A DNA stretch of 64,000 nt from Parasutterella excrementihominis YIT 11859 (GTDB lineage: Bacteria; Pseudomonadota; Gammaproteobacteria; Burkholderiales; Burkholderiaceae_F), in contig NZ_GL883760.1 of the NCBI RefSeq assembly GCF_000205025.1, positions 1 through 64,000 on the forward strand, given 5' to 3'. Both the position numbers and the translations under genes were made by a program. Of the stretch, positions 1-64,000 are shown one piece after another (position 1 is the stretch's first letter; each line of letters starts with the position of its first letter). The notes under the pieces are model-generated. The model was not told the DNA's origin. It made no database searches and was given only the letters and a program-made list of their open reading frames with translations.

Positions 1-93
1 TAATGAAGATCTAGAAGCGCAAAATTTCAGGTAGATCAACCGCAAGATTTTTCTTTAAAAGTCCTGTATAGTGCTGCTTCTCGATTGAGAGAC

Positions 94-169
94 GGCTAGA
101 TAGCTCAGTTGGTAGAGCAACGGATTGAAAATCCGTGTGTCGGTGGTTCGATTCCGCCTCTAGCCACCA
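94..169 (+). tRNA. tRNA-Phe (GAA), copy 1
   Basis: Full cloverleaf with a GGCTAGA/TCTAGCC acceptor stem, discriminator A and encoded CCA. The anticodon loop is TTGAAAA with anticodon GAA between ACGGA and TCCGT arms, so it decodes UUU/UUC. It is identical to a second copy 161 bp downstream. A -10-like TATAGT lies at 67-72, but no good -35 is visible at the right distance. Confidence 0.97.
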
Positions 170-204
170 GAATTTTTCTTGACGCTGAATTTTCAAACAT
201 TCAG

Positions 205-233
205 TTGCGCATTTAGAAAAACTCCTGTATATT
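205..233 (+). promoter_or_regulatory. Candidate sigma70 promoter of the second tRNA-Phe
   Basis: TTGCGC at 205-210 and TATATT at 228-233 are separated by exactly 17 nt, about 20 nt before the mature tRNA. The -10 and the following leader resemble the sequence ahead of copy 1, but the -35 does not. This is inference from spacing and consensus only. Confidence 0.5.
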
Positions 234-254
234 TCGTCTTCTCGATTAAGAGAC

Positions 255-330
255 GGCTAGATAGCTCAGTTGGTAGAGCAACGGATTGAAAATCCGTGTG
301 TCGGTGGTTCGATTCCGCCTCTAGCCACCA
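255..330 (+). tRNA. tRNA-Phe (GAA), copy 2
   Basis: Identical in sequence to copy 1, including the acceptor stem, GAA anticodon and encoded CCA. The shared leader just upstream (TCTCGATT followed by AGAGAC) shows that the duplication included flanking DNA. A terminator hairpin follows 10 nt downstream. Confidence 0.97.
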
Positions 331-339
331 GGATTTCTT

Positions 340-376
340 GAGCCCGATGCCAAAAGCCTCGGGCTCAGTTCTTTTA
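340..376 (+). terminator. Rho-independent terminator of the tRNA-Phe pair
   Basis: An 8-bp perfect stem, GAGCCCGA (340-347) with TCGGGCTC (359-366), is followed by a T-rich run. It separates the tRNAs from the riboswitch leader. Confidence 0.8.
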
Positions 377-379
377 TAA

Positions 380-512
380 CTCGGGGAGTAGCCTCCTGGG
401 GACTGTCAACAAACTTGGCAAAGCCATGGCAGTTCCGGCGCTTGTCTGCGCTTGGCGAGACCGATGAACTTTCGAACGCTTCCGGCGCGGCGACAGTTCA
501 TTGTGTTTGGCC
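380..512 (+). promoter_or_regulatory. yybP-ykoY manganese riboswitch
   Basis: The leader carries the two signature segments of the yybP-ykoY family: GGGGAGTAGC at 383-392 and GGCGAGACC at 454-462, joined by a hairpin-rich stretch. This class binds Mn2+ directly and in proteobacteria commonly controls Mn exporters such as MntP and the GDT1/UPF0016 family. The next gene is a UPF0016 protein, so aptamer and target agree. The region after 470 can pair further and is probably the expression platform, masking the AGGAG ribosome site at 517-521. Boundaries are approximate. Confidence 0.85.
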
Positions 513-528
513 GGATAGGAGAAAACTC

Positions 529-1107
529 ATGGAAGCCATTCTGGTTGCCATCGGAGCCGTAGCGCTCGCTGAAATGGGAGATAAAACTCAGCTCCTCGCT
601 TTCCTTCTCGCCTCTCGATTTAAAAAGCCGACGCCGATTATTCTCGGCATTTTGGTCGCAACAATCTTTAATCATTCCCTAGCAAGCGCGCTCGGCGCAT
701 GGATTACCCACGTCTTCAGCCCCGAAGTAATTAAATGGATCATTGTAGGTTCGTTCCTCGCCATGGCGGCATGGATTCTTATTCCGGACAAAGGCGATGA
801 CGATGCACTGAAAAACCACTCCATGCGATTCGGCGTTTTCGGCGTGACGTTTATTACCTTCTTCCTGGCGGAAATGGGCGATAAAACTCAGATTGCAACT
901 GTTGCGCTTACCGTCAAATACGCCACGCCGGTTCTCGTGGTCATCGGCACCACGATCGGTATGCTGATTGCTGACGTTCCTGCTGTTTGGATCGGCGATA
1001 AGCTCGCCCAAAAAATTCCGGTCAAACTCATCCGCATTGCCTCCGCAGTCCTGTTTGCTACGATCGGTATTTTGGCCGCGTTTGAATACACGCCTACCGA
1101 GCTGTAG
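529..1107 (+). CDS. GDT1/TMEM165 (UPF0016) family manganese exporter, MneA-like
   Basis: This 192-residue inner-membrane protein probably exports Mn2+. It has the family architecture of two three-helix halves, each opening with the cation-binding motif EMGDKT (residues 15-20 and 115-120). The ATG at 529 is chosen because AGGAG lies at the right distance and the first motif then sits at the usual position. The frame stays open upstream to 415, but that stretch is riboswitch RNA, not protein. The Mn riboswitch directly upstream predicts induction by excess manganese, consistent with export rather than uptake. Substrate is inferred from family and riboswitch. Confidence 0.9.
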   Translation: MEAILVAIGAVALAEMGDKTQLLAFLLASRFKKPTPIILGILVATIFNHSLASALGAWITHVFSPEVIKWIIVGSFLAMAAWILIPDKGDDDALKNHSMRFGVFGVTFITFFLAEMGDKTQIATVALTVKYATPVLVVIGTTIGMLIADVPAVWIGDKLAQKIPVKLIRIASAVLFATIGILAAFEYTPTEL

Positions 1108-1197
1108 TGTGCGCTTGTCTCAAATCAGACTTGTACCTCTGCAGTTCTTTGCACGTCGAGTAAACTTTCTCTGTGATACAGATAGGAGCACATCCTC

Positions 1198-1968
1198 ATG
1201 TCAGTTCGAAAATTATTCGCAGGGCTTTTATTTTCGGGGATCTCGCTGCTTGCGCTAAGCGGCTGTGCCGTCGGGCCGGAAAACAACAACCCTACCCAGT
1301 TAACCGCTCAATGGGTTGATCCGGCTGCAACCTTCGAGCAAAAGACCATTACCGGTCTGTTAGTAGCTGCTGTTGTCGAGAATCCGACGAACCGCCGGAT
1401 CTTCGAAGACATCGCCTGCGATGTCTTAGCGTTACACGGGATTCCAAGTACACCGAGTTACCGTGCGATTCCTCAGGCCTCTAACCTAACGATCTTGGGA
1501 GGTGGTTTGAATTACAGTGCTCTTTTCAGTGCCGCACGCTTAGCCAAGGCGAGCAATGTTTTGGCAATCCACCAAACGGGTACCAAAACCAATGTGATTT
1601 ACGACCCGGGAATGACATGGGGACCGGATCCTTTCTGGGGTCCCGGACCCTGGGGCGGTCCTTTCGGACCTGATCCTTTCTGGGGCGGCTGGGCTATTCC
1701 GCCTTCCATCACACAGCAAAACATCATCGAGTCCAATACCGAACTCGTCAGCGTAAAAACCGGCGCAGTTTTATGGACCGGAGCTTTCTCTACGGTAAGT
1801 AACCAAGCACCGATCACTCAGGCGCTGCAGGAGTACGTCGGAATGGTGCTTCAGGCAATTTTGAACAACGGCTTTCTGATTCCGGTCAGTATGCCGAATT
1901 ACCAAATTCAGCCTGCGGCCAAATTCAATCCGCAGTCTGCCGGGAACGCGGGCGCCCTTCCTCGTTAA
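1198..1968 (+). CDS. Lipoprotein with Trp/Pro/Gly-rich insert, function unknown
   Basis: A 256-residue predicted lipoprotein. The signal peptide ends in lipobox LSGC with Cys23 as the acylated residue. Residues about 140-165 form a low-complexity segment rich in Gly, Pro, Trp and Phe, with GPDPFWG occurring twice. The DNA under it contains a direct repeat (1621-1640 and 1666-1685, one mismatch). The flanks look like ordinary globular sequence and resemble, loosely, outer-membrane-anchored DUF4136-type lipoproteins. AGGAG lies before the ATG. The 3' end overlaps the convergent gene by 44 bp. No specific function can be assigned. Confidence 0.75.
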   Translation: MSVRKLFAGLLFSGISLLALSGCAVGPENNNPTQLTAQWVDPAATFEQKTITGLLVAAVVENPTNRRIFEDIACDVLALHGIPSTPSYRAIPQASNLTILGGGLNYSALFSAARLAKASNVLAIHQTGTKTNVIYDPGMTWGPDPFWGPGPWGGPFGPDPFWGGWAIPPSITQQNIIESNTELVSVKTGAVLWTGAFSTVSNQAPITQALQEYVGMVLQAILNNGFLIPVSMPNYQIQPAAKFNPQSAGNAGALPR

Positions 1969-2476
1969 AGAGTCTGGCGATTCTGGCGCAGTCTTGAATG
2001 TGCTGATTTCCAATCCACTTCAAGGCTGCAAAGGAGAGACCCGCAGCCGCAGCTTGGCCCGCTATCGGCAGCCATTTTGCTGCCTGTGCAGCCGTTAGCT
2101 GAATGCTCAGCTTTTTAAGAACGGCAAGGACTAAGGACTTCGTGATCAGTTTCCCTGCCCAGGCGCTTCCTGTCACGGTAATCAGCTGAAACAGCTGAAC
2201 CTGTTTGTCCGTCGAAAGATGCTGAATTTGCTGAGGCGTGAGCCCGAATTCCTGATTAATGAAATTAAGAATGGATATCAGCATCGTCACGTCCACCGTT
2301 ACGTTGATGCCGGGTATCGGGATGGCACTAGCACCCGCTGTCACTAAGGCACGCTGCGTTACAAACTTTTTTGTACGAGCGATACAGTCGAGGATTGCCT
2401 GCTCATCCGGAGGTATTTCCTTCAATTTTGTCTCTGCAGGTAAATCCTTCTGTTTAAAGATGGTCAAAGCCCTCAT
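1925..2476 (-). CDS. Small hydrophobic DUF697/EcsC-like protein
   Basis: A 183-residue protein of unknown function. The motif GASAIPIPGIN followed by an amphipathic helix and LNFINQEFGL (residues about 47-78) is typical of the DUF697/EcsC-like hydrophobic domain. A second hydrophobic segment around KWLPIAGQAAAAG (about 138-150) fits the C-terminal half of that fold. It lacks the GTPase domain that DUF697 often accompanies. AAGGATGAG precedes the ATG. The last 44 bp overlap the end of the convergent lipoprotein gene. The family call is by eye and moderately secure. Confidence 0.65.
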   Translation of the reverse strand: MRALTIFKQKDLPAETKLKEIPPDEQAILDCIARTKKFVTQRALVTAGASAIPIPGINVTVDVTMLISILNFINQEFGLTPQQIQHLSTDKQVQLFQLITVTGSAWAGKLITKSLVLAVLKKLSIQLTAAQAAKWLPIAGQAAAAGLSFAALKWIGNQHIQDCARIARLFNEEGRPRSRQTAD

Positions 2477-2620
2477 ACTCTCATCCTTGCCTAAGCGACT
2501 AAACTTAAGGCATAAATAATGCTCTATTTTTAATATTAATAACTAAGCTGCGCAAATGGTCCGACTTATTTTAGTCAGGCCGCCCGATAAGCGGCGCTGT
2601 TGGACACAATAGATAGAAAG

Positions 2621-3916
2621 ATGAATCTTTTCGCCCTGGGATTGAACCATAACACTGCTCCTCTCGCTTTGAGAGAGAAGGTTGCTTTTTCTTCTGAAGA
2701 GCTGGACACCGCAAACCTAAAGATTCGAGCCATGCTCGGAAATCCTGCCGGTGGCGGTATCAAAGAGGTCGCGATTTTATCGACCTGTAACCGCACGGAA
2801 ATTTATTGTGCGGCTGAAGACTCCGAACTTGCCTCCAAAAAACTGAAAGAGTTCTTGGCCGAAAGCAAAGGCGTGAAGTTCAATGAACTTGAGGAACACC
2901 TCTATGTGTTCTTAAATGACGACGCCGCTCGCCACGCCTTCAGAGTAGCCTCAGGTCTGGATTCAATGGTGTTGGGCGAAACCCAGATCGTCGGCCAGAT
3001 GAAAAAGGCAGTGAAAACTGCTCAGAAAAACCATGGCCTAGGCGTATTTCTGAACTACCTTTTTCAAAAGACATTTGCGGTCGCCAAAGAAGTCCGTTCT
3101 AAAACCGAGATCGGCGCTCACTCCGTATCCTTGGCAGCTGCCGGCGTCCGAGTCGCCTCGAGCATCTTCGGTTCTTTAGAAAACTCCAGCATCTTGTTTG
3201 TCGGTGCCGGAGAAATGATTGAGCTCTGTGCTGCTCATTTCTGCGCACAGAAACCGAAAAACATTGCCGTCGCAAACCGCACCGTCGCCAGAGCGGCGGC
3301 TTTGGCGGAAACGATCGGTGCAAAAGCTGTCGGACTCGTCGACCTCCCGGAAATTCTTCCGAAATACGACATCCTGATCACTTGTACGGCCAGCACGCTT
3401 CCCATCATCGGTCTCGGCATGGTTCAAAGTGCACTGAAGCGCCGTAAGCATCGTCCGATCTTCATGATCGACCTTGCGGTTCCCAGAGACATTGAACGCG
3501 AAGTTGATGATTTAGACGAAGTTTACGTTTACACCGTTGACGATCTCGGAAAAGTCGTTCAGTCGGGTATCCAGGGACGTAAAGCTGCCGTCGAGCAGGC
3601 CGACAGACTCATCGAAACCAAAGTCGATGAATTTAAGTGCTGGATGACGACTCGCTCCTCCATTCCTCAAATTCTGAGTCTTCAGGAACGAGCCGACGCC
3701 CTCCGTATGATGGAGCTTGAAAAAGCCAAAAAAGCCATTCAAAAAGGCGGCGACGCCAACGAAATTTTGGAAGCCATGTCCCACGGTCTGATGAAGAAAT
3801 TCATTCATGATCCGCTGACGGTACTGCGCAATGATCCCAACCTCTCGCAGGAAGACTACGAAAAGGTTCTGCATTTGCTTGATCGCTTCTATCACTACCA
3901 CATCCATCATCGCTAG
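2621..3916 (+). CDS. hemA: Glutamyl-tRNA reductase
   Basis: Reduces glutamyl-tRNA(Glu) to glutamate-1-semialdehyde with NADPH, the first committed step of the C5 tetrapyrrole pathway. The 431-residue product has the N-terminal catalytic domain with STCNRTEIY (nucleophile Cys56), the tRNA-binding stretch GLDSMVLGETQIVGQ, the Rossmann motif VGAGEM and the C-terminal dimerisation helices. I start at ATG 2621 (MNLFALGLNHNTAP), which fits the family N-terminus; an in-frame TTG at 2600 would add seven residues. A terminator follows, so hemA and prfA are probably separate transcripts, although hemA-prfA-prmC order is common. Confidence 0.96.
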   Translation: MNLFALGLNHNTAPLALREKVAFSSEELDTANLKIRAMLGNPAGGGIKEVAILSTCNRTEIYCAAEDSELASKKLKEFLAESKGVKFNELEEHLYVFLNDDAARHAFRVASGLDSMVLGETQIVGQMKKAVKTAQKNHGLGVFLNYLFQKTFAVAKEVRSKTEIGAHSVSLAAAGVRVASSIFGSLENSSILFVGAGEMIELCAAHFCAQKPKNIAVANRTVARAAALAETIGAKAVGLVDLPEILPKYDILITCTASTLPIIGLGMVQSALKRRKHRPIFMIDLAVPRDIEREVDDLDEVYVYTVDDLGKVVQSGIQGRKAAVEQADRLIETKVDEFKCWMTTRSSIPQILSLQERADALRMMELEKAKKAIQKGGDANEILEAMSHGLMKKFIHDPLTVLRNDPNLSQEDYEKVLHLLDRFYHYHIHHR

Positions 3917-3940
3917 CTGTGCGAAAATTTAGCGATATCT

Positions 3941-3963
3941 GCCTTCACTTTTGAAGGCTTTTT
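3941..3963 (+). terminator. Rho-independent terminator after hemA
   Basis: GCCTTCA (3941-3947), a CTTT loop, TGAAGGC (3952-3958), then TTTTT. A perfect 7-bp stem with a T-tract. Confidence 0.85.
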
Positions 3964-4012
3964 GTGTTGATATTTCAACTAAAATCGAACGAACTCGGTT
4001 AAAGACACAGAC

Positions 4013-5095
4013 ATGAAAGACACAATGCGCTCCAAGCTGACCCAACTGGTCAGACGACTTGAAGAGATCGACCAGAATCTTCAAGATCCCGATGTCACAT
4101 CCAATATGGACCAATTCAGAGCACTTTCTAAGGAACGAGCGGAAATTGAACCTGTTGTTTTAAAAGCTAAAGAATACGAGCAAGCAGAAGAAGACCTTGC
4201 TGCTGCCGAGGAAATGCTTTCCGATGAAGAGATGAAGGAATTCGCTTCTGAGGAAATCAAAGCGACAAAGAAAGCAATCGAGCAGATTTCTTCAGAATTG
4301 GAAATCCTTCTGCTTCCGAAAGATCCTAACGACGAGAAGAACATCTATCTGGAAATCCGCGCCGGCACGGGCGGTGACGAGTCCGCACTCTTTGCCGGAG
4401 ATTTGTTCAGAATGTATTCGCGCTACGCCGAGCGTCAAAAATGGCAGGTCGAGTTTGTCTCTGCCAGCCCTTCCGACTTAGGCGGCTACAAAGAAATCGT
4501 TGTGAAAATCGTAGGCCAAGGCGCTTATTCCAAACTGAAGTTTGAAAGCGGCGGCCATCGCGTACAGCGTGTTCCGGAAACCGAGTCTCAGGGCCGCGTA
4601 CACACCTCTGCCTGCACGGTTGCCGTCCTCCCGGAAGCCGACGAAATCGGCGATGTCGTCATCGATCCTTCCGAACTCAGAATTGACGTTTACCGCGCAT
4701 CCGGCGCCGGCGGCCAGCACATTCAGAAAACAGAAAGTGCTGTTCGTATTACACACCTTCCTACGGGCATTGTGGTCGAGTGCCAGGACGAACGAAGCCA
4801 GCACAAGAACAAAGAGCGAGCCATGGGCGTTCTGATCTCACGTATTCACGCTGCCCAAGTCGCCGAAGTTCAGGCTAAGGAATCGAGCATGCGTAAATCT
4901 CTGATCGGTTCCGGAGACAGAAGCGAACGTATCCGCACTTACAACTACCCGCAGGGCCGAGTTACCGACCATCGCATCAACCTGACGCTTTACAAGCTTG
5001 ATTCGATCATGGACGGAGATCTAGACTGCCTGATCTCTCCGCTCACGACCGAGCATCAGGCTGAGCTGCTGGCTGCTCTTGCCGAAGGAGAATAA
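4013..5095 (+). CDS. prfA: Peptide chain release factor 1
   Basis: Releases peptides at UAA and UAG stop codons. The 360-residue length is typical. The codon-recognition tripeptide is PET within [10 protein letters not shown] (a PxT motif, as in RF1 rather than the SPF of RF2), and the catalytic loop is [12 protein letters not shown] with the Gln that PrmC methylates. An alternative ATG lies four codons downstream at 4025; neither has a strong ribosome site. prmC, encoding the methylase of its GGQ glutamine, follows by 2 nt, so the pair is co-transcribed. Confidence 0.97.
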
Positions 5096-5097
5096 CT

Positions 5098-5901
5098 TTG
5101 ACGACCGTCCGTGAATGGCTGTTCTCCAGCTCGCTGGATTCGATTGATAAAAGTTTCATGCTGGAGCACGTGTGCGGTATGGATAAAGCCGCACAACTCA
5201 TTCACGACGATCGAGTTCTTTCTTCTGACGAAGAACGCAAACTTAACGACATCGCAAAAAAACGCTCTGAGGGTGTCCCGCTCCCCTACCTTCTCGGTAC
5301 ACAGGAGTTTTTCGCGCGCCCTTTTCTTGTCAATCCGTCGGTGCTGATTCCTCGGTCTGACACTGAGTGTCTCGTCGAGTGGCTCATCGAACATCTCCCC
5401 AAAAACGCTCTTGTCTGCGACTTAGGCACGGGTTCCGGGTGCATTGCCGCCACCGTAGCCTTAGAACGGCCTGATCTCACGGTATGGGCCTCAGATCTCT
5501 CGGAAAGTGCCTTGGCGGTGGCCCAAGCCAACTGCAAGGCTCTAGGCGCCGACGTCAAGCTTGTTCAAGGTTCGTGGCTGGATCCTTATCCGGCTGAATT
5601 ATCTTTTGATGCTGTCATCTCTAACCCGCCTTACATCGAAAGAGACGACAAGCATTTAGACGCTCTACGATATGAACCGAGAAGCGCTTTAACCGACGAA
5701 TCCGATGGTTTAATTGCGTATAGAACCATTCTTCCGCAAATAAAGAGAAAGGCGCCCAAGGTGCAGTTGATCGCTGTTGAGCACGGCTGGAATCAAGGAG
5801 AGGCCGTTCGGAGTATTTTTGAAGAAAATGGATTTAAAGGGTCTGCGACCTTCTGGGATTACGGAAACAATCCGCGCTTCACGACTTGGATAAAAAATTA
5901 G
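5098..5901 (+). CDS. prmC: Release factor N5-glutamine methyltransferase
   Basis: Methylates the glutamine of the GGQ loop in RF1 and RF2 using S-adenosylmethionine. The 267-residue protein has the N-terminal helical domain, SAM motif I LGTGSGCIA, and the substrate-binding NPPYIE motif diagnostic for this family. The start is TTG at 5098, supported by AAGGAG at 5085-5090 inside the end of prfA; no ATG gives an equally complete N-terminus. Only 2 nt separate it from prfA. Confidence 0.96.
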   Translation: MTTVREWLFSSSLDSIDKSFMLEHVCGMDKAAQLIHDDRVLSSDEERKLNDIAKKRSEGVPLPYLLGTQEFFARPFLVNPSVLIPRSDTECLVEWLIEHLPKNALVCDLGTGSGCIAATVALERPDLTVWASDLSESALAVAQANCKALGADVKLVQGSWLDPYPAELSFDAVISNPPYIERDDKHLDALRYEPRSALTDESDGLIAYRTILPQIKRKAPKVQLIAVEHGWNQGEAVRSIFEENGFKGSATFWDYGNNPRFTTWIKN

Positions 5902-5911
5902 TCTGGGTATG

Positions 5912-5939
5912 AAAAAAGCCCCGATTAACGGAGCTTTTT
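5912..5939 (+). terminator. Terminator after prmC
   Basis: AAAAAAGCCCCG, ATTAA loop, CGGAGCTTTTT; the stem has one mismatch and ends in a T-run. Confidence 0.7.
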
Positions 5940-5978
5940 GAGTCCCCCTCAGAACCTCTGACGAGAACAAGAATTTGG

Positions 5979-6053
5979 TGGTGCCCACTGACTGACTTGA
6001 ACAGACGACCTACCGCTTACAAGGCGGTTGCTCTACCACTGAGCTAAGCGGGC
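5979..6053 (-). tRNA. tRNA-Thr (TGT)
   Basis: Read on the minus strand, GCCCGCT pairs with AGTGGGC (one wobble-type position), the D-arm is TAGCTCAGTGGTAGAGCA, and the anticodon loop is CTTGTAA with anticodon TGT. CCA is encoded. The T-arm is GTCTG-TTCAAGT-CAGTC, which leaves one U-U mismatch at the second pair. All other arms are regular, so it is probably functional. Confidence 0.93.
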
Positions 6054-6140
6054 TAACCGAGAACCTGAATTCTACACATTTTTTTGAATTTGTGTTGAAC
6101 TCAGGCCTAAAGAAGTAAAGAGATGTAAGAATCGAGGGCT

Positions 6141-6527
6141 TTAGTCCTCTACTTTCACAAACCCGCGTTTCGGTTGGTCCCCGCTCATCTTCGGCTTTTT
6201 CATGGGTTCAACATCAAAACGCATACCGTATCCTTCCTCGCGGATAAAGATCGCCTTAACTCGATCAACAGGAATGGAGATGGACTCAACCTTGCCGGCA
6301 AATCGGGCCTTGAAGGTGATCAGGTCATTTCCAAGCTGCAGGCTGTCGCACGCAGTCGGGGAAATATTAAGGACGATTTCATTGTTCGTCACATAGTTGG
6401 ACGGCACAATGACGCGATAATCCTCCGGCTCAGCTAAAACAGAAAGCTGGGGAGTGAAATCGTTGTCCACGCTCCATTCGTAAAAAGCGCGAATGAGGTA
6501 CGGAGTCATTGAAGGTAAATTGGCCAT
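6141..6527 (-). CDS. sspB: ClpXP adaptor SspB
   Basis: Adaptor that binds the ssrA tag and delivers stalled-ribosome products to the ClpXP protease. The 128-residue protein has the SspB N-terminal fold, opening with TPYLIRAFYEWSVDN, followed by the substrate-binding beta layers. A flexible tail ends in GFVKVED and should carry the ClpX-docking motif. It lies 10 nt after sspA, the conserved arrangement. Confidence 0.94.
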   Translation of the reverse strand: MANLPSMTPYLIRAFYEWSVDNDFTPQLSVLAEPEDYRVIVPSNYVTNNEIVLNISPTACDSLQLGNDLITFKARFAGKVESISIPVDRVKAIFIREEGYGMRFDVEPMKKPKMSGDQPKRGFVKVED

Positions 6528-6537
6528 TCTCTTTCTT

Positions 6538-7143
6538 CTACTTGCGCATCACTCTTTCAGACGGAGTCAGAGCTTCAATGAAGGCAGGACGAGAGAAAAC
6601 TCTTTCGGCGTACTTCTGGACAGGCATTCCGGCAGGAGGAAGTTCGATACCGTAGTAGTTCAAACGCCACAGAAGCGGGGCAAGTGCAATATCCAGCATG
6701 GAGAACTCATCTCCCATGAGGTATTTCTTTTTTGCAACAGCCGGTGCTAAACCTGTCAGCTGATCTCGGATGGCTTCTCTCGCCTTAACACGAGCTTCGT
6801 CGGAGCTAGCTCTGTTTTCCAAAGTGTGAACGTGCTTGAAGATCTCACGTTCGAGATTGAACAACAGAAGACGAGTTCTGGCTCTTTCAACTGGATCAGG
6901 CGGCATCAGCTGAGGATGAGGAAAACGCTCATCGATGTATTCGTTGATGATGTTTGATTCGTAAAGAACGAGATCTCTTTCAACCAGGATCGGAACTTCG
7001 CCATAGGGGTTCATCACATTGATGTCTTCAGGCTTGTGATAGAGATCAATGTCACGGATTTCAAAATCCATTCCTTTTTCGAAAAGCACAAAACGGCAAC
7101 GCTGAGAAAAAGGATCAGTGCTGCCTGAGTAAAGAACCATCAT
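6538..7143 (-). CDS. sspA: Stringent starvation protein A (GST-fold)
   Basis: An RNA polymerase-associated regulator with a glutathione-S-transferase fold but no expected GST activity. The 201-residue protein has the thioredoxin-like N-terminal half (LYSGSTDPFSQRCRFVL and the cis-Pro region YGEVPILVERD) and an all-helical C-terminal half. Two consecutive ATG codons (7143 and 7140) are possible starts. sspB follows in the same operon. In many betaproteobacteria the bc1 complex genes lie upstream; here the neighbour is the divergent mscL. Confidence 0.94.
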   Translation of the reverse strand: MMVLYSGSTDPFSQRCRFVLFEKGMDFEIRDIDLYHKPEDINVMNPYGEVPILVERDLVLYESNIINEYIDERFPHPQLMPPDPVERARTRLLLFNLEREIFKHVHTLENRASSDEARVKAREAIRDQLTGLAPAVAKKKYLMGDEFSMLDIALAPLLWRLNYYGIELPPAGMPVQKYAERVFSRPAFIEALTPSERVMRK

Positions 7144-7343
7144 AGGCCGTTCTCTCTTAAAAAATATAAATAAATCAAAATGTCAAGGCCCTAAGATTCT
7201 AAACGATTAGGGAAAAAATCCCAAATTTTTACCCGTAAGGCCTTGTCTCCCAACGAACTCCCAAAATAAACCTTCACTTTATTTTCAGAGAATTTTTTAA
7301 TTGCATAATTAAGAAAGTTTCGTTGCTCCAGTAGAGAAAAATT

Positions 7344-7805
7344 ATGGAAAAAGTTCAGAAACAAGCCACCACGTTCTTTAAAGAATTTCAGGCTTTCATT
7401 TCGAAAGGAAATGTCGTTGACTTAGCCGTCGCGGTGATCGTCGGTGCCGCCTTCAACAACATCATCAGTTCGTTGGTAAAAGACATCATCAATCCGATCC
7501 TGGGTGCCCTTATCGGCAAGCCTGATTTTACGAATCTCTTCTGGGTCATGAAGATGCCGGCCGACTACACCGGTCCTATGACTTACGATGCACTGACCAA
7601 GGCCGGCGCCAACGTATTGGGCTACGGTGCTTTCCTTACCGCCGTTATTAACTTTCTTTTACTGGCATTCGTTATCTTCTGCATGCTGAAAGCCCTCTCC
7701 TCCATGCGCAGGAAGCTGGAGCTTGAAGCCGAAAAAGCCACTCCTCCGACTCCGGAAAATATCGTTCTCTTAAGAGAAATTTTGGCAGAGCTCAAGAAGA
7801 AATAA
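7344..7805 (+). CDS. mscL: Large-conductance mechanosensitive channel
   Basis: A homopentameric inner-membrane channel that opens on membrane tension during hypo-osmotic shock. The 153-residue product has the amphipathic N-terminal helix, the pore-lining TM1 (GNVVDLAVAVIVGAAFN), a periplasmic loop of about 40 residues, TM2 (FLTAVINFLLLAFVIF) and the charged C-terminal helix. The position and sequence of TM1 are those of canonical MscL. The 200 bp upstream hold the divergent promoters for mscL and sspA. Confidence 0.97.
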   Translation: MEKVQKQATTFFKEFQAFISKGNVVDLAVAVIVGAAFNNIISSLVKDIINPILGALIGKPDFTNLFWVMKMPADYTGPMTYDALTKAGANVLGYGAFLTAVINFLLLAFVIFCMLKALSSMRRKLELEAEKATPPTPENIVLLREILAELKKK

Positions 7806-7820
7806 TTCTTTATAGAGGGA

Positions 7821-7846
7821 AGGGAGGCTGCGGCCTCCCTTTTGTT
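7821..7846. terminator. Terminator shared by mscL and the convergent autotransporter gene
   Basis: AGGGAGGC (7821-7828), loop TGCG, GCCTCCCT (7833-7840), then TTTTGTTTT on the plus strand. The convergent gene stops immediately beyond it at 7847. Confidence 0.8.
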
Positions 7847-10800
7847 TTAGAAGTTCCAGTTTGCTCTTGCCGTCAAGGCTGCATCGAGCTTGCCGTCACC
7901 GGTTGCTGCCGAGGCAGCCAGACCGCCTTCGAAGCGTCCTTGTTTCACAGAAACCGCCATAGTTCCGAAACCGTTCCAACGGCGGAAGTTCTTCTGAGAT
8001 ATATCTTCTTTCGCTTCAGTTCCAACCGCAAACAAGCGAGACTCCTTCGACAACTTCCCGACTTTGACCGATCCGCCCAGTTCTCCCTTCAGGCGGATTT
8101 TTGTATCCGCTGCAGAAGGAATCGTCCAGCTTCCTCTCAGACTCAACGGCACCTCTGCAAACACTTGAGCTTTATTCTTCAGTCTAAAGGCATTCTGGGA
8201 GCCGATGGATGTCTTCTCCGTTGCTTTAGGAAACACCCACAGTTGGGGAGAGGCTGCGATCGAGAGCTCATCTGTCAATGCATAAGCGACATCTCCTCCG
8301 ACGTTAAATAACGTCTCAGGGACGCGCGTCTTCAGTTTGTCCATCTGCATCGAGCCAGGCAAAGAAGAAGTGATCTTCCCTTTGGAGTGACCGACGCTGC
8401 CGTTCAATGCAGCGGAGATTTTCTCGAATCTCTTACCAACGGAGAGAGAAAGGCCGAAAATATTTTGCTTTCCGGACGCGTCCAAGACCGTATGTCTGCT
8501 CTTCGAGGAAACATGACCGCCGTCAAGAGATACAGACCAGCTTAGACCGGCCGCATTTTTCCCGGCGGCTCCTATGCGCACGGTTTCAGAGGTTGCGCGG
8601 TACCTTGAAGAGCCGAGGTAGCCTCCGAGGTTATTTGAGAAAAATAAACCGCCTCCAACGTCGCCAAACATATAAATGCCCGGTTCTTTCTTTTCCATGA
8701 TGGTATGAAGTTCCCCAAGCGTCTTCTTCATACTTTCTCCGCGAACACGGAGCGTATTTAATCGAGTACCTAACAGAGAGCCGAGCTGTGTCGCTTCCTT
8801 AATCAGTTTATGAGACTGCTGAGGGTTAAAGTAAGCTTCGTTGTCCACGCGAGCAAAGAATTTTTGGGCCGCATTCAAAGAGTCGACTGTAAAACCTTCC
8901 GGGTTGTCATAGAGCCAGCCCTGAAGCTCCGGATAGACAAAGTTTTGAGAATTGATTTCTCCGTGCTTAATGAACCAACCTTCTCCTGCAACATTTTCCA
9001 GTTTCAGGGAGAGATTAGGGTTAAGCGACACGAGGTTCACATCGGATCTTCCGTTGATTTCCGAAACAGTCGTATCCGTCAGCTGATTGCTTCCGAATGG
9101 ATCCACCACAAAGATCGAGCTATTCGGCTGGAAGGAGAGAGAACCGTCTGCGGCAGAAGTAAATACAGGAGCATCTGCTCGACCGCGCATCAGCAGCGCA
9201 CTGCCTCCCCCAAACACGACACCAGTTTCCCCTGCTCTTGTAGCTGCATTGCCAAGACGAATAATGTTTCCATTACCCAGAACTTGGGTTTCATTTACGA
9301 CCAGAACAGCCTTTGAAGGATTGCCAAATTGCTCCAGAATGGACAAAGTCTCAGGAACTCCGTAGCCGTTTCCATCTCCTGATGCATCGTCTCCTAGAAT
9401 CAGCACGCCTCCGTTAGCGACCTTGATCTGATTATCCCTTCCCTCCCATTTCTTAAGATATAAGGAAGCTTTCTGTTCGGAGTCAGGGGCACCTCCAATA
9501 GAAATATTGGAACCAAAAATTTCGGCCTGATCAAATTGTGCCTGCCCCCCTTTTGTGAGACTGAGAGTTGTCTGAGACAAACCTTTATTTTTTGTTCCAA
9601 GAGTTAACGTACCTGTCTTCAGAGAACCGGCCACATTTGCTTCGGCATTCTGAACGACCAGCGTGTTAGAGGTAAGGACACCGGCAACATTCATCCCTCC
9701 GCCGGTCACTTCAACAGATTTATCGCTCAGGACTTCTGCCCCGGCACCAACATCTAACTTACCGGCCGTTTGATAGAGTGAAGCGTGCAGTTCTGTATTG
9801 GAAAGCTCTTTGAAGTTTGTTTCACCTTCGTTAACGATCAGGGCATTTTCGAAGGTTAAAACAGAACCCGAAAAATTCAGTTTGCTGCCATCCTCAACGT
9901 AAACCGCAGCCGTTAAGTGCGCTTTTCCGGTCTTTCCTCTGCTTTCTTCCGTTATTCCGTGAATCGTTAAGCTCGAAGAATTGGTTAAACCGACAATCTT
10001 GATCTTCTCATCAATTGCAGCAACCGGACCCGGAGCGTAAAGGGCAATGTCGGAGTTGTTGAGCTTTAAGTGATTTGTATTGCCAGACGTCAGAGACCCA
10101 ATGCGGATTGTTTGGCCAGTCAGCTTGTCGCTTCCTTCCAGATCTAAGCGAACAGAAGCCAGAGCCATATTCGGCTTATCCAACAATCCATAGTGATTGT
10201 TAAGAGTGACTTTGTGGATGTAACCGCTGTTCTCGTCGATAAAAACTTCTCCGGTAAAAATCAGTTCGGCTTTCTTATAGGCGTCGGAGGCTTTGTTGAG
10301 GTATTCAAGAGAAGCTTTTTCATCGGTCAGAGTAATTTTTGAGAAGGGTTTGGACCATTTTTCAGCAATCTCTCCGAATAACAGCGTCGCGCCCACAGAC
10401 ATGTCAGAGACAAAGTCCTTGGCCGACACCGTGAAAATATTTTTCGACTCTGAAGTAAATTGGACATCTGCAAGATTCCAACTCTCATGTCTCAACTGCG
10501 TATCAGAAACAATTTCAAGAGTTCCGCCTATCTGCTGATAGATTCCTCCGAAGTCGCCTAGATCCCCTTTTAAATAAACTTCTGCCCCATCAGCTATGAC
10601 CTTTCCATTCCCTGTGAAAACTTTTCCAGCTTCTATATTAAGCGAAGAGGAGGCTTTCAAGCATGCGGAAGATTCGAGATTAAAAGCCGTCCCGAGCGTC
10701 TTGAACGAAGAAGGGCCACTCAATTGAAAGAGAGATCTGACCGAGTTCCGTGTATGTTCCCCAACTTGAACCAGCAACGCAGGGGCTGAGCTGTAGTCTT

Positions 10801-11386
10801 TGACAGTAAGTTTGTCCAAAAAGTGGAGCTCCGTGCCATCTGCCACACTTATTGCGAGGAATCCTGTGCCGTTCAATCTCTGAATTTCTAAATTAACGGC
10901 CTTCTCAAAATTTACTTGAAACTGGCTGTCAGGTATTGTCTGGATTCCTAGAACACGAGAAGCGGATCCCTCGTGGTTTACATCCAATATTTTTAAATCT
11001 AGTTCTCGATTTATCGTAATTGGTTCCGAACTTGAAATTGAGACATGGTGAGAGCTAAATGTTAGAAGAGCAGACTCCACCCCTTCATTGATAAAACCGT
11101 ACTTGAGCTTTGGAAGATCTTCCTGAAGATCGTTGATCAGTTGCTCTGCAACATCCCATTCAACATTTGTGAGGACGGGCGTCCCCTGTGAAAATGCGGA
11201 CAGAAATTTTTCGGTCTCCTCCTCAGTGCTTTCCTCTGACCACCAAGTCAAGTCTTCCGATTCCCAAAAGTTAAACTTATCGGGCTTAGTATTAACCGCC
11301 TCTGCGGCAGCAAAATGGCAAATAGATAAAAGAACTGCACCGGCAACAGACCGATGCAGCATGTCCGAAATATTTTTTCGCGGCAT
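7847..11386 (-). CDS. Type V autotransporter with large beta-helical passenger
   Basis: An 1179-residue secreted or surface protein. A signal peptide (hydrophobic AGAVLLSICHFAAA, cleavage near AEA) is followed by about 800 residues of Gly/Ser/Asn-rich strands with recurring TLVVQNAE- and LTLG-type turns, the look of a pectate-lyase-like beta-helix. The C-terminal 280 or so residues alternate in the pattern of a 12-strand outer-membrane barrel and end in the required aromatic residue (ANWNF). GGAG precedes the ATG. I see no protease or other catalytic motif in the passenger; adhesion is plausible but not shown. It is monocistronic between mscL and the nif3-like gene. Confidence 0.88.
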   Translation of the reverse strand: MPRKNISDMLHRSVAGAVLLSICHFAAAEAVNTKPDKFNFWESEDLTWWSEESTEEETEKFLSAFSQGTPVLTNVEWDVAEQLINDLQEDLPKLKYGFINEGVESALLTFSSHHVSISSSEPITINRELDLKILDVNHEGSASRVLGIQTIPDSQFQVNFEKAVNLEIQRLNGTGFLAISVADGTELHFLDKLTVKDYSSAPALLVQVGEHTRNSVRSLFQLSGPSSFKTLGTAFNLESSACLKASSSLNIEAGKVFTGNGKVIADGAEVYLKGDLGDFGGIYQQIGGTLEIVSDTQLRHESWNLADVQFTSESKNIFTVSAKDFVSDMSVGATLLFGEIAEKWSKPFSKITLTDEKASLEYLNKASDAYKKAELIFTGEVFIDENSGYIHKVTLNNHYGLLDKPNMALASVRLDLEGSDKLTGQTIRIGSLTSGNTNHLKLNNSDIALYAPGPVAAIDEKIKIVGLTNSSSLTIHGITEESRGKTGKAHLTAAVYVEDGSKLNFSGSVLTFENALIVNEGETNFKELSNTELHASLYQTAGKLDVGAGAEVLSDKSVEVTGGGMNVAGVLTSNTLVVQNAEANVAGSLKTGTLTLGTKNKGLSQTTLSLTKGGQAQFDQAEIFGSNISIGGAPDSEQKASLYLKKWEGRDNQIKVANGGVLILGDDASGDGNGYGVPETLSILEQFGNPSKAVLVVNETQVLGNGNIIRLGNAATRAGETGVVFGGGSALLMRGRADAPVFTSAADGSLSFQPNSSIFVVDPFGSNQLTDTTVSEINGRSDVNLVSLNPNLSLKLENVAGEGWFIKHGEINSQNFVYPELQGWLYDNPEGFTVDSLNAAQKFFARVDNEAYFNPQQSHKLIKEATQLGSLLGTRLNTLRVRGESMKKTLGELHTIMEKKEPGIYMFGDVGGGLFFSNNLGGYLGSSRYRATSETVRIGAAGKNAAGLSWSVSLDGGHVSSKSRHTVLDASGKQNIFGLSLSVGKRFEKISAALNGSVGHSKGKITSSLPGSMQMDKLKTRVPETLFNVGGDVAYALTDELSIAASPQLWVFPKATEKTSIGSQNAFRLKNKAQVFAEVPLSLRGSWTIPSAADTKIRLKGELGGSVKVGKLSKESRLFAVGTEAKEDISQKNFRRWNGFGTMAVSVKQGRFEGGLAASAATGDGKLDAALTARANWNF

Positions 11387-11422
11387 GTAGCTGCTCCGTA
11401 TATAGTCAGCCCCGCGTTCAAT

Positions 11423-12175
11423 CTATATCGGGTTGTCGATGTTCACAAAGCTGACATTTAATTGTGGAAAACGAGTAGCTAACCATTGCGATAGTGCTCG
11501 AATCCCTAATGTCTCACTTGCGTGATGGCCGACCGCGAAATACGGAACTCCTAATTCCCTTGCTTCTAGAACCGTGCGTTCACTAATCTCGCCGCTCAGG
11601 TAGGCCTGAGCGCCTGCGTCTGCCGCTTTTTCGAGATAGTCTTGTGCCGCACCACTGCAAAAAGCAACTCTTCGTATAGAAGGGGGAGAGTCTACGGGCA
11701 CAACATAGGGTACCCTCCAGAGTACCTCGGTTAGTTTGTCAGTGAGTTTTTCAATTGTTACAGGTGGGTCAAACTCTCCCTGCAAGACAAGGGGTTCGTC
11801 CGGAAGGGGTGTTACATCTTTTAATTTCAGCAAGCGTCCGAGCTCGTGGTTATTACCTACTTTCTCATTCGCATCAAGAGGTAAGTGATAGGCAATGAGA
11901 TTAATGTCGTGCTCTAACAGCTTCTTAATTCGCGTTCTTTTAATGCCGATAATCCTCGGATTTTCGTTTTTCCAAAAATAGCCGTGGTGAACAATAATTG
12001 TGTCCGCATCCCTCTTCACAGCCTCATTGATGAGAGCCTCTGAGGCCGAAACGCCGCACACGATGTTCTTGACCTCTTTTTTGCCCTGAACCTGCAGGCC
12101 GTTGGGACAGTAGTCTCGAAATTTTTCCGGCTCCAACAGTTCGTTGAGCGCTTCCAGAAGTTTTTGAATTTTCAT
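11423..12175 (-). CDS. Nif3-like dinuclear metal-centre protein
   Basis: A member of the NIF3/YbgI family, some of whose members are annotated as GTP cyclohydrolase 1 type 2. At 250 residues it is the short, single-domain form. The metal-binding residues are visible: IIVHHGYFW with paired His, YHLPLDAN near residue 97, and GHHASE near residue 216. The biochemical role of this family is unsettled. It starts only 17 nt beyond the terminator of the upstream gene on the same strand. Confidence 0.88.
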   Translation of the reverse strand: MKIQKLLEALNELLEPEKFRDYCPNGLQVQGKKEVKNIVCGVSASEALINEAVKRDADTIIVHHGYFWKNENPRIIGIKRTRIKKLLEHDINLIAYHLPLDANEKVGNNHELGRLLKLKDVTPLPDEPLVLQGEFDPPVTIEKLTDKLTEVLWRVPYVVPVDSPPSIRRVAFCSGAAQDYLEKAADAGAQAYLSGEISERTVLEARELGVPYFAVGHHASETLGIRALSQWLATRFPQLNVSFVNIDNPI

Positions 12176-12192
12176 TAGCTTCTTTCCAGATG

Positions 12193-12216
12193 AAAACTGC
12201 CGGGAGTCCCGGCAGT
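12193..12216 (-). terminator. Terminator of the unknown acidic protein gene
   Basis: ACTGCCGGG (12196-12204) pairs with CCCGGCAGT (12208-12216) around a 3-nt loop. On the minus strand it is followed by TTTT. It lies 17 nt before the next start codon. Confidence 0.75.
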
Positions 12217-12235
12217 CTTAAACATCATGACCAAA

Positions 12236-12640
12236 TTACGGCATAACTAAGCCGCTGCCGCCGGCACCTTCCGGAGGCGTAAAGCCGGGCTGACCCGGAA
12301 CTACAATCTTGCTTGCAGCTGCGCGGCGCAGTTCCTGCAGCTCTTTCATGGTCTTTTCGACGCCGGCCTTGGCGGCTTCGCGGTAATTTGCGACAGCGGC
12401 TGCGAGGTTATCGGCCTCGATATCAAAGGAGATCGGAAGAGCGCCCATCTGAGTCATGATTTGGGCTTCGCCGGTATAAATAACCTTACGGCTTTCGTCC
12501 ACTTTGCCTTCAGCTGTTACGGGCACCAGGCAGCGAATCACACCGATCTTTCTGTCGGTGTAAATTTCTTCGCGGAAAAGGTTGGCCGCGTCCATCTGCT
12601 CCTGGCCCTTTTCGGCTTCAGTCTTAACTTCTTCAGTCAT
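12236..12640 (-). CDS. Conserved-looking hypothetical cytoplasmic protein
   Basis: A 134-residue protein I do not recognise. It has no signal peptide or membrane segment. The start is acidic (MTEEVKTEAEKGQEQMDAA), a central part alternates like a small beta sheet (IGVIRCLVPVTAEG to ISFDIEADN), then comes a helix (AVANYREAAKAGVEKTMKELQELRRAAA) and a Pro/Gly tail. GAGGAG lies 9-10 nt before the ATG, and terminators flank the gene, so it is a genuine monocistronic unit. Its neighbours, a stress protein and a Nif3-like protein, give no clear role. Confidence 0.75.
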   Translation of the reverse strand: MTEEVKTEAEKGQEQMDAANLFREEIYTDRKIGVIRCLVPVTAEGKVDESRKVIYTGEAQIMTQMGALPISFDIEADNLAAAVANYREAAKAGVEKTMKELQELRRAAASKIVVPGQPGFTPPEGAGGSGLVMP

Positions 12641-12703
12641 TTATCTATTACTCCTCAAATTCTGTTCTGTGTATTTTGACTCGAGATTTGACTCCGGATT
12701 TGC

Positions 12704-12728
12704 AAAGAGGCTCAAACAGAGCCTCTTT
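12704..12728 (-). terminator. Terminator after the single-domain universal stress protein gene
   Basis: AAAGAGGCTC (12704-12713), loop AAACA, GAGCCTCTTT (12719-12728): a perfect 10-bp stem whose arms end in A/T runs. Confidence 0.75.
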
Positions 12729-12735
12729 CCCGTAA

Positions 12736-13170
12736 TCATCTGTAAACCATAACGGGGATCTTGGAATGAGTCAGAACTTTCTGAGTTTCACTGCCTAAAA
12801 GCACCGCGGCAAAGCCCTGTCTGCCGTGAGAGGCCATGAAAATCAAATCGCAGTTGTATTCATTGGCGGCATCGATAATCGCTTCGGCCGGAGAGAAGGA
12901 TTTGAAAGCCACAACTTCGCAATTAATGTCTTTTTTCTCAACCAGTTCGCGAGCGATTTCCAGTCGTTCCTGAGCCATTTCTTTAACTCTGGAATCGTAT
13001 TGATCAATACTTTCAGGTCTGTACTCAGAGAGATTGGTATAGCTGTAAGGCTCAATAACGGTAATGATGACAATAGAGGAACCCAGAGCCTTGGCAAAAT
13101 CGGCCGCGGCTTCCAGCGCTTTATCAGAGAGTTCGGATCCGTCTGTCGGAACCAAAATACGGTTATACAT
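12736..13170 (-). CDS. Universal stress protein, single UspA domain
   Basis: A 144-residue cytoplasmic UspA-domain protein. It begins with the nucleotide-binding strand ILVPTDGSELS and ends with the ATP-binding signature MASHGRQG plus LLGSETQKVL (the G-2X-G-9X-G-S/T pattern), so it is predicted to bind ATP. AGGA precedes the ATG by 9 nt. A second, two-domain Usp lies 1 kb away across tcdA. Confidence 0.92.
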   Translation of the reverse strand: MYNRILVPTDGSELSDKALEAAADFAKALGSSIVIITVIEPYSYTNLSEYRPESIDQYDSRVKEMAQERLEIARELVEKKDINCEVVAFKSFSPAEAIIDAANEYNCDLIFMASHGRQGFAAVLLGSETQKVLTHSKIPVMVYR

Positions 13171-13238
13171 AGCTGACCGTCCTTTTAAGAATTTTATTTG
13201 CCATAAGTGTAATAGGATTTGTTACATTCCGTTAAGTT

Positions 13239-14024
13239 TTATTTAGAGTCGGTTCCCGTAATGTGGTTGATCGCAACAGACGCGGCTGCCAGCCCCAAAG
13301 CCGCTGTCACCACGACGGAAGACCCGTAACCTGCACACGACAGACCGGTGCCGACATCACACACTCCCTCCGGGCGTTTAACGGGGTCTGCGGTGTAAAC
13401 ACAAGGAATGCCGAACTTCTCAACTCTCTTTCCTGCTTTTAATTTAGGGAACCCGTATTTTTTGCGAAGGTCGTACCGCATTCGGGACAAAAGAGGATCT
13501 CCGGTTGTTCGCGCCAAATCTTCGTGAATAATGTTCATGGCGCTCGTCTTGCCTCCGGCCGCACCGCACGCAACCATAAACTGCTTTCTCTTTTTACAGA
13601 CGGCCGCCATGGCTGCTTTAACTTTAACGTTGTCGATGCAGTCAAGAATAATGGCATCTTCCGGCAGAAACGATTCCGCGGTTTCTACTTCGATGAAATC
13701 TTCAATCTTCCTGCAGTCACAGAGCGGATTAATTGCGCGGATCCTTTCTGCCGTCGCATCGACTTTCGGCTTCCCGTAAACCCCGGTCATCGCCTGCAGT
13801 TGGCGGTTCGTATTGCTCTCTGCAACGTTATCTAAGTCCACCAGCGTGATGCGGCCGACAGCTGTGCGCGCTAAAGCTTCGGCCGCCCAAGAGCCGACGC
13901 CTCCGAGACCGACTACGCAGACATGGGCATTTTTTAAGCGTTCGGCACCGTCCTTGGTATAAAGCTTCGCAACGCCGCCGAAGCGTCTTTCATAGTCGAG
14001 CGGATATTTGTTCTCTTCAGCCAT
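13239..14024 (-). CDS. tcdA: tRNA threonylcarbamoyladenosine dehydratase
   Basis: ATP-dependent ThiF/E1-like enzyme that cyclises t6A37 to ct6A in ANN-decoding tRNAs. The 261-residue protein has the nucleotide-binding GLGGVGSWAAEAL (about residues 40-52), the adenylation loop SNTNRQ, and the family C-terminus. I start at ATG 14024; an in-frame TTG two codons upstream is possible. It stands alone between two Usp genes. The usual partners CsdA and CsdE are not in this window. Confidence 0.93.
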   Translation of the reverse strand: MAEENKYPLDYERRFGGVAKLYTKDGAERLKNAHVCVVGLGGVGSWAAEALARTAVGRITLVDLDNVAESNTNRQLQAMTGVYGKPKVDATAERIRAINPLCDCRKIEDFIEVETAESFLPEDAIILDCIDNVKVKAAMAAVCKKRKQFMVACGAAGGKTSAMNIIHEDLARTTGDPLLSRMRYDLRKKYGFPKLKAGKRVEKFGIPCVYTADPVKRPEGVCDVGTGLSCAGYGSSVVVTAALGLAAASVAINHITGTDSK

Positions 14025-14178
14025 TTTCAACTTCTTTTAGTCAGACACTATCCTCGAAAGAAACTTTGTGCTCCGATGTTTCTTCGAAACTCTTTTAATT
14101 ACAGATGGGATAATTCATAATGTCAACAAAGCTCGTGAAAGAAAAACAAGCTTACTAACAATGATTATCGGAGGTTAA

Positions 14179-15078
14179 ATGAAGATTTTAGTTCCCATCG
14201 ACGGAAGCGAGTTCAGTAAACACTCAATTGAATTTGTCACTTCACGCGCAACGCTCTTAGGGCACAACCCTGAAATCGAACTGTTGAGCGTTCAGGCCCC
14301 CGTCCCCGCAAGAGCCTCCAAATTAATCGGCAATGGATCCCTGAGCGGTTATTACGACGAGGAAGCTAACGTCATTCTCGAGCCTGCCATTGAGGCATTG
14401 AAAGCTGCCGGCGTCAAAGCAACGGCTCGCTATGCAGTCGGCGAAGCCGCCCCGACAATCGCAAAGGTTGCCGAAGAATCCGGCGCCGACCTGATCATCA
14501 TGGGCTCCCACGGCCGCTCTGCCTTGAAGGGCCTCCTGCTTGGTTCGGTTACCAATTCCGTTTTAGCGCTCTGCGACAAACCCGTCCTGATTCTGCGCAA
14601 CAAACCGGCGCCCACTAATGACTCTCTGAAAGTCGGCGTTGCGATCGACGGCTCCAAGTATGGTGAAGCCGCTGTCGAACACATTCTTAAGAACCACGAT
14701 ATCTTCGGTGACCATCCGACGTTCTATCTGATGAACGTTGTCAGTGACTACGCCGGTGTCGTTATGCCGGATATGGCCGGTATGGCGCTCCCGACAATGA
14801 ATGAATCCGAAGTTCGTGCCATGCAGCAGGAATCTTTTGATGAAGCCGTCGGCCCGAGCCGTAAGGCTTTCCAAGATAAAGGCTTTAAGACAGAAGAAAT
14901 CTGCTTAGTCGGCAACCCCGGCGACGAAATCGCAGCTTTCGCTAAGAATGAAGGCTTAGACCTTATCGTCATGGGCACCCGCGGTTACGGAGCATTCAAA
15001 GCCGCCGTCCTCGGTTCGACCGCTACGCGTATTGCCGCGATCAGCGACACACCTCTGTTGGTAATTCAGGCAAACTAA
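14179..15078 (+). CDS. Universal stress protein, tandem UspA domains
   Basis: A 299-residue protein made of two UspA domains in tandem. Both carry the ATP-binding signature: MGSHGRSALKG...GSVT near residues 110-130 and MGTRGYGAFKA...GSTA near residues 264-283. The N-terminal strand ILVPIDGSEFSKHS and the mid-point VGVAIDGSKYGEAA start the two domains. GGAGG lies just before the ATG. The architecture suggests an internally pseudo-dimeric protein used in starvation or stress. Confidence 0.93.
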   Translation: MKILVPIDGSEFSKHSIEFVTSRATLLGHNPEIELLSVQAPVPARASKLIGNGSLSGYYDEEANVILEPAIEALKAAGVKATARYAVGEAAPTIAKVAEESGADLIIMGSHGRSALKGLLLGSVTNSVLALCDKPVLILRNKPAPTNDSLKVGVAIDGSKYGEAAVEHILKNHDIFGDHPTFYLMNVVSDYAGVVMPDMAGMALPTMNESEVRAMQQESFDEAVGPSRKAFQDKGFKTEEICLVGNPGDEIAAFAKNEGLDLIVMGTRGYGAFKAAVLGSTATRIAAISDTPLLVIQAN

Positions 15079-15113
15079 CGCCGACGGACGTTTAAAACAA
15101 ACCACACATAATC

Positions 15114-15140
15114 AAGGGCGTCCTTTGGGGCGCCTTTTCT
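15114..15140 (+). terminator. Terminator after the two-domain universal stress protein gene
   Basis: AAGGGCGTCC pairs with GGGCGCCTTT over 10 bp with two G-T pairs, followed by a T-rich run. The next start codon is only 10 nt away. Confidence 0.7.
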
Positions 15141-15150
15141 TATTGTAAAA

Positions 15151-16389
15151 ATGACAAAAATCCTCAAAATCGTTGCCTTCATGGCCCTCCTGCACTGCGG
15201 GTTTACTTCTTCGCGCGTGATTTCTACCCTTTATGCCTTGAATTACGGGCAGCCTGCGTGGATGGTCGGTGTGATTTTGAGTACTTATGCAGCGATTCCG
15301 GCGCTGATTTCAATTCATGTCGGAAAATTCATCGATAAGATCGGAGTTCGCATTCCGATCACAGTCTCTTTCCTGATGATCTCGGCGGCATGTCTGATGC
15401 CGATTCTTTTCCCATATGAGAAGTTCGGTTTTTGGCCGATCATCGTGACGTCTTTACTTGCGGGCACAGGATTTGTCTTTACGCTCATCAGCGGCCAGGG
15501 CTTAATCGGACATCTCTCAAACAATAAAAATCGGGCAACCGCTTTTACCTATCAATCCATTGCCTTTTCAATTTCGGGGTCAACCGGACCAGTTGTCGCC
15601 GGCTATCTGATCGATCACGGAAGTTACTATTGGGCGTTCGGCGGCGCGCTAACCTTTGCACTCCTCGGCGGCGGAATCTTTCTGTTCCAGGCGCGGGCCC
15701 TCCCCTCGGCCTTTAACAAATCTCAGGCTAAAGATAATCGGCATCACAGTGCCTTTGAATTATTCAAAGATGAGAAAGTCAGAAACGTTCTGCTCGCGTC
15801 TGCCTTCGTTTCCATGGCCTGGGATTTACAGGCCTTCATGATTCCGGTTTATGGTACCGAGATCGGATTAGACGCCGTAGCCATCGGCTGGCTCTTGAGT
15901 ACCTTCTCCATCTGTACGTTCGCTGTTCGAGTTTTCATGCCGATCCTTTCTCAGATTTTCAAGGAATGGTCCATCATTATTTTCGTAATGATCTCGGCCG
16001 GTCTGACTTATATTGTTTTTCCTTTTACGACATCGCTCACGCTTCTCTTCCTACTTTGCGGATGGCTCGGCGCGTCTCTAGGAGCTTCTCAGCCGAACGT
16101 TCTTTCACTGCTCCATCAGGTAACGCCTGACGGACGTGTCGGTGAAGCCATCGGAATCCGAACCATGCTGATGAACGCAAGCCATGCGATTTTGCCCCTG
16201 CTCTTCGGTTTCGGCGGTTCGGTGATCGGGGCGGCCTCGGCTTTTTGGGCAACCGGCGCCTTAATGGTCGGAGGCGGTGCAAAAATCGGTTATTCCGTTA
16301 GAAACATGCGCGACCCCGCTGAGAAACTGGTGGAAGACAAGGCAATTGAGCGGGAAGAGAATATCGACTTCAAAAAAAATGACAAATAA
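15151..16389 (+). CDS. Major facilitator superfamily transporter
   Basis: A 412-residue inner-membrane protein with 12 predicted helices. The loop between helices 2 and 3 has the MFS-type GKFIDKIGVR. The second half mirrors the first around a charged central loop (about 185-210). Substrate cannot be told; the general look is of small-molecule or drug efflux. The ATG lacks a Shine-Dalgarno sequence and sits 10 nt after a terminator, so expression would need read-through or a promoter inside the upstream gene. The C-terminal tail is highly charged. Confidence 0.85.
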   Translation: MTKILKIVAFMALLHCGFTSSRVISTLYALNYGQPAWMVGVILSTYAAIPALISIHVGKFIDKIGVRIPITVSFLMISAACLMPILFPYEKFGFWPIIVTSLLAGTGFVFTLISGQGLIGHLSNNKNRATAFTYQSIAFSISGSTGPVVAGYLIDHGSYYWAFGGALTFALLGGGIFLFQARALPSAFNKSQAKDNRHHSAFELFKDEKVRNVLLASAFVSMAWDLQAFMIPVYGTEIGLDAVAIGWLLSTFSICTFAVRVFMPILSQIFKEWSIIIFVMISAGLTYIVFPFTTSLTLLFLLCGWLGASLGASQPNVLSLLHQVTPDGRVGEAIGIRTMLMNASHAILPLLFGFGGSVIGAASAFWATGALMVGGGAKIGYSVRNMRDPAEKLVEDKAIEREENIDFKKNDK

Positions 16390-16422
16390 TCCCGTAGTTA
16401 TTGCAAGGGGTAACATCAATAA

Positions 16423-16503
16423 AGTAATTACTTATGGTTATTTTTCCGTAGAATAATTACAATAAGGTAGAAGCTGCGAAAAACCCTGTTTCGATAGAAA
16501 CAG
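16423..16503 (+). promoter_or_regulatory. Leader of the response regulator gene: repeated TAATTAC boxes and a hairpin
   Basis: The palindrome AGTAATTACT (16423-16432) is echoed by TAATTAC at 16454-16460, 29 bp on. A perfect 7-bp hairpin CTGTTTC-GATA-GAAACAG follows at 16486-16503. These could be an operator pair and a leader structure for the gene at 16577, perhaps for autoregulation. This is sequence pattern only. Confidence 0.3.
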
Positions 16504-16576
16504 CGGATTCGATTACACATTACAGCAGCAAATAACACAAGCCGATTACGATTAAGTTGCCGGCGGGAGGGTAATT

Positions 16577-17263
16577 TTGAACACTGGGGAGACAACCGTT
16601 CTCGTTGTGGAGCCGGATCTTGACACACAGCGAGTCTATCGTCAGCGTCTTATTCATGATCCTGACATTAAACTGATTGGCATTTGTTCAAGCATTGCCT
16701 CTGCAACAGCACTGCTTGCTCAAACAAACTGCGACATCCTGTTCACGGAACTCAATCTTCCGGACGGGGACGGCTTGGATTTTATCCGCCGTGCCTCTGA
16801 AGATCTCGCGGTTCAAAGTATCGTTGCCGTCACTTCCAAAAACTCAGCTGCCGACATCGCCACTGCCATTGAAAACGGTGCCGTCGGCTATATCACGAAG
16901 CAGGACTCCGACCTTCACGATGTCGGGAACTACATTCGCATTCTGCGTGCACACGGAAGTCCGATGAGCCCAACCGCAGCGAGGGTCTTAGTCGATGCCC
17001 TGCGTCGGAAGCCGACTGTCAAGCCGGTCGTTTCCGTCGCGGCGAGCCGGCCTGCCGTCGCGAATCCCTTGTCGCCGAGAGAAACCGAAGTTCTCAATCT
17101 TCTTGCCCGAGGCATGAGTTTCGCAGAGATCAGTTCCGTTCTGAACATCTCCTGCCACACGGTCACGGCGCACATCAAGAAGATTTACCGCAAGCTGCAG
17201 GTGCATTCCCGCGGAGAAGCGGTTTACGAAGCCGCCCAGCTCGGAATTCTTCCGGCCATGTAA
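16577..17263 (+). CDS. LuxR/NarL-type response regulator with Glu at the phospho-acceptor site
   Basis: A 228-residue transcription factor with an N-terminal receiver domain (about 6-125) and a C-terminal LuxR-type helix-turn-helix (SPRETEVLNLLARGMSFAEIS through HIKKIYRKL). In the receiver, the segment that normally holds the phosphorylated Asp reads FTELNLPDGDG, placing Glu58 there, and only one acidic residue remains in the usual pair (Glu12-Pro13). Thr86 and Lys108 are kept. This suggests phosphorylation-independent activity. The start is TTG at 16577, supported by GGGAGG six nt upstream. No histidine kinase gene is adjacent, so it is an orphan. Confidence 0.9.
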   Translation: MNTGETTVLVVEPDLDTQRVYRQRLIHDPDIKLIGICSSIASATALLAQTNCDILFTELNLPDGDGLDFIRRASEDLAVQSIVAVTSKNSAADIATAIENGAVGYITKQDSDLHDVGNYIRILRAHGSPMSPTAARVLVDALRRKPTVKPVVSVAASRPAVANPLSPRETEVLNLLARGMSFAEISSVLNISCHTVTAHIKKIYRKLQVHSRGEAVYEAAQLGILPAM

Positions 17264-17266
17264 TTC

Positions 17267-17297
17267 AAAAGCCGAAGGCTCGCACCTTCGGCTTTTT
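17267..17297. terminator. Terminator after the response regulator gene
   Basis: AAAAGCCGAAGG and CCTTCGGCTTTTT pair over 12 bp around a 6-nt loop. A-run and T-run on the two sides make it usable by the convergent moaC as well. Confidence 0.85.
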
Positions 17298-17312
17298 CTT
17301 AGATTGGGTTTT

Positions 17313-17792
17313 CTACTTCTTTAAAACCCAGTCGCCGCTTTTGCCGCCGTGCTTTTCCAGCAGGCGGATATCGGTCATGCACATGCCGCGGTCCACTGCT
17401 TTAAGCATGTCGTAGATGGTCAGCAGGCCGACTTGGACAGCGGTTAAGGCTTCCATTTCAACCCCGGTTCTGCCTTTGGTTTCACACGTCGCTACGCAGC
17501 GAACTTTGCTTTCTTCCGGATAGAGCTCAAAGTCAACATTCACATGCGTTAAGGCGATCGGATGGCAAAGAGGAATCAAATCCGGTGTCTTCTTCGAGCC
17601 CATGATGGCAGCAATACGTGCAACCGCCAGAACGTCTCCCTTCTTGGCGTTTCCCTTTTCCACCAGAGCAAAAGTCTCGGGATGCATGCTGATCCAGCCT
17701 TCGGCGATGCCGATGCGGTGTGTCTGATCTTTATCAGCAATATCCACCATATGGGCTTCGCCCGCCTGGTTGAAATGAGTCAACTCGGACAT
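17313..17792 (-). CDS. moaC: Cyclic pyranopterin monophosphate synthase
   Basis: Second enzyme of molybdenum cofactor synthesis; converts the cyclic GTP derivative made by MoaA to cPMP. The 159-residue product carries both diagnostic motifs: [14 protein letters not shown] (about 75-88) and [16 protein letters not shown] (about 104-119), with the conserved Asp and Lys near [19 protein letters not shown] precedes the ATG. It stands alone; other moa genes are outside the window. Its presence implies molybdoenzymes, consistent with anaerobic respiration. Confidence 0.96.
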
Positions 17793-17889
17793 ATAAATAC
17801 CTTTTTAGAATTAGTTACAGCAAAAAACAGTATTACTGTTATATTTTTCCTTACTCTTTGAATGATAAATATTATTGGGTAAAAACGGA

Positions 17890-19374
17890 ATGACTTTGAA
17901 ACCGCTGCTCTCTCTGTGCCTCTCCTGCCTTTTAGCCGCAGCGCCGGCCGCAGGAACGTACGCCCAGAACTACAATCTACCGAATCTCGGTGCGGCAGGT
18001 GGTTCGGCCCTATCTCCGATGCAGGAACGTCAGCTCGGAGAGGAGATCATGGTCGAAGTTCGCTCCGATCCTACCTATCTGAATGACCCTGAGACCATCG
18101 ACTATCTGATGCGTCTCGGCTACAAGCTCGTGTCTGCCGGTCCGGGATCCAGTTATTCCTTTTTCTTTTTCCCGATCCGCGATCCCTCCATCAATGCGTT
18201 CGCACTGCCCGGAGGTTTCATTGCCGTTCATACCGGTCTTGTCACAGCCGCTTCCAGTGAAAGCGAGCTCGCTTCCGTCCTTTCTCACGAAATCGGACAC
18301 GTCACTCAGCGCCATATCGCCCGAATGATTGAAAACCAAAAAGGCAATTGGGCAGCGACCTTAGGCTCTCTGCTCGTCGCCATTTTGGCTGCCCGAGCCG
18401 GTTCTGCGGACGGCGCGGCAGCCTCGGTCATCGGCACTCAGGCAGCCTTGGCACAGAATTATTTATCGTTCTCCCGCGACGCCGAACGTGAAGCCGACCG
18501 CGTGGGCTTTAATTCTTTGGTCCGTGCTGGATTCGATCCGAAGGGCATGGAAAACTTCTTCGAACGTCTAGACTTTAATAACCGCGCGTATGAAGGCTCG
18601 CGTGCTGCACCTGCTTACCTGCGCACACACCCGCTGACCATTGATCGTATGAGCGAAGCTCAGAACCGCTCGCGCATGGCCGGCAAAAGAAATCACAAAG
18701 ACTCCTTGGACTTCTTCCTGATCCGTGCGCGTCTTCGCGTTCTCCAGTCCAACCGCTATCAAGGATGGTCGGATGCTGCCGACTATTTCAGAAATGAGCT
18801 GAAAACTGCGACCGGTTATCAGGCGATCGGGGCCCACTACGGTTTAGCCGTGGCCGCCCAAAGAATGAAAAACAAGGCCGAGGCACTCAAGCAGATTGAA
18901 ATCGCTCAGAAGATGGCAGGCGGAAACTCCGCCATCATCAACAAGCTGCATTCAAATCTCGTGTTTGAATCTTCTCCGGAAAACCGCTCACGAGGACTTC
19001 AGCTCGCAAAGAGCGCTCAGCAAAAATCGCCTTTATCTACGATGCTTGTTCTCAATTACGGTGACTTGCTGCTCAGGGATAAGAAATACAACGACCTTCT
19101 GAACTTCTTGCGCCGGCAGCACGCGTTATCAAAGTCGACGGTTGAGTACCAGTCCTTCCTCGGCCAAGCCTACGAAGCACTAGGTAAAGTAAGCCAGAGT
19201 CACCAGGCGATCGGTGAAATGTACGCGCTGCAAGGTCAGCGTGTTGCCGCCATTCAGCAGCTTTCGCTTGCCCAAAAGGCCAATGACGGAGACTTCTACA
19301 CCATGAGCGAAATTGATGCTCGACTCAGAGAACTTCGTCGAGACGAAGACTTTGACCGCAAGCATTCCAATTAG
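17890..19374 (+). CDS. Periplasmic M48 metalloprotease with TPR domain, BepA/YfgC-like
   Basis: A 494-residue periplasmic protein. After a Sec signal peptide (ending GTYAQ), the M48 zinc protease domain has HEIGHVTQRH (about residues 136-145) and the third ligand Glu in DAEREADRVGF. The C-terminal 220 residues are helical repeats of TPR type. BepA in E. coli helps assemble or degrade LptD and other outer-membrane proteins; the same role is likely here, with lptD also in this window. I start at ATG 17890, which begins the signal peptide; a TTG at 17875 is possible. Confidence 0.9.
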   Translation: MTLKPLLSLCLSCLLAAAPAAGTYAQNYNLPNLGAAGGSALSPMQERQLGEEIMVEVRSDPTYLNDPETIDYLMRLGYKLVSAGPGSSYSFFFFPIRDPSINAFALPGGFIAVHTGLVTAASSESELASVLSHEIGHVTQRHIARMIENQKGNWAATLGSLLVAILAARAGSADGAAASVIGTQAALAQNYLSFSRDAEREADRVGFNSLVRAGFDPKGMENFFERLDFNNRAYEGSRAAPAYLRTHPLTIDRMSEAQNRSRMAGKRNHKDSLDFFLIRARLRVLQSNRYQGWSDAADYFRNELKTATGYQAIGAHYGLAVAAQRMKNKAEALKQIEIAQKMAGGNSAIINKLHSNLVFESSPENRSRGLQLAKSAQQKSPLSTMLVLNYGDLLLRDKKYNDLLNFLRRQHALSKSTVEYQSFLGQAYEALGKVSQSHQAIGEMYALQGQRVAAIQQLSLAQKANDGDFYTMSEIDARLRELRRDEDFDRKHSN

Positions 19375-19532
19375 TCATTCTGATTGCCGGCATCAAACGC
19401 TGGCGGCCGGCCGTTTGCACTATCGTTGTCAAAAGTTACTTTTTTCGGGCTTAAAGCGCGCTCATTTAGTGAGAAAATGGTCAGAATTAACTTTTTGAGA
19501 TCTAAGGTTATAAATTGACTGAAGAAATAAAG

Positions 19533-20576
19533 ATGAACAATCCGATTGAAACTGATGCCGTCATCATCGGCGCCGGTCCCGTCGGACTTTTCCAAGTTTT
19601 TGAATTGGGCCTTCTTGAAATGAAAGCCCATGTTTTGGATTCTTTAAACCATCCGGGCGGTCAGTGCGTCGAGCTCTACCCCGACAAACCGATTTACGAC
19701 ATTCCGGCAGTTCCCGTCTGCACCGCCAAAGAGCTGACGGAAAACCTGCTCAAGCAGATTGAACCGTTCAAACCGACCTTCCACTACGGTGAGGAAGCTC
19801 AGGTTCTTAAGAAGCTTGACGACGGACGTCTCTACGTTAAAACATCTAAGGGTACCGAATTTTTAGCCAAGGCCGTCTTCATTGCAGCCGGCGTCGGCAG
19901 CTTCCAGTCCCGTACGCTCAAAGTTCCGCACATTGAACAGTTCGAAGGCAAACAGCTCCACTACCGCGTCAAGAATCCTGAGATTTTTGAAGGCAAGAAC
20001 ATCGTTATTTGCGGCGGCGGAGACTCCGCCCTTGACTGGTGTCTAAACCTCGTCAGCAAGGCCGAAAGCGTTGTACTGGTCCACCGCAGAGAAGGCTTCA
20101 GAGCTGCGCCTGCCTCTGTTAGCAAGATGAAAGAGCTTTGCGACAACTGGGAAATGCAGTTTGAAGTCGGTCAGGTTACCGGCTTTACGGAAGAAAACGG
20201 CCAGATGACCGAAGTTAAGGTCACCGGCGCCGACGGCGTCACTCGCCGCATTCCTGCTGAACACCTGCTCGTTTTCTTCGGCTTGCAGCCGAAACTCGGA
20301 CCGATTGCGGATTGGGGCCTGACGCTCGAAAGAAAACAGATCGTTGTGGACACTGCCCGCTTCGAAACCAACATCCCGGGCGTTTTTGCCGTCGGCGATA
20401 TCAACATTTATCCGGGCAAAAAGAAACTGATCCTGTCCGGTTTCCATGAATGCGCGCTGGCTGCTTTCGCTGCTTCCGAATACGTGTATCCGGAAAAACG
20501 CGTTCTCCTGCAGTACACGACAACAAGCCCGAAACTGCACAAAGTGCTCGGCGTTGAAACACCGCACTTTGACTAA
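19533..20576 (+). CDS. Ferredoxin/flavodoxin-NADP reductase, TrxR-like type
   Basis: A 347-residue FAD enzyme that exchanges electrons between NADPH and ferredoxin. It has the FAD-binding [11 protein letters not shown] at the N-terminus, the NADPH-binding [11 protein letters not shown] in the middle (about 155-165), and the FAD-contacting [18 protein letters not shown] near the C-terminus. It lacks the CxxC of thioredoxin reductase, which fits the YumC/FNR2 group. I start at ATG 19533 to match the usual N-terminus; a TTG at 19515 would add six residues. Confidence 0.92.
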
Positions 20577-20603
20577 TTTCTCGGTTTACCGGGTTCCTAG
20601 ATA

Positions 20604-20647
20604 GGAAAATCCGCCGAAAGCTTTGAGCTGACGGCGGATTTCCTTTT
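20604..20647. terminator. Terminator between convergent ferredoxin-NADP reductase and mrp genes
   Basis: AAATCCGCCG and CGGCGGATTT form a 10-bp stem around a 15-nt loop, extended by GGA/TCC at its base and followed by TTTTT on the plus strand. Confidence 0.75.
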
Positions 20648-20657
20648 TCAATCTCTT

Positions 20658-21731
20658 TTAGGTATCGGATACCTTAATGGAGGGCATCTTCGCGCTGTAG
20701 TCTTTGTTCTTCTTAGAAACGGCGACTGCCAACTTACGAGCGATTTCTCTGTAAGCCTGAGCGACCTTGCTGTCCGGGTCAGAGATCACGATCGGTTCGC
20801 CCTTGTCCATGCTCAGACGAATGTTAATGTCGAGCGGGAGTTCGCCTAAAAGTTCAACACCGTACTGCGCAGCCATCTTGGCTGCGCCGCCTTCGCCGAA
20901 GATATGTTCTTCATGGCCGCACTTCGAGCAGATATGAGTAGCCATATTCTCGATGATGCCGAGGATGGGAACGTTCACTTTTTCGAACATCACGAGACCC
21001 TTACGAGCGTCCATCAGAGCGATGTCCTGCGGAGTCGTTACCACTACGGCGCCTGTCAAAGGAACTTCCTGAGACAAAGAGAGCTGAATGTCGCCGGTTC
21101 CCGGGGGCATATCAACGATGAGGTAGTCCAAGTCTTTCCAATTGGTCTGTTTCAGAAGCTGCTGGAGTGCGGAAACTGCCAGCGGACCTCTCCAAATCAT
21201 CGGCTGATCCGGATCGATGAGCACGCCGACGGAAGCGACCTGCAGACCGTGAGCAACCATCGGTTCAAGAGTCTTACCGTCAACGGAGTAAGGTTTATCA
21301 GTGATGCCGAGCATAGTCGGCTGGCTCGGACCGTAAACGTCGGCATCCAGCAGGCCGACTTTGGCGCCTTCCTGCTGAAGGGCAAGTGCTAAGTTCGCAG
21401 ACACAGTGCTTTTGCCTACGCCGCCCTTGCCGCTGGAGACGGCAATGATGTTGCGGACAGAGTCAAAAACTTTAACGCCTCTCTGTACTTCGTGAGCGAT
21501 GATGTTTTGGCTGATTTTGACATCGGCGGGGATGCCGGCTTCGACCAATTTAGCGCGGACCATCTCTTCAATGACGGATCCCTGTGTTTTGGCCGGATAA
21601 TCTAATTCGATCTGGACGGTTGTTTTTCCGTCTTCTGTAGTAACTTTCTTCAAAGCCTTAGAAGAAACTAAGTCTTTGCCCGTATTCGGGTCAATGACGC
21701 CAGAGAGAACCTCTCTGATTTTTTCCTGCAT
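20658..21731 (-). CDS. Iron-sulfur cluster carrier ATPase, Mrp/ApbC
   Basis: A 357-residue P-loop NTPase of the Mrp/NBP35 family that carries and delivers Fe-S clusters. The N-terminal 80 residues are a MIP18/DUF59 domain. The deviant Walker A GKGGVGKST lies at 101-109, and the bridging-cluster motif CSKCG is near residue 265. AAGGAG lies 7 nt before the ATG. It is divergent from metG, the same neighbour as in E. coli, which supports the assignment. Confidence 0.95.
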   Translation of the reverse strand: MQEKIREVLSGVIDPNTGKDLVSSKALKKVTTEDGKTTVQIELDYPAKTQGSVIEEMVRAKLVEAGIPADVKISQNIIAHEVQRGVKVFDSVRNIIAVSSGKGGVGKSTVSANLALALQQEGAKVGLLDADVYGPSQPTMLGITDKPYSVDGKTLEPMVAHGLQVASVGVLIDPDQPMIWRGPLAVSALQQLLKQTNWKDLDYLIVDMPPGTGDIQLSLSQEVPLTGAVVVTTPQDIALMDARKGLVMFEKVNVPILGIIENMATHICSKCGHEEHIFGEGGAAKMAAQYGVELLGELPLDINIRLSMDKGEPIVISDPDSKVAQAYREIARKLAVAVSKKNKDYSAKMPSIKVSDT

Positions 21732-21874
21732 TGTGTTCTCCTTACTGTTGGACTCGGCAGGCGTGAGAGCCTCTTTCCAAGTTCGTCCTAGGATATCAGA
21801 TAGTTCGTAACTACTGCTTACGAGTTCCTGATCCGCTAAAATTATTTCTTTTCAAAAGCATTCTAGAAAAAGTC

Positions 21875-23977
21875 ATGACTAATCGCACTATCTTCTTGAC
21901 GACGGCACTGCCGTACGCCAATGGAAACTTCCATTTCGGACACATCATGGAATATATCCAGGCCGACATTTGGGTCCGTCATCAGCGGATGTGCGGATCA
22001 ACCGTTCACTTTGTCGGTGCAGACGATGCCCACGGTGCTCCGATTATGATTTCGGCTCAGAAAAAAGGCGTCACGCCCCAGGAATATGTCGCCGAAATCT
22101 CTGCCGGCCGCGCCAAGTACCTTGACGGATTCTTTATCCGCTTCGACCACTGGCATTCCACCGACAGTAAAGAGAATACCGAGCTCGCGCAGGACATCTA
22201 CAAGCGCCTGAAAAAAGCCGGTCTGATTTACTCTAAAGAAATCGAGCAGTATTACGACCCGGTTCGTCAGATGTTCCTTGCCGACCGCTTTATCAAAGGC
22301 ACCTGCCCCAAGTGCGGCGCACCTGACCAGTACGGCGATTCCTGCGAAGTCTGCGCTTCCGTCTATCGTCCGACCGACCTGATCAATCCCTACTCCGCAC
22401 TCTCCGGAAGCAAGCTTGAACTGCGTAAGTCCAAACACTTTTTCTTCAAACTGTCCGATCCCAACTGCGTAGAGTTCCTGCGTCAGTGGACACGCAGTAC
22501 TGCCCCCGACGGCACGCCTCGTCTTCAGTCTCAGATCGTTGCAAAAACAGCCGAATGGCTGGGCAAGGACGGAGATCTGAGCGACTGGGACATCTCTCGC
22601 GACGCTCCTTATTTCGGCATTGAAATCCCCGATGAGCCGGGCAAATTCTTCTACGTTTGGCTGGATGCCCCGATCGGCTACCTCGCCAGTCTGAAGGCAT
22701 ACTGCGAATCCAAGGGCATCAATTTCGAAGCTCTGCTGGAAACATCTACAACCGAGCAGATTCACATCATCGGTAAGGACATCGCCTACTTCCATACGCT
22801 TTTCTGGCCTGCCATGCTGCACTTCTCCGGCAAACCTTTCCGTGTGCCGGATCACGTTTGGGCTCACGGCTTCGTTACCGTAGACGGTCAGAAGATGAGC
22901 AAGAGCCGCGGCACTGGTCTTGATCCCCTGGTTTATCTTGAACTCGGCATGGATCCGGAGTGGCTGCGCTACTACTTCGCCTACAAGCTCAATTCCAAGG
23001 TCGAAGACGTAGACTTCAGCTCTGCCGACTTCATTTCCCGTACCAACTCCGACTTAGTCGGCAAGTACGTCAACATTGCCAGCCGTTCCGCAGGCTTCCT
23101 CGTCAAGCGTTTCGAGGGCCGCGTCTCGGATCCGGCCATTGCAGAAAGCAGTCTGATTGCCGAAATCAAGGCCGCCGCTCCTGATATCAATGCTTCTTTC
23201 GAAGGTCGTGAATACGGCAAAGCCCTCCGCGCCGTGATGGAGCTTGCCAACAAAGTCAACGAATACGTCGACCAAAAACAGCCTTGGGAATTGGCTAAAC
23301 AGCCCGAGAGAGCTGCAGAGCTACACGCTGTCTGCTCCGTGACGCTTGAAGCCTTCCGTCTGCTGACGCTGTTCCTGAAGCCGGTTCTTCCCCGCACCGC
23401 AGAAAACGTCGAAACGTTCCTCAACTGCGGCGAGCTGACATGGAACTCTGTTGACAACGCTTTATCTTCCGACAAACCGATCAACCCCTTCAAGCACCTC
23501 ATGAAGCGTGTTGATGAAAAACAAGTTCAGCAGCTCTTCGAACTGAGCTCTAAGGCAGCGAAGGCTGCTTCCGAGCCTGCCAAAGAAGAGAAGAAGGCAG
23601 AAGCCGAATCCGAAGAATTCGTCTTCGAACCCCTGGCTCCGAATATCACTTTTGACGACTTCGCCAAGGTCGACCTCAGAATCGGCAAGATCCTGGACTG
23701 CAAGAAAGTCGAAAAGAGCCGCAAACTGCTTCAGCTCACGATTGATGTCGGTGAAAAAGAACCGCGCAACATCTTCTCCGGCATTGCTGCTTACTACAAA
23801 CCGGAAGATCTGATCGGCAAACTCACCGCGGTTGTCGCGAACCTGGAACCGCGCAAGATGATGGGAAGCTTCTCCCAGGGCATGCTGCTTTCCGCTTCCG
23901 ACGGAGCCGATACACCTTCCGGCCTTTACCTGCTTGAACCCTTCCCGGGTGCTAAGCCGGGTATGCGTCTGCACTAA
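21875..23977 (+). CDS. metG: Methionyl-tRNA synthetase
   Basis: Charges tRNA-Met and initiator tRNA with methionine. The 700-residue enzyme has the class I signatures HFGH (residues 20-23, a HIGH variant) and KMSKS (in GQKMSKSRG). The zinc knuckle runs [17 protein letters not shown] near residues 145-161, the helical anticodon domain follows, and a C-terminal Trbp111/EMAP-like domain (last about 110 residues, from [14 protein letters not shown]) dimerises the enzyme and binds tRNA. A charged Lys/Glu/Ala linker joins the last two. It is followed by a strong terminator. Confidence 0.97.
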
Positions 23978-23994
23978 TCGCATTCCATAGGAGG

Positions 23995-24027
23995 ACCCTC
24001 GGTCTCAGGCCGAGGGTTCTTTTTTTT
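23995..24027 (+). terminator. Terminator after metG
   Basis: ACCCTCGG (23995-24002) and CCGAGGGT (24010-24017) with a 7-nt loop, then TTCTTTTTTTT. Confidence 0.9.
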
Positions 24028-24152
24028 CGGCTACTGAAAAACCTTTATTTTTGGAAAATAGTTGAAGCTCGCCGCTCAAAAATGAGATATTGGGAGGATA
24101 ATCTAGGCACTTAGCTTCTGAACCCAAGTTCTAAATAAGTTTGTTTTACCTT

Positions 24153-24167
24153 GGCAGTCCGACTGCC
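24153..24167 (+). promoter_or_regulatory. Inverted repeat upstream of the SulP gene
   Basis: GGCAGT-CCG-ACTGCC, a perfect 6-bp inverted repeat with a 3-nt centre, 32 nt before the ATG at 24200. It could be an operator half-site pair or a small mRNA hairpin. The rest of the metG-SulP gap (222 bp) holds the metG terminator and a loose sigma70-like TTGAAG/GATATT pair near 24062-24090. Confidence 0.3.
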
Positions 24168-24199
24168 GTAAGTTATCCACTGTATTAGATCCAAGATAA

Positions 24200-25954
24200 A
24201 TGAGCGCGAGATCTCACATCGTAGAGGCCCTGCATCGTTTCCCGTTAGCACGATTCGAGCCGGCCTCTCTTTGCATTTTAAAAAATTATTCTTTTTCCAC
24301 TTTCACCAGTGACCTCTCTGCAGGCCTGACAGTCGGTGTAGTGGCGCTTCCGCTTGCGATGGCTTTTGCCATCGCTTCCGGTATGACACCGGAATCCGGT
24401 ATTTACACCGCGATCATCGCAGGATTTTTAATTTCTCTTTTAGGCGGATGCAAAGTCCAGATCGGCGGTCCGGCCGGTGCCTTCATTGTTATCGTCTACG
24501 GCATCATTGCTCAGTACGGCGTCGGCAACTTGCTCATTGCCACATTCTTCTCGGGCATATTCCTATTCCTAATGGGGCTCTTTAAGATCGGGAGCTTCAT
24601 TCGATTTATTCCGGTCTCGATCGTGATCGGCTTTACCAACGGTATCGCTGTGCTCATCGGTCTTTCTCAGATCAAGGACTTCTTAGGCCTGAACATTGCC
24701 AAGATGCCGGCTGACTTTTTCCATCAGATCGAGACGCTCGCCGGCGCCATCAATACCGTCAACCCTTATGCTGTCGGCTTAGGTCTTGCCTCCTTAATCA
24801 TCGTCTTTGTCTGGCCTCGTTCCTGGACAATCGGCGGTGCACCCTGGAGAAGGTGGCTTGCCAGAATTCCGAGTACCGTTGTCGTGCTGATCGTTATGAC
24901 CGCGCTGGTTTCTCTGTTTAACCTTCCGGTTGAAACCATCGGCTCCAAGTTCGGCGGCATTCCGCAAGGACTCCCGAAGTTCGAAGTTCCAGACATCAGC
25001 TGGGGCAATGTCAAGCAGCTGCTCGGACCGGCAATCACATTGGCCTTGTTAGGCGCTATCGAATCCCTGCTTTGTGCCCGCGTTGCCGATGCAATGACGG
25101 ACGAACGCCATGACCCCAATCAGGAACTGATGGGACAAGGCATTGCAAACTGCATCGTGCCTTTCTTCGGCGGTCTGCCGTCAACCGGCACCATTGCTCG
25201 TACCGTCACCAACATCAAGAGCGGGGCCGTCACTCCGATGGCCGGCATGATCCACAGTCTGACCCTTTTGGTCATTATCCTGGTAGCTGCTCCCTTGGCA
25301 ATGAACGTCCCTCTGTGTGCGCTTTCTGCCATCCTTTTGTTCATGGCCTTTAACATGGGCAATTGGCATGAATTTGTTCGCCTCAGACAGTTCACCATGT
25401 CTTATAAGGCAACGCTGCTGGTCACGTTCTTCCTGACGGTGATCTTCGACCTGACCGTTGCCGTTGAGATCGGTCTGCTCACTGCGGCCCTGTTCTTCCT
25501 CTATCGCATGAACACTCTCACTCGAGTGATTCCCAAAACGCTTCCCTTCGATGCTCCGAAGCAAATTGAAGCGTGGGCAATGGAAGGCGCGCTTTTCTTC
25601 GGTTCCGTTTCCAAGCTGGAAATCGTCACCGATCCGAAGCATATCTCCGCACCTGATGCACCGGATGTCGTGATCTTCGATTTCACGGATTTGCTGTCGA
25701 TCGACAACAGTGCACTTGACATCATCGAGTCCTTCCAGCGAAACCTCGTGAAACACGGCAAAATCCTGATTGTGGTCGGTGCGAGCGAGCATCCGCTGCG
25801 CCAAATGAGGCGTCTAGGCTTAGCCCAGCGTCTCGGCAAATATATGTGCCCTGACATGGAAACCGCGCTTCAATTAGCCCGTGAGGCAATCTACAAGAAA
25901 GAGGAACCGAACCCGAATCCGAGAGAAGAAATTCGGATTGTTGAACATAAGTAG
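24200..25954 (+). CDS. SulP family anion transporter with STAS domain
   Basis: A 584-residue inner-membrane transporter. The SulP core starts with SAGLTVGVVALPLAMAFAIASG and the conserved GPAGAF and GLPSTGTIARTVTN stretches, giving 12 to 14 membrane segments to about residue 435. A cytoplasmic STAS domain follows, with the VIFDFTDLLSIDNSALDII strand-loop-helix that carries the anti-sigma-antagonist-like Ser/Asp surface. Family members carry sulfate, bicarbonate or dicarboxylates; which one applies cannot be read from the sequence. The genes around it (metG upstream, a Crp-like regulator downstream) are separate units. Confidence 0.92.
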   Translation: MSARSHIVEALHRFPLARFEPASLCILKNYSFSTFTSDLSAGLTVGVVALPLAMAFAIASGMTPESGIYTAIIAGFLISLLGGCKVQIGGPAGAFIVIVYGIIAQYGVGNLLIATFFSGIFLFLMGLFKIGSFIRFIPVSIVIGFTNGIAVLIGLSQIKDFLGLNIAKMPADFFHQIETLAGAINTVNPYAVGLGLASLIIVFVWPRSWTIGGAPWRRWLARIPSTVVVLIVMTALVSLFNLPVETIGSKFGGIPQGLPKFEVPDISWGNVKQLLGPAITLALLGAIESLLCARVADAMTDERHDPNQELMGQGIANCIVPFFGGLPSTGTIARTVTNIKSGAVTPMAGMIHSLTLLVIILVAAPLAMNVPLCALSAILLFMAFNMGNWHEFVRLRQFTMSYKATLLVTFFLTVIFDLTVAVEIGLLTAALFFLYRMNTLTRVIPKTLPFDAPKQIEAWAMEGALFFGSVSKLEIVTDPKHISAPDAPDVVIFDFTDLLSIDNSALDIIESFQRNLVKHGKILIVVGASEHPLRQMRRLGLAQRLGKYMCPDMETALQLAREAIYKKEEPNPNPREEIRIVEHK

Positions 25955-25969
25955 TTCGTCCTTCTAGCG

Positions 25970-25994
25970 AGCCCGTCCGCAGCGACGGGCTTTT
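25970..25994 (+). terminator. Terminator after the SulP gene
   Basis: AGCCCGTC (25970-25977) and GACGGGCT (25984-25991) with a 6-nt loop, then TTTT. Confidence 0.8.
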
Positions 25995-26094
25995 CGTTTT
26001 TGCGTCCGAAAAATTAGAAACTGTTCTTGTCTGGACAGAAGCTCTTCTATCGTGGTATATCTTTACGAAAACAAAATAACCCTCGGAGACAAGG

Positions 26095-26943
26095 ATGGGA
26101 AACGTATCCACGGAATGGCTGGCCGCAATCAGCACAGGACGCGATTACAGCATCGACGAAAAGAAAAAAGGCTGTGCTGTTCCTGTGACACCCTGGCTGC
26201 ATCCGCCGGTCGGTAAAAGACTGCGAGACCTGATCACCAAGCTTGGAACCGTTCGTGAACTGGAAAGGCAGGAGATTCTCTATCCGCAGGGCAGAAAAGT
26301 TTCCGATATTGTTCTCGTTCAACAGGGTGTAACGGCACGCAACTTCGGCAATGCAGTCTCCGGTCCGAAGGCTGCCGCCATCTCTACGCCGGGCCATTTT
26401 GCCTGCGGCAACCTCAATTTCTTAACACGCCGTCCCTCTCTGGGAACCTATTTCGCTTTAACGAAGGCCCAAGTCGTCATATGCCCGAAGGATCTTTTGC
26501 TGCCTGTCCTTTCTACGGATCCGGAACTGTTTGCCTATACCATCCGATTATTGGAAAGTTGCACGCTCTCGGACCGGGTCGGTTTTGCGCTGATGGCGTT
26601 TTCCCCTGTGGACCTTCGTCTGAAGGCTTTTGTGGTGACATGGGCGATTCATTACGGCAAGCTCTCTGCCGACGGCTTTATCAAGTGTCCTATTCCTCTG
26701 ACACGAAATAACCGCTGTCTTGTCGCAAATGCATCGCCCGTCTCCACGGACAATGCCTTAAAACGCTGGAAAGAAGAAGGCGCCTGGGTTCGGGACGGCG
26801 ATTTCGTCACTTTCCCTGCAGATTTCGTGGATGACGCCTATCAGTGGATGCGTTCTGCGGAGGAAAGCAGTGAGTATGCCTATCCGAATACCTTCAGGGA
26901 GCTGATGGAAGCGCTCCCTCCGCTCACCAATCCTTGGTATTAA
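26095..26943 (+). CDS. Crp/Fnr-type transcriptional regulator, divergent
   Basis: A 282-residue regulator. Residues about 35-150 read as a cyclic-nucleotide-binding-like beta-roll (ILYPQGRKVSDIVLVQQGVTARNFG matches the core strands). After a long dimerisation helix, residues about 200-240 fit a Crp winged helix (LTRNNRCLVANASP-VSTDNALKRWKEEGAWVRDG). The cysteine pattern of an FNR [4Fe-4S] sensor is absent, and an Arg/Ser phosphate-binding cassette for cAMP is not evident, so the effector is unknown. GGAG and AAGG lie before the ATG. It sits directly upstream of the flavoprotein/cytochrome/porin genes and is the likely regulator of them. Confidence 0.75.
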   Translation: MGNVSTEWLAAISTGRDYSIDEKKKGCAVPVTPWLHPPVGKRLRDLITKLGTVRELERQEILYPQGRKVSDIVLVQQGVTARNFGNAVSGPKAAAISTPGHFACGNLNFLTRRPSLGTYFALTKAQVVICPKDLLLPVLSTDPELFAYTIRLLESCTLSDRVGFALMAFSPVDLRLKAFVVTWAIHYGKLSADGFIKCPIPLTRNNRCLVANASPVSTDNALKRWKEEGAWVRDGDFVTFPADFVDDAYQWMRSAEESSEYAYPNTFRELMEALPPLTNPWY

Positions 26944-26975
26944 TTTTCTGATTTGTTCTATCCCTTCTTTATCCG

Positions 26976-26998
26976 CCGCCTGCCTCAAAAGCAGGCGG
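26976..26998 (+). terminator. Probable terminator after the Crp-like gene
   Basis: CCGCCTGC (26976-26983), CTCAAAA loop, GCAGGCGG (26991-26998): a perfect 8-bp stem, but the T-run after it is broken, so termination may be incomplete. Confidence 0.55.
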
Positions 26999-27056
26999 TT
27001 CATACGTTTTCATTAAATTTTCAGCCTAACGTATTAGTTATTTGTCATTTTTCTAT

Positions 27057-27091
27057 ACCCTCGTAAACCCTCGAAGCATCCACCAAACCCT
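27057..27091 (+). repeat. Helically phased ACCCT repeats, candidate operator
   Basis: ACCCT begins at 27057, 27067 and 27087, that is at spacings of exactly 10 and 20 bp, about 90-120 bp before the flavoprotein start. The first two copies share the longer ACCCTCG. Same-face spacing suggests a site for an oligomeric regulator, possibly the Crp-like protein encoded just upstream. No binding evidence exists beyond the pattern. Confidence 0.4.
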
Positions 27092-27175
27092 TTGGGTAGT
27101 TAAGAAATCCTTCAGTTTTTAAACTTTTTTTATCGGTTATGAAGAGCCGACAACATCATCAAGGAGGATTTTTAA

Positions 27176-28693
27176 ATGACATTCACCCGCAGAACCTTCA
27201 TGGAAACCACTTGCGCTTTGAGCGCCGGACTCGTTTTCGGAAGCTTGGCCCATGCTTCAACCAAAGTTCCTGAAAAATGGGACGAGACCTGCAGTCTTCT
27301 CATTATCGGTACCGGTTTCGCCGGCCTGGGCGCTGCCCTTGAAAGCCACTATCTCGGCATGAAAGACATTCTTGTTGTTGACAAGATGCCCTCTGCCGGC
27401 GGCAACTCCATCATCAACGGCGGCGCCATCGCAGCAGCCGGAACGGATATGCAGGAAAAGGCCGGTATTAAAGACAATGCCGATCTTCTTTACTCCGACA
27501 TTCTGAAAGCCGGCGGCGGTCTTGCCCATAAAGAACTTGCCAGAAGAATCGCCGACGAATCCGTTTCCAACTATAAATGGCTTCGTGACGAAGTCGGCGT
27601 CAAGTTCAAAGCCGTCACTTACCACGGCGGTCACTCCGTTCCTCGCAGTCATGCCGTGATGGAAAACAGCGGCGCCGGATTCATCAATCCGATGCTTGCA
27701 AAATGCAAAGAATTCGGCATCAAGATTCAACTGAGAACCATCGTGGATGACCTGATCGTCAACGATAAGGGCTGCGTCGTCGGTGTTAAGGCCCGCATCA
27801 ATCATCGTTTCAATCGCCCTGACAGTGGCCGAGTCGTCTACATCCGCGCTACTAAGGGTGTGCTGATTGCCTCCGGCGGTTTCAGCCAGAACGTCAAGAT
27901 GCGTACCAGCCATGACCCGCGTCTGACCGACGCTTTCGGTTCCACGAACCATCCGGGCGCAACCGGCGAAATGATTCAGGAGGCTCAGGCTTTAGGCGCC
28001 AACACCATTCATATGGACTGGATCCAGTTAGGACCGTGGACCTCTCCTGACGAAAACGGCTTCGGTCTCGCTCCGCTCGCCGTGGAATCCATGGTCGGCT
28101 ATGGCCCCATGATCAACCCGACCACCAGCAAGCGCTTCATTAAAGAAACCGGCAACCGCAAAGTTCGTGCTGATGCCATCGTTGCCCTCGGCAAACCGGC
28201 CATCATCTATACCTGCGAAGCCAACATGATGAACAAGGTCGTCGGCAAGAACATGAAGCCCGAACAGTTTGAAACTGCCCTTAAGAACGGTGTCATCCGC
28301 AAGTTCGACGATCTCAAGTCTCTGGCTGACTTCTACAAGCTGGACTACTCCACCCTTGAGAAAGAAAATGAAAAATTCAACGGCTACATGAAGGCCATGA
28401 AGGATCCAGAATTCGACTGCATGTTCTTCAAAGACGCTGTCCTCAACACCAAGGGACCGTTCTACGCCATTCGTTTGTGGCCGCGTGTTCACCACACCAT
28501 GGGCGGTCTTGAAATCAACGAAAAAGCCCAGGTTCTCGACGTCAAGGGCAATCCGATTGCCGGTCTGTACGCAGCAGGCGAAGCCACCGGCGGCGTACAC
28601 GGCATGGTCCGTCTCGGAACCGTTGCTGTTGCCGACTGCATCATCTTCGGTCGTATCGCCGCTCGCACCGCTAACGGCTGGGCCGGCTGCTAA
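27176..28693 (+). CDS. Tat-exported flavoprotein reductase, fumarate reductase/flavocytochrome c family
   Basis: A 505-residue periplasmic FAD enzyme of the soluble fumarate/urocanate reductase family. It opens with a twin-arginine signal (TRRTFM at residues 4-9, cleavage after AHA near 27), then the FAD site GTGFAG (45-50). Catalytic-domain motifs include an Arg in ETGNRKVRAD, which aligns with the proton-donating Arg of fumarate reductases, HHTMGG, and GGVHGMVRLG near the end. The segment that usually reads IQxHPT reads IQLGPW, so one fumarate-binding His is missing and the substrate is probably another unsaturated acceptor. It lacks heme motifs; the heme subunit is the next gene. AAGGAGG precedes the ATG. 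Confidence 0.9.
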   Translation: MTFTRRTFMETTCALSAGLVFGSLAHASTKVPEKWDETCSLLIIGTGFAGLGAALESHYLGMKDILVVDKMPSAGGNSIINGGAIAAAGTDMQEKAGIKDNADLLYSDILKAGGGLAHKELARRIADESVSNYKWLRDEVGVKFKAVTYHGGHSVPRSHAVMENSGAGFINPMLAKCKEFGIKIQLRTIVDDLIVNDKGCVVGVKARINHRFNRPDSGRVVYIRATKGVLIASGGFSQNVKMRTSHDPRLTDAFGSTNHPGATGEMIQEAQALGANTIHMDWIQLGPWTSPDENGFGLAPLAVESMVGYGPMINPTTSKRFIKETGNRKVRADAIVALGKPAIIYTCEANMMNKVVGKNMKPEQFETALKNGVIRKFDDLKSLADFYKLDYSTLEKENEKFNGYMKAMKDPEFDCMFFKDAVLNTKGPFYAIRLWPRVHHTMGGLEINEKAQVLDVKGNPIAGLYAAGEATGGVHGMVRLGTVAVADCIIFGRIAARTANGWAGC

Positions 28694-28707
28694 TTCTCTT
28701 CCCTAGT

Positions 28708-28733
28708 CCGAAGCCTCCGACCGGAGGCTTCGG
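28708..28733 (+). promoter_or_regulatory. Strong inter-gene hairpin between flavoprotein and cytochrome genes
   Basis: CCGAAGCCTCC (28708-28718), loop GACC, GGAGGCTTCGG (28723-28733): a perfect GC-rich 11-bp stem with no T-run. It is followed at once by the ribosome site AAGGAG (28734-28739) and ATG 28747. It may protect the 3' end of the upstream message or tune translation of the cytochrome, so the two subunits are made in different amounts. Confidence 0.6.
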
Positions 28734-28746
28734 AAGGAGAACCAAC

Positions 28747-29103
28747 ATGACCCCATTGAATTCACTGACAAAATTACTCGGGATCGGACTCCTTGCCGCG
28801 ATGTTTTCCTGCTCGGCCTTCGCAGCCGACGCCCCGAAGATGGGTGCCGATAAGCACGTCGCCAAAGGCGTCGCATGCCAGACCTGTCACGGAACCGACC
28901 TCAAGAATCCGAATCTTCCGACAGAAGAAACCTGCACACAGTGCCATCCGAAAGCAGCGCTTATTGAAAAAACGAAAGATCTTCCCGGCGCCAATCCCCA
29001 TAACGCGCCACATAACGGAGACTGCGTTAACTGCCATCTGATGCATGAGCCGCCGGAAGACTATTGCGCACAGTGCCATAAATTCAACTTCAAAGTGAAA
29101 TAG
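28747..29103 (+). CDS. Periplasmic tetraheme cytochrome c
   Basis: A 118-residue exported cytochrome with a Sec signal peptide (cleavage after AFA near residue 26) and four CxxCH heme sites: CQTCH (44-48), CTQCH (63-67), CVNCH (93-97) and CAQCH (107-111). Additional His residues (His37, His85, His89, His100) can serve as sixth ligands. This is the same size and layout as the heme domain fused to the flavoprotein in Shewanella flavocytochrome c3. It most likely passes electrons from a membrane quinol dehydrogenase to the flavoprotein encoded immediately upstream. AAGGAG lies 7 nt before the ATG. Confidence 0.93.
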   Translation: MTPLNSLTKLLGIGLLAAMFSCSAFAADAPKMGADKHVAKGVACQTCHGTDLKNPNLPTEETCTQCHPKAALIEKTKDLPGANPHNAPHNGDCVNCHLMHEPPEDYCAQCHKFNFKVK

Positions 29104-29135
29104 ATCAAATGGCACAAAAAAGGGAGGAATACCTT

Positions 29136-30281
29136 ATGAAATCAACAAAAATAATTGCTGCGCTCGCATGCAGCTTCTGCGGAAGCGTTTACGCTTCCGA
29201 CGTCTCGATCTACGGGATGGTGGATGCGTATGTCCAGCTTTACAACGGCGGAAACGGTACAGTTGTCGACTTCGGTAGCGGCGGTAAAGGAGGATCGCGT
29301 GTCGGCATCAAAGGAACGGAAGACCTAGGAGGCGGAACCAGTGTCTTCTTCCGCCTGGAAAACGGTTTCTTTGTCGATAACGGCACCAACACTACCGCCG
29401 CTCAGCCGGAGGGCTGGGCGTTCCAAAGAGAAGCCGTTCTCGGAATTAGAAATACGGATTGGGGTACGTTTTCTTTCGGTCGCCAGTACACGCTGAACTT
29501 CGGCGGCATCGCGCAGTTTGACGCCTTTGCCTGCAGCTTAGGCAGTACGATCAACAACTTTATGGCCCCTGCGCCTTACCTGCCGAATAATCATATTCCC
29601 GGCATTAACGGCGCATCCGGTGTCGACAATCTGACTCGCAGAGACAATTCTTTTGTCTATGAGAGTCCCAGCTTCGGCGGCTTAAAGCTATCCGCCATGG
29701 TTTCGTTAGGGGAGCAGAATAAGCTGAACTCCGAAAGCGAAATGTCGAATAAGTACGGCAACAGCTATGCAGCTCAAGCCGTCTATCGCAAAGGCGCCTT
29801 CGGTATCGGCTTTACTTACACCTATCAAAACCTGGCGGCAGAAGCTCCGAATAATCTCAAGGATCCGAATGCGCATGCTGCACTGTATAACTTAGGAGCG
29901 AGCTACGACTTCGGATTCACCAAGCTTTACGGCAACCTGGTCTATAAGAACGGCTCCAAGGCCGCAGTTCGAGATACCAACCCAAACATCATGGTGTACA
30001 GCGTGTCAACAAAGACTCCGTTGTTCAGCGGCAGCCTGTTAAACGGCTTTGCATATTTGAAGAACAATACAACTGATTCGGCCAATGCGTGGAACGTCTC
30101 GGCTCGCTACGACTATCCGCTGAGCAAGCGCACCACACTTTACGCCGGCGCTGCCTATCTCAACAACGAAAAGAACGTGAATTACACGATCAACGGCGGA
30201 GGCGGCACCTCATCGGCACCGACCACCAACATGGGAAAAAATCCGTGGACTACATTCGTGGGTATGAACCACACTTTTTAA
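29136..30281 (+). CDS. Gram-negative general porin, betaproteobacterial type
   Basis: A 381-residue outer-membrane porin. The signal peptide ends near VYAS, and the mature part starts with DVSIYGMVDAYVQLYN, the usual first strand of Porin_4 family trimers. The GSRVGIKGTEDLGGG segment and terminal NHTF with C-terminal Phe are typical of 16-strand barrels. I choose ATG 29136, preceded by AGGGAGG, over the in-frame ATG at 29109, which lies before that site and would spoil the signal peptide. Only 32 nt separate it from the cytochrome gene, so it is probably part of the same operon and may admit the enzyme's substrate. Confidence 0.93.
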   Translation: MKSTKIIAALACSFCGSVYASDVSIYGMVDAYVQLYNGGNGTVVDFGSGGKGGSRVGIKGTEDLGGGTSVFFRLENGFFVDNGTNTTAAQPEGWAFQREAVLGIRNTDWGTFSFGRQYTLNFGGIAQFDAFACSLGSTINNFMAPAPYLPNNHIPGINGASGVDNLTRRDNSFVYESPSFGGLKLSAMVSLGEQNKLNSESEMSNKYGNSYAAQAVYRKGAFGIGFTYTYQNLAAEAPNNLKDPNAHAALYNLGASYDFGFTKLYGNLVYKNGSKAAVRDTNPNIMVYSVSTKTPLFSGSLLNGFAYLKNNTTDSANAWNVSARYDYPLSKRTTLYAGAAYLNNEKNVNYTINGGGGTSSAPTTNMGKNPWTTFVGMNHTF

Positions 30282-30324
30282 TGAATTTTCTTCTTTTGTG
30301 ATCTGAGAGTACTTCAAAGTCTTG

Positions 30325-30369
30325 ACCTTCGGGAATGCGGTTTCTCCTTCCGCAGTCCTGAAGGTTTTT
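30325..30369. terminator. Terminator after the porin gene
   Basis: ACCTTC...GAAGGT closes a longer imperfect stem that includes TGCGG/CCGCA, followed by TTTTTCTT on the plus strand. It lies between convergent porin and maeA genes and may serve both. Confidence 0.65.
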
Positions 30370-30377
30370 CTTATCGA

Positions 30378-32003
30378 TCAGATCCGATCGTAGACAGGCT
30401 TGTACATCGCCTCCTGAATCGCTTTGGATAAATCATCGGGTTTCGGCACGCCGGCAACGCCCGCTGTGAAACATTGCTCGGCAACCGCAGCCGCGATGGA
30501 CTGAGAGACTTCGCGAATCTTTGTGAGCGACGGGAACAAGCTGCCGTTCTCCAGGTCGTCTTCCGAGACAATCTTAGAGAGCGCTTCTGCAGCACTCAAA
30601 AAAACGCTTTGTGGAACAATCCGGGGCGATGAGACAACTAATCCGAGACCGATTCCGGGGAAAACATAAGAGTTGTTGCTCTGACGAGGAATAAACGTCT
30701 TTCCGTTCACTTCAACCTGCGGGAAAGGACTGCCGGAAGCAAAAAGACATTTTCCTTCTGTGTAGGTATAGGCCTCTCTTGCCGTGCATTCGGATCGAGA
30801 GGTCGGATTCGACAAGGCAAAGATGATGGGGCGCTCATTGATTCTTGCCATTGCGCTGAGCACATAGGCATTAAAGGAGCCTGCCTGAGCCGCACAGCCC
30901 ACAATCGCCGTAGGCTTCACTTCACCAATGGCATCTAAGAAAGTGCTTTGAGGTTCCTGCTCGTGGGCAAATTTCTGCTTCAGCGGCGTCAGCCCTTCCC
31001 GATCTTTTGTCACCAGACCGTGAGAGTCAAAAAGGAAAATCCTATCGACGGCTTGTTCCTGCGTCAGGCCTTCCTTCATCATGGCTTCGACCAGCAGATC
31101 CGCGATGCCGCCTGCAGCCTCACCGGCGCCTAAGAAAAGGAATTTTTCCTCCGAAAGGGAACTCCCCTTTACCCTTGCCGCAGCGTAGAAACCTGCCACC
31201 GCAACGGCCGCCGTCCCTTGAATATCGTCATTGAAACAAGCGGTCTTGTCCTTCCATTGATCCAACAGTGCAAAGGCGTGCCGATTGGCAAAGTCTTCGA
31301 ATTGGATTATCACATGAGGCCAGCGTGCTTTAGCGGCTTCAATGAATTCTCGGACAAAGGCGTAATACTCCTCGCCGTCGACCCTCAGCTGCTGAAGACC
31401 GAGATAAAGCGGATCGTGCAGCAAACCTTGATTATTGGTCCCCACATCTAAGAGCACCGGCAAAGAGCGCGCGGGATTGAGCCCGGCACAAGCCGTATAA
31501 AGGGAAAGTTTTCCGATCGGAATGCCCATTCCGCCGGCGCCGAGGTCACCTAATCCGAGAATGCGTTCCCCGTCCGTCACGACAATCATGTCGACATCAT
31601 CGTGCGGCCAATTATTGATCACTTCCTGAACCGAGCCTTTATCTTCAATCGTGACGTAAAGGCCCTCCGGCTCAGTGTAGATTCGATCGAATTCCTGACA
31701 GGCTTTGCCGACCGTCGGTGTATAGACAATAGGCATCAGCTCCTCGATATTATTTTCGAGGAGGTAATAAAAGAGAGTTGCGTTCCTGTGGCGGATCAGC
31801 GAAAGGATTTCGTATTTCTGAAGCGGTTCTTCTGCCTGGTGAATTCTCTCCAGAGCCCGCTTGGCCTGATGCTCCAGCGTCGTCACTCTCGGAGGAAGCA
31901 GTCCGCGCAATTTCCGTTTTATTCTGGCATCCTGACTAAAGGCTGTTCCTTGATTGACGAACGGATCATCCAGAGCTTCCGTTCCCACACTGATATTTTT
32001 CAT
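30378..32003 (-). CDS. maeA: NAD-dependent malic enzyme
   Basis: Oxidative decarboxylation of malate to pyruvate with reduction of NAD+. The 541-residue length and motifs fit the large malic enzyme family: YTPTVGKACQ near residue 95, GLGDLGAGGMGIPIGK, metal-binding FEDFANRHAF, FNDDIQGTAAVAVAG, the dinucleotide motif FLGAGEAAGGIA and ALSNPTSRSECTA. The choice of NAD over NADP is by overall likeness to MaeA/SfcA. It is convergent with the porin operon and 134 bp upstream of nothing else on its strand but clcA. Confidence 0.94.
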   Translation of the reverse strand: MKNISVGTEALDDPFVNQGTAFSQDARIKRKLRGLLPPRVTTLEHQAKRALERIHQAEEPLQKYEILSLIRHRNATLFYYLLENNIEELMPIVYTPTVGKACQEFDRIYTEPEGLYVTIEDKGSVQEVINNWPHDDVDMIVVTDGERILGLGDLGAGGMGIPIGKLSLYTACAGLNPARSLPVLLDVGTNNQGLLHDPLYLGLQQLRVDGEEYYAFVREFIEAAKARWPHVIIQFEDFANRHAFALLDQWKDKTACFNDDIQGTAAVAVAGFYAAARVKGSSLSEEKFLFLGAGEAAGGIADLLVEAMMKEGLTQEQAVDRIFLFDSHGLVTKDREGLTPLKQKFAHEQEPQSTFLDAIGEVKPTAIVGCAAQAGSFNAYVLSAMARINERPIIFALSNPTSRSECTAREAYTYTEGKCLFASGSPFPQVEVNGKTFIPRQSNNSYVFPGIGLGLVVSSPRIVPQSVFLSAAEALSKIVSEDDLENGSLFPSLTKIREVSQSIAAAVAEQCFTAGVAGVPKPDDLSKAIQEAMYKPVYDRI

Positions 32004-32137
32004 TTTTTATTTTTCCGAAAAACAGAAAGTTCGACAGAACGGAGCGAATTGCCGATAACAGCCGCGTCAGACTCCTGCCGAAAGAGAGGGACAAGCCCTC
32101 CCTCGAACCAAAGTACAGCTTATCAGGTCAAACCGCG

Positions 32138-33472
32138 CTACGACAACTTTTCAGGAATAGCAGGCGGCTGAAATACGTCGACACCTTGCTGCTGCATTTG
32201 CTTGACCTCGGGAATCCGCAGGCGCAGAGCCGTGTAAATCGGCTGGCTCTTAAGGACTTGAGCCGTAAAGAAGGCAAGCGCAGAACCGATGAGCATGGGA
32301 AGCGTTAAATCCCAGCATGCGGTCATTTCAAGAATCAGCAGAACGCCGGTAATCGGCGCGCAAATCGTGGAGGCAAAGAAAGCGCTCATTCCGACGGCGC
32401 AGAAAGCCATCGGGTTTAAATCAAATCCGATGAGATTCAGCGTCCACGCAAAAACGTGACCTAAGATTCCGCCCATCAAAAGAAGCGGAGAGAACAAGCC
32501 GCCGGGTACGCCTGTCGCGTAGCAAAGAGGCGCAAAGAACCAGCGTATCAATCCGATGACCAACACTGTTGCAATGGGGAACGTATAGTTCAGCATCTCA
32601 GTGCCAAGCTGATCTCCGCCGCCGGCAAGTCCCGGAGCAAAGTAAACCAGCAGTGCAACGACGATGCCGATGATTCCGGCCTTCACTTCAGGAATGACCT
32701 TGGTGAAGTACGCATTCGTGTTCAGAAGAATAAGAACCATCTTGTTGTAGAGCGGTCCCATCACGCCGATAAAGATTCCGAACAATATGAAAGCGATGGA
32801 TTCTTTGACACCCGGAATCATGAAGGTTCGGTTGATGACGTTGTAGTCGGGCTGCATACCAAGGATCGTCATCGACACCGTACATCCGGCAAAAACGCAG
32901 ATCAGCGTCGGAATCACCAGATTCATTCGGATATCTTTAGTGGCTTCCTCAAAGGTGAACATCGCTCCTCCGAGCGGAGAGGAAAAAGCCACACCTAAGC
33001 CGGTACCGGCAGATGCAATCGTAAGAAAACGGAGCTCTTCTTTCGAGAATTTCAGGATGCGGGCAATCGTTGCACCGATTGAGGCGCCCATTTGGACTGT
33101 CGGACCTTCGCGTCCGAGGGCCATGCCGCTGCCAAGCGTCAAAATACCGCCGAAGAACTTAACCAATAAGATCTTAAAGCGTGCCGGCTCAACCTCCTCG
33201 CGCCAAGCGGCCTCAACATACTGAATACCGCTGCCGCCGGCGGTCGGTGCGAAACGAACTAAGAATCGTCCGATAACAGCGCAGGCTACGCACACGAGCA
33301 GAACCGCACCAAATCCTTCCCAAAAACTGACGGAATGGGCCCACGTCGTTAACTCCATCCGCAGATGGTCTGCTTTATGCAGGAAGAACTGGAAGTATCC
33401 GCCTACCGCTCCGGTGCAGAGCCCCGCAAACAGACATACCAAATAAAACCAACATTTACGCGTAAAGGACAC
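32138..33472 (-). CDS. clcA: CLC family chloride/proton exchanger
   Basis: A 444-residue inner-membrane CLC protein. Selectivity-filter motifs are present: GSGIQ (normally GSGIP, with the Cl-coordinating Ser kept), GREGPTVQ with the gating Glu, GVPGGLFSP, and a Tyr in SQPIYTALR. A Glu in FEEATKD fits the internal proton-path Glu that separates exchangers from channels. There is no CBS domain. In enteric bacteria such exchangers serve acid resistance. It lies upstream of maeA on the same strand with a 134-bp gap, so shared transcription is possible. Confidence 0.93.
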   Translation of the reverse strand: MSFTRKCWFYLVCLFAGLCTGAVGGYFQFFLHKADHLRMELTTWAHSVSFWEGFGAVLLVCVACAVIGRFLVRFAPTAGGSGIQYVEAAWREEVEPARFKILLVKFFGGILTLGSGMALGREGPTVQMGASIGATIARILKFSKEELRFLTIASAGTGLGVAFSSPLGGAMFTFEEATKDIRMNLVIPTLICVFAGCTVSMTILGMQPDYNVINRTFMIPGVKESIAFILFGIFIGVMGPLYNKMVLILLNTNAYFTKVIPEVKAGIIGIVVALLVYFAPGLAGGGDQLGTEMLNYTFPIATVLVIGLIRWFFAPLCYATGVPGGLFSPLLLMGGILGHVFAWTLNLIGFDLNPMAFCAVGMSAFFASTICAPITGVLLILEMTACWDLTLPMLIGSALAFFTAQVLKSQPIYTALRLRIPEVKQMQQQGVDVFQPPAIPEKLS

Positions 33473-33580
33473 GATCCCTCCTTTGGGGACACTCCGCCGA
33501 GTTCCAAATTTTCTCTTGATCTTCTTTAGCTTAATAAGCTAAAAGCCATTCCTTCCTGCACGATCACGAATTTGGGGAAT

Positions 33581-33600
33581 AAAAAAGGACCCGAAGGTCC
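33581..33600 (-). terminator. Terminator of the tolB-pal-cpoB operon
   Basis: On the minus strand GGACC-TTCG-GGTCC is followed by TTTTTT: a 5-bp stem with the extra-stable UUCG tetraloop. Confidence 0.85.
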
Positions 33601-33623
33601 TCGATTATCAATCCAGTGATTGA

Positions 33624-34316
33624 TTACATCTGCTTTTTAGCAAGTCCTGCCGCGCTGCTCTTCGGATAAAGCTTGATGAGCTTATCGAAAGTAGCCTTGG
33701 CTTCCGCAGTTTTCTTGGAATCCATCTGGGCCATACCGACCAACAGGTAGGCTTCCGGAACTTTGGCATGTTTGCTGTAGCCGGAAATCAGACGCTGCTC
33801 GGTGGCGATCGTCTGCGCAAAATTGCCTTTCATGTAGTAGCTGCTGCCAAGCCAGTACAGGGCATCGGGATAAACCTTTGTCTTGCTGTACTTCTGTGTC
33901 ATGCCTGAGAAGCATTTAATCGCTTGGTTGGCGTCGCCCTTTTGAAAGACGGACAAGCAGCGGTCAAGTTCCTGCTTTGCGGAAATCTCCCGATCAGAAG
34001 CGGCGGCTGCTGCCTTGGCCTTCGGATCCATTTCATTCAGGCGATTCGAAAGATCGTCATAAATGGTCTCGGCGTTTTGTTTTTCCTTACCGACGGAATT
34101 AGTCAGATCCTCCACTTTGCCGCGGAGCGTCTGAACTTCCTTCGTCAGTTTTTCCAGTCGGTCATACAGCGACATCTGCACTTCCTGCTGGGACTTCAGC
34201 TGATCCCGAAGTTCCAGGATGGCTTTGCGGGCTTCATCGTCTCCGAAGAGCGCCCATGCCGATGTATTGACGGACAACAGAACGGTGCCAAGGAGCACCA
34301 GCGCGATTCTTTTCAT
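33624..34316 (-). CDS. cpoB: Cell division coordinator CpoB
   Basis: Periplasmic protein that links peptidoglycan synthesis by PBP1B with Tol-Pal-driven outer-membrane constriction. The 230-residue product (formerly YbgF) has a Sec signal peptide ending near AWA, a coiled coil (about 28-85) for trimerisation, and a C-terminal TPR domain with motifs such as YPDALYWLGSSYYMKGNF and YLLVGMAQMDSKKTAEAKATF. It is the last gene of tolB-pal-cpoB, 6 nt after pal. Confidence 0.94.
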   Translation of the reverse strand: MKRIALVLLGTVLLSVNTSAWALFGDDEARKAILELRDQLKSQQEVQMSLYDRLEKLTKEVQTLRGKVEDLTNSVGKEKQNAETIYDDLSNRLNEMDPKAKAAAAASDREISAKQELDRCLSVFQKGDANQAIKCFSGMTQKYSKTKVYPDALYWLGSSYYMKGNFAQTIATEQRLISGYSKHAKVPEAYLLVGMAQMDSKKTAEAKATFDKLIKLYPKSSAAGLAKKQM

Positions 34317-34322
34317 AAGAAA

Positions 34323-34814
34323 TTACTTGTTGAGCATGTAGTGGATATCGACTCTGCGGTTCTCGTAGTAAGCCGCTTCGTCATGGCCTTCGGCTTTGGG
34401 TTTTTCTTTACCGTAGCTGATCGTTTCGATCTGCTGAGGAGAAACGCCCAGGAGTGTCATACGTTCTTTGACGGCTTCAGCTCTCTTCTGACCCAGGGCC
34501 AGGTTGTATTCACGTCCGCCGCGTTCGTCGGTATTGCCTTCCAGACGAACGTTCAGGTTCTTGTGAGCAGCCAGAAACTGAGCGTGATTGGTCACGACCG
34601 GCATCTGGTCGGGAGAGACGGTATAGCTGTCAAAGTCAAAGTGAACTTCGCGGTTAGCGAGCGGGCCGGTCTTAGAGCTCAGAGCTTCTTCAACTGAAGT
34701 TCCGTCAGTGATAGAACCGGCTTTATCCTTATCCAGATCTACTGTAGAGCAAGCCGAGAGCGAAAGAGCGACAGCTGCTGCGGCTGCGCAAATAGCAAAT
34801 CTTGAAGAGATCAT
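34323..34814 (-). CDS. pal: Peptidoglycan-associated lipoprotein Pal
   Basis: Outer-membrane lipoprotein that binds peptidoglycan and TolB. The 163-residue protein has lipobox LSAC (acylated Cys near residue 20) and a C-terminal OmpA-like domain with EGNTDERGGREYNLALGQKRA. The start is ATG 34814, preceded by AGGA and giving a proper lipoprotein signal; the frame is open further upstream but those codons lie within tolB and its gap. It lies 13 nt after tolB. Confidence 0.96.
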   Translation of the reverse strand: MISSRFAICAAAAAVALSLSACSTVDLDKDKAGSITDGTSVEEALSSKTGPLANREVHFDFDSYTVSPDQMPVVTNHAQFLAAHKNLNVRLEGNTDERGGREYNLALGQKRAEAVKERMTLLGVSPQQIETISYGKEKPKAEGHDEAAYYENRRVDIHYMLNK

Positions 34815-34827
34815 CTTCTTCGTCCTT

Positions 34828-36123
34828 TTATTTAATGGTGGGACCCCAAGAGGGTTCGCGAATGTCTCCACTGGTACCCGAGAGTCGGGAACGAGTGCTT
34901 CCATCCGTGGAGACTGTGGACAGAACACCCTTACCTCCAACCTCGGAGGCGTAAATAATCATGTTGCCGTTCGGCGAGTAGCTCGGCGATTCGTTCTTTC
35001 CGATTTCGGAAAGCGGAATGACGTTGCCGGTAGCCAAATCCTGCTGAACCAGCTTGAAGTGGCCGCCTGTGCGAACGATATAGGCGACTTGGTCGTTTTT
35101 CGGACTTACCGCCGGGCTAATGGCATAGGCATTTCCGAAGCTGATACGCTCGGCCGAACCGCCCACCACAGGTTTTCTGTAAATCTGCGGGTTGCCGCCG
35201 CGGTCGCTTGTGAAGTAAATATATTTGCCGTCGGGAGAGAATGCCGGCTCAGTATCAATGCTGCTGCCGGTAGTGAACTGTCTGAGATTCTGTCCGTTAA
35301 CATCCAGCAAATAAATTTTGGTTCCGCCGTCCTTAGACAGAGCCACAGCCAACGTACCGCCGTCGGGACTAAAGGCAGGAGCACTGTTGTTGCCGCGGAA
35401 TGCCGCCACTTGACGGCGCTTGCCTGTGCTCAGATCATGAATCCAAACCGTCGGCTTACCCGTCTCAAAAGAGGTGTAGGCGATCTGTCGGCCGTTGGGA
35501 GACCAATCAATGGAAATAATCGGATGTCTGATGCGAAGGGCAACCTGCGGGTTATACCCGTCGCTGTCGGCGACCATGATGGCGTAGTTGTTCTTACCTT
35601 GCTGAGAAACGTAGGCAATACGAGTTGCGAAATCGCCTTTTTCCCCGGTCAGGCGTTCAAAAATTCGGTCTGCAATCTTATGGGCATAAAGACGCAGGTC
35701 ATCTTTCGGGGAAATATAGGAAGCCTCATCGGTTTCCTGCTTTTTCACCGGATCAAAGAGACGGAACTTGATTTCATAGCGTCCGTCAGCTGCACGTGTT
35801 ACGGAACCGTCGGCAAAAGCACCGACTCCGGCTGTGCTTAAAGCTTTCCAGTCAGGATCCTTATCGAGTGCCGTTGCGGCATCACAGGAAACCAAACGGA
35901 AGAAACCGCTACGAACTAAATCGTTGCCGATAATCTCGGCAATATTCTCAGGTGCTTCGCTGTTTCCGAAAAAAGGCTGGATAGCGATTGGAAATTGGTT
36001 TGCCCCGACGCCCTGAATATTCACAAAAAGCTGTGCAAACGCCGGTTCGGCTGCTGCGATTCCTGCCAAGCCGACGGCCTTAAGAAACACGCGTCGATCC
36101 AAGCCCAAGTCACGTCTGACCAT
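34828..36123 (-). CDS. tolB: Tol-Pal system protein TolB with twin-arginine-like signal
   Basis: Periplasmic beta-propeller of the Tol-Pal system, which signals to Pal and TolA during division. After the N-terminal D1 domain, the propeller shows repeated blades with FSPDGGTLAV, FSPDGKYIYFTSDRGG and YSPNGNMIIYAS. The N-terminus reads DRRVFLKAVGLAG followed by AEPAFA, which matches the Tat consensus RRxFLK, whereas TolB is normally a Sec substrate. The start is uncertain: ATG 36123 (with GAGGGAG very close), or ATG 36135, ATG 36141 or GTG 36156; all include the RR motif. tolQRA are not upstream. Confidence 0.93.
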   Translation of the reverse strand: MVRRDLGLDRRVFLKAVGLAGIAAAEPAFAQLFVNIQGVGANQFPIAIQPFFGNSEAPENIAEIIGNDLVRSGFFRLVSCDAATALDKDPDWKALSTAGVGAFADGSVTRAADGRYEIKFRLFDPVKKQETDEASYISPKDDLRLYAHKIADRIFERLTGEKGDFATRIAYVSQQGKNNYAIMVADSDGYNPQVALRIRHPIISIDWSPNGRQIAYTSFETGKPTVWIHDLSTGKRRQVAAFRGNNSAPAFSPDGGTLAVALSKDGGTKIYLLDVNGQNLRQFTTGSSIDTEPAFSPDGKYIYFTSDRGGNPQIYRKPVVGGSAERISFGNAYAISPAVSPKNDQVAYIVRTGGHFKLVQQDLATGNVIPLSEIGKNESPSYSPNGNMIIYASEVGGKGVLSTVSTDGSTRSRLSGTSGDIREPSWGPTIK

Positions 36124-36235
36124 ACGCTCCCTCATCTCCATAAAACTAACAAGCACATTGAGTTTATCTTAATGTGCTAAAAAGTCTCGGACCGCGATCC
36201 GATGACTAAATAATCTGAATTTTGTATCAATAATT

Positions 36236-36268
36236 GAGCCGAAAGCGCATTTGCAGCGATTTCGGCTC
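36236..36268 (-). terminator. Hairpin after purH, possible terminator
   Basis: GAGCCGAAA (36236-36244) pairs perfectly with TTTCGGCTC (36260-36268) over 9 bp with a 15-nt loop. The minus-strand tail is A/T-rich without a clean T-run, so terminator function is only probable. Confidence 0.5.
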
Positions 36269-36284
36269 GAATTAGGGATTTTAA

Positions 36285-37844
36285 TTAGTGGCGGAAGTGA
36301 CGTTCACCGGTAAAGACCATGGTGATGCCACGTTCATTGGCCGCTGCGATCACTTCTTCGTCGCGAATCGATCCGCCCGGCTGGATAACAGCGGTTGCAC
36401 CAGCATCGATGATGACATCCAAACCGTCTCTGAACGGGAAGAAGGCGTCCGAGGCGGCAACGCTGCCCTCCAAGGAGAGACCGGCCTCTTTGGCCTTAAT
36501 CGAAGCGATACGAGCAGAATCCACGCGGCTCATCTGACCGGCGCCGACACCTAATGTCATACCGTCGCGTACAAAAACGATTGTGTTGGACTTGATGAAC
36601 TTGGCGATCTTCCACGCAAACATCATGTCGGAAATCTGAGCGCTGGTCGGAGCGAGTTTCGTCACAACCTTGAGGTCTTTTTCGCTGACGCACTGTGTAT
36701 CAGGCGTCTGGACTAAGAGGCCGCCGCCGATGCGTTTCATATCCAAATCGTTGCGGGCGTGGCCCATAGCAACGGTGAGCAGACGAAGGTTCTTCTTCTG
36801 CAGAAGAATGTCTAAAGCACCCTGAGAGAACTCAGGCGCAATGATGACTTCAGCGAACTGTTTGGCAATCTTCTCAGCAGTTTCTTTGGAGACTTCGCAG
36901 TTGAAGGCGATGATGCCGCCGAAGGCAGAGGTCGGGTCGCACTTGAACGCCTTGGTATAGGCTTCCTCGGAATTCATACCGATAGCTGCGCCGCAGGGGT
37001 TGGCGTGTTTGATGATCACACAGGCGGGGCTGTCAAAGCTGCGGACAGCTTCCCAGGCAGCATCGCTGTCGGCGATGTTGTTGTAGGAGAGCTCTTTGCC
37101 GTGGAGCTGATGGTAGCCTGCCAACAGGCCGGGAGCAACATTTCTTTCGCGGTAGAAGGCGGCTTCCTGATGAGGATTTTCGCCGTAGCGCATGTCCTGT
37201 ACTTTGACCCACTGACGTGTCAGGCTTTCCGGGAACTTCGTACGGGTAGAGACGTCGTTGCCCTTCATGCTGGTCAGATAGTTGGAAATCATGGCGTCGT
37301 AGTGAGCGGTATGAACGAACACTTTCTTTGCCAATTCGAGTCTGGTTTCAGGAGAAACGTTGCCCTTTTCTTTGATCTCTTCGATGACTTTTCTGTAGTC
37401 GCCGGGAGAAACTATAACGGTGACGCTTTCGTGATTCTTCGCAGCAGCACGGATCATCGTCGGGCCGCCGATATCAATGTTTTCGATAGCGTTTTCGAAC
37501 GTGCAGTTCGGGTTGGCAATAGCCTGTTCGAACGGATACAGGTTCACTGCAACGATGTCGATCGGATCAATTTCAAACTGCTTTAACGCTTCCATGTGTT
37601 CCGCAACGGGGCGGCGGGCAAGAATGCCGGCATGGATCTTCGGGTTCAGTGTTTTGACTCTTCCGTCGAGCATTTCCGGGAAGCCGGTGTAATCGGCAAC
37701 CTCTTGTACGGGAATGCCTGCCTGAGCGATGAGTTTTGCAGTGCCGCCCGTGGACAGGATGTGATAACCGAGTTCCGTCAGGGCTTTTGCAAATTCAACG
37801 ACGCCGGATTTATCCGAGCAGCTGATCAGCGCTTGTTTTTTCAT
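36285..37844 (-). CDS. purH: Bifunctional AICAR formyltransferase/IMP cyclohydrolase
   Basis: Catalyses the last two steps of de novo purine synthesis, AICAR to FAICAR to IMP. The 519-residue enzyme has the N-terminal cyclohydrolase domain ([26 protein letters not shown]) and the C-terminal formyltransferase domain with the catalytic Lys-His of [12 protein letters not shown] start at ATG 37844, which matches the family N-terminus; ATG 37853 is also possible. The frame remains open for another 70 codons, but that stretch is basic, low-complexity and crosses the end of dusB. Many proteobacteria have fis between dusB and purH; it is absent. Confidence 0.96.
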
Positions 37845-37960
37845 ATTGTGCATTTCGTTAGAAACTTCCGTTGAGATTAAGTTTGAACCCGCCCGTTTCC
37901 CGCCTCCGGAGCGTTTTCTGACGCGTTGCCGGGCAGCAAAATTCGAGCATTGCGTAAAAG

Positions 37961-38941
37961 CTAATCGAGATTGTCCTGTAAGAGACGCTCGACATTTTTT
38001 TCTAATTGAATCGGATCCGTAACGGAGTACAAATCCGTCAATAGAGTCGGACATAAGTCTAAACGTTTAAAGTAGCCGCTGAGGTGTTTGCGAATTGTCT
38101 TTAGGCCTTTTTCCTTCTCGTAAAAAGAAAAATGTAACTGTAAGTGTTCGCCAATAGTTTCAATAAGTTGGCTCTTGCTCGGCGCCTGCGGAATTCTGCC
38201 GCTGAGTTTGTCATTTATCTGCGAAAAAATCCAAGGGTTTCCGATAGCCGCACGCCCGATCATGATGCCGTCGGCACCTGTCTGCGCAAGTACCGCTTCA
38301 GCCTTTTCTACGCTGTCAATATCGCCGTTGGCAATAACCGGGATATCGACCGACGCCTTCACTTCGGCGATCCTCTGGTAGTCAACTTCGCCTTTGAAAC
38401 CTTGTTCTCGGGTACGGCCGTGGAGCACGAGCATTTTGATTCCGGCCTCTTGAGCGATTGCCGCAATGTTTAGCGCATTGATGTGCTCCGCATCCCAGCC
38501 GAGACGGTATTTGAGCGTCACGGGCACATCTACCGCTTCAGTCAGCGCCTTCAGCAATTTTTCTACGAGCGCCTCATCTTTTAACAGCGCCGAGCCGCAC
38601 TCTACCGAACAAACTTTTTTCGCCGGACATCCGCAGTTGAAATCCACGATTTGTGCACCGCACTGAACCGCATAGCGGGCGGTGTCGGCCAAATCGACCG
38701 GATCGGAACCGAGCAGCTGGATCGCACGGGGATAGCTTTCACTTCCCAGGGAAAATCTTTCTTGCGACTTTCTCGACTCGCGCAAGTGTTTCTGCGAGGC
38801 AACCATTTCGGCCACGGCATAAGCCGCACCCAGCTTACGGCAAATTTGACGAAAAGGAAGATCGGTAAAACCTGCCAGCGGTGCTAAGAACACGCGTCCG
38901 GGAATTTCCACATTCCCGACTTGTACTGTTGCGCCGCTCAT
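37961..38941 (-). CDS. dusB: tRNA-dihydrouridine synthase B
   Basis: FMN enzyme that reduces a uridine in the tRNA D-loop to dihydrouridine. The 326-residue protein has the TIM-barrel start [15 protein letters not shown], the catalytic-Cys motif [23 protein letters not shown] and the FMN-phosphate site NGDIDS...[13 protein letters not shown]. The DusB subtype rests on overall similarity and its place next to purH. Its ATG overlaps the murU stop by 4 nt, so amgK-murU-dusB form one operon. Confidence 0.93.
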
Positions 38942-39648
38942 GAAATATCCGTCTCGTTAAAGAAGCAGCCCATTGATTCGCATTTTGCGAGCTCTTCGGG
39001 AGTGCCGACATTCGCCCAGGGGCCTTTGTAGATCTCGCCGCTGACTAATTGCTGATCGACAAATTGGTACAGCCAAGGGAAGAGCTTGGAAAACTCCGGC
39101 TTTTCTCCTGCGAAGATTTTCGGCGAGAAGACCGCAATATTCCCGTAGGTGTACTTCTTATCGGCTCTATTGATAAGACCGTCTTTGAGATCCATGTCAC
39201 CGTCATGAAAAGAAGGATTGGGCACCAATACTAAGTGTCCGACGATTTCTCCTTTTCTGATTCGGTCGGCAGCCTTTTCCAGGGAGGCGTAATCAAAGGC
39301 CGTGACGATGTCTCCGGAAACCACAACGAAGGGTTCTTCTCCGTCACTGAGCAAGGGAAGTGCTTTGACAATGCCGCCTTTAGTTTCCAAAGCGTCCGAA
39401 ATCGAAGTTCCTTCCTGAGAAATCGTTACTTTGATTCCTTCGACGGGATGAGCTGCAAAATGCGGAGGATAGAGGTCGGCATAATGGGCGGTATTGACCA
39501 CGACCTCCCGAATTCCACCCTTTTTCAGACGATCAAGCTGCCAGTCGATCATTGATCGGCCCCAAAGCTTGATCAGCGGTTTGGAATTATGCGCCGTGAG
39601 TTCCCGCATGCGTTTGCCTCTTCCGGCACACAACACAATCGCCTTCAA
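38938..39648 (-). CDS. murU: N-acetylmuramate alpha-1-phosphate uridylyltransferase
   Basis: Makes UDP-MurNAc from MurNAc-1-phosphate and UTP in the cell-wall recycling route that bypasses MurA and so fosfomycin. The 236-residue protein is a nucleotidyltransferase with AGRGKRMRELTAHNSKPLIKL at the N-terminus, a catalytic GDI in VVSGDIVTAFD, and a Gly-Asn pair near TYGNIAVFS. Specific assignment rests on its position 11 nt after amgK and upstream of lptD, the arrangement known from Pseudomonas. Confidence 0.9.
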   Translation of the reverse strand: MKAIVLCAGRGKRMRELTAHNSKPLIKLWGRSMIDWQLDRLKKGGIREVVVNTAHYADLYPPHFAAHPVEGIKVTISQEGTSISDALETKGGIVKALPLLSDGEEPFVVVSGDIVTAFDYASLEKAADRIRKGEIVGHLVLVPNPSFHDGDMDLKDGLINRADKKYTYGNIAVFSPKIFAGEKPEFSKLFPWLYQFVDQQLVSGEIYKGPWANVGTPEELAKCESMGCFFNETDIS

Positions 39649-39659
39649 TCCGACACTCC

Positions 39660-40667
39660 TTAGAAAGAGTATCCGACCGTCTCTTCGATGCCGGAGATTT
39701 GGTTAATGAAGCGAGATAAAGGTCTTAAGGCATCAAAACGCGACGCTGTCTTTCGAACGTAATTCAAGAATCTCGGCGTATCGCCAAGATATTTCGTTTT
39801 TCCGTCGCGGTAATTCAGACGGGCAAAGATGCCCAGAACTTTGAGGTGGCGCTGGAGGGCCATCCATTCGACGTCCTCCCAGAACACACCGAAATCTGCC
39901 GGGACCGGAATGCCTTCCTTGCGGGCTTTATCCCAATAGCGAATGGTCCAATCTAAAATCTGAGCTTCGCTCCAGGAAATAAAGGCATCTCTGCACAAGC
40001 AGGCAATATCATAGCTCACCGGACCGTAGACCGCGTCCTGGAAATCAATAATTCCCGGATTGTCTTTTTCTTCAAGCATCAAATTGCGCGGCATGTAGTC
40101 ACGATGTACGTACACAAAGGACTGAGCGAGATTCTTTTCGATGATGTGGTCGAACATCTTGTCGAACATGCTGCGCATCTGAGGCGTAATTTCCATATTC
40201 AGATGGCGTTTTACGTACCACTCGGGGAAAAGCTCGAGTTCACTGCGCAGCAGCTCTTCGGAGTAATCGGGCAGCACACCCGGTTTGCTGTTCTTCTGGA
40301 GTTTGACAAGTGCGGTGGTGGCATCGTCCATCAATCGGGAGGCATTGTCTTCCGAGAGAACATCGAGATAAGTCTGAGTTCCCAGATCTGACAACAGCAG
40401 AAAACCCTGTTCTACGTCCTGAGCGTAGATTTTCGGAACATTAAGGCCTTGTTTGGCAAACAGATCGTCGACAAAAATAAAAGGTTTGACGTTGCCGGGC
40501 TCCCTGGGAGAGTCCATGACGATGTAAGTCGTGCCGTCTCCGTCAATACGGAAATAGCTTCTAAAACCCGCGTCCGAAGATGCCGGGCGAAGTGTCTTCA
40601 GATTCAGCCCGAAAGACCCTCCGATTTTTTCCAGCCACTGCTTTAAGCTAACTTCACGCTCTGTCAT
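39660..40667 (-). CDS. amgK: MurNAc/GlcNAc anomeric kinase AmgK
   Basis: Phosphorylates MurNAc (and GlcNAc) at C1, feeding MurU. The 335-residue protein has an aminoglycoside-phosphotransferase fold: ATP-site start FRSYFRIDGDGTTYIVMDSP, catalytic loop VHRDYMPRNLML (about residue 195) and metal-binding IIDFQDAVYGP. It is first in amgK-murU-dusB and divergent from lptD across 88 bp, a gap that must hold both promoters. Confidence 0.91.
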   Translation of the reverse strand: MTEREVSLKQWLEKIGGSFGLNLKTLRPASSDAGFRSYFRIDGDGTTYIVMDSPREPGNVKPFIFVDDLFAKQGLNVPKIYAQDVEQGFLLLSDLGTQTYLDVLSEDNASRLMDDATTALVKLQKNSKPGVLPDYSEELLRSELELFPEWYVKRHLNMEITPQMRSMFDKMFDHIIEKNLAQSFVYVHRDYMPRNLMLEEKDNPGIIDFQDAVYGPVSYDIACLCRDAFISWSEAQILDWTIRYWDKARKEGIPVPADFGVFWEDVEWMALQRHLKVLGIFARLNYRDGKTKYLGDTPRFLNYVRKTASRFDALRPLSRFINQISGIEETVGYSF

Positions 40668-40755
40668 TGTTTCCTCTCCATGATCCGTTGATCAGAAAGA
40701 ATATGCAGGTCAATTAAGCCTTTATAATCTTTCCACCTAATAGCGTGCAATTTTA

Positions 40756-43116
40756 ATGTCTAGTTTTTCAATTCGTCGAAAAAGACCCATGGAAGCTTTT
40801 CGAGCCCTACCCGTTTTTGTGGCTGTGACTTTAGCTATGCCCTTGCTCGTCTCGGCGGCCGAGCGCGATCAAGATTCCGAAACGGCTACCCGACCTGAGT
40901 ACGGACTGAAGCTGAACGCGGCACGCCGCTTAGACGAGAACGCGCCTTCTGAGGAAGGCGATGCCCCGACATACCTCACAGCGTTCAAGATGATTGGGAC
41001 GCCTAATGAGAAAATCGAGCTCATTGACAGCGCTGAAGTTCGGCGCGGCGGATCCGTCCTTCGCGGCGACACCATCACCTATACGTTCGCCAACGACGAG
41101 GTTTATTCCAACGGAAACGCCTTAGTGGCCAGAAACGGCACGATTTTCAAAGGGCCCGAGCTTACTTATCACCTCGATGCGGAAACCGGAGAAATGCCGA
41201 ACGCAACGTTCCGCTATCTGCCGACTCAGATGCGAGGCACGTCCGACAAGATCGAACTTCTCGGCGAAGGCAAAGCGAAGATGTGCAATGCCATGGTCAC
41301 GACATGCCGCGAAGGTGAGGAAGCCTGGTGGATTAAAGCCTCTGACATTGACTATGACGAGCTCGACGGTTCTGCTGTCGGCAAAAACGCACGCCTATAT
41401 GTCGGCGGTATTCCGGTTTTTGCCTCGCCTTATTTCAGTTTCCCGGTAGGTTCCGAGCGCAAGACCGGTTTCCTGACTCCGAGATTCGGCATGAGCTCGA
41501 CGCTCGGCGTGAATATGGAGGTGCCGTTCTACTGGAACATTGCACCGAACTACGACTACACGCTGACACTCAAACCGATGTCTAAGCGAGGCGTACTCTT
41601 CGGCAACGAATTCCGCTACCTGCAGCCGACTTTCTCCGGCCAGGTGGACTACAACGTCATCTTTAAGGATAAGGAAACGCACGAACGACGCTACGGCGTT
41701 GCTTGGAAACACTACCAGCGCATCGGTGATGTTTCTCTCGGCGTGGACTACCAAAAGGTCTCCGATAACGACTACTTATCGGATTTCTCGACGACCATTC
41801 GCGAGTCCAGTGAAAACATCCTCAACCAAAACTTCTGGCTGAGCTACGGACAGACTTATTGGAGTACGTCTATCGGCGTCTATAAAAATCAGACGCTTCG
41901 TCCGAACAGAAACTGGGTTGAAAAGCCCTACGAAAAAGAACCGGAATTTAACCTCAGCGGTTACGTCGCAGATTTTCACGGTGCGGTCCTTGATTCTCGT
42001 TTGACGGCAACCCGCTTCCGCCGCGGCATCTCGACGTATAACGGTTTGCGCGGTACGAGCGGCGACGGCAACCGAACCTTGTGGAATACCTCGATTTCCT
42101 ATCCGCTGATGGGTTCTTACTGGTTCATTACGCCGAAGATTACATACTCGCTCACGCACTACAACGACATCAAACACGCAAGAGCCGAGATTGATAAATC
42201 TTCGACCCGTTCGCTCCCGATCTATTCTCTCGACACCGGCTTAATCTTCGAGAGAAATTCGACGGTCTTCGGACGAGAAACCGAGCAGACTCTTGAACCT
42301 CGATTGTTCTATGCCTACATTCCTTATCGGAATCAAAGGCACATGCCGAACTTCGACAGTTCTTCGGCCGACCTGAACTTCGCCGAACTGTTTACACCGA
42401 ACAAGTACACGGGCTTTGACCGAATTGCGAACACCAATCAGTTGTCTGCAGTTTTGACAACCCGTTACATCGACTCCGGTACCGGTAAAGAATGGTTCTC
42501 CGCGACTGTGGGTCAGCGTTACTACTTCACGGACGAAAAAGTCGACCTTTATTGGTCCAACCCGGGTAAAACAAAGAACCGCAGTGACGTGTTGGCCGCC
42601 TCCCAGTTCTCTTTATTTGAGGGCTGGAGACTAGAGGGCGCGATCCAGTACTCTACAGAGTGGTCCAGAATCTCAAAGACGAGCGCTGGTATTCGCTATA
42701 ACCCGCGTGATTTCTCGACCGTTGCTCTGTACTATCGCTACAACTACAACCCCAACGATACGCGAGACGCTTTCTATAACACCAACATCAAGCAGATCGA
42801 CTTTTCGTTCCAGTGGCCGCTCATGAAAGACCTCTACGGTCTCGGAAGGTACAATTATTCATTCAGAGACAAAAAAGTGGTTGACTCGCTTATGGGCCTC
42901 GAATATCGTGCGGGGTGTTGGATTCTTCGCGGCGCCGTACAGCGTTACATCCGAAGTGAAGGAAGGTCGACAACGAACTTCTTCTTAGAACTTGAACTCG
43001 TCGGATTAGGCACCGTCGGATCCAGTCCGATCCAAGCCTTAAGCGAAGGCATTACCGGTTACAAGCCGATCGGGCCGAAGCCTGTTGAAGTCGGCCGATA
43101 TGATTACTACGAATAA
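40756..43116 (+). CDS. lptD: LPS-assembly protein LptD
   Basis: Outer-membrane barrel that, with LptE, inserts lipopolysaccharide into the outer leaflet. The 786-residue protein has a basic N-terminus, a signal peptide (hydrophobic VFVAVTLAMPLLVSA), an OstA/LptA-like periplasmic jellyroll domain (about 75-200), then a 26-strand barrel with alternating aromatic residues. Cys pairs in the N-domain (MCNAMVTTC) and the C-terminal barrel (AGCWILRG) could form the inter-domain disulfides needed for activity. ATG 40756 has no clear ribosome site; ATG 40789 is an alternative. surA follows by 3 nt. Confidence 0.95.
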   Translation: MSSFSIRRKRPMEAFRALPVFVAVTLAMPLLVSAAERDQDSETATRPEYGLKLNAARRLDENAPSEEGDAPTYLTAFKMIGTPNEKIELIDSAEVRRGGSVLRGDTITYTFANDEVYSNGNALVARNGTIFKGPELTYHLDAETGEMPNATFRYLPTQMRGTSDKIELLGEGKAKMCNAMVTTCREGEEAWWIKASDIDYDELDGSAVGKNARLYVGGIPVFASPYFSFPVGSERKTGFLTPRFGMSSTLGVNMEVPFYWNIAPNYDYTLTLKPMSKRGVLFGNEFRYLQPTFSGQVDYNVIFKDKETHERRYGVAWKHYQRIGDVSLGVDYQKVSDNDYLSDFSTTIRESSENILNQNFWLSYGQTYWSTSIGVYKNQTLRPNRNWVEKPYEKEPEFNLSGYVADFHGAVLDSRLTATRFRRGISTYNGLRGTSGDGNRTLWNTSISYPLMGSYWFITPKITYSLTHYNDIKHARAEIDKSSTRSLPIYSLDTGLIFERNSTVFGRETEQTLEPRLFYAYIPYRNQRHMPNFDSSSADLNFAELFTPNKYTGFDRIANTNQLSAVLTTRYIDSGTGKEWFSATVGQRYYFTDEKVDLYWSNPGKTKNRSDVLAASQFSLFEGWRLEGAIQYSTEWSRISKTSAGIRYNPRDFSTVALYYRYNYNPNDTRDAFYNTNIKQIDFSFQWPLMKDLYGLGRYNYSFRDKKVVDSLMGLEYRAGCWILRGAVQRYIRSEGRSTTNFFLELELVGLGTVGSSPIQALSEGITGYKPIGPKPVEVGRYDYYE

Positions 43117-43119
43117 ACT

Positions 43120-44481
43120 ATGAAATTGACTCATCTTTATGCAGTATGTGCCTGCGCCCTCCTCTCCCTCGGCGCGGTCAATGCAGACAATGCGTACGCA
43201 CAGAAAGCACCGGCAAAGAAAGAAGCGGCTGCGGCTCATAAAAACGCACCCGTCCCGGTCGATCGTATCGCAGCCGTGGTGAATCACGATGTGATTACGG
43301 AGATCCAGCTGCAGCAGAGAATTCATCAGGTGGCTACGAATCTTCGCAGAAGAAACATTCCGCTGCCCCCGATGGACAACCTTCGCGACCAGACGCTTGA
43401 TCGCATGATTCTTGAACGAATCATCGAGCAGAAAGCCCGCGATACCGGCATTCGTATCGACGACAACATGCTCAACGGCGCGATCGAACAAATTGCGACC
43501 AATAACGGCCTCACCGTTCCTCAGCTCGAAAAGAAACTGGCAGCCGACGGTATTTCCGTTCCGAGCTTCAAGAGCGAGATCCGCAGCGAGCTGCTTACTC
43601 AGCGTCTTCGTGAAAGAGACGTGGACGACAAGATCCAGATTCCCGAAAGCGAAATCGATCAATATCTGAAGGATCAGAGCGGTCCGGGCAAACGCATGGA
43701 ATATCGCTTATCCCGCATCGTTATCAGCTTCCCTGAAAATCCCACGAAAGCAGAAGTTGAGGCTGCCCAAAGAACCGCTTCCCGTGCGCTTGAGCAGGCT
43801 CAGAGAGGTGCAGATTTCAGCCAGCTGGCAGCAAAATACTCCGTCACACCGGAAGCGATGGAAGGCGGCGTTATGGGCTGGGTTCCCGCCGGCAAACTGC
43901 CTCCCTTCGTGGTGCAGGCTCTGCAGAATCACAAAGCCGGAGACATCATTCCGCTCCAGGCCGGAAACTCTTTCCAAATCCTCAAACTGACCGGTGTCCG
44001 CGATCCCGGCGAACAGGCCCAGCAAGGTGTTCGTCAGACGCATGTCCGCCACATCATGATGCGTCCCTCGAACGTGACGCCTGAAAAAGTCGTGATTCAG
44101 CGCTTAAATGAAATCAAGTCTCGCCTGGATAAAGGCGACGGCGACTTCCAGACACTTGCTCGTCTGCATTCTGCAGACCCGTCGGGCACCCGCGGCGGTG
44201 ACCTCGGCTGGCTCTACCCCGGCGACGTTCCTCCGGAAATGGAACAGCAGCTCGACAAGCTGAGCGTCGGCGAAATCAGTGAACCGATCCGCACGCCTTA
44301 CGGCTGGCATATCTTCCAAGTGCTCGACCGCAGAACTAAGAGCGGCATTAACGAACGCCAGCGAGAGCAGGCCAGAGAGGCGCTGCGCGAGCAGAAACTC
44401 GGTGACGCCGTCCTCGACTGGGAACGACGCCTGCGTTCGGAAGCCTATGTTGAGAAGCGAATCAACAAACCGACCGAATAA
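43120..44481 (+). CDS. surA: Periplasmic chaperone/peptidyl-prolyl isomerase SurA
   Basis: Chaperone for outer-membrane proteins, LptD among them. The 453-residue protein has a signal peptide (cleavage after AYA near residue 27), an N-terminal chaperone domain (from VDRIAAVVNHDVITEIQL), two parvulin domains (about 190-290 with FSQLAAKYS, and 305-405 with FQTLARLHSADPSGTRGGDLGW and YGWHIFQV), and a C-terminal helix. The lptD-surA-rsmA order is the common proteobacterial one, here without pdxA. Confidence 0.96.
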   Translation: MKLTHLYAVCACALLSLGAVNADNAYAQKAPAKKEAAAAHKNAPVPVDRIAAVVNHDVITEIQLQQRIHQVATNLRRRNIPLPPMDNLRDQTLDRMILERIIEQKARDTGIRIDDNMLNGAIEQIATNNGLTVPQLEKKLAADGISVPSFKSEIRSELLTQRLRERDVDDKIQIPESEIDQYLKDQSGPGKRMEYRLSRIVISFPENPTKAEVEAAQRTASRALEQAQRGADFSQLAAKYSVTPEAMEGGVMGWVPAGKLPPFVVQALQNHKAGDIIPLQAGNSFQILKLTGVRDPGEQAQQGVRQTHVRHIMMRPSNVTPEKVVIQRLNEIKSRLDKGDGDFQTLARLHSADPSGTRGGDLGWLYPGDVPPEMEQQLDKLSVGEISEPIRTPYGWHIFQVLDRRTKSGINERQREQAREALREQKLGDAVLDWERRLRSEAYVEKRINKPTE

Positions 44482-44494
44482 CATCGTAAAGTCG

Positions 44495-44523
44495 AAAACG
44501 CTTAGGCCTCCTAAGCGTTTTTT
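44495..44523 (+). terminator. Terminator between surA and rsmA
   Basis: AAAACGCTTAG pairs with CTAAGCGTTTT around GCCTC, then T-run. The rsmA start codon is 14 nt further on. Confidence 0.85.
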
Positions 44524-44537
44524 CATGGAATCAAGAA

Positions 44538-45362
44538 ATGGCTGAAGTACTCAAGCACCACAAAGCCCGCAAACGTTTCGGACAGAACTTTCTCAACGAC
44601 GACTTCTGGATCAACAAAATTGCCGAAGCCGTCGATCCGAAAGAAGGCCAAAAGATCATTGAGATCGGACCGGGACAGGCTGCCCTGACAAAAGAATTAA
44701 TTGCCGGTGCCAAACACATCTACTGTGTTGAAATTGACCGCGATCTTGCAGCTTGGCTGCGGACCAAATTCACGCCCGAGCAGTTAACCGTTCTTGAGGC
44801 CGACGCTCTGAAGTTCGATTGGAGAGACTTTGCCGCCGAAGAAAAGATTCGCGTGGTCGGCAACCTGCCCTACAACATTTCTTCCCCGCTGCTCTTCAAG
44901 CTCTCCGAGATCAGTGACCGCGTCGTTGATCAGCATTTCATGCTTCAGAAAGAGGTCGTGGACCGAATGGTTGCCGCCCCGGGATCAAAGGCCTACGGAC
45001 GGCTTTCGGTCATGCTTCAAAGAAAATACCGCATGGTAAAGCTCTTTGATGTTCCGCCTGAGGCTTTCACGCCGGCGCCGAAAGTCATGTCTTCCGTGGT
45101 CCGCATGATCCCGATTCAAAATCCGGCAGAAGTTGACGAAGAGACCTTCCATCAGGTTGTTGCCGCCTCTTTCGCCATGCGCCGTAAAACGCTGAAGAAC
45201 AATCTTGCTAAATGGATTTCCCCCGAAATGATGGAGGAGGCAGGAATCAAGCCGGAGCAGCGTGCCGAAAGCGTGCCTTTGGAAAATTTCATTCGCCTGG
45301 CTCGCTTAGTTCATGCAGCGGGCATTTCAATCGTGCTGCCCGGCCAAGTTCAGCCTGACTAG
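44538..45362 (+). CDS. rsmA: 16S rRNA dimethyladenosine transferase
   Basis: Dimethylates A1518 and A1519 (E. coli numbering) near the 3' end of 16S rRNA. The 274-residue enzyme has the family start RKRFGQNFLND, SAM motif IEIGPGQAALTKELI, VVGNLPYNISSPLLFKL with the catalytic NLPY, and the C-terminal helical domain with AFTPAPKVMSSVV. Loss of the orthologue gives kasugamycin resistance. A surA terminator lies just before its start, and its last 4 nt overlap the convergent metallopeptidase gene. Confidence 0.96.
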   Translation: MAEVLKHHKARKRFGQNFLNDDFWINKIAEAVDPKEGQKIIEIGPGQAALTKELIAGAKHIYCVEIDRDLAAWLRTKFTPEQLTVLEADALKFDWRDFAAEEKIRVVGNLPYNISSPLLFKLSEISDRVVDQHFMLQKEVVDRMVAAPGSKAYGRLSVMLQRKYRMVKLFDVPPEAFTPAPKVMSSVVRMIPIQNPAEVDEETFHQVVAASFAMRRKTLKNNLAKWISPEMMEEAGIKPEQRAESVPLENFIRLARLVHAAGISIVLPGQVQPD

Positions 45363-46630
45363 AGAAAACCAAGCGTTCTCGAATGCAGCATTGCCCTGGC
45401 TCGTTTGTAGTCAGGGCAGTGCACTTCAACGAGCTGCCAAAAACGTGAGGAATGGTTCATCTCCGTCAGATGAGCTGCCTCATGCGTATAAAGATATTCC
45501 CGCTCGGCCTTAGTAACGAACACCGCATTCCAGTGAATACGGATGTGACCGCGGCTGCTGCAGCTTCCCCAGCGCGTTTTAGCCGACGTCAAAAAGAATT
45601 TTCGATAAGGGTATCTAAAGGGCCCCATCTGTGCGAGCTTGAGCTCAAATTCTTCCTGCAAAGCCGTAAGGGCCCACTTCTTGATGGTCTTAACCAGAAC
45701 TTCAAGGAACTGGTCTCGAGTGAGGTTCGCGTCCTTCACCCACAGCACGATCTCATCATCAAAGACACCGGACTCCTTGCGCACGCTCGACAGCCTTACT
45801 TTTCTTTTGACGTCCAGCAGTGTGATTTCCTGTTCGGAAGACAGTTTTTCAAAGAAGACTCGATTACTGTCTTCCTTCCCTAAGCTGTTCTGCCGTTTCT
45901 TCTGGATCCATGCCTGCTGTGAAAGAACCCAGCCCATCACTTTTTCTCGAGAAGTCCGTGACGGATACTTCACCAGAAGCTGCTCTGAGTTCGGCATGGA
46001 AATTGAAATGCTCTTGCGCTTCCCGGGCTGCCAAATGATTTGAACTTCCGCTCCGTCAGCAAGACGAATACTGCTCGCTGCCCGCGCCGGAGCCGGTTCC
46101 TTTTCTGCAGCCGGTGCCCCTCGGCGCATCTTCTCCAGAAATTGAATAATTTTTGAGGCCGATTTCTGAAGTTCAAGTTCCACTTCAAAGTCCGTGAGCC
46201 TCGCCGGGCAGTGAACAACCAAAAGACCGCCCTCAAAGGCGATTTGAGTATTCTTACGGCGGCTGCTGCGGACAATGCGATATCGGACCGGATAGCTCCC
46301 TTCTAAAGCGGAATGATGGACAAAATCAGGATCCTGCTGAGAAAGACGTGCAGAGACATCCGGATAGGCTAAGGAGGCTGCTTCAAAAAATTTAAAGTAC
46401 GGCAAAAATTTCTTCTTTTGAAGTTTCAGCGCCCATTTAATTTGGAGCGCTGAAGGATAGCCCTTGGTGATGTAAATGACACCCTCCGGTCCGGCGGTAA
46501 TTTGTTCTTCCTGTCCGCCAAGTCGAATATGAACGCGCCGAACCTTGTCGGGATAAGCGATTTCAGCCTCTGCCGGAGAGCCGTCTAAATAAAATTTCGT
46601 GATCTTCGGAAAAATACGACCTAAAACCAT
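45359..46630 (-). CDS. YgjP/DUF45-type zinc metallopeptidase with repeated N-terminal module
   Basis: A 423-residue protein whose C-terminal half is a YgjP (SprT-like) metallopeptidase: the KTRWGSCSSRGHIRIHWNAV strand precedes zinc motif HEAAH (383-387) and the third-ligand region MNHSSRFW (His393). The usual family member is about 230-250 residues with one N-terminal strand-helix module. Here three modules of about 50 residues can be aligned (about 29-79, 115-166, 196-245), each with basic beta-hairpin, hydrophobic strand and amphipathic helix. It lies 8 nt after plsC on the same strand and is likely co-transcribed. Cellular role unknown. Confidence 0.85.
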   Translation of the reverse strand: MVLGRIFPKITKFYLDGSPAEAEIAYPDKVRRVHIRLGGQEEQITAGPEGVIYITKGYPSALQIKWALKLQKKKFLPYFKFFEAASLAYPDVSARLSQQDPDFVHHSALEGSYPVRYRIVRSSRRKNTQIAFEGGLLVVHCPARLTDFEVELELQKSASKIIQFLEKMRRGAPAAEKEPAPARAASSIRLADGAEVQIIWQPGKRKSISISMPNSEQLLVKYPSRTSREKVMGWVLSQQAWIQKKRQNSLGKEDSNRVFFEKLSSEQEITLLDVKRKVRLSSVRKESGVFDDEIVLWVKDANLTRDQFLEVLVKTIKKWALTALQEEFELKLAQMGPFRYPYRKFFLTSAKTRWGSCSSRGHIRIHWNAVFVTKAEREYLYTHEAAHLTEMNHSSRFWQLVEVHCPDYKRARAMLHSRTLGFL

Positions 46631-46638
46631 TCAACCTT

Positions 46639-47376
46639 TTATTTGTAGTATTTCGGTGAGATGAGCTTCATCTCACCTTCAATTGCGCTGCGAACTTCTT
46701 CATTAAGTTCATGCGGTGTTTTTCCTTCCGGACTGATCGGATCGCCGAATACCACCTTAATTACGCCCGGATACAGCAAAAACGAATGCTTCGGCCAGCA
46801 TTCGCCGGAATTCAAAGCAATCGGAACAATCGGAGCATTGGTAGCAATCGCTAAACGAACGCCGCCGGTTTTATATTTAACCGAAGCGCCGGGCGCGGTG
46901 CGCGTGCCTTCGGGAAAGAGCACCAAAGCCCAGCCATGAGCAAAGAACTCCGGAACTTCACGCTTCATGCGCTCAAAAGCAGTGCGTCCTTCAGATCTGT
47001 CCACACTGAACATTCCGAGCGAAGCCAAACCCCAGCCGAAGATCGGCAGACGATGCAGTTCGCGCTTGTAGATATAGCTCAAGCGTCTCGGCACCAAGGC
47101 AAAAAATGCGAGCGTTTCCCAGCCCGACTGATGCTTAGACAGCAAAATCACGGGACCGGTCGCCGGCACCTTATCCATGCCCGTAATTTCATAGCGAACA
47201 CCGCAAATCGTGCGCATTAAGCCGATCACCATTCGGCACCATTTTTTTACGATGGCGTAACGGCCTTCTTTCGATGTAAACGGAATACAAACGAAAAGGA
47301 CGATGCCGTAGCAGATGATGGTGATACAAAAGAGGAACCAAAAAATCAAGGCACGAAGCCAGAGCATAAGTTTCAT
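46639..47376 (-). CDS. plsC: 1-acyl-sn-glycerol-3-phosphate acyltransferase
   Basis: Adds the second acyl chain to make phosphatidic acid. The 245-residue protein has an N-terminal membrane helix (LRALIFWFLFCITIICYGIVLFV), the catalytic motif SKHQSGWETL, where the usual HX4D has Glu as in many betaproteobacterial PlsC proteins, and the glycerol-phosphate motif LFPEGTR. No Shine-Dalgarno sequence is visible and a terminator hairpin ends 10 nt upstream of the ATG. Confidence 0.93.
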   Translation of the reverse strand: MKLMLWLRALIFWFLFCITIICYGIVLFVCIPFTSKEGRYAIVKKWCRMVIGLMRTICGVRYEITGMDKVPATGPVILLSKHQSGWETLAFFALVPRRLSYIYKRELHRLPIFGWGLASLGMFSVDRSEGRTAFERMKREVPEFFAHGWALVLFPEGTRTAPGASVKYKTGGVRLAIATNAPIVPIALNSGECWPKHSFLLYPGVIKVVFGDPISPEGKTPHELNEEVRSAIEGEMKLISPKYYK

Positions 47377-47386
47377 AGGTATTGTT

Positions 47387-47413
47387 GGAAAAGGCCGCTC
47401 TGTGAGCGGCCTT
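47387..47413 (-). terminator. Terminator between glyS and plsC
   Basis: AAGGCCGCTC (47391-47400) pairs with GAGCGGCCTT (47404-47413) over 10 bp; on the minus strand TTTT follows. It lies 12 nt after the glyS stop and 10 nt before the plsC start. Confidence 0.8.
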
Positions 47414-47425
47414 CTGATCGGAAAG

Positions 47426-49516
47426 TTAAGAGGCTAAACACGAAAGTTTGGCGACTTGATTCATCGCTTTATGGAGCTCGTTGAGCAGCGTTAAGCGATT
47501 TCTTCTCAAGGCCTCATCTTCGGCGTTCACCATCACTTTGTCGAAGAACGCGTCCACCGGAGCTTTCAGCGGAGCCAGGCTGCGAAGTTCGTCTTCGTAG
47601 CGGCCGGCCTTATAGTCGGCTTCAAGTTTCGGTTCAAGCGTACGAATAGCTTCGTAAAGATCCTTCTCTTCTTTTTCTGTCAGGAGAGCCGGATCAACAG
47701 CATCTGCCAGCGGAAGTGTGTTCTTCTTGAGGATGTTCTCAATACGTTTGTTGGCAGCAGCCAGAGACTCGGCCTCCGGCAGGCTCATAAAGTCATGAAC
47801 AGCCTTCAGGCGTTTCGGAACATCCGCAAGGATAGCAGGTTCGGAACCGATCACGGATTCCACTTCATGAGCGGTAAAGCCCTGATCCTTCTGCATGACG
47901 CGCAGACGATCATGGAAGAACTGTTTGAGCTCTTCTGTGGCATCTTTGACGCCGGGAACAACAGATTCTTCTTCCGTACCGATAGCGATCAGTTTGTCCA
48001 AAGAAAGCGGCAGTTCTTTTTCGATCAGCATGCGAAGAATGCCGAGGGCGTGTCTGCGCAGGGCGAACGGATCTTTTTCTCCGGTCGGCAGCTGTCCGAT
48101 GCCGAAGAGTCCGGTCAGTGTCTCAATTTTGTCGGCCAAGGCAACAGCCAAGCTTTCAGGTGTGGACGGAAGCTCGTCACCGGCATAGCGCGGCTGGTAG
48201 TGCTCACGAATCGCAAGAGCGACTTTGTCGTCTTCTTTGTCGTGATGAGCGTAGTACTCACCCATGATGCCCTGCAGTTCGGGGAACTCTCCGACCATCA
48301 AAGTGCGTAGATCGGCTTTTGCCAGCTTAGCTGCGCGGCGGGCCAGTGCAGGATCGGCACCGATCTGCTCGGCGATGCGGGAAGCAATCTTCTGAACGCG
48401 TTCGCTTCTTTCAAGCTGAGTACCGAGCTTGTTGTGGTAGACCACATGAGCCAAGCCGGGGACGCGGGATTCCAGTGTCTGGAGACGGTCCTGATCATAG
48501 AAGAACTTCGCATCGGCCAAACGAGCGCGAACCACACGGGCGTTGCCGGAACGAATAGCTTCGCCGCCGTCCTTGGCTTCAATCTGAGAAACCAGAAGGA
48601 AGCGGTTCATAAGCTTCTTGTTCTTGTCTCTCAAGGCAAAGTATTTTTGATTCTGCTGCATTGTCAGAATCAGGCACTCGGCGGGAACCGTCAGGAATTC
48701 TTCGTCAAAGCCGGATTCGTAGACAACGGGCCATTCTGTCAGAGCGGCAACCTCATTGACGAGATCATCGGGCATGATGATTTCGGCATTAAGTTTTTCC
48801 GCAGCGGACTTAAGCTCGCCAACCATCTTGTTCTTTCTCTCTTCGAAAGAAGCGACGATCTTGCCTTCTTTTTCCATCTGTTCGGCATATTTTTCTGCCT
48901 CTTTGATGGAAATAGGCTCTTTAACGTGGAAGCGGTGTCCCATCGTTTCACGGCCGGCCTTCAGACCGAACAATTCAACGGGAACGATTTCTTTATCGAA
49001 CAAAGCAACGAGGTGCTTGACCGGGCGGACGAATTCGACGGTCTTGCCGTTTTCGAGCTGATAGCTCATCACCTTAGGAATCGGCAGACGGCGAACGGCG
49101 TGATCCAAAGCGATCTGCAAACCGTCCTTCAGAGAGACGCCGGCCTTAGTACCTTCGTATACCAGCTGATCCTGCTTGCCGTCGTTCACGACTTTAAGCT
49201 CAGAAGGTTCGCACTCGATGCCGAGGGCCTTCATCTTCTTGCTCAGAGCCGGAGTAGCTTTGCCTTCAGCATCCAAACCGACTTTCACCGGTACCAGTTT
49301 CTGACGGAAAGGTTTGTCGGGTGCCACTTCGGAAACATCCGAAATGAGTGCGGCAATCCGGCGAGGAGAACCGTAAGCGGTTACCTGCGCGTTGGGAAGA
49401 GCCAAATCCTGCTCTTTCAGGCTGAAAGTCAGTTCTTTGGCAAACGCCTTGGATAAATTGTCCAGTGCCTTCGGCGGCAGCTCTTCTGTTTGAATTTCAA
49501 TCAATAATGAAGCCAT
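47426..49516 (-). CDS. glyS: Glycyl-tRNA synthetase beta subunit
   Basis: The larger, tRNA-binding subunit of the bacterial alpha2beta2 glycyl-tRNA synthetase. The 696-residue protein starts LLIEIQTEELPPKAL, has YGSPRRIAALI and the central HD-like helical region with YYAHHDKEDDKVALAI, and ends with a DALR-type anticodon domain. ATG 49516 is chosen for this family N-terminus; the frame is open for 26 more codons that overlap glyQ. It follows glyQ by 13 nt. Confidence 0.96.
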   Translation of the reverse strand: MASLLIEIQTEELPPKALDNLSKAFAKELTFSLKEQDLALPNAQVTAYGSPRRIAALISDVSEVAPDKPFRQKLVPVKVGLDAEGKATPALSKKMKALGIECEPSELKVVNDGKQDQLVYEGTKAGVSLKDGLQIALDHAVRRLPIPKVMSYQLENGKTVEFVRPVKHLVALFDKEIVPVELFGLKAGRETMGHRFHVKEPISIKEAEKYAEQMEKEGKIVASFEERKNKMVGELKSAAEKLNAEIIMPDDLVNEVAALTEWPVVYESGFDEEFLTVPAECLILTMQQNQKYFALRDKNKKLMNRFLLVSQIEAKDGGEAIRSGNARVVRARLADAKFFYDQDRLQTLESRVPGLAHVVYHNKLGTQLERSERVQKIASRIAEQIGADPALARRAAKLAKADLRTLMVGEFPELQGIMGEYYAHHDKEDDKVALAIREHYQPRYAGDELPSTPESLAVALADKIETLTGLFGIGQLPTGEKDPFALRRHALGILRMLIEKELPLSLDKLIAIGTEEESVVPGVKDATEELKQFFHDRLRVMQKDQGFTAHEVESVIGSEPAILADVPKRLKAVHDFMSLPEAESLAAANKRIENILKKNTLPLADAVDPALLTEKEEKDLYEAIRTLEPKLEADYKAGRYEDELRSLAPLKAPVDAFFDKVMVNAEDEALRRNRLTLLNELHKAMNQVAKLSCLAS

Positions 49517-49529
49517 TTCTCTAACCTCT

Positions 49530-50432
<903 letters not shown>

Positions 50433-50480
50433 AATTTCGAACTTTTTCTTCTCAGCAATGCTGAATTGAGAATAATCTTT

Positions 50481-52004
50481 TTATTTTAGCGGGAGACGGT
50501 GTCTTTTTCTGAACAACAGGGCAAGGATTGCACTGATAAGAAGCAAAACCATGGCTCCGAGCCAAGGAAGCGCCCCGAATTTCACAAACGGCGTCGCCTC
50601 TCCCTGTGCCGCAGCCACTTTAACATCGAGCTTGCCCGGCTCCATAGCGGGCAGCTCTGCGGCGACTTCACCGCGGCTAGTCACGTAAGCCGTCATTCCG
50701 GTATTTGTCGCGCGAATGACCGGACGAGCAAATTCCATCGCGCGCATCCTCGAAATATTGAGATGCTGAGGCAGCGCATGCGTATCTCCGAACCAGCCGA
50801 GGTTGGAGAGATTCACCAGAAGATTCGGGGCTTTGCCGCCCTGCCACCACTCTCTGATTTCCGATGCAAAGAGATCTTCGTAGCACAAAAGCGGAGCGGC
50901 TGCTACGCCGTCAATCTCAAAAGCTTTTTGATCGGTCGTTCCCTTCAGCAGGTCTCCCATCGGAATCTGCAGCATGTCGATAAACCACCTGAAGCCGGTA
51001 GGAACATACTCTCCGAAGGGAACCAAGTGCTTTTTGGTGTAAGACTGAACAATCTTTTCATGCTCAACCAGAACGGCCGTGTTGCGGTATCCGTCTTCTC
51101 CGCGCAAAAAGCCGCCGAACATCAAAGCGGCGTTGCCATTGGTGACGTGCGTAAATTTCCTCCAGATTTCCGGTTTCAGCTGCTGAAGCGGTATCGGAAA
51201 AATAGTTTCGGGCAAAACGATCAGTCCGCTTTCCGGCACCGGTTTTTCATTCATCAGCCGGACGTAACGCTCGAAGCTCGTGAGGCTGCCCATCGGAGAG
51301 AATTTTTCGTCCTGAGCAATCCCGCCTTGAACTAAACGGACGGAAAGCGTTTTGTACGGTTCACTCCAGCGAATGTCGGTCAGAGCAAATGCAAGAGAAA
51401 AAACGACCAGAAGTCCGGCACAGGAAACGGCAATGCCTTTGAGATTTTTACGCTCCAGCAGGAGGAGCGCCGCACATCCGGAAATAAAGGCAGCCAAGAA
51501 ATTTATACCGTCTGCGCCGCAGATCGGAGCAAATGCAGAGAGGGAGCCGTCGACATGGGCGTAGGACACCGCGCTCCAGGGAAAGCCTGAAAAAAGCACG
51601 CCTCTGAGCCACTCCGTCAGCCCCCATGCGGCCGGCGCAATAGCCAAAAGCATGAGACCGGCACTCGAGCCGCGCTTCATGGACCATGCACAGAGCGCGC
51701 CGACAGCCGCCGGATAAAGAGCTAGGTAACAAGAGAAAATGAAGACAACGAAGGCGGCAAAGACCGGCGGCTGGTAGCCGTAGTCATGAACGGACACGTA
51801 TAGCCAGGCAAGAGAAGTGACAAACCAGCCGATGCCAAAGAAAAGACCGGCGAGGAATCCTGCCTTAGCGGTGCGGAGGCCCGCAAAAATAAAAAACAGG
51901 ACGGCTAAAGCCGCCAGCTGCAGCCACTCATTTGCCGGCGCCAGAGAATACCCTTGCGCAATGCCGGCAAATAGGGCGATTAAGAACGGAAGGAACTTCT
52001 TCAC
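50481..52004 (-). CDS. lnt: Apolipoprotein N-acyltransferase
   Basis: Inner-membrane enzyme that adds the third acyl chain to lipoproteins, such as the Pal and lipoproteins in this window. The 507-residue protein has about six N-terminal membrane helices, then a periplasmic nitrilase-like domain with the catalytic triad in context: Glu of VLPETIFPI, Lys of YTKKHLVPFGEYVP and Cys of PLLCYEDLF, and a final membrane helix. It follows corC by 15 nt in the conserved miaB-phoH-ybeY-corC-lnt order. Confidence 0.95.
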   Translation of the reverse strand: MKKFLPFLIALFAGIAQGYSLAPANEWLQLAALAVLFFIFAGLRTAKAGFLAGLFFGIGWFVTSLAWLYVSVHDYGYQPPVFAAFVVFIFSCYLALYPAAVGALCAWSMKRGSSAGLMLLAIAPAAWGLTEWLRGVLFSGFPWSAVSYAHVDGSLSAFAPICGADGINFLAAFISGCAALLLLERKNLKGIAVSCAGLLVVFSLAFALTDIRWSEPYKTLSVRLVQGGIAQDEKFSPMGSLTSFERYVRLMNEKPVPESGLIVLPETIFPIPLQQLKPEIWRKFTHVTNGNAALMFGGFLRGEDGYRNTAVLVEHEKIVQSYTKKHLVPFGEYVPTGFRWFIDMLQIPMGDLLKGTTDQKAFEIDGVAAAPLLCYEDLFASEIREWWQGGKAPNLLVNLSNLGWFGDTHALPQHLNISRMRAMEFARPVIRATNTGMTAYVTSRGEVAAELPAMEPGKLDVKVAAAQGEATPFVKFGALPWLGAMVLLLISAILALLFRKRHRLPLK

Positions 52005-52019
52005 GTTATTGAGCGGTTA

Positions 52020-52892
52020 TTAGGCTTTCGCCGGTTGCTGCTCTGTCTGCTCCGGCTCCAGCTTCTCAACCGTGAGCATCTTGACCTGACGAGCCAATGC
52101 CTTCGTCACGACAAATCGGAAACCCTGCAGGACAACGGACTCTCCGACCTGAGGAACGTGTTCCAGTTCATCGCTCACGAGGCCGCCCACACTTTCAAAG
52201 CGGTCATCAGAGAAATGTGTTCCGAACACGCGGTTGAATTCGTTGATATGAGTACTTGCCTTGACACGCCAGCGAGATCCGCCGATTGCGACGATGTCGG
52301 AAGCATCGTTAACAACGTCATACTCGTCGTCAATCTCTCCGACAATCTCTTCCAAGACGTCTTCAATCGTAATCAGACCGGAAACCGAACCGAATTCATC
52401 AACCACTAAAGCCATGTGGTTGCGTTTGAGACGGAATTCTTTCAGAAGGACATCGGCCGGTTTGCTTTCAGGCACGAACACGGCCTGTCTTAAATGCTGA
52501 CGAATCTCGTACTCAGGATTGATGAAAAGGCGCAGCAAGTCTTTTGCCAGAAGAATTCCAAGAACGTTGTCTTTATCTCCGTCAATGACGGGAAAACGCG
52601 AGTGACCCGCTGCGATGACTTGTTTGATCCAATCCTGAGAGTTCTCGGAAATGTCGATCACAATCATCTGTGTCCGAGGAACCATCAAATCCTCTGCACG
52701 CAGGCTATTGACGCGCATGACACCTTCGATCATGTGCATGCCGTCGTCTGTCAGAAGCTTTCTGTCGTGTGCAATATGAAGATCATCAAGGAGTTCTTTT
52801 TGAGTCTCAGGTGCGTCATCATGAAAAAATCGATCCGACAGCTTCTCAAAAAAATTCTTCTCTTTGGGTTCGTCAGTCTTGTTGTCCGCCAT
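52020..52892 (-). CDS. corC: CorC/HlyC family protein with two CBS domains
   Basis: A 290-residue cytoplasmic protein of the YbeX/CorC group, linked to magnesium and cobalt efflux and, more recently, to ribosome metabolism. Two CBS domains (VPRTQMIVIDISENS to LLAKDLL, and VPESKPADVLLKEF to ITIEDVLEEIVGEIDDEYD) precede a C-terminal CorC_HlyC domain. It has no membrane helices. The gene lies between ybeY (32 nt) and lnt (15 nt). Confidence 0.93.
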   Translation of the reverse strand: MADNKTDEPKEKNFFEKLSDRFFHDDAPETQKELLDDLHIAHDRKLLTDDGMHMIEGVMRVNSLRAEDLMVPRTQMIVIDISENSQDWIKQVIAAGHSRFPVIDGDKDNVLGILLAKDLLRLFINPEYEIRQHLRQAVFVPESKPADVLLKEFRLKRNHMALVVDEFGSVSGLITIEDVLEEIVGEIDDEYDVVNDASDIVAIGGSRWRVKASTHINEFNRVFGTHFSDDRFESVGGLVSDELEHVPQVGESVVLQGFRFVVTKALARQVKMLTVEKLEPEQTEQQPAKA

Positions 52893-52924
52893 TTCTAAGT
52901 ACAGATTTCTCTAAGTTGATTGAC

Positions 52925-53395
52925 CTAAGCCAGCGGCTGAGGAGTGTAGTTTCGATCAGGATACGGAACATCAAAGCCCAGATCAACTAAAACATCAGTT
53001 TCCCTCTGTTCCATAACCTCGGCTTCTTCGTCGTCCATATGGTCATAGCCCTGCGCATGCAGCGTTCCGTGGACGAGAAGGTGGGCCATGTGCTCTTCCA
53101 AAGTTTTGTTTTGGTCTTTGGATTCTTTTTCAAGCACGGGCACACAGATTACCAGGTCGGCCTCCACGACAGGCTCTATCTGATAGTCAAATGTCAAAAC
53201 GTTGGTGGCGTAATCCTTACTCCGATATGTTTTATTGAGCTCCCGGCCTTCTTCTTCCTCAACAAAACGAACAGTAATTTGGGCATCGTTTTCCAAGGCT
53301 CGGCTGATCCAGCGCTGAATTTTGCTTCTGGACGGAAGCTGAGGAAAATGTGCAAGATTTTGGACGGAAAGGCTCAAAACATGGGGTTTACGCAT
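52925..53395 (-). CDS. ybeY: Endoribonuclease YbeY
   Basis: Zinc-dependent endoribonuclease needed for 16S rRNA 3' maturation and 70S quality control. The 156-residue product has the metal-binding motif [11 protein letters not shown] (three His, about residues 120-130) and the conserved Arg region [23 protein letters not shown] 53395 is chosen; it overlaps the end of phoH by 8 nt, typical of translational coupling. The frame is open for 18 more codons inside phoH without a better start. Confidence 0.95.
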
Positions 53396-54383
53396 GTTGG
53401 TATTCTCTCTTCTCGGCTTTTTGGTAGGCCTCAACAATACGAGCAACAAGAGGATGCCGAACCACGTCGGCCGAAGTGAAATAAGTCATAGAGACTCCTC
53501 GAACATCTTGAAGAATGTGCGAGGCTTCGATCAGCCCGCTTCTCTGACCTCTCGGCAAGTCGATCTGGGAGGCGTCTCCCGTAATGACTGCTTTGGAGCC
53601 GAAGCCGATACGCGTCAGAAACATTTTCATCTGTTCCGGAGTTGTATTTTGGGCTTCGTCAAGAATAACAAAAGAAGCATTCAAAGTACGGCCGCGCATG
53701 TAGGCTAAAGGCGCAATTTCAATTTTCTGCTTTTCAAGCAGGCGCTGTGTCTTTTCCGTGCCCAGCAAATCGAACAAAGCGTCATAGAGCGGGCGCAGGT
53801 AAGGGTCAACCTTCTGACTCAAATCTCCGGGAAGAAAACCTAACTTTTCTCCCGCTTCAACCGCCGGACGGGTCAATACGATTCTTTCGACCTCGCCTTT
53901 TTCAAATGCACTGACAGCGGCCGCAACGGCTAAGTAGGTCTTGCCGGTGCCGGCCGGTCCGATACCGAAGGAAACGTCGTGGGAAAGGATGTTGCGAATA
54001 TAAGTCCGCTGCATCGGCGTGCGTCCCTGAAGTCCCTTACGGTTGGTGCGAAGCTCGGGAACAGGCTCTTCTGCAGCCAGCTCTTCAGCAGGCGCATTTT
54101 GACCCACAAGATAGAGCTGAATATCTTCTGCCGTCAGCTCATCACTTTTGCGCTCAGCGATGGCAGCCAAGTCCGTCAAAGCTTGAATGGCTTTGCGGCA
54201 ATTTGCCTGTGTTCCCTTAATTCCGAAAGACGCGCCGCGGCGGGAAATTTCCACGTTAAGGAAATTTTCCAGCTGGGCCAAATTCGAATCCAACGGTCCG
54301 ACCAAACTGGACAGATCACTGTTGTTGATCTGAAGATCTAAGCTTAGAGATGTCTGATCGGATTTCGTTTTAGCTTCAGTCAT
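53388..54383 (-). CDS. ybeZ: PhoH family ATPase (YbeZ)
   Basis: A 331-residue PhoH-like P-loop ATPase, probably an RNA helicase-like partner of YbeY. An N-terminal KH-like stretch (about 20-75) is followed by Walker [12 protein letters not shown] (about 149-159) and Walker [22 protein letters not shown]. Its ATG lies directly against the miaB stop and its 3' end overlaps ybeY, so the three genes are coupled. Confidence 0.94.
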
Positions 54384-55709
54384 TTAAACTAATTCCCCTC
54401 CCAGGGTGTGCGGATAAACCTCATTAATTTTGAGGTTAACCATCTGACCGATTAAGTTTTCGGGCCCATTAAAGGTAACGATACGATTGTTATCCGTACG
54501 GGCAGAGAGCTTCCCTTCGCCCTTCTTCGCTTCTCCGACAACCAGGCAGCGCTGTACGCTTCCGACCATGGACTGCGAAATTTCCTGGGCATGCTGCGTG
54601 TTCAGCGCCTGAAGTCTCTGAAGTCTTTCGAGCTTGACGGACTGAGGTGTGTCATCGGGCAGCTCAGCGGCAGGAGTACCGGGGCGCTTGGAGTACACGA
54701 AAGAGAAACTGGCATCAAACTTGATCTCTTTGATGAGATTCATTGTTTTTTCAAAATCTTCTTCCGTTTCGTTCGGGAATCCGACAATGAAGTCCGTTGC
54801 AATGCTGATGTCCGGACGAATCGCACGAAGCTTGCGAATGATGGACTTGTACTCAAGGATCGTATAACCGCGTTTCATGCCGGCCAAGACGCGGTCGCTC
54901 CCGGCTTGAACAGGCAGGTGGACGTGGTTGGCCAGAATCGGGATCTTGCGATAAGCCTCGATCAGACGATTTGTAAATTCTTTCGGGTGAGACGTTGTGT
55001 AGCGGATTCTCTCAATGCCGTCGATTTCTGCCACATATTCAAGCAGCAGGGCAAAGTCGACGATTTCGCCGTCAGGACCTTCTCCGCGATAAGCGTTAAC
55101 GTTCTGTCCCAGCAAAGTGACTTCCTTTACGCCCTGAGCAGCAAGCTGCGCGATTTCAACGAGGACGTCTTCGACGGGACGAGAGAACTCTTCACCGCGT
55201 GTATAAGGCACGACACAGTAGGAGCAGTACTTGCTGCAGCCTTCCATAATGGAAACGAATGCTGTAGCTGCATCGGCATGCGGAGTCGGCAGACGGTCAA
55301 ATTTTTCGATTTCCGGGAAACTGATATCGACCTGAGGACGATGCTCTTTTTCGTTCTTTTCCAAGAGTTCCGGAAGACGATGGAGGGTCTGCGGTCCGAA
55401 GACCACGTCGACGTAGGGAGCACGGCGAACGATGTTGCCGCCTTCCTGGCTGGCGACACAGCCGCCCACAGCAATCTTAAGATTCGGCTTTGTCTTTTTC
55501 AGTTCTCTGACTCGTCCGAGGTCGGAAAATACTTTTTCCTGAGCCTTTTCTCGAATAGAGCATGTATTAAAAACAACTAAATCGGCTTCGTTGATGTCGT
55601 CGGTTACCTCGTAACCGGCTGCTGCCTTAGCAATATCTGCGATCTTGCCGGAATCATATTCATTCATCTGGCAGCCAAAAGTCTTCAAGTAAATTTTTTT
55701 CGCGTTCAC
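54384..55709 (-). CDS. miaB: tRNA-2-methylthio-N6-dimethylallyladenosine synthase
   Basis: Radical-SAM methylthiotransferase that adds the ms2 group to i6A37. The 441-residue enzyme has the N-terminal UPF0004 domain with three cluster cysteines ([27 protein letters not shown]), the radical SAM motif CSKYCSYC, and a C-terminal TRAM domain. It is the first gene of the operon leading through phoH, ybeY, corC and lnt. Confidence 0.97.
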
Positions 55710-55761
55710 GGTTTATGTCCGGTGGCGGTTAATACAAACTTTCAAAAACTGAAAGTCACTC

Positions 55762-55791
55762 AAAAAGAACAATGCTCCCGCATAAGGGAGC
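55762..55791 (-). terminator. Terminator after apaH
   Basis: On the minus strand GCTCCC-TTATGC-GGGAGC is followed by a T-rich tail ending TTCTTTTT. A 6-bp GC-rich stem. Confidence 0.7.
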
Positions 55792-55804
55792 GCATCTCCC
55801 GAAA

Positions 55805-56629
55805 TTAAAGATTTCGCTTTTCTCCGGGAATACGGTAAATCGGTGCTTTCACACTGAATGTTTCACGATGACGCCCCAGCCGTCTTGCGGTCAGAGCGCC
55901 GCCCCAAAGGCAGGCGGTATCCAGCGGGAAAACATTAGGCACATCGGTCACGGGGCCGAGTGTGGACCAGTGTCCGAAGGCAACAGGCGTCTTTGCCGTT
56001 TTGCGGCCGGGAAACTTAAACCAGGGAATGTATTCAACAGGCGTATCGGCAGGAGACAGTTTCTGTTTGAAATCCATCGTACCGTCAGCGTTGAGATAAC
56101 GAGTACGCGTCAGCACGTTGACCACAGCGCGCAAACGATCTTTGCCGCGAAGATCCGGGCTCCACTGCTGCTTGCCGAAGAGTTCTCCGATCTGGCTCAA
56201 TCCTTTGTCGGAGCGGATAAATTTTTCGACTCTGGAAGCCTGCTTCAGTGTTTCTTCAACAGACCAGGACCAGTGGGTCGCCGCATGGACGCATAAAAAA
56301 CCGTGATCAACCAGCGCCAAGGGTCGGTTTCTCAGCCATTGAATGATGTCCTCGCAATCCGGTGCGTTGAGAATTTCAGAAATCGTATCTTCCGGCGACA
56401 TCGCTCTCTGACCGGCATAAACGGCTAAAAGATGGAGCTCGTGGTTCCCGAGCAGACACTCAGCGCGGTCTCCCATACGCATGACGGTACGGATGGTTTC
56501 AAGAGATTTCGGGCCGCGGTTGACGATATCGCCAATAAAAACCAAACGGCTTTTGTTCGGGATCTGTTGGAGAAGCTGTTCCAGGGTATCAAAACACCCG
56601 TGGACGTCGCCTATGGCATAGGTTTTCAT
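55805..56629 (-). CDS. apaH: Symmetrical diadenosine tetraphosphatase
   Basis: Hydrolyses Ap4A to two ADP and also removes Np-caps from RNA in E. coli. The 274-residue metallophosphoesterase has IGDVHGCFDTL, FIGDIVNRGP, LLGNHELHLL, CVHAATHW and FGHWSTLG, the full metal-ligand set. The segment after CVHA differs from the common CVHAGIPP. It starts 17 nt after the terminator of tRNA-Met on the same strand. Confidence 0.94.
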   Translation of the reverse strand: MKTYAIGDVHGCFDTLEQLLQQIPNKSRLVFIGDIVNRGPKSLETIRTVMRMGDRAECLLGNHELHLLAVYAGQRAMSPEDTISEILNAPDCEDIIQWLRNRPLALVDHGFLCVHAATHWSWSVEETLKQASRVEKFIRSDKGLSQIGELFGKQQWSPDLRGKDRLRAVVNVLTRTRYLNADGTMDFKQKLSPADTPVEYIPWFKFPGRKTAKTPVAFGHWSTLGPVTDVPNVFPLDTACLWGGALTARRLGRHRETFSVKAPIYRIPGEKRNL

Positions 56630-56646
56630 AGCGGGCCTACCACATG

Positions 56647-56677
56647 AAAATGCCCGGAAGCTTTAGAGCTCCCGGGC
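56647..56677 (-). terminator. Terminator after tRNA-Met
   Basis: GCCCGG (56652-56657) pairs with CCGGGC (56672-56677), continued after one mismatch by AGCT/AGCT around loop TTAG. TTTT follows on the minus strand. Confidence 0.75.
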
Positions 56678-56684
56678 GGAATCT

Positions 56685-56761
56685 TGGTGGCGAATCACGG
56701 ACTCGAACCGCGGACACAAGGATTATGATTCCTCTGCTCTAACCGACTGAGCTAATTCGCC
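56685..56761 (-). tRNA. tRNA-Met (CAT), elongator type
   Basis: On the minus strand GGCGAAT pairs with ATTCGCC, CCA is encoded, and the anticodon loop ATCATAA holds CAT between GAGGA and TCCTT. The paired first base of the acceptor stem and the GAGGAATCATAATCC stretch point to elongator tRNA-Met rather than initiator. A lysidine-modified tRNA-Ile cannot be fully excluded by sequence alone. Confidence 0.92.
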
Positions 56762-56857
56762 ATCTGACGATCAAGTCATCAGGGAAGTTGAATATTACAC
56801 AGCTATTTCAATCTGTGCAAGTTCATCAACCCATAAACAGGTGTAATAGTTTGTAAA

Positions 56858-57676
56858 TCAATACCACTGAGCATAGAAATGATGCACAGGACCGTGGCCT
56901 TTTCCGATTTGAAGTTCATCTGCGTGAATGATCGCCTGCGTGATGTAACGCTTGGCTTCTCTGGCTGCCATCGGAATATCCGTAGAAGACGGAAGCAGAG
57001 TTGCCAGAGCAGAAGACAGCGCACAGCCGGTGCCGTGTGTGTTCTTTGTCATTGTTCTTTCGGCACGGTAGCGAATCATGTGGCGGCCGTCGTAAAGCAA
57101 GTCTTCAGAGTAATCCACGCCTTCCATATGACCGCCTTTGAGATAGACCCAGCCGTGACAGCCTTTGAGTTTCCAAAGGTCATTAGCAGCCGCTTCCATC
57201 TGCTCATCGTCCGTAATGTCGACAGATTCAAGCAGTCGAGCAGCCTCGGGCAAATTAGGCGTTATCACGGTAGCCAGCGGAAGAAGTTCGTCGCGCAGTG
57301 TGGCTACGGCATCGTCGGTAAGCAGCGCATCACCGCTCTTTGCGACCATAACTGGGTCCAGAACGATGTAGCGAGGATTCCAATAACGCAGGCGTTCGGC
57401 AACACCCTTAATGAGATTTGAGTCAAACAGCATTCCGATTTTGACAGAATCAATGCGGACGTCTTCGAAAAGAACATCAATCTGCTTTTTGACAAAGTCT
57501 GTCGGGATAGGAATCACGCCGAATACACCTTGCGTATTCTGCGCAGTTGCAGCGGTCACGACACCCGTTGCGTAGCCGCCTAACGAGCTAATCGTTTTGA
57601 CGTCTGCCAGGAGACCGGCACCGCCCGAAGGGTCAACGCCGGCAATGGAAAGTACATTAGGATGCTTGATCTGCAT
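56858..57676 (-). CDS. thiD: Hydroxymethylpyrimidine/phosphomethylpyrimidine kinase
   Basis: Phosphorylates HMP and HMP-P for thiamine synthesis. The 272-residue ribokinase-fold protein has AGVDPSGGAGLLADVKT at the N-terminus, the DPVMVAKSG segment and the anion-hole motif HGTGCALSSALA near residue 208. I prefer ATG 57676, six nt after an AGGTGA ribosome site; GTG 57685 is possible. The first 20 nt overlap the end of waaA, so it is co-transcribed with LPS genes. No other thi gene is nearby. Confidence 0.94.
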   Translation of the reverse strand: MQIKHPNVLSIAGVDPSGGAGLLADVKTISSLGGYATGVVTAATAQNTQGVFGVIPIPTDFVKKQIDVLFEDVRIDSVKIGMLFDSNLIKGVAERLRYWNPRYIVLDPVMVAKSGDALLTDDAVATLRDELLPLATVITPNLPEAARLLESVDITDDEQMEAAANDLWKLKGCHGWVYLKGGHMEGVDYSEDLLYDGRHMIRYRAERTMTKNTHGTGCALSSALATLLPSSTDIPMAAREAKRYITQAIIHADELQIGKGHGPVHHFYAQWY

Positions 57677-58982
57677 TCGTATCACCTTTCAACAACATAT
57701 CGATAACTTGGATTGTCCGCTCGGTGGCTCCGCGCTGTTCCTGCGCGAACTTCGCGGCTTTCTCCCCGATTTCGGCTCGTTTTGCCGGATCGCTCAGCAC
57801 TTCGTCGGCAGTCCGCAGAGCTTCCGTAAAATCAGCCGCGCGAAGGAGCGCACCTTCAGACTCCGCTTTTTTCACAATAAAGTCAAAATTAAAGATACTC
57901 GGTCCTACGATCACCGGAAGTCCGATGGCGCAGGGCTCAATCACGCTTTGGCAGCCGTAATTTTCAAAACTGCCGCCCATGATGACGAGAGAGGAAAGCG
58001 CGTAGTAAAAGCCCATCTCACCCATGCTGTCGCCCAAGACGATCTGAGGGCCCTGCTTGGACAGCACGGTCTTCCAGTCTCGGATCTCAGAGCGCTTGAT
58101 GTATGTGAAACCGCTCTTTTCAATGAGCTTGGCCACCTCCTCGAACCGCTGAGGATGACGGGGCACAATCAGAACCAATCGGTCTTCCAGGACGCCTGCT
58201 GTCTGAGCTTTCTTCAGCGCCTCCAGGAATTTCTGTTCTTCGCCTTCTCGGGAGCTGGCAAGGCAGATGATGTCGCGTTCGGCAAACTTCAGAATTTCAC
58301 GCCCGGTCCTCAGCTGAATCGCGTTCGGCGTGAAATCGAATTTCAAATTGCCCAAGACCTTTACATCGTGAGCGCCTGCTGCTTTAAGACGCTCCGCGTC
58401 TTCTTCGTACTGTGCCAGCGCTATCGTCAGACGCCCGAATGCGTCCTTAATGAGTGAACCGGCTTTTTGTCCCTGCTTAAAGGATTTTTCAGAGAGGCGT
58501 CCGTTGACCAAGACCGTCGGGATTCCGAATTTCTTGGTGAAATAAGTAAGGTTCGGCCAGACTTCCGTTTCCATAAGGAGGCAAAGATCCGGCTGAGTGG
58601 CCTTTAAGAATTTTTTAACTGCTCTCGGAGTGTCGTAGGGCAGATAACACTGAGCGATCCGGTTGCCGAATTTCTGAGCAAATTTAGCACCCACCTCACG
58701 CCCCGTCGGCGTCATGTGCGTATAAAGAATTTCGGTGTTCGGCCAGCGTTTAAGAATCGACTCGACCAGAGAAAACGTGGCGCGGGTCTCTCCGACAGAA
58801 ACTGCATGTATCCAAATTCGGGTTCTGCCTTTAGTGCGCGGCGGATAATGAGCCGTTCCGAATCGCTCGGACCAATGCTCCAGGTACTGCGGCTGCTTGC
58901 GCGAGCGCTTGTATAAATAGAGCATAGCCGCCGGCGCCGCGGCATAAAGCAAACCGCTGTAAATCGGACGTGGAAGAATCAT
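57657..58982 (-). CDS. waaA: Kdo transferase
   Basis: Transfers 3-deoxy-D-manno-octulosonic acid from CMP-Kdo to lipid A precursor. The 441-residue GT-B glycosyltransferase has an N-terminal membrane anchor (YSGLLYAAAPAAMLYLY), the catalytic-Glu context IWIHAVSVGETRA, METEVWPN, and the C-terminal VMGGSFENYGCQSVIEPCAIGLPVIVGP. It overlaps waaC by 4 nt (ATGA) and thiD by 20 nt. Confidence 0.95.
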   Translation of the reverse strand: MILPRPIYSGLLYAAAPAAMLYLYKRSRKQPQYLEHWSERFGTAHYPPRTKGRTRIWIHAVSVGETRATFSLVESILKRWPNTEILYTHMTPTGREVGAKFAQKFGNRIAQCYLPYDTPRAVKKFLKATQPDLCLLMETEVWPNLTYFTKKFGIPTVLVNGRLSEKSFKQGQKAGSLIKDAFGRLTIALAQYEEDAERLKAAGAHDVKVLGNLKFDFTPNAIQLRTGREILKFAERDIICLASSREGEEQKFLEALKKAQTAGVLEDRLVLIVPRHPQRFEEVAKLIEKSGFTYIKRSEIRDWKTVLSKQGPQIVLGDSMGEMGFYYALSSLVIMGGSFENYGCQSVIEPCAIGLPVIVGPSIFNFDFIVKKAESEGALLRAADFTEALRTADEVLSDPAKRAEIGEKAAKFAQEQRGATERTIQVIDMLLKGDTNADQAS

Positions 58983-59926
58983 TGAATTACCTTTTCAAAA
59001 GCGCTGAGCACTTCCTGCACTTGAGGACAGCATCCTACTCCGCCGAGAGCTTTCTTTTTGCCCTCGCCGACCAACGGGACCAATTCAATCGGGTAGTCAC
59101 GGAAGATACCGACAGTGGGTCGTCCCATTGCGGCGGACAGATGCGTCATACCGGTATCCAAACCAATGACGGCATCGGACGAAGAAATCTTTTCCATGAG
59201 CTGTCCGATCGACATACGATCGGGAACCTCGGCTCCGGTGCCGAGTCTTGCTTGGATGCGCAAAACCCTGTCTCTTTCTTCCGGAGAACCCCATGGAAGG
59301 ACGATCTTTTTACCGCGGCGTATGAGTTCGGCGCCCAGTTCAATCCATTTTTCTTCTGGCCAAAGCTTCGTCTCTCGACTGGTATTGCAAAAGAAGAAGA
59401 CACAGCCTACAGACTCCGGAGAACCTTCAAACTTAAAGTTAAATTGAGGTTTTGTTGAACCGAAATCGTAGCCAAGACTTTTCGCTGCCAGTTCCCGACA
59501 GCGGTCCACTGCTGATTTCTGTCGATCGACCGAAGACTTAATGGAGTACAGAACCGTAGCTAAAGGCTCCTTACCCGAGCGCCAGTCGTAACCGGCAACC
59601 GGAGCATTTGTCCAGGAGGCCAACACTGCACTTTTAATCAGTCCTTGGAGATCAATGACTAAGTCGTAGTGTTTGCTGCGAAGCTTCTCACAAAGAGCCT
59701 TGATCTGACCTCTTGTAGATTTTTCAAAAATCCGCTTTTTCCATTTCCTTACCGAGCACTCAATGACCTCGGAAACGCCCGCGACATGTCTGGGAATGTC
59801 TGCAAAAGAATCCTCAACCAGCCAGTCGATTTCGGCATCGGAAATAAAACGCTTGATATCTTCGACGACGGGGACGGCATGAACGACGTCCCCCATCGAA
59901 GTCGTTTTAACGATCAGTACTCGCAT
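58979..59926 (-). CDS. waaC: ADP-heptose:LPS heptosyltransferase I
   Basis: Adds the first L-glycero-D-manno-heptose to Kdo in the LPS inner core. The 315-residue GT-9 enzyme starts MRVLIVKTTSMGDVVHAVPV, has DLQGLIKSA in the N-domain and IGLDTGMTHLSAAMGRPTVGIF in the nucleotide-sugar-binding C-domain. I start at ATG 59926; a TTG at 59935 would add three residues. The waaC and waaA reading frames overlap by ATGA. Confidence 0.94.
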   Translation of the reverse strand: MRVLIVKTTSMGDVVHAVPVVEDIKRFISDAEIDWLVEDSFADIPRHVAGVSEVIECSVRKWKKRIFEKSTRGQIKALCEKLRSKHYDLVIDLQGLIKSAVLASWTNAPVAGYDWRSGKEPLATVLYSIKSSVDRQKSAVDRCRELAAKSLGYDFGSTKPQFNFKFEGSPESVGCVFFFCNTSRETKLWPEEKWIELGAELIRRGKKIVLPWGSPEERDRVLRIQARLGTGAEVPDRMSIGQLMEKISSSDAVIGLDTGMTHLSAAMGRPTVGIFRDYPIELVPLVGEGKKKALGGVGCCPQVQEVLSAFEKVIQ

Positions 59927-59936
59927 TCGCTGCAAA

Positions 59937-61322
59937 TCAGAACGGAAGTTTGGCGTCGGGTGCGACTTTCAAAATCTCTTCTTTAAAGCGATCCTGGATA
60001 CGGGCCAAGGCTTCCGGAGTGTCTGCCTCAAAGCGAAGAACGACCACCGGTGTGGTATTAGAAGGACGAGCCAGCGCAAACCCGTCTTTCCATTCAACTC
60101 GGATGCCGTCGATCGTAATAATGTCCTGAGCGTCGTCGAACTTGGCATTTTCCTTCAGGCGTTCGACCAGTTTGACGTTCTCGCCCTCTTCGGTCGGAAT
60201 CTGCAGTTCAGGCGTCGAAACCGCGTTCGGGAGCGCCTTAAGAGGAGCATTCGCATCTGCGCTGCGGGTCAAAATTTCCAGCAAGCGAGTAGAAGCATAA
60301 ACACCGTCGTCAAAGCCGGGCCAGCGGTCATGGAAGAAAATGTGGCCGCTCATTTCGCCGGCAAAGTCAGCATTGACTTCTTTCATCTTCGCTTTGATCA
60401 GCGAGTGACCGGTGCGGGACATCACACAGACGCCGCCGCGGGACTCAACGTACGGACGAATGTTGCGTGTGCACTTAACATCGTGAACGATAACGGCACC
60501 GGGTTTATGAGCAAGGATATCGCCGGCAAACAGCATCGCCTGACGGTCCGGGAAAATAACTTCGCCGTCCTTGGTCACAACGCCCAAACGGTCTCCGTCG
60601 CCGTCATAGGCAATACCGATTTCGGCATCGCCTTCACGGAGCACCTTCTTTAAGTCTTCCAAATTTTCAAGTTTGGAAGGATCAGGATGGTGGTTCGGGA
60701 AATGTCCGTCAACATTGGTGAACAAGCCCTGAACTTCAACGCCGAGGCGAGTCAGGAGATCAACAGCCAAAGGACCTGCAATGCCGTTGCCCGCGTCGAC
60801 AACCGCCTTAATCGGACGAGAAAGTTTGACGTCGGAAAGGATCTTTTCCATATAAGCGGGAACAACGTCGACCTGCTCATAGGGGCCTTCTTTTTCAGCA
60901 GTGCAGAGCTCGTTGTTAACGATCATTTCATAGATGTGCTGGATGGCCGGGCCGTAAAGCGTCTCATCGGCAAGCATCATCTTCAGACCGTTGTAGTCGG
61001 GAGGATTATGGCTTCCGGTAACCGCAACGCCGCTTCCTGTCTTGAGGTAGACCGTGCTGAAATAGAGCACCGGAGTCGGAACCGCACCGATGTCATAAAC
61101 ACCGACACCGGCTTTACGAATACCTTTCATTAAAGCTGCCTGCAGACGCGGACCGCTCAGGCGGCCGTCTCTGCCCACACAAATGTGGGAAACATTTTTC
61201 TTTTGGGCCAGCGTGCCCAGTGCCATGCCGACTTTTTCGCAGACCTCTTCGGTCAGCGTTTTATCAACTATTCCGCGAATGTCATACGCCTTAAAAATAG
61301 AACGGGAAATCGTTTCAGCCAT
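59937..61322 (-). CDS. Phosphomannomutase/phosphoglucomutase
   Basis: A 461-residue alpha-D-phosphohexomutase of the AlgC/ManB type, interconverting hexose 6- and 1-phosphates for LPS and polysaccharide precursors. It has FKAYDIRGIV at the start, the phosphoserine loop GVAVTGSHNPPDYNG (about residue 105), the Mg loop AYDGDGDRLG, sugar-binding GEMSGHIFF and the C-terminal phosphate loop RPSNTTPVVVLRFE. ATG 61322 fits the family N-terminus; ATG 61331 is possible. It begins the run of minus-strand LPS genes into waaC. Confidence 0.92.
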   Translation of the reverse strand: MAETISRSIFKAYDIRGIVDKTLTEEVCEKVGMALGTLAQKKNVSHICVGRDGRLSGPRLQAALMKGIRKAGVGVYDIGAVPTPVLYFSTVYLKTGSGVAVTGSHNPPDYNGLKMMLADETLYGPAIQHIYEMIVNNELCTAEKEGPYEQVDVVPAYMEKILSDVKLSRPIKAVVDAGNGIAGPLAVDLLTRLGVEVQGLFTNVDGHFPNHHPDPSKLENLEDLKKVLREGDAEIGIAYDGDGDRLGVVTKDGEVIFPDRQAMLFAGDILAHKPGAVIVHDVKCTRNIRPYVESRGGVCVMSRTGHSLIKAKMKEVNADFAGEMSGHIFFHDRWPGFDDGVYASTRLLEILTRSADANAPLKALPNAVSTPELQIPTEEGENVKLVERLKENAKFDDAQDIITIDGIRVEWKDGFALARPSNTTPVVVLRFEADTPEALARIQDRFKEEILKVAPDAKLPF

Positions 61323-61435
61323 CGTTTTCATCCAAAGAAAGAATAGTTACCGATTTTAACGGCTTTAGCGTCCGATGAACTACCGCAAAATGATGGCGGT
61401 AAAATTTGGAGAACATTCAATTTGATCTGTCGTAA

Positions 61436-62380
61436 ATGAACATTCTCAAACCCTCCATGGAGGCTATTCGCAACGCCTCTGTTCTTGTTGTCGGGGATGC
61501 GATGCTGGATCGATACTGGTTCGGCGATGCTTCTCGCATTTCTCCTGAAGCCCCCGTCCCCGTCGTGAAAGTAACTCGCACAGAAGACCGTCTCGGAGGT
61601 GCAGCCAACGTAGCTCGCAACTCCGCCAGCTTAGAAGCCCGTACTTCTTTGCTTGCAATCATCGGCGATGACGAAGCAGGCACCAAAATCATGGACCTCC
61701 TCGAGGCCTCAAAAGTTCGTCCGTGCCTCTACCGCGCGGAAAATTTCACTACGACACTCAAACTTCGCATTCTTGCGCGCAACCAGCAGATGCTGAGAAC
61801 TGATTTTGAATCCTCTATCGCAGGAACAGTCCTTGATCAGCATTCTCACCGCTTTACCTCTCTGCTGCCGGACCATGACGTCGTCATTCTCTCGGATTAC
61901 GGCAAAGGCGGTTTGGACCGCATTGAAAATATGATTCAGGAGGGACGCACTTTCGGCCGTCCGATTCTGATCGATCCGAAGGGAGACGATTACTCCCGTT
62001 ATAAAGACGCCACGGTGATCACGCCTAACCGCAACGAATTAGCTCAAGTTGTCGGCAAATGGAACAGTGAAGCCGACCTCTTTAACCGTGCGCAAAACCT
62101 GAGAAAAGAATTAAATCTGGAAAAAATCCTTCTGACACGCAGTGAAGAGGGTATGACCTTATTTGATGACGACGGGGCTTGGACCGTACCCGCGCATGCC
62201 CGTGAAGTCTACGATGTGTCCGGCGCCGGCGATACGGTCATTTCCGTACTCGGCGTCATGCTCTCGGCCGGATGCGACTGGCATACCGCCGTCTACATCG
62301 CAAACCAGGCCGGCGGCATCGTTGTCGGCAAACTAGGGACTGCGACCGTTACCCCGGAAGAACTCTTTAATACACTTTAA
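61436..62380 (+). CDS. hldA: D-beta-D-heptose 7-phosphate kinase
   Basis: Phosphorylates D-glycero-D-manno-heptose 7-phosphate at C1. The 314-residue PfkB-family kinase corresponds to domain I of HldE (RfaE): VVGDAMLDRYWFGDASRISPEAPVPVV at the N-terminus, LGGAANVARN, and the catalytic GAGDTVISVLG near residue 262. The adenylyltransferase half is not fused, so it must be encoded separately and is not seen in this window. It is divergent from the phosphomannomutase gene and leads hldA-hldD-gmhB. Confidence 0.93.
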   Translation: MNILKPSMEAIRNASVLVVGDAMLDRYWFGDASRISPEAPVPVVKVTRTEDRLGGAANVARNSASLEARTSLLAIIGDDEAGTKIMDLLEASKVRPCLYRAENFTTTLKLRILARNQQMLRTDFESSIAGTVLDQHSHRFTSLLPDHDVVILSDYGKGGLDRIENMIQEGRTFGRPILIDPKGDDYSRYKDATVITPNRNELAQVVGKWNSEADLFNRAQNLRKELNLEKILLTRSEEGMTLFDDDGAWTVPAHAREVYDVSGAGDTVISVLGVMLSAGCDWHTAVYIANQAGGIVVGKLGTATVTPEELFNTL

Positions 62381-62395
62381 CTTGAGGAACTTGGA

Positions 62396-63391
62396 ATGAG
62401 CTTTATTGTTACCGGTGCTGCCGGCTTTATCGGCGCAAATATCGTCAAAGGTCTCAACAACAGAGGCTGCAATGATGTCATTGCAGTCGACAACCTCACT
62501 CAGGCAGACAAGTTTGTCAATCTTGCCGACCATCACATCATTGATTATTTCGATAAGGTCGACTTCATTGAAAAAGTTAAAGCCCGCAAGATCGCAAAGC
62601 CCGAAGCCATTTTCCACGAAGGCGCCTGCTCCGACACCATGGAGCACAACGGCCACTACATGATGGAAAATAACTACCGTTATACGCTCGAGCTTTTCCG
62701 CTGGTGCCAGGAAGAAAAGATCCCCTTCATCTATGCTTCCTCCGCCGCAACCTACGGCGCATCCAATGTCTTTAAAGAAGACATCCGTTACGAAAAACCC
62801 CTGAACGTGTACGGCTACTCCAAATATCTGTTCGATCAGGTTCTGCGTAAAGAAATGCAGAAAGGCCTTACGGCACCGGTCGCCGGCCTCCGCTACTTCA
62901 ACGTTTACGGTCCGCACGAACAGCATAAGGGCCGCATGGCTTCCGTGGCATACCATCAGTTCCACCAGTTCCGTAAAGACGGAAAAGTCAAACTTTTCGA
63001 AGGCTGCTTAGGCTATACAAACGGTGCCCAGATGCGTGACTTCGTTTACGTGGACGATGTCGTCGATGTGAACTTCTTCTGTCTGGATAAATCCGTTTCC
63101 GGCATCTACAACTGCGGTACCGGTAAGGCTCAGCAGTTCAATGACGTTGCACTGACGGTCGTTAACACCTTGCGTGAACAGGAAGGCAAAGCCGCCTTGT
63201 CCCTTGCCGAAGCCGTGAATCAGGGCTTCATTGAATACATTCCGTTCCCGGAGGCATTGGTCGGCAAATATCAGGCCTACACCCAGGCAGACCTCACCGA
63301 GCTCAGAAAAGCCGGATGTGAAGTCAAATTTAAGAGCGTTCAAGAAGGCACTCGTCTGTACATGCTCGAACTTCTGAAAAAATTCGCATGA
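62396..63391 (+). CDS. hldD: ADP-L-glycero-D-manno-heptose 6-epimerase
   Basis: Last step in making ADP-L-glycero-D-manno-heptose, the WaaC donor. The 331-residue SDR epimerase has the NADP-binding [15 protein letters not shown], the Ser of YASSAATYG, the catalytic YGYSKYLFD (Tyr-x3-Lys near 141-145) and the family signature [23 protein letters not shown] lies before the ATG. Its stop overlaps the gmhB start by 4 nt. Confidence 0.96.
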
Positions 63392-63969
63392 GATTTTGCT
63401 TCACCTTCAGGCCTCGATTCAGCAGCGCGGTAAAAGCCGCGTTTCTGGACCGGGACGGCGTTATTAACGTGGACTATGCCTATGTCCACAGCCGGGAAAA
63501 TTTTCATTTCATTCCCGGCGCACTTGAGGGTGCCGCCGAACTCGTCCGAAAAGGCCATCAGCTAATCATCGTGACAAACCAAAGCGGCATCGGGCGCGGC
63601 AAGTACAGTATTGATCAATTTAGAGAGCTCACCTTTTGGCTGGCCGGCGTTTTCGCCCGCAACCATGCTCCGCTCTCGGCTGTATATTTCTGCCCGCATC
63701 ATCCGACCCACGCTTTTGCACCGTATCTCAAAGACTGCGACTGCCGGAAACCTAATCCCGGAATGCTGCTTCAGGCGGCACGGGATCTCAATATCGACCT
63801 GACGCAAAGCGTTCTCATCGGAGATAAAACTTCCGACATACAAGCCGCAAAAGCCGCCGGTCTTTCCAAGGCTGTTTTAGTGCAGTCCGACGGCACAAAA
63901 CCTTGGACAGAATGCGCCGTTCCTCACTTGCAGACTAAAGACCTTCTCGCAGCCGCCAAACTACTATGA
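63388..63969 (+). CDS. gmhB: D-glycero-beta-D-manno-heptose 1,7-bisphosphate phosphatase
   Basis: HAD-family phosphatase removing the 7-phosphate in ADP-heptose synthesis. The 193-residue protein has catalytic [23 protein letters not shown], the zinc site [21 protein letters not shown] and [16 protein letters not shown]. The N-terminal dozen residues precede the usual start. With hldA and hldD it covers most of the pathway; gmhA is elsewhere. Its stop overlaps the next ATG. Confidence 0.95.
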
Positions 63970-64000
63970 GTCAGCATCTTCCTCCTCCCCCTTTCGAGAA
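63966..64000 (+). CDS. Start of a further gene, cut by the window edge
   Basis: An ATG at 63966 overlaps the gmhB stop (ATGA), the same coupling used between hldD and gmhB. Only [11 protein letters not shown] is visible before the end of the window. Position suggests another LPS or membrane-lipid gene, but the sequence is too short to identify. Confidence 0.45.
   Translation, partial: MSQHLPPPPFE

Follow-up and report, generated by a model that had tools for sequence, protein, structure and literature searches.

A predicted twin-arginine export signal on TolB of Parasutterella excrementihominis and its relatives in the Burkholderiales

The tolB locus and its signal sequence

When the first 64,000 nucleotides of a Parasutterella excrementihominis YIT 11859 contig (NZ_GL883760.1; hereafter the window) were analyzed, the genes tolB, pal and cpoB were found consecutively and in this order (Table 1). 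The TolB protein scored 464.5 bits with the TolB equivalog model TIGR02800 (curated cut-off 343.15), and a Pfam scan identified TolB_N and PD40 repeats. Comparison with solved TolB structures gave a best E-value of 2.7e-83, and several matches spanned residues 37-429. TolA is encoded elsewhere in the genome (133.9 bits, cut-off 59.45). Judged by its sequence matches, the window TolB is an ordinary TolB apart from its export signal.

The open frame containing tolB has its 5' end at a GTG (36156). The ATG at 36123 is the likelier start since the sequence AGGGAG lies 3 bases ahead of it, and the same twin arginine (RR) is retained with any other upstream start of the frame. The sequence-only reading had assigned the signal to positions 36030-36156; its right edge is the upstream GTG and had to be moved, and the RR pair lies inside the likelier signal given in Table 1. 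The open frame upstream of tolB resembles purH by eye. Between the two, a hairpin resembling a terminator, with a T run after it, was observed; shuffled sequences average 0.5, so that it is weak evidence.

Table 1 Features of the tolB locus and a further Tat-signal protein in the window
Feature	Position	Strand	Basis or remarks
tolB coding sequence, 431 codons + stop, ATG at 36123	34828..36123	-	TIGR02800, Pfam, structures, AGGGAG
Predicted Tat signal peptide MVRRDLGLDRRVFLKAVGLAGIAAAEPAFA, 30 residues	36034..36123	-	TIGR01409, matrix score, conservation in relatives
Twin-arginine motif RRVFLK, residues 10-15	36079..36096	-	RR in 41/41 clade TolBs
RR pair, residues 10-11	36091..36096		
TIGR01409 match	36049..36102		17.5 bits, cut-off 16.7
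pal	34323..34814	-	TIGR02802 136 bits, cut-off 125.35; start MISSRF
cpoB (ybgF)	33624..34316	-	TIGR02795 91.9 bits, cut-off 90.1
Terminator-like hairpin, then T run	36187..36202	-	between purH-like gene and tolB
Second Tat-signal protein, MTFTRRTFMETT..., ~505 residues	27176..28693	+	FAD_binding_2 flavoprotein

The signal was read as MVRRDLGLDRRVFLKAVGLAGIAAAEPAFA followed by Q, with the mature part beginning QLFV. Cleavage is predicted from the sequence after AFA, an AxA site (AFA-Q) in the same register as that of Sec-type TolB signals. The residue context of the motif is DRRVFLK, close to the Tat consensus S/T-RRxFLK, which has hydrophobic residues after the twin arginine. The signals of the neighbouring proteins served as controls and both lack the RR pair: that of Pal is a Sec-type lipoprotein signal with an LSAC lipobox, and that of CpoB is of Sec type (MKRIALVLLGTVLLSVNTSAWA).

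That the N-terminus (DRRVFLKAVGLAG...AEPAFA, found on the minus strand) fits a Tat pattern had been proposed by the sequence-only reading and was confirmed: in a whole-genome search, TIGR01409, the curated NCBI Tat-signal model, matched it above the cut-off (Table 1). At E-values of 1 or lower this model gave 39 matches in the genome, 29 of them flagged over the cut-off. When three whole window proteins were scanned with Pfam and NCBIfam, no Tat-signal match was obtained at E-values of 1 or lower; this result says little because the filters drop weak short matches, and the whole-genome search did find the TIGR01409 match.

A score matrix was also built from 27 other TIGR01409 matches in the same genome. 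The window TolB scored 20.1 and the 27 source signals scored 10.1-33.4 (leave-one-out). All 24 gammaproteobacterial TolBs remained at or below 7.5, and none of 1599 windows of mature TolB reached 8.

A Tat signal is expected to have an uncharged core of moderate hydrophobicity, at least about 13 residues long. The core hydrophobicity of the window signal (1.98) is at the top edge of the Tat controls and thus borderline: it exceeds 27/28 other TIGR01409 matches of its own genome and is lower than 23/24 gammaproteobacterial TolB signals, 17/18 from the rest of the family (the sister group, see below) and 59/69 other order-level TolB signals. The earlier description of the h-region as weakly hydrophobic therefore held only in part, against most of the TolB signals compared but not against the Tat signals of the same genome. 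We also applied a strict Tat-like pattern, which requires 13 consecutive uncharged residues. The window TolB fails it because a K at +5 and a glutamate in the c-region leave ten uncharged residues between them.

Conservation in the clade and the Tat machinery

The family sample consisted of 67 genomes, in 60 of which a TolB was found over the cut-off. Eight genera (g1, g2, g4, g8, g9, g15, g16 and g17; 43 genomes) represent the clade of the window, with 41 readable TolB N-termini including that of the window. The sister group comprises 24 genomes from ten genera with 18 readable TolBs. In the TolB tree the 41 clade sequences form a single clade (support 100/99).

Clade relatives without the RR pair were looked for, and none was found among the 41 readable TolBs; in each of them RR starts 20-25 residues ahead of the mature domain, whose start is conserved. 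Because the clade signals were aligned on RR, the zero entropy of these two positions merely repeats this count, and it is the flanking positions that carry the information. Residues ahead of the pair are variable (positions -6 to -3, entropy 3.4-3.5 bits). Directly before RR, S, N or T is present in 32/41, while L, F or V occupies +3 in all 41 and L occupies +4 in 32/41. The pair is encoded by 11 different dicodons, and K occurs at neither R position. For comparison, the n-regions ahead of RR contain 16 K vs. 8 R, and 473 of the 1711 basic residues in the mature clade proteins are K. From these alignments we judge that the RR pair of the clade TolBs is not accidental.

The strict Tat-like pattern was found in 38/41 clade TolBs (the window is among the three failing) and in 1/18 of the sister group; with the looser rule that was used for the tree, the counts were 40/41 and 1/18, respectively. 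The median core hydrophobicity was 1.72 for the clade, 2.36 for the 18 sister TolBs and 1.65 for the Tat controls of the window's genome. Sister-group signals are mostly plain hydrophobic and Sec-like; the Tat-like exception is L016 (MQRRTLLQALG), and RR was found at -30 to -15 in 5/18. Among the same-clade controls, the Tat pattern was observed in 1/45 Pal loci and 1/20 CpoB loci.

The own-genome matrix was tried as a sorter of all TolBs and was rejected as too loose. It is not a clean classifier because 5/41 clade members score below 10, and 5/18 sister TolBs, 5/45 Pal and 2/20 CpoB proteins reach 10 or more. When TIGR01409 was applied at E-values of 0.1 or lower to six relatives with Tat-like TolBs (G049, G050, G063, G034, G035 and G017), other proteins were listed and TolB was absent. 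Since the scores give exceptions in both directions, the argument is drawn from the conservation of the RR pair and its flanking residues, and from no single score.

TatABC make up the Tat translocon. The genes tatA, tatB and tatC are consecutive in the window's genome, and TatC is present in 43/43 genomes of the eight clade genera. The best-ranked other TIGR01409 matches of the genome mostly have the usual Tat anatomy. When eight of these proteins were scanned with Pfam, seven contained FAD, Fe-S or molybdopterin domains and one gave no match. The window TolB shares with these classical substrates the RRxFLx motif, the Ala/Gly-rich core and small residues at the cleavage site, but differs from them in having no cofactor domain. 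The window encodes one further protein with a Tat signal, a flavoprotein (Table 1). On one contig of the genome, a 42-residue frame (L070, G000:C91:29537) and a molybdopterin enzyme (L068, G000:C91:33089) carry near-identical Tat signals; the short frame is perhaps a remnant or broken copy.

TolB signals in the wider Burkholderiales

In a second Burkholderiales family (f48, probably the one that contains Comamonadaceae), 50 TolBs were compared. RR was present at -30 to -15 in 46/50, and 38/50 were Tat-like by the looser rule and 31/50 by the strict pattern; 12/50 reached 10 with the own-genome matrix. Four of four Polaromonas TolB loci have RR and are Tat-like, and one Rhodoferax TolB is without RR. 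The f48 and Polaromonas proteins resemble the window TolB in their RR-type, Ala-rich signals. However, the Tat-type signal is unfixed in f48, where 12/50 TolBs are Sec-like by the looser rule. In the rest of the order (69 TolBs), RR was found at -30 to -15 in 14/69, and Tat-like signals were found in 4/69 (looser) and 6/69 (strict).

Outside the order, the strict pattern was found in 0/24 gammaproteobacterial TolBs and in 4/43 from other classes, some of the latter being unconvincing by eye. Single TolBs with RR-type N-termini in other classes of the phylum (L206, L208 and L231, of which L206 is convincing by eye) are possibly further independent cases.

The Tat-type TolB signal is thus a lineage-wide pattern and is not peculiar to this genome. 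The sequence-only reading had called such a signal unusual for the Tol-Pal system. This is correct when E. coli is the reference; among the sampled Burkholderiales families, however, it is common in two. Whether it arose once was considered with an order-level TolB tree. A single gain before the split of the window clade and f48, with later losses in the Sec-like lines, would agree with the position of the two Tat-rich groups near each other. We regard it as a doubtful alternative to two or more gains, as the tree requires 18 state changes, at least 10 of which are forced by starred branches, and four Sec-like rows lie among the branches joining the two groups. These branches have support values of 28-78, and because of this the tree is silent on a shared origin.

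Export route of TolB

We consider it very probable, from the motif and its conservation, that TolB of the clade moved from Sec to Tat and that the window TolB is exported folded in a Tat-dependent manner. Such a switch had been proposed by the sequence-only reading, and the conservation of RR in the clade TolBs and of TatC in the clade genomes supports it. RR signals direct folded proteins to the Tat translocon (PMC4257090), and on this basis TolB would be folded while still in the cytoplasm and reach the periplasm as a normal TolB. The protein would be synthesised with its twin-arginine signal, fold before transport, be recognised by TatBC via RRVFLK and pass the membrane in folded form through TatABC. 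The predicted cut after AFA would then yield an ordinary periplasmic TolB, the partner of TolA and Pal. The switch would be an old one, fixed throughout the sampled clade.

Under a different explanation, the signal belongs to the Sec type and RR occurs in its basic n-region by chance, and TolB would cross the membrane in unfolded form, like the E. coli protein. PMC4257090 also names TolB among the SecB clients of E. coli, and SecB is encoded in the window's genome and in 63/67 family genomes. The core of the window signal lies near the upper hydrophobicity limit of the Tat controls, and RR also occurs at -30 to -15 in sets that are mostly Sec-like, namely the rest of the order and the sister group. 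However, a chance pair is hard to reconcile with RR in every clade TolB, spelled in 11 ways and never replaced by K, with consensus residues at -1, +3 and +4, or with a TIGR01409 match over the cut-off, and we regard this explanation as highly improbable. A signal accepted by either Tat or Sec, in which RR is kept as Tat takes part of the flux, overlaps with the Tat-dependent export preferred here and has somewhat better prospects, although it too is unlikely. It would suit the borderline core hydrophobicity and the f48 TolBs, where RR is nearly general yet the strict pattern is found in fewer. Against it, RR was never lost in 41 rows, which suggests a need for Tat. Loss of SecB was also considered as the cause of the move from Sec to Tat and was rejected because SecB is still present, in all 18 genera and in Tat-type and Sec-type genomes alike.

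Extended to whole Burkholderiales clades, the proposal is that TolB has come to depend strictly on Tat and is folded before its export, a change that more than one lineage may have made, and that Tol-Pal would then be Tat-dependent. On the sequences compared, this wider claim appears rather probable, less so than the route proposed for the window TolB itself.

The window TolB resembles its counterparts in E. coli and other gammaproteobacteria in TIGR02800, the TolB_N and PD40 propeller architecture, the tolB-pal-cpoB order and the presence of TolA in the genome; it differs from them in its Tat-type signal. AmiC of E. coli is a Tat substrate. SufI (FtsP) is named as a Tat substrate in the title of PMC2661564. 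SufI and AmiC are soluble division proteins that, like TolB, are targeted to the septal ring (PMC2661564). They differ from TolB, a component of Tol-Pal, in being a multicopper-oxidase-like protein and an amidase. Among the literature matches listed, in which subscription papers are mostly not included, no title or abstract opening reports a Tat-type TolB, and the word TolB is absent from the text of PMC3305326 on Tat in alphaproteobacteria; databases may already flag such signals.

Tat is usually viewed as a route for cofactor-loaded enzymes. If the proposed route is correct, a conserved cofactor-free envelope protein has been kept on Tat across genera, and core machinery can swap export routes. 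Tol-Pal would rely on Tat, as would the integrity of the outer membrane and cell division through it, and Tol defects would be predicted in tat mutants of these bacteria. Natural TolB pairs, one of Sec type and one of Tat type, would provide material for asking what sets the export route.

We also analyzed the cysteine content of TolB, which is 0.39 per 100 residues in the clade, 0.04 in the sister group and 0.07 in f48. It was concluded that this content cannot serve as separate evidence that TolB folds in the cytoplasm: it rises in the Sec-type CpoB too (0.39 in the clade vs. 0.00 in the sister group; Pal, 0.00 vs. 0.65), and the f48 TolBs show no rise. No DsbB match was found in the window's genome, and matches in the clade are weaker (76 bits or lower), whereas 21/24 genomes of the other genera exceed 100 bits. 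The clade thus lacks DsbB matches as strong as those of the sister group, which offers a simpler reason for the cysteine shift and suggests that the clade has a different periplasmic disulfide system.
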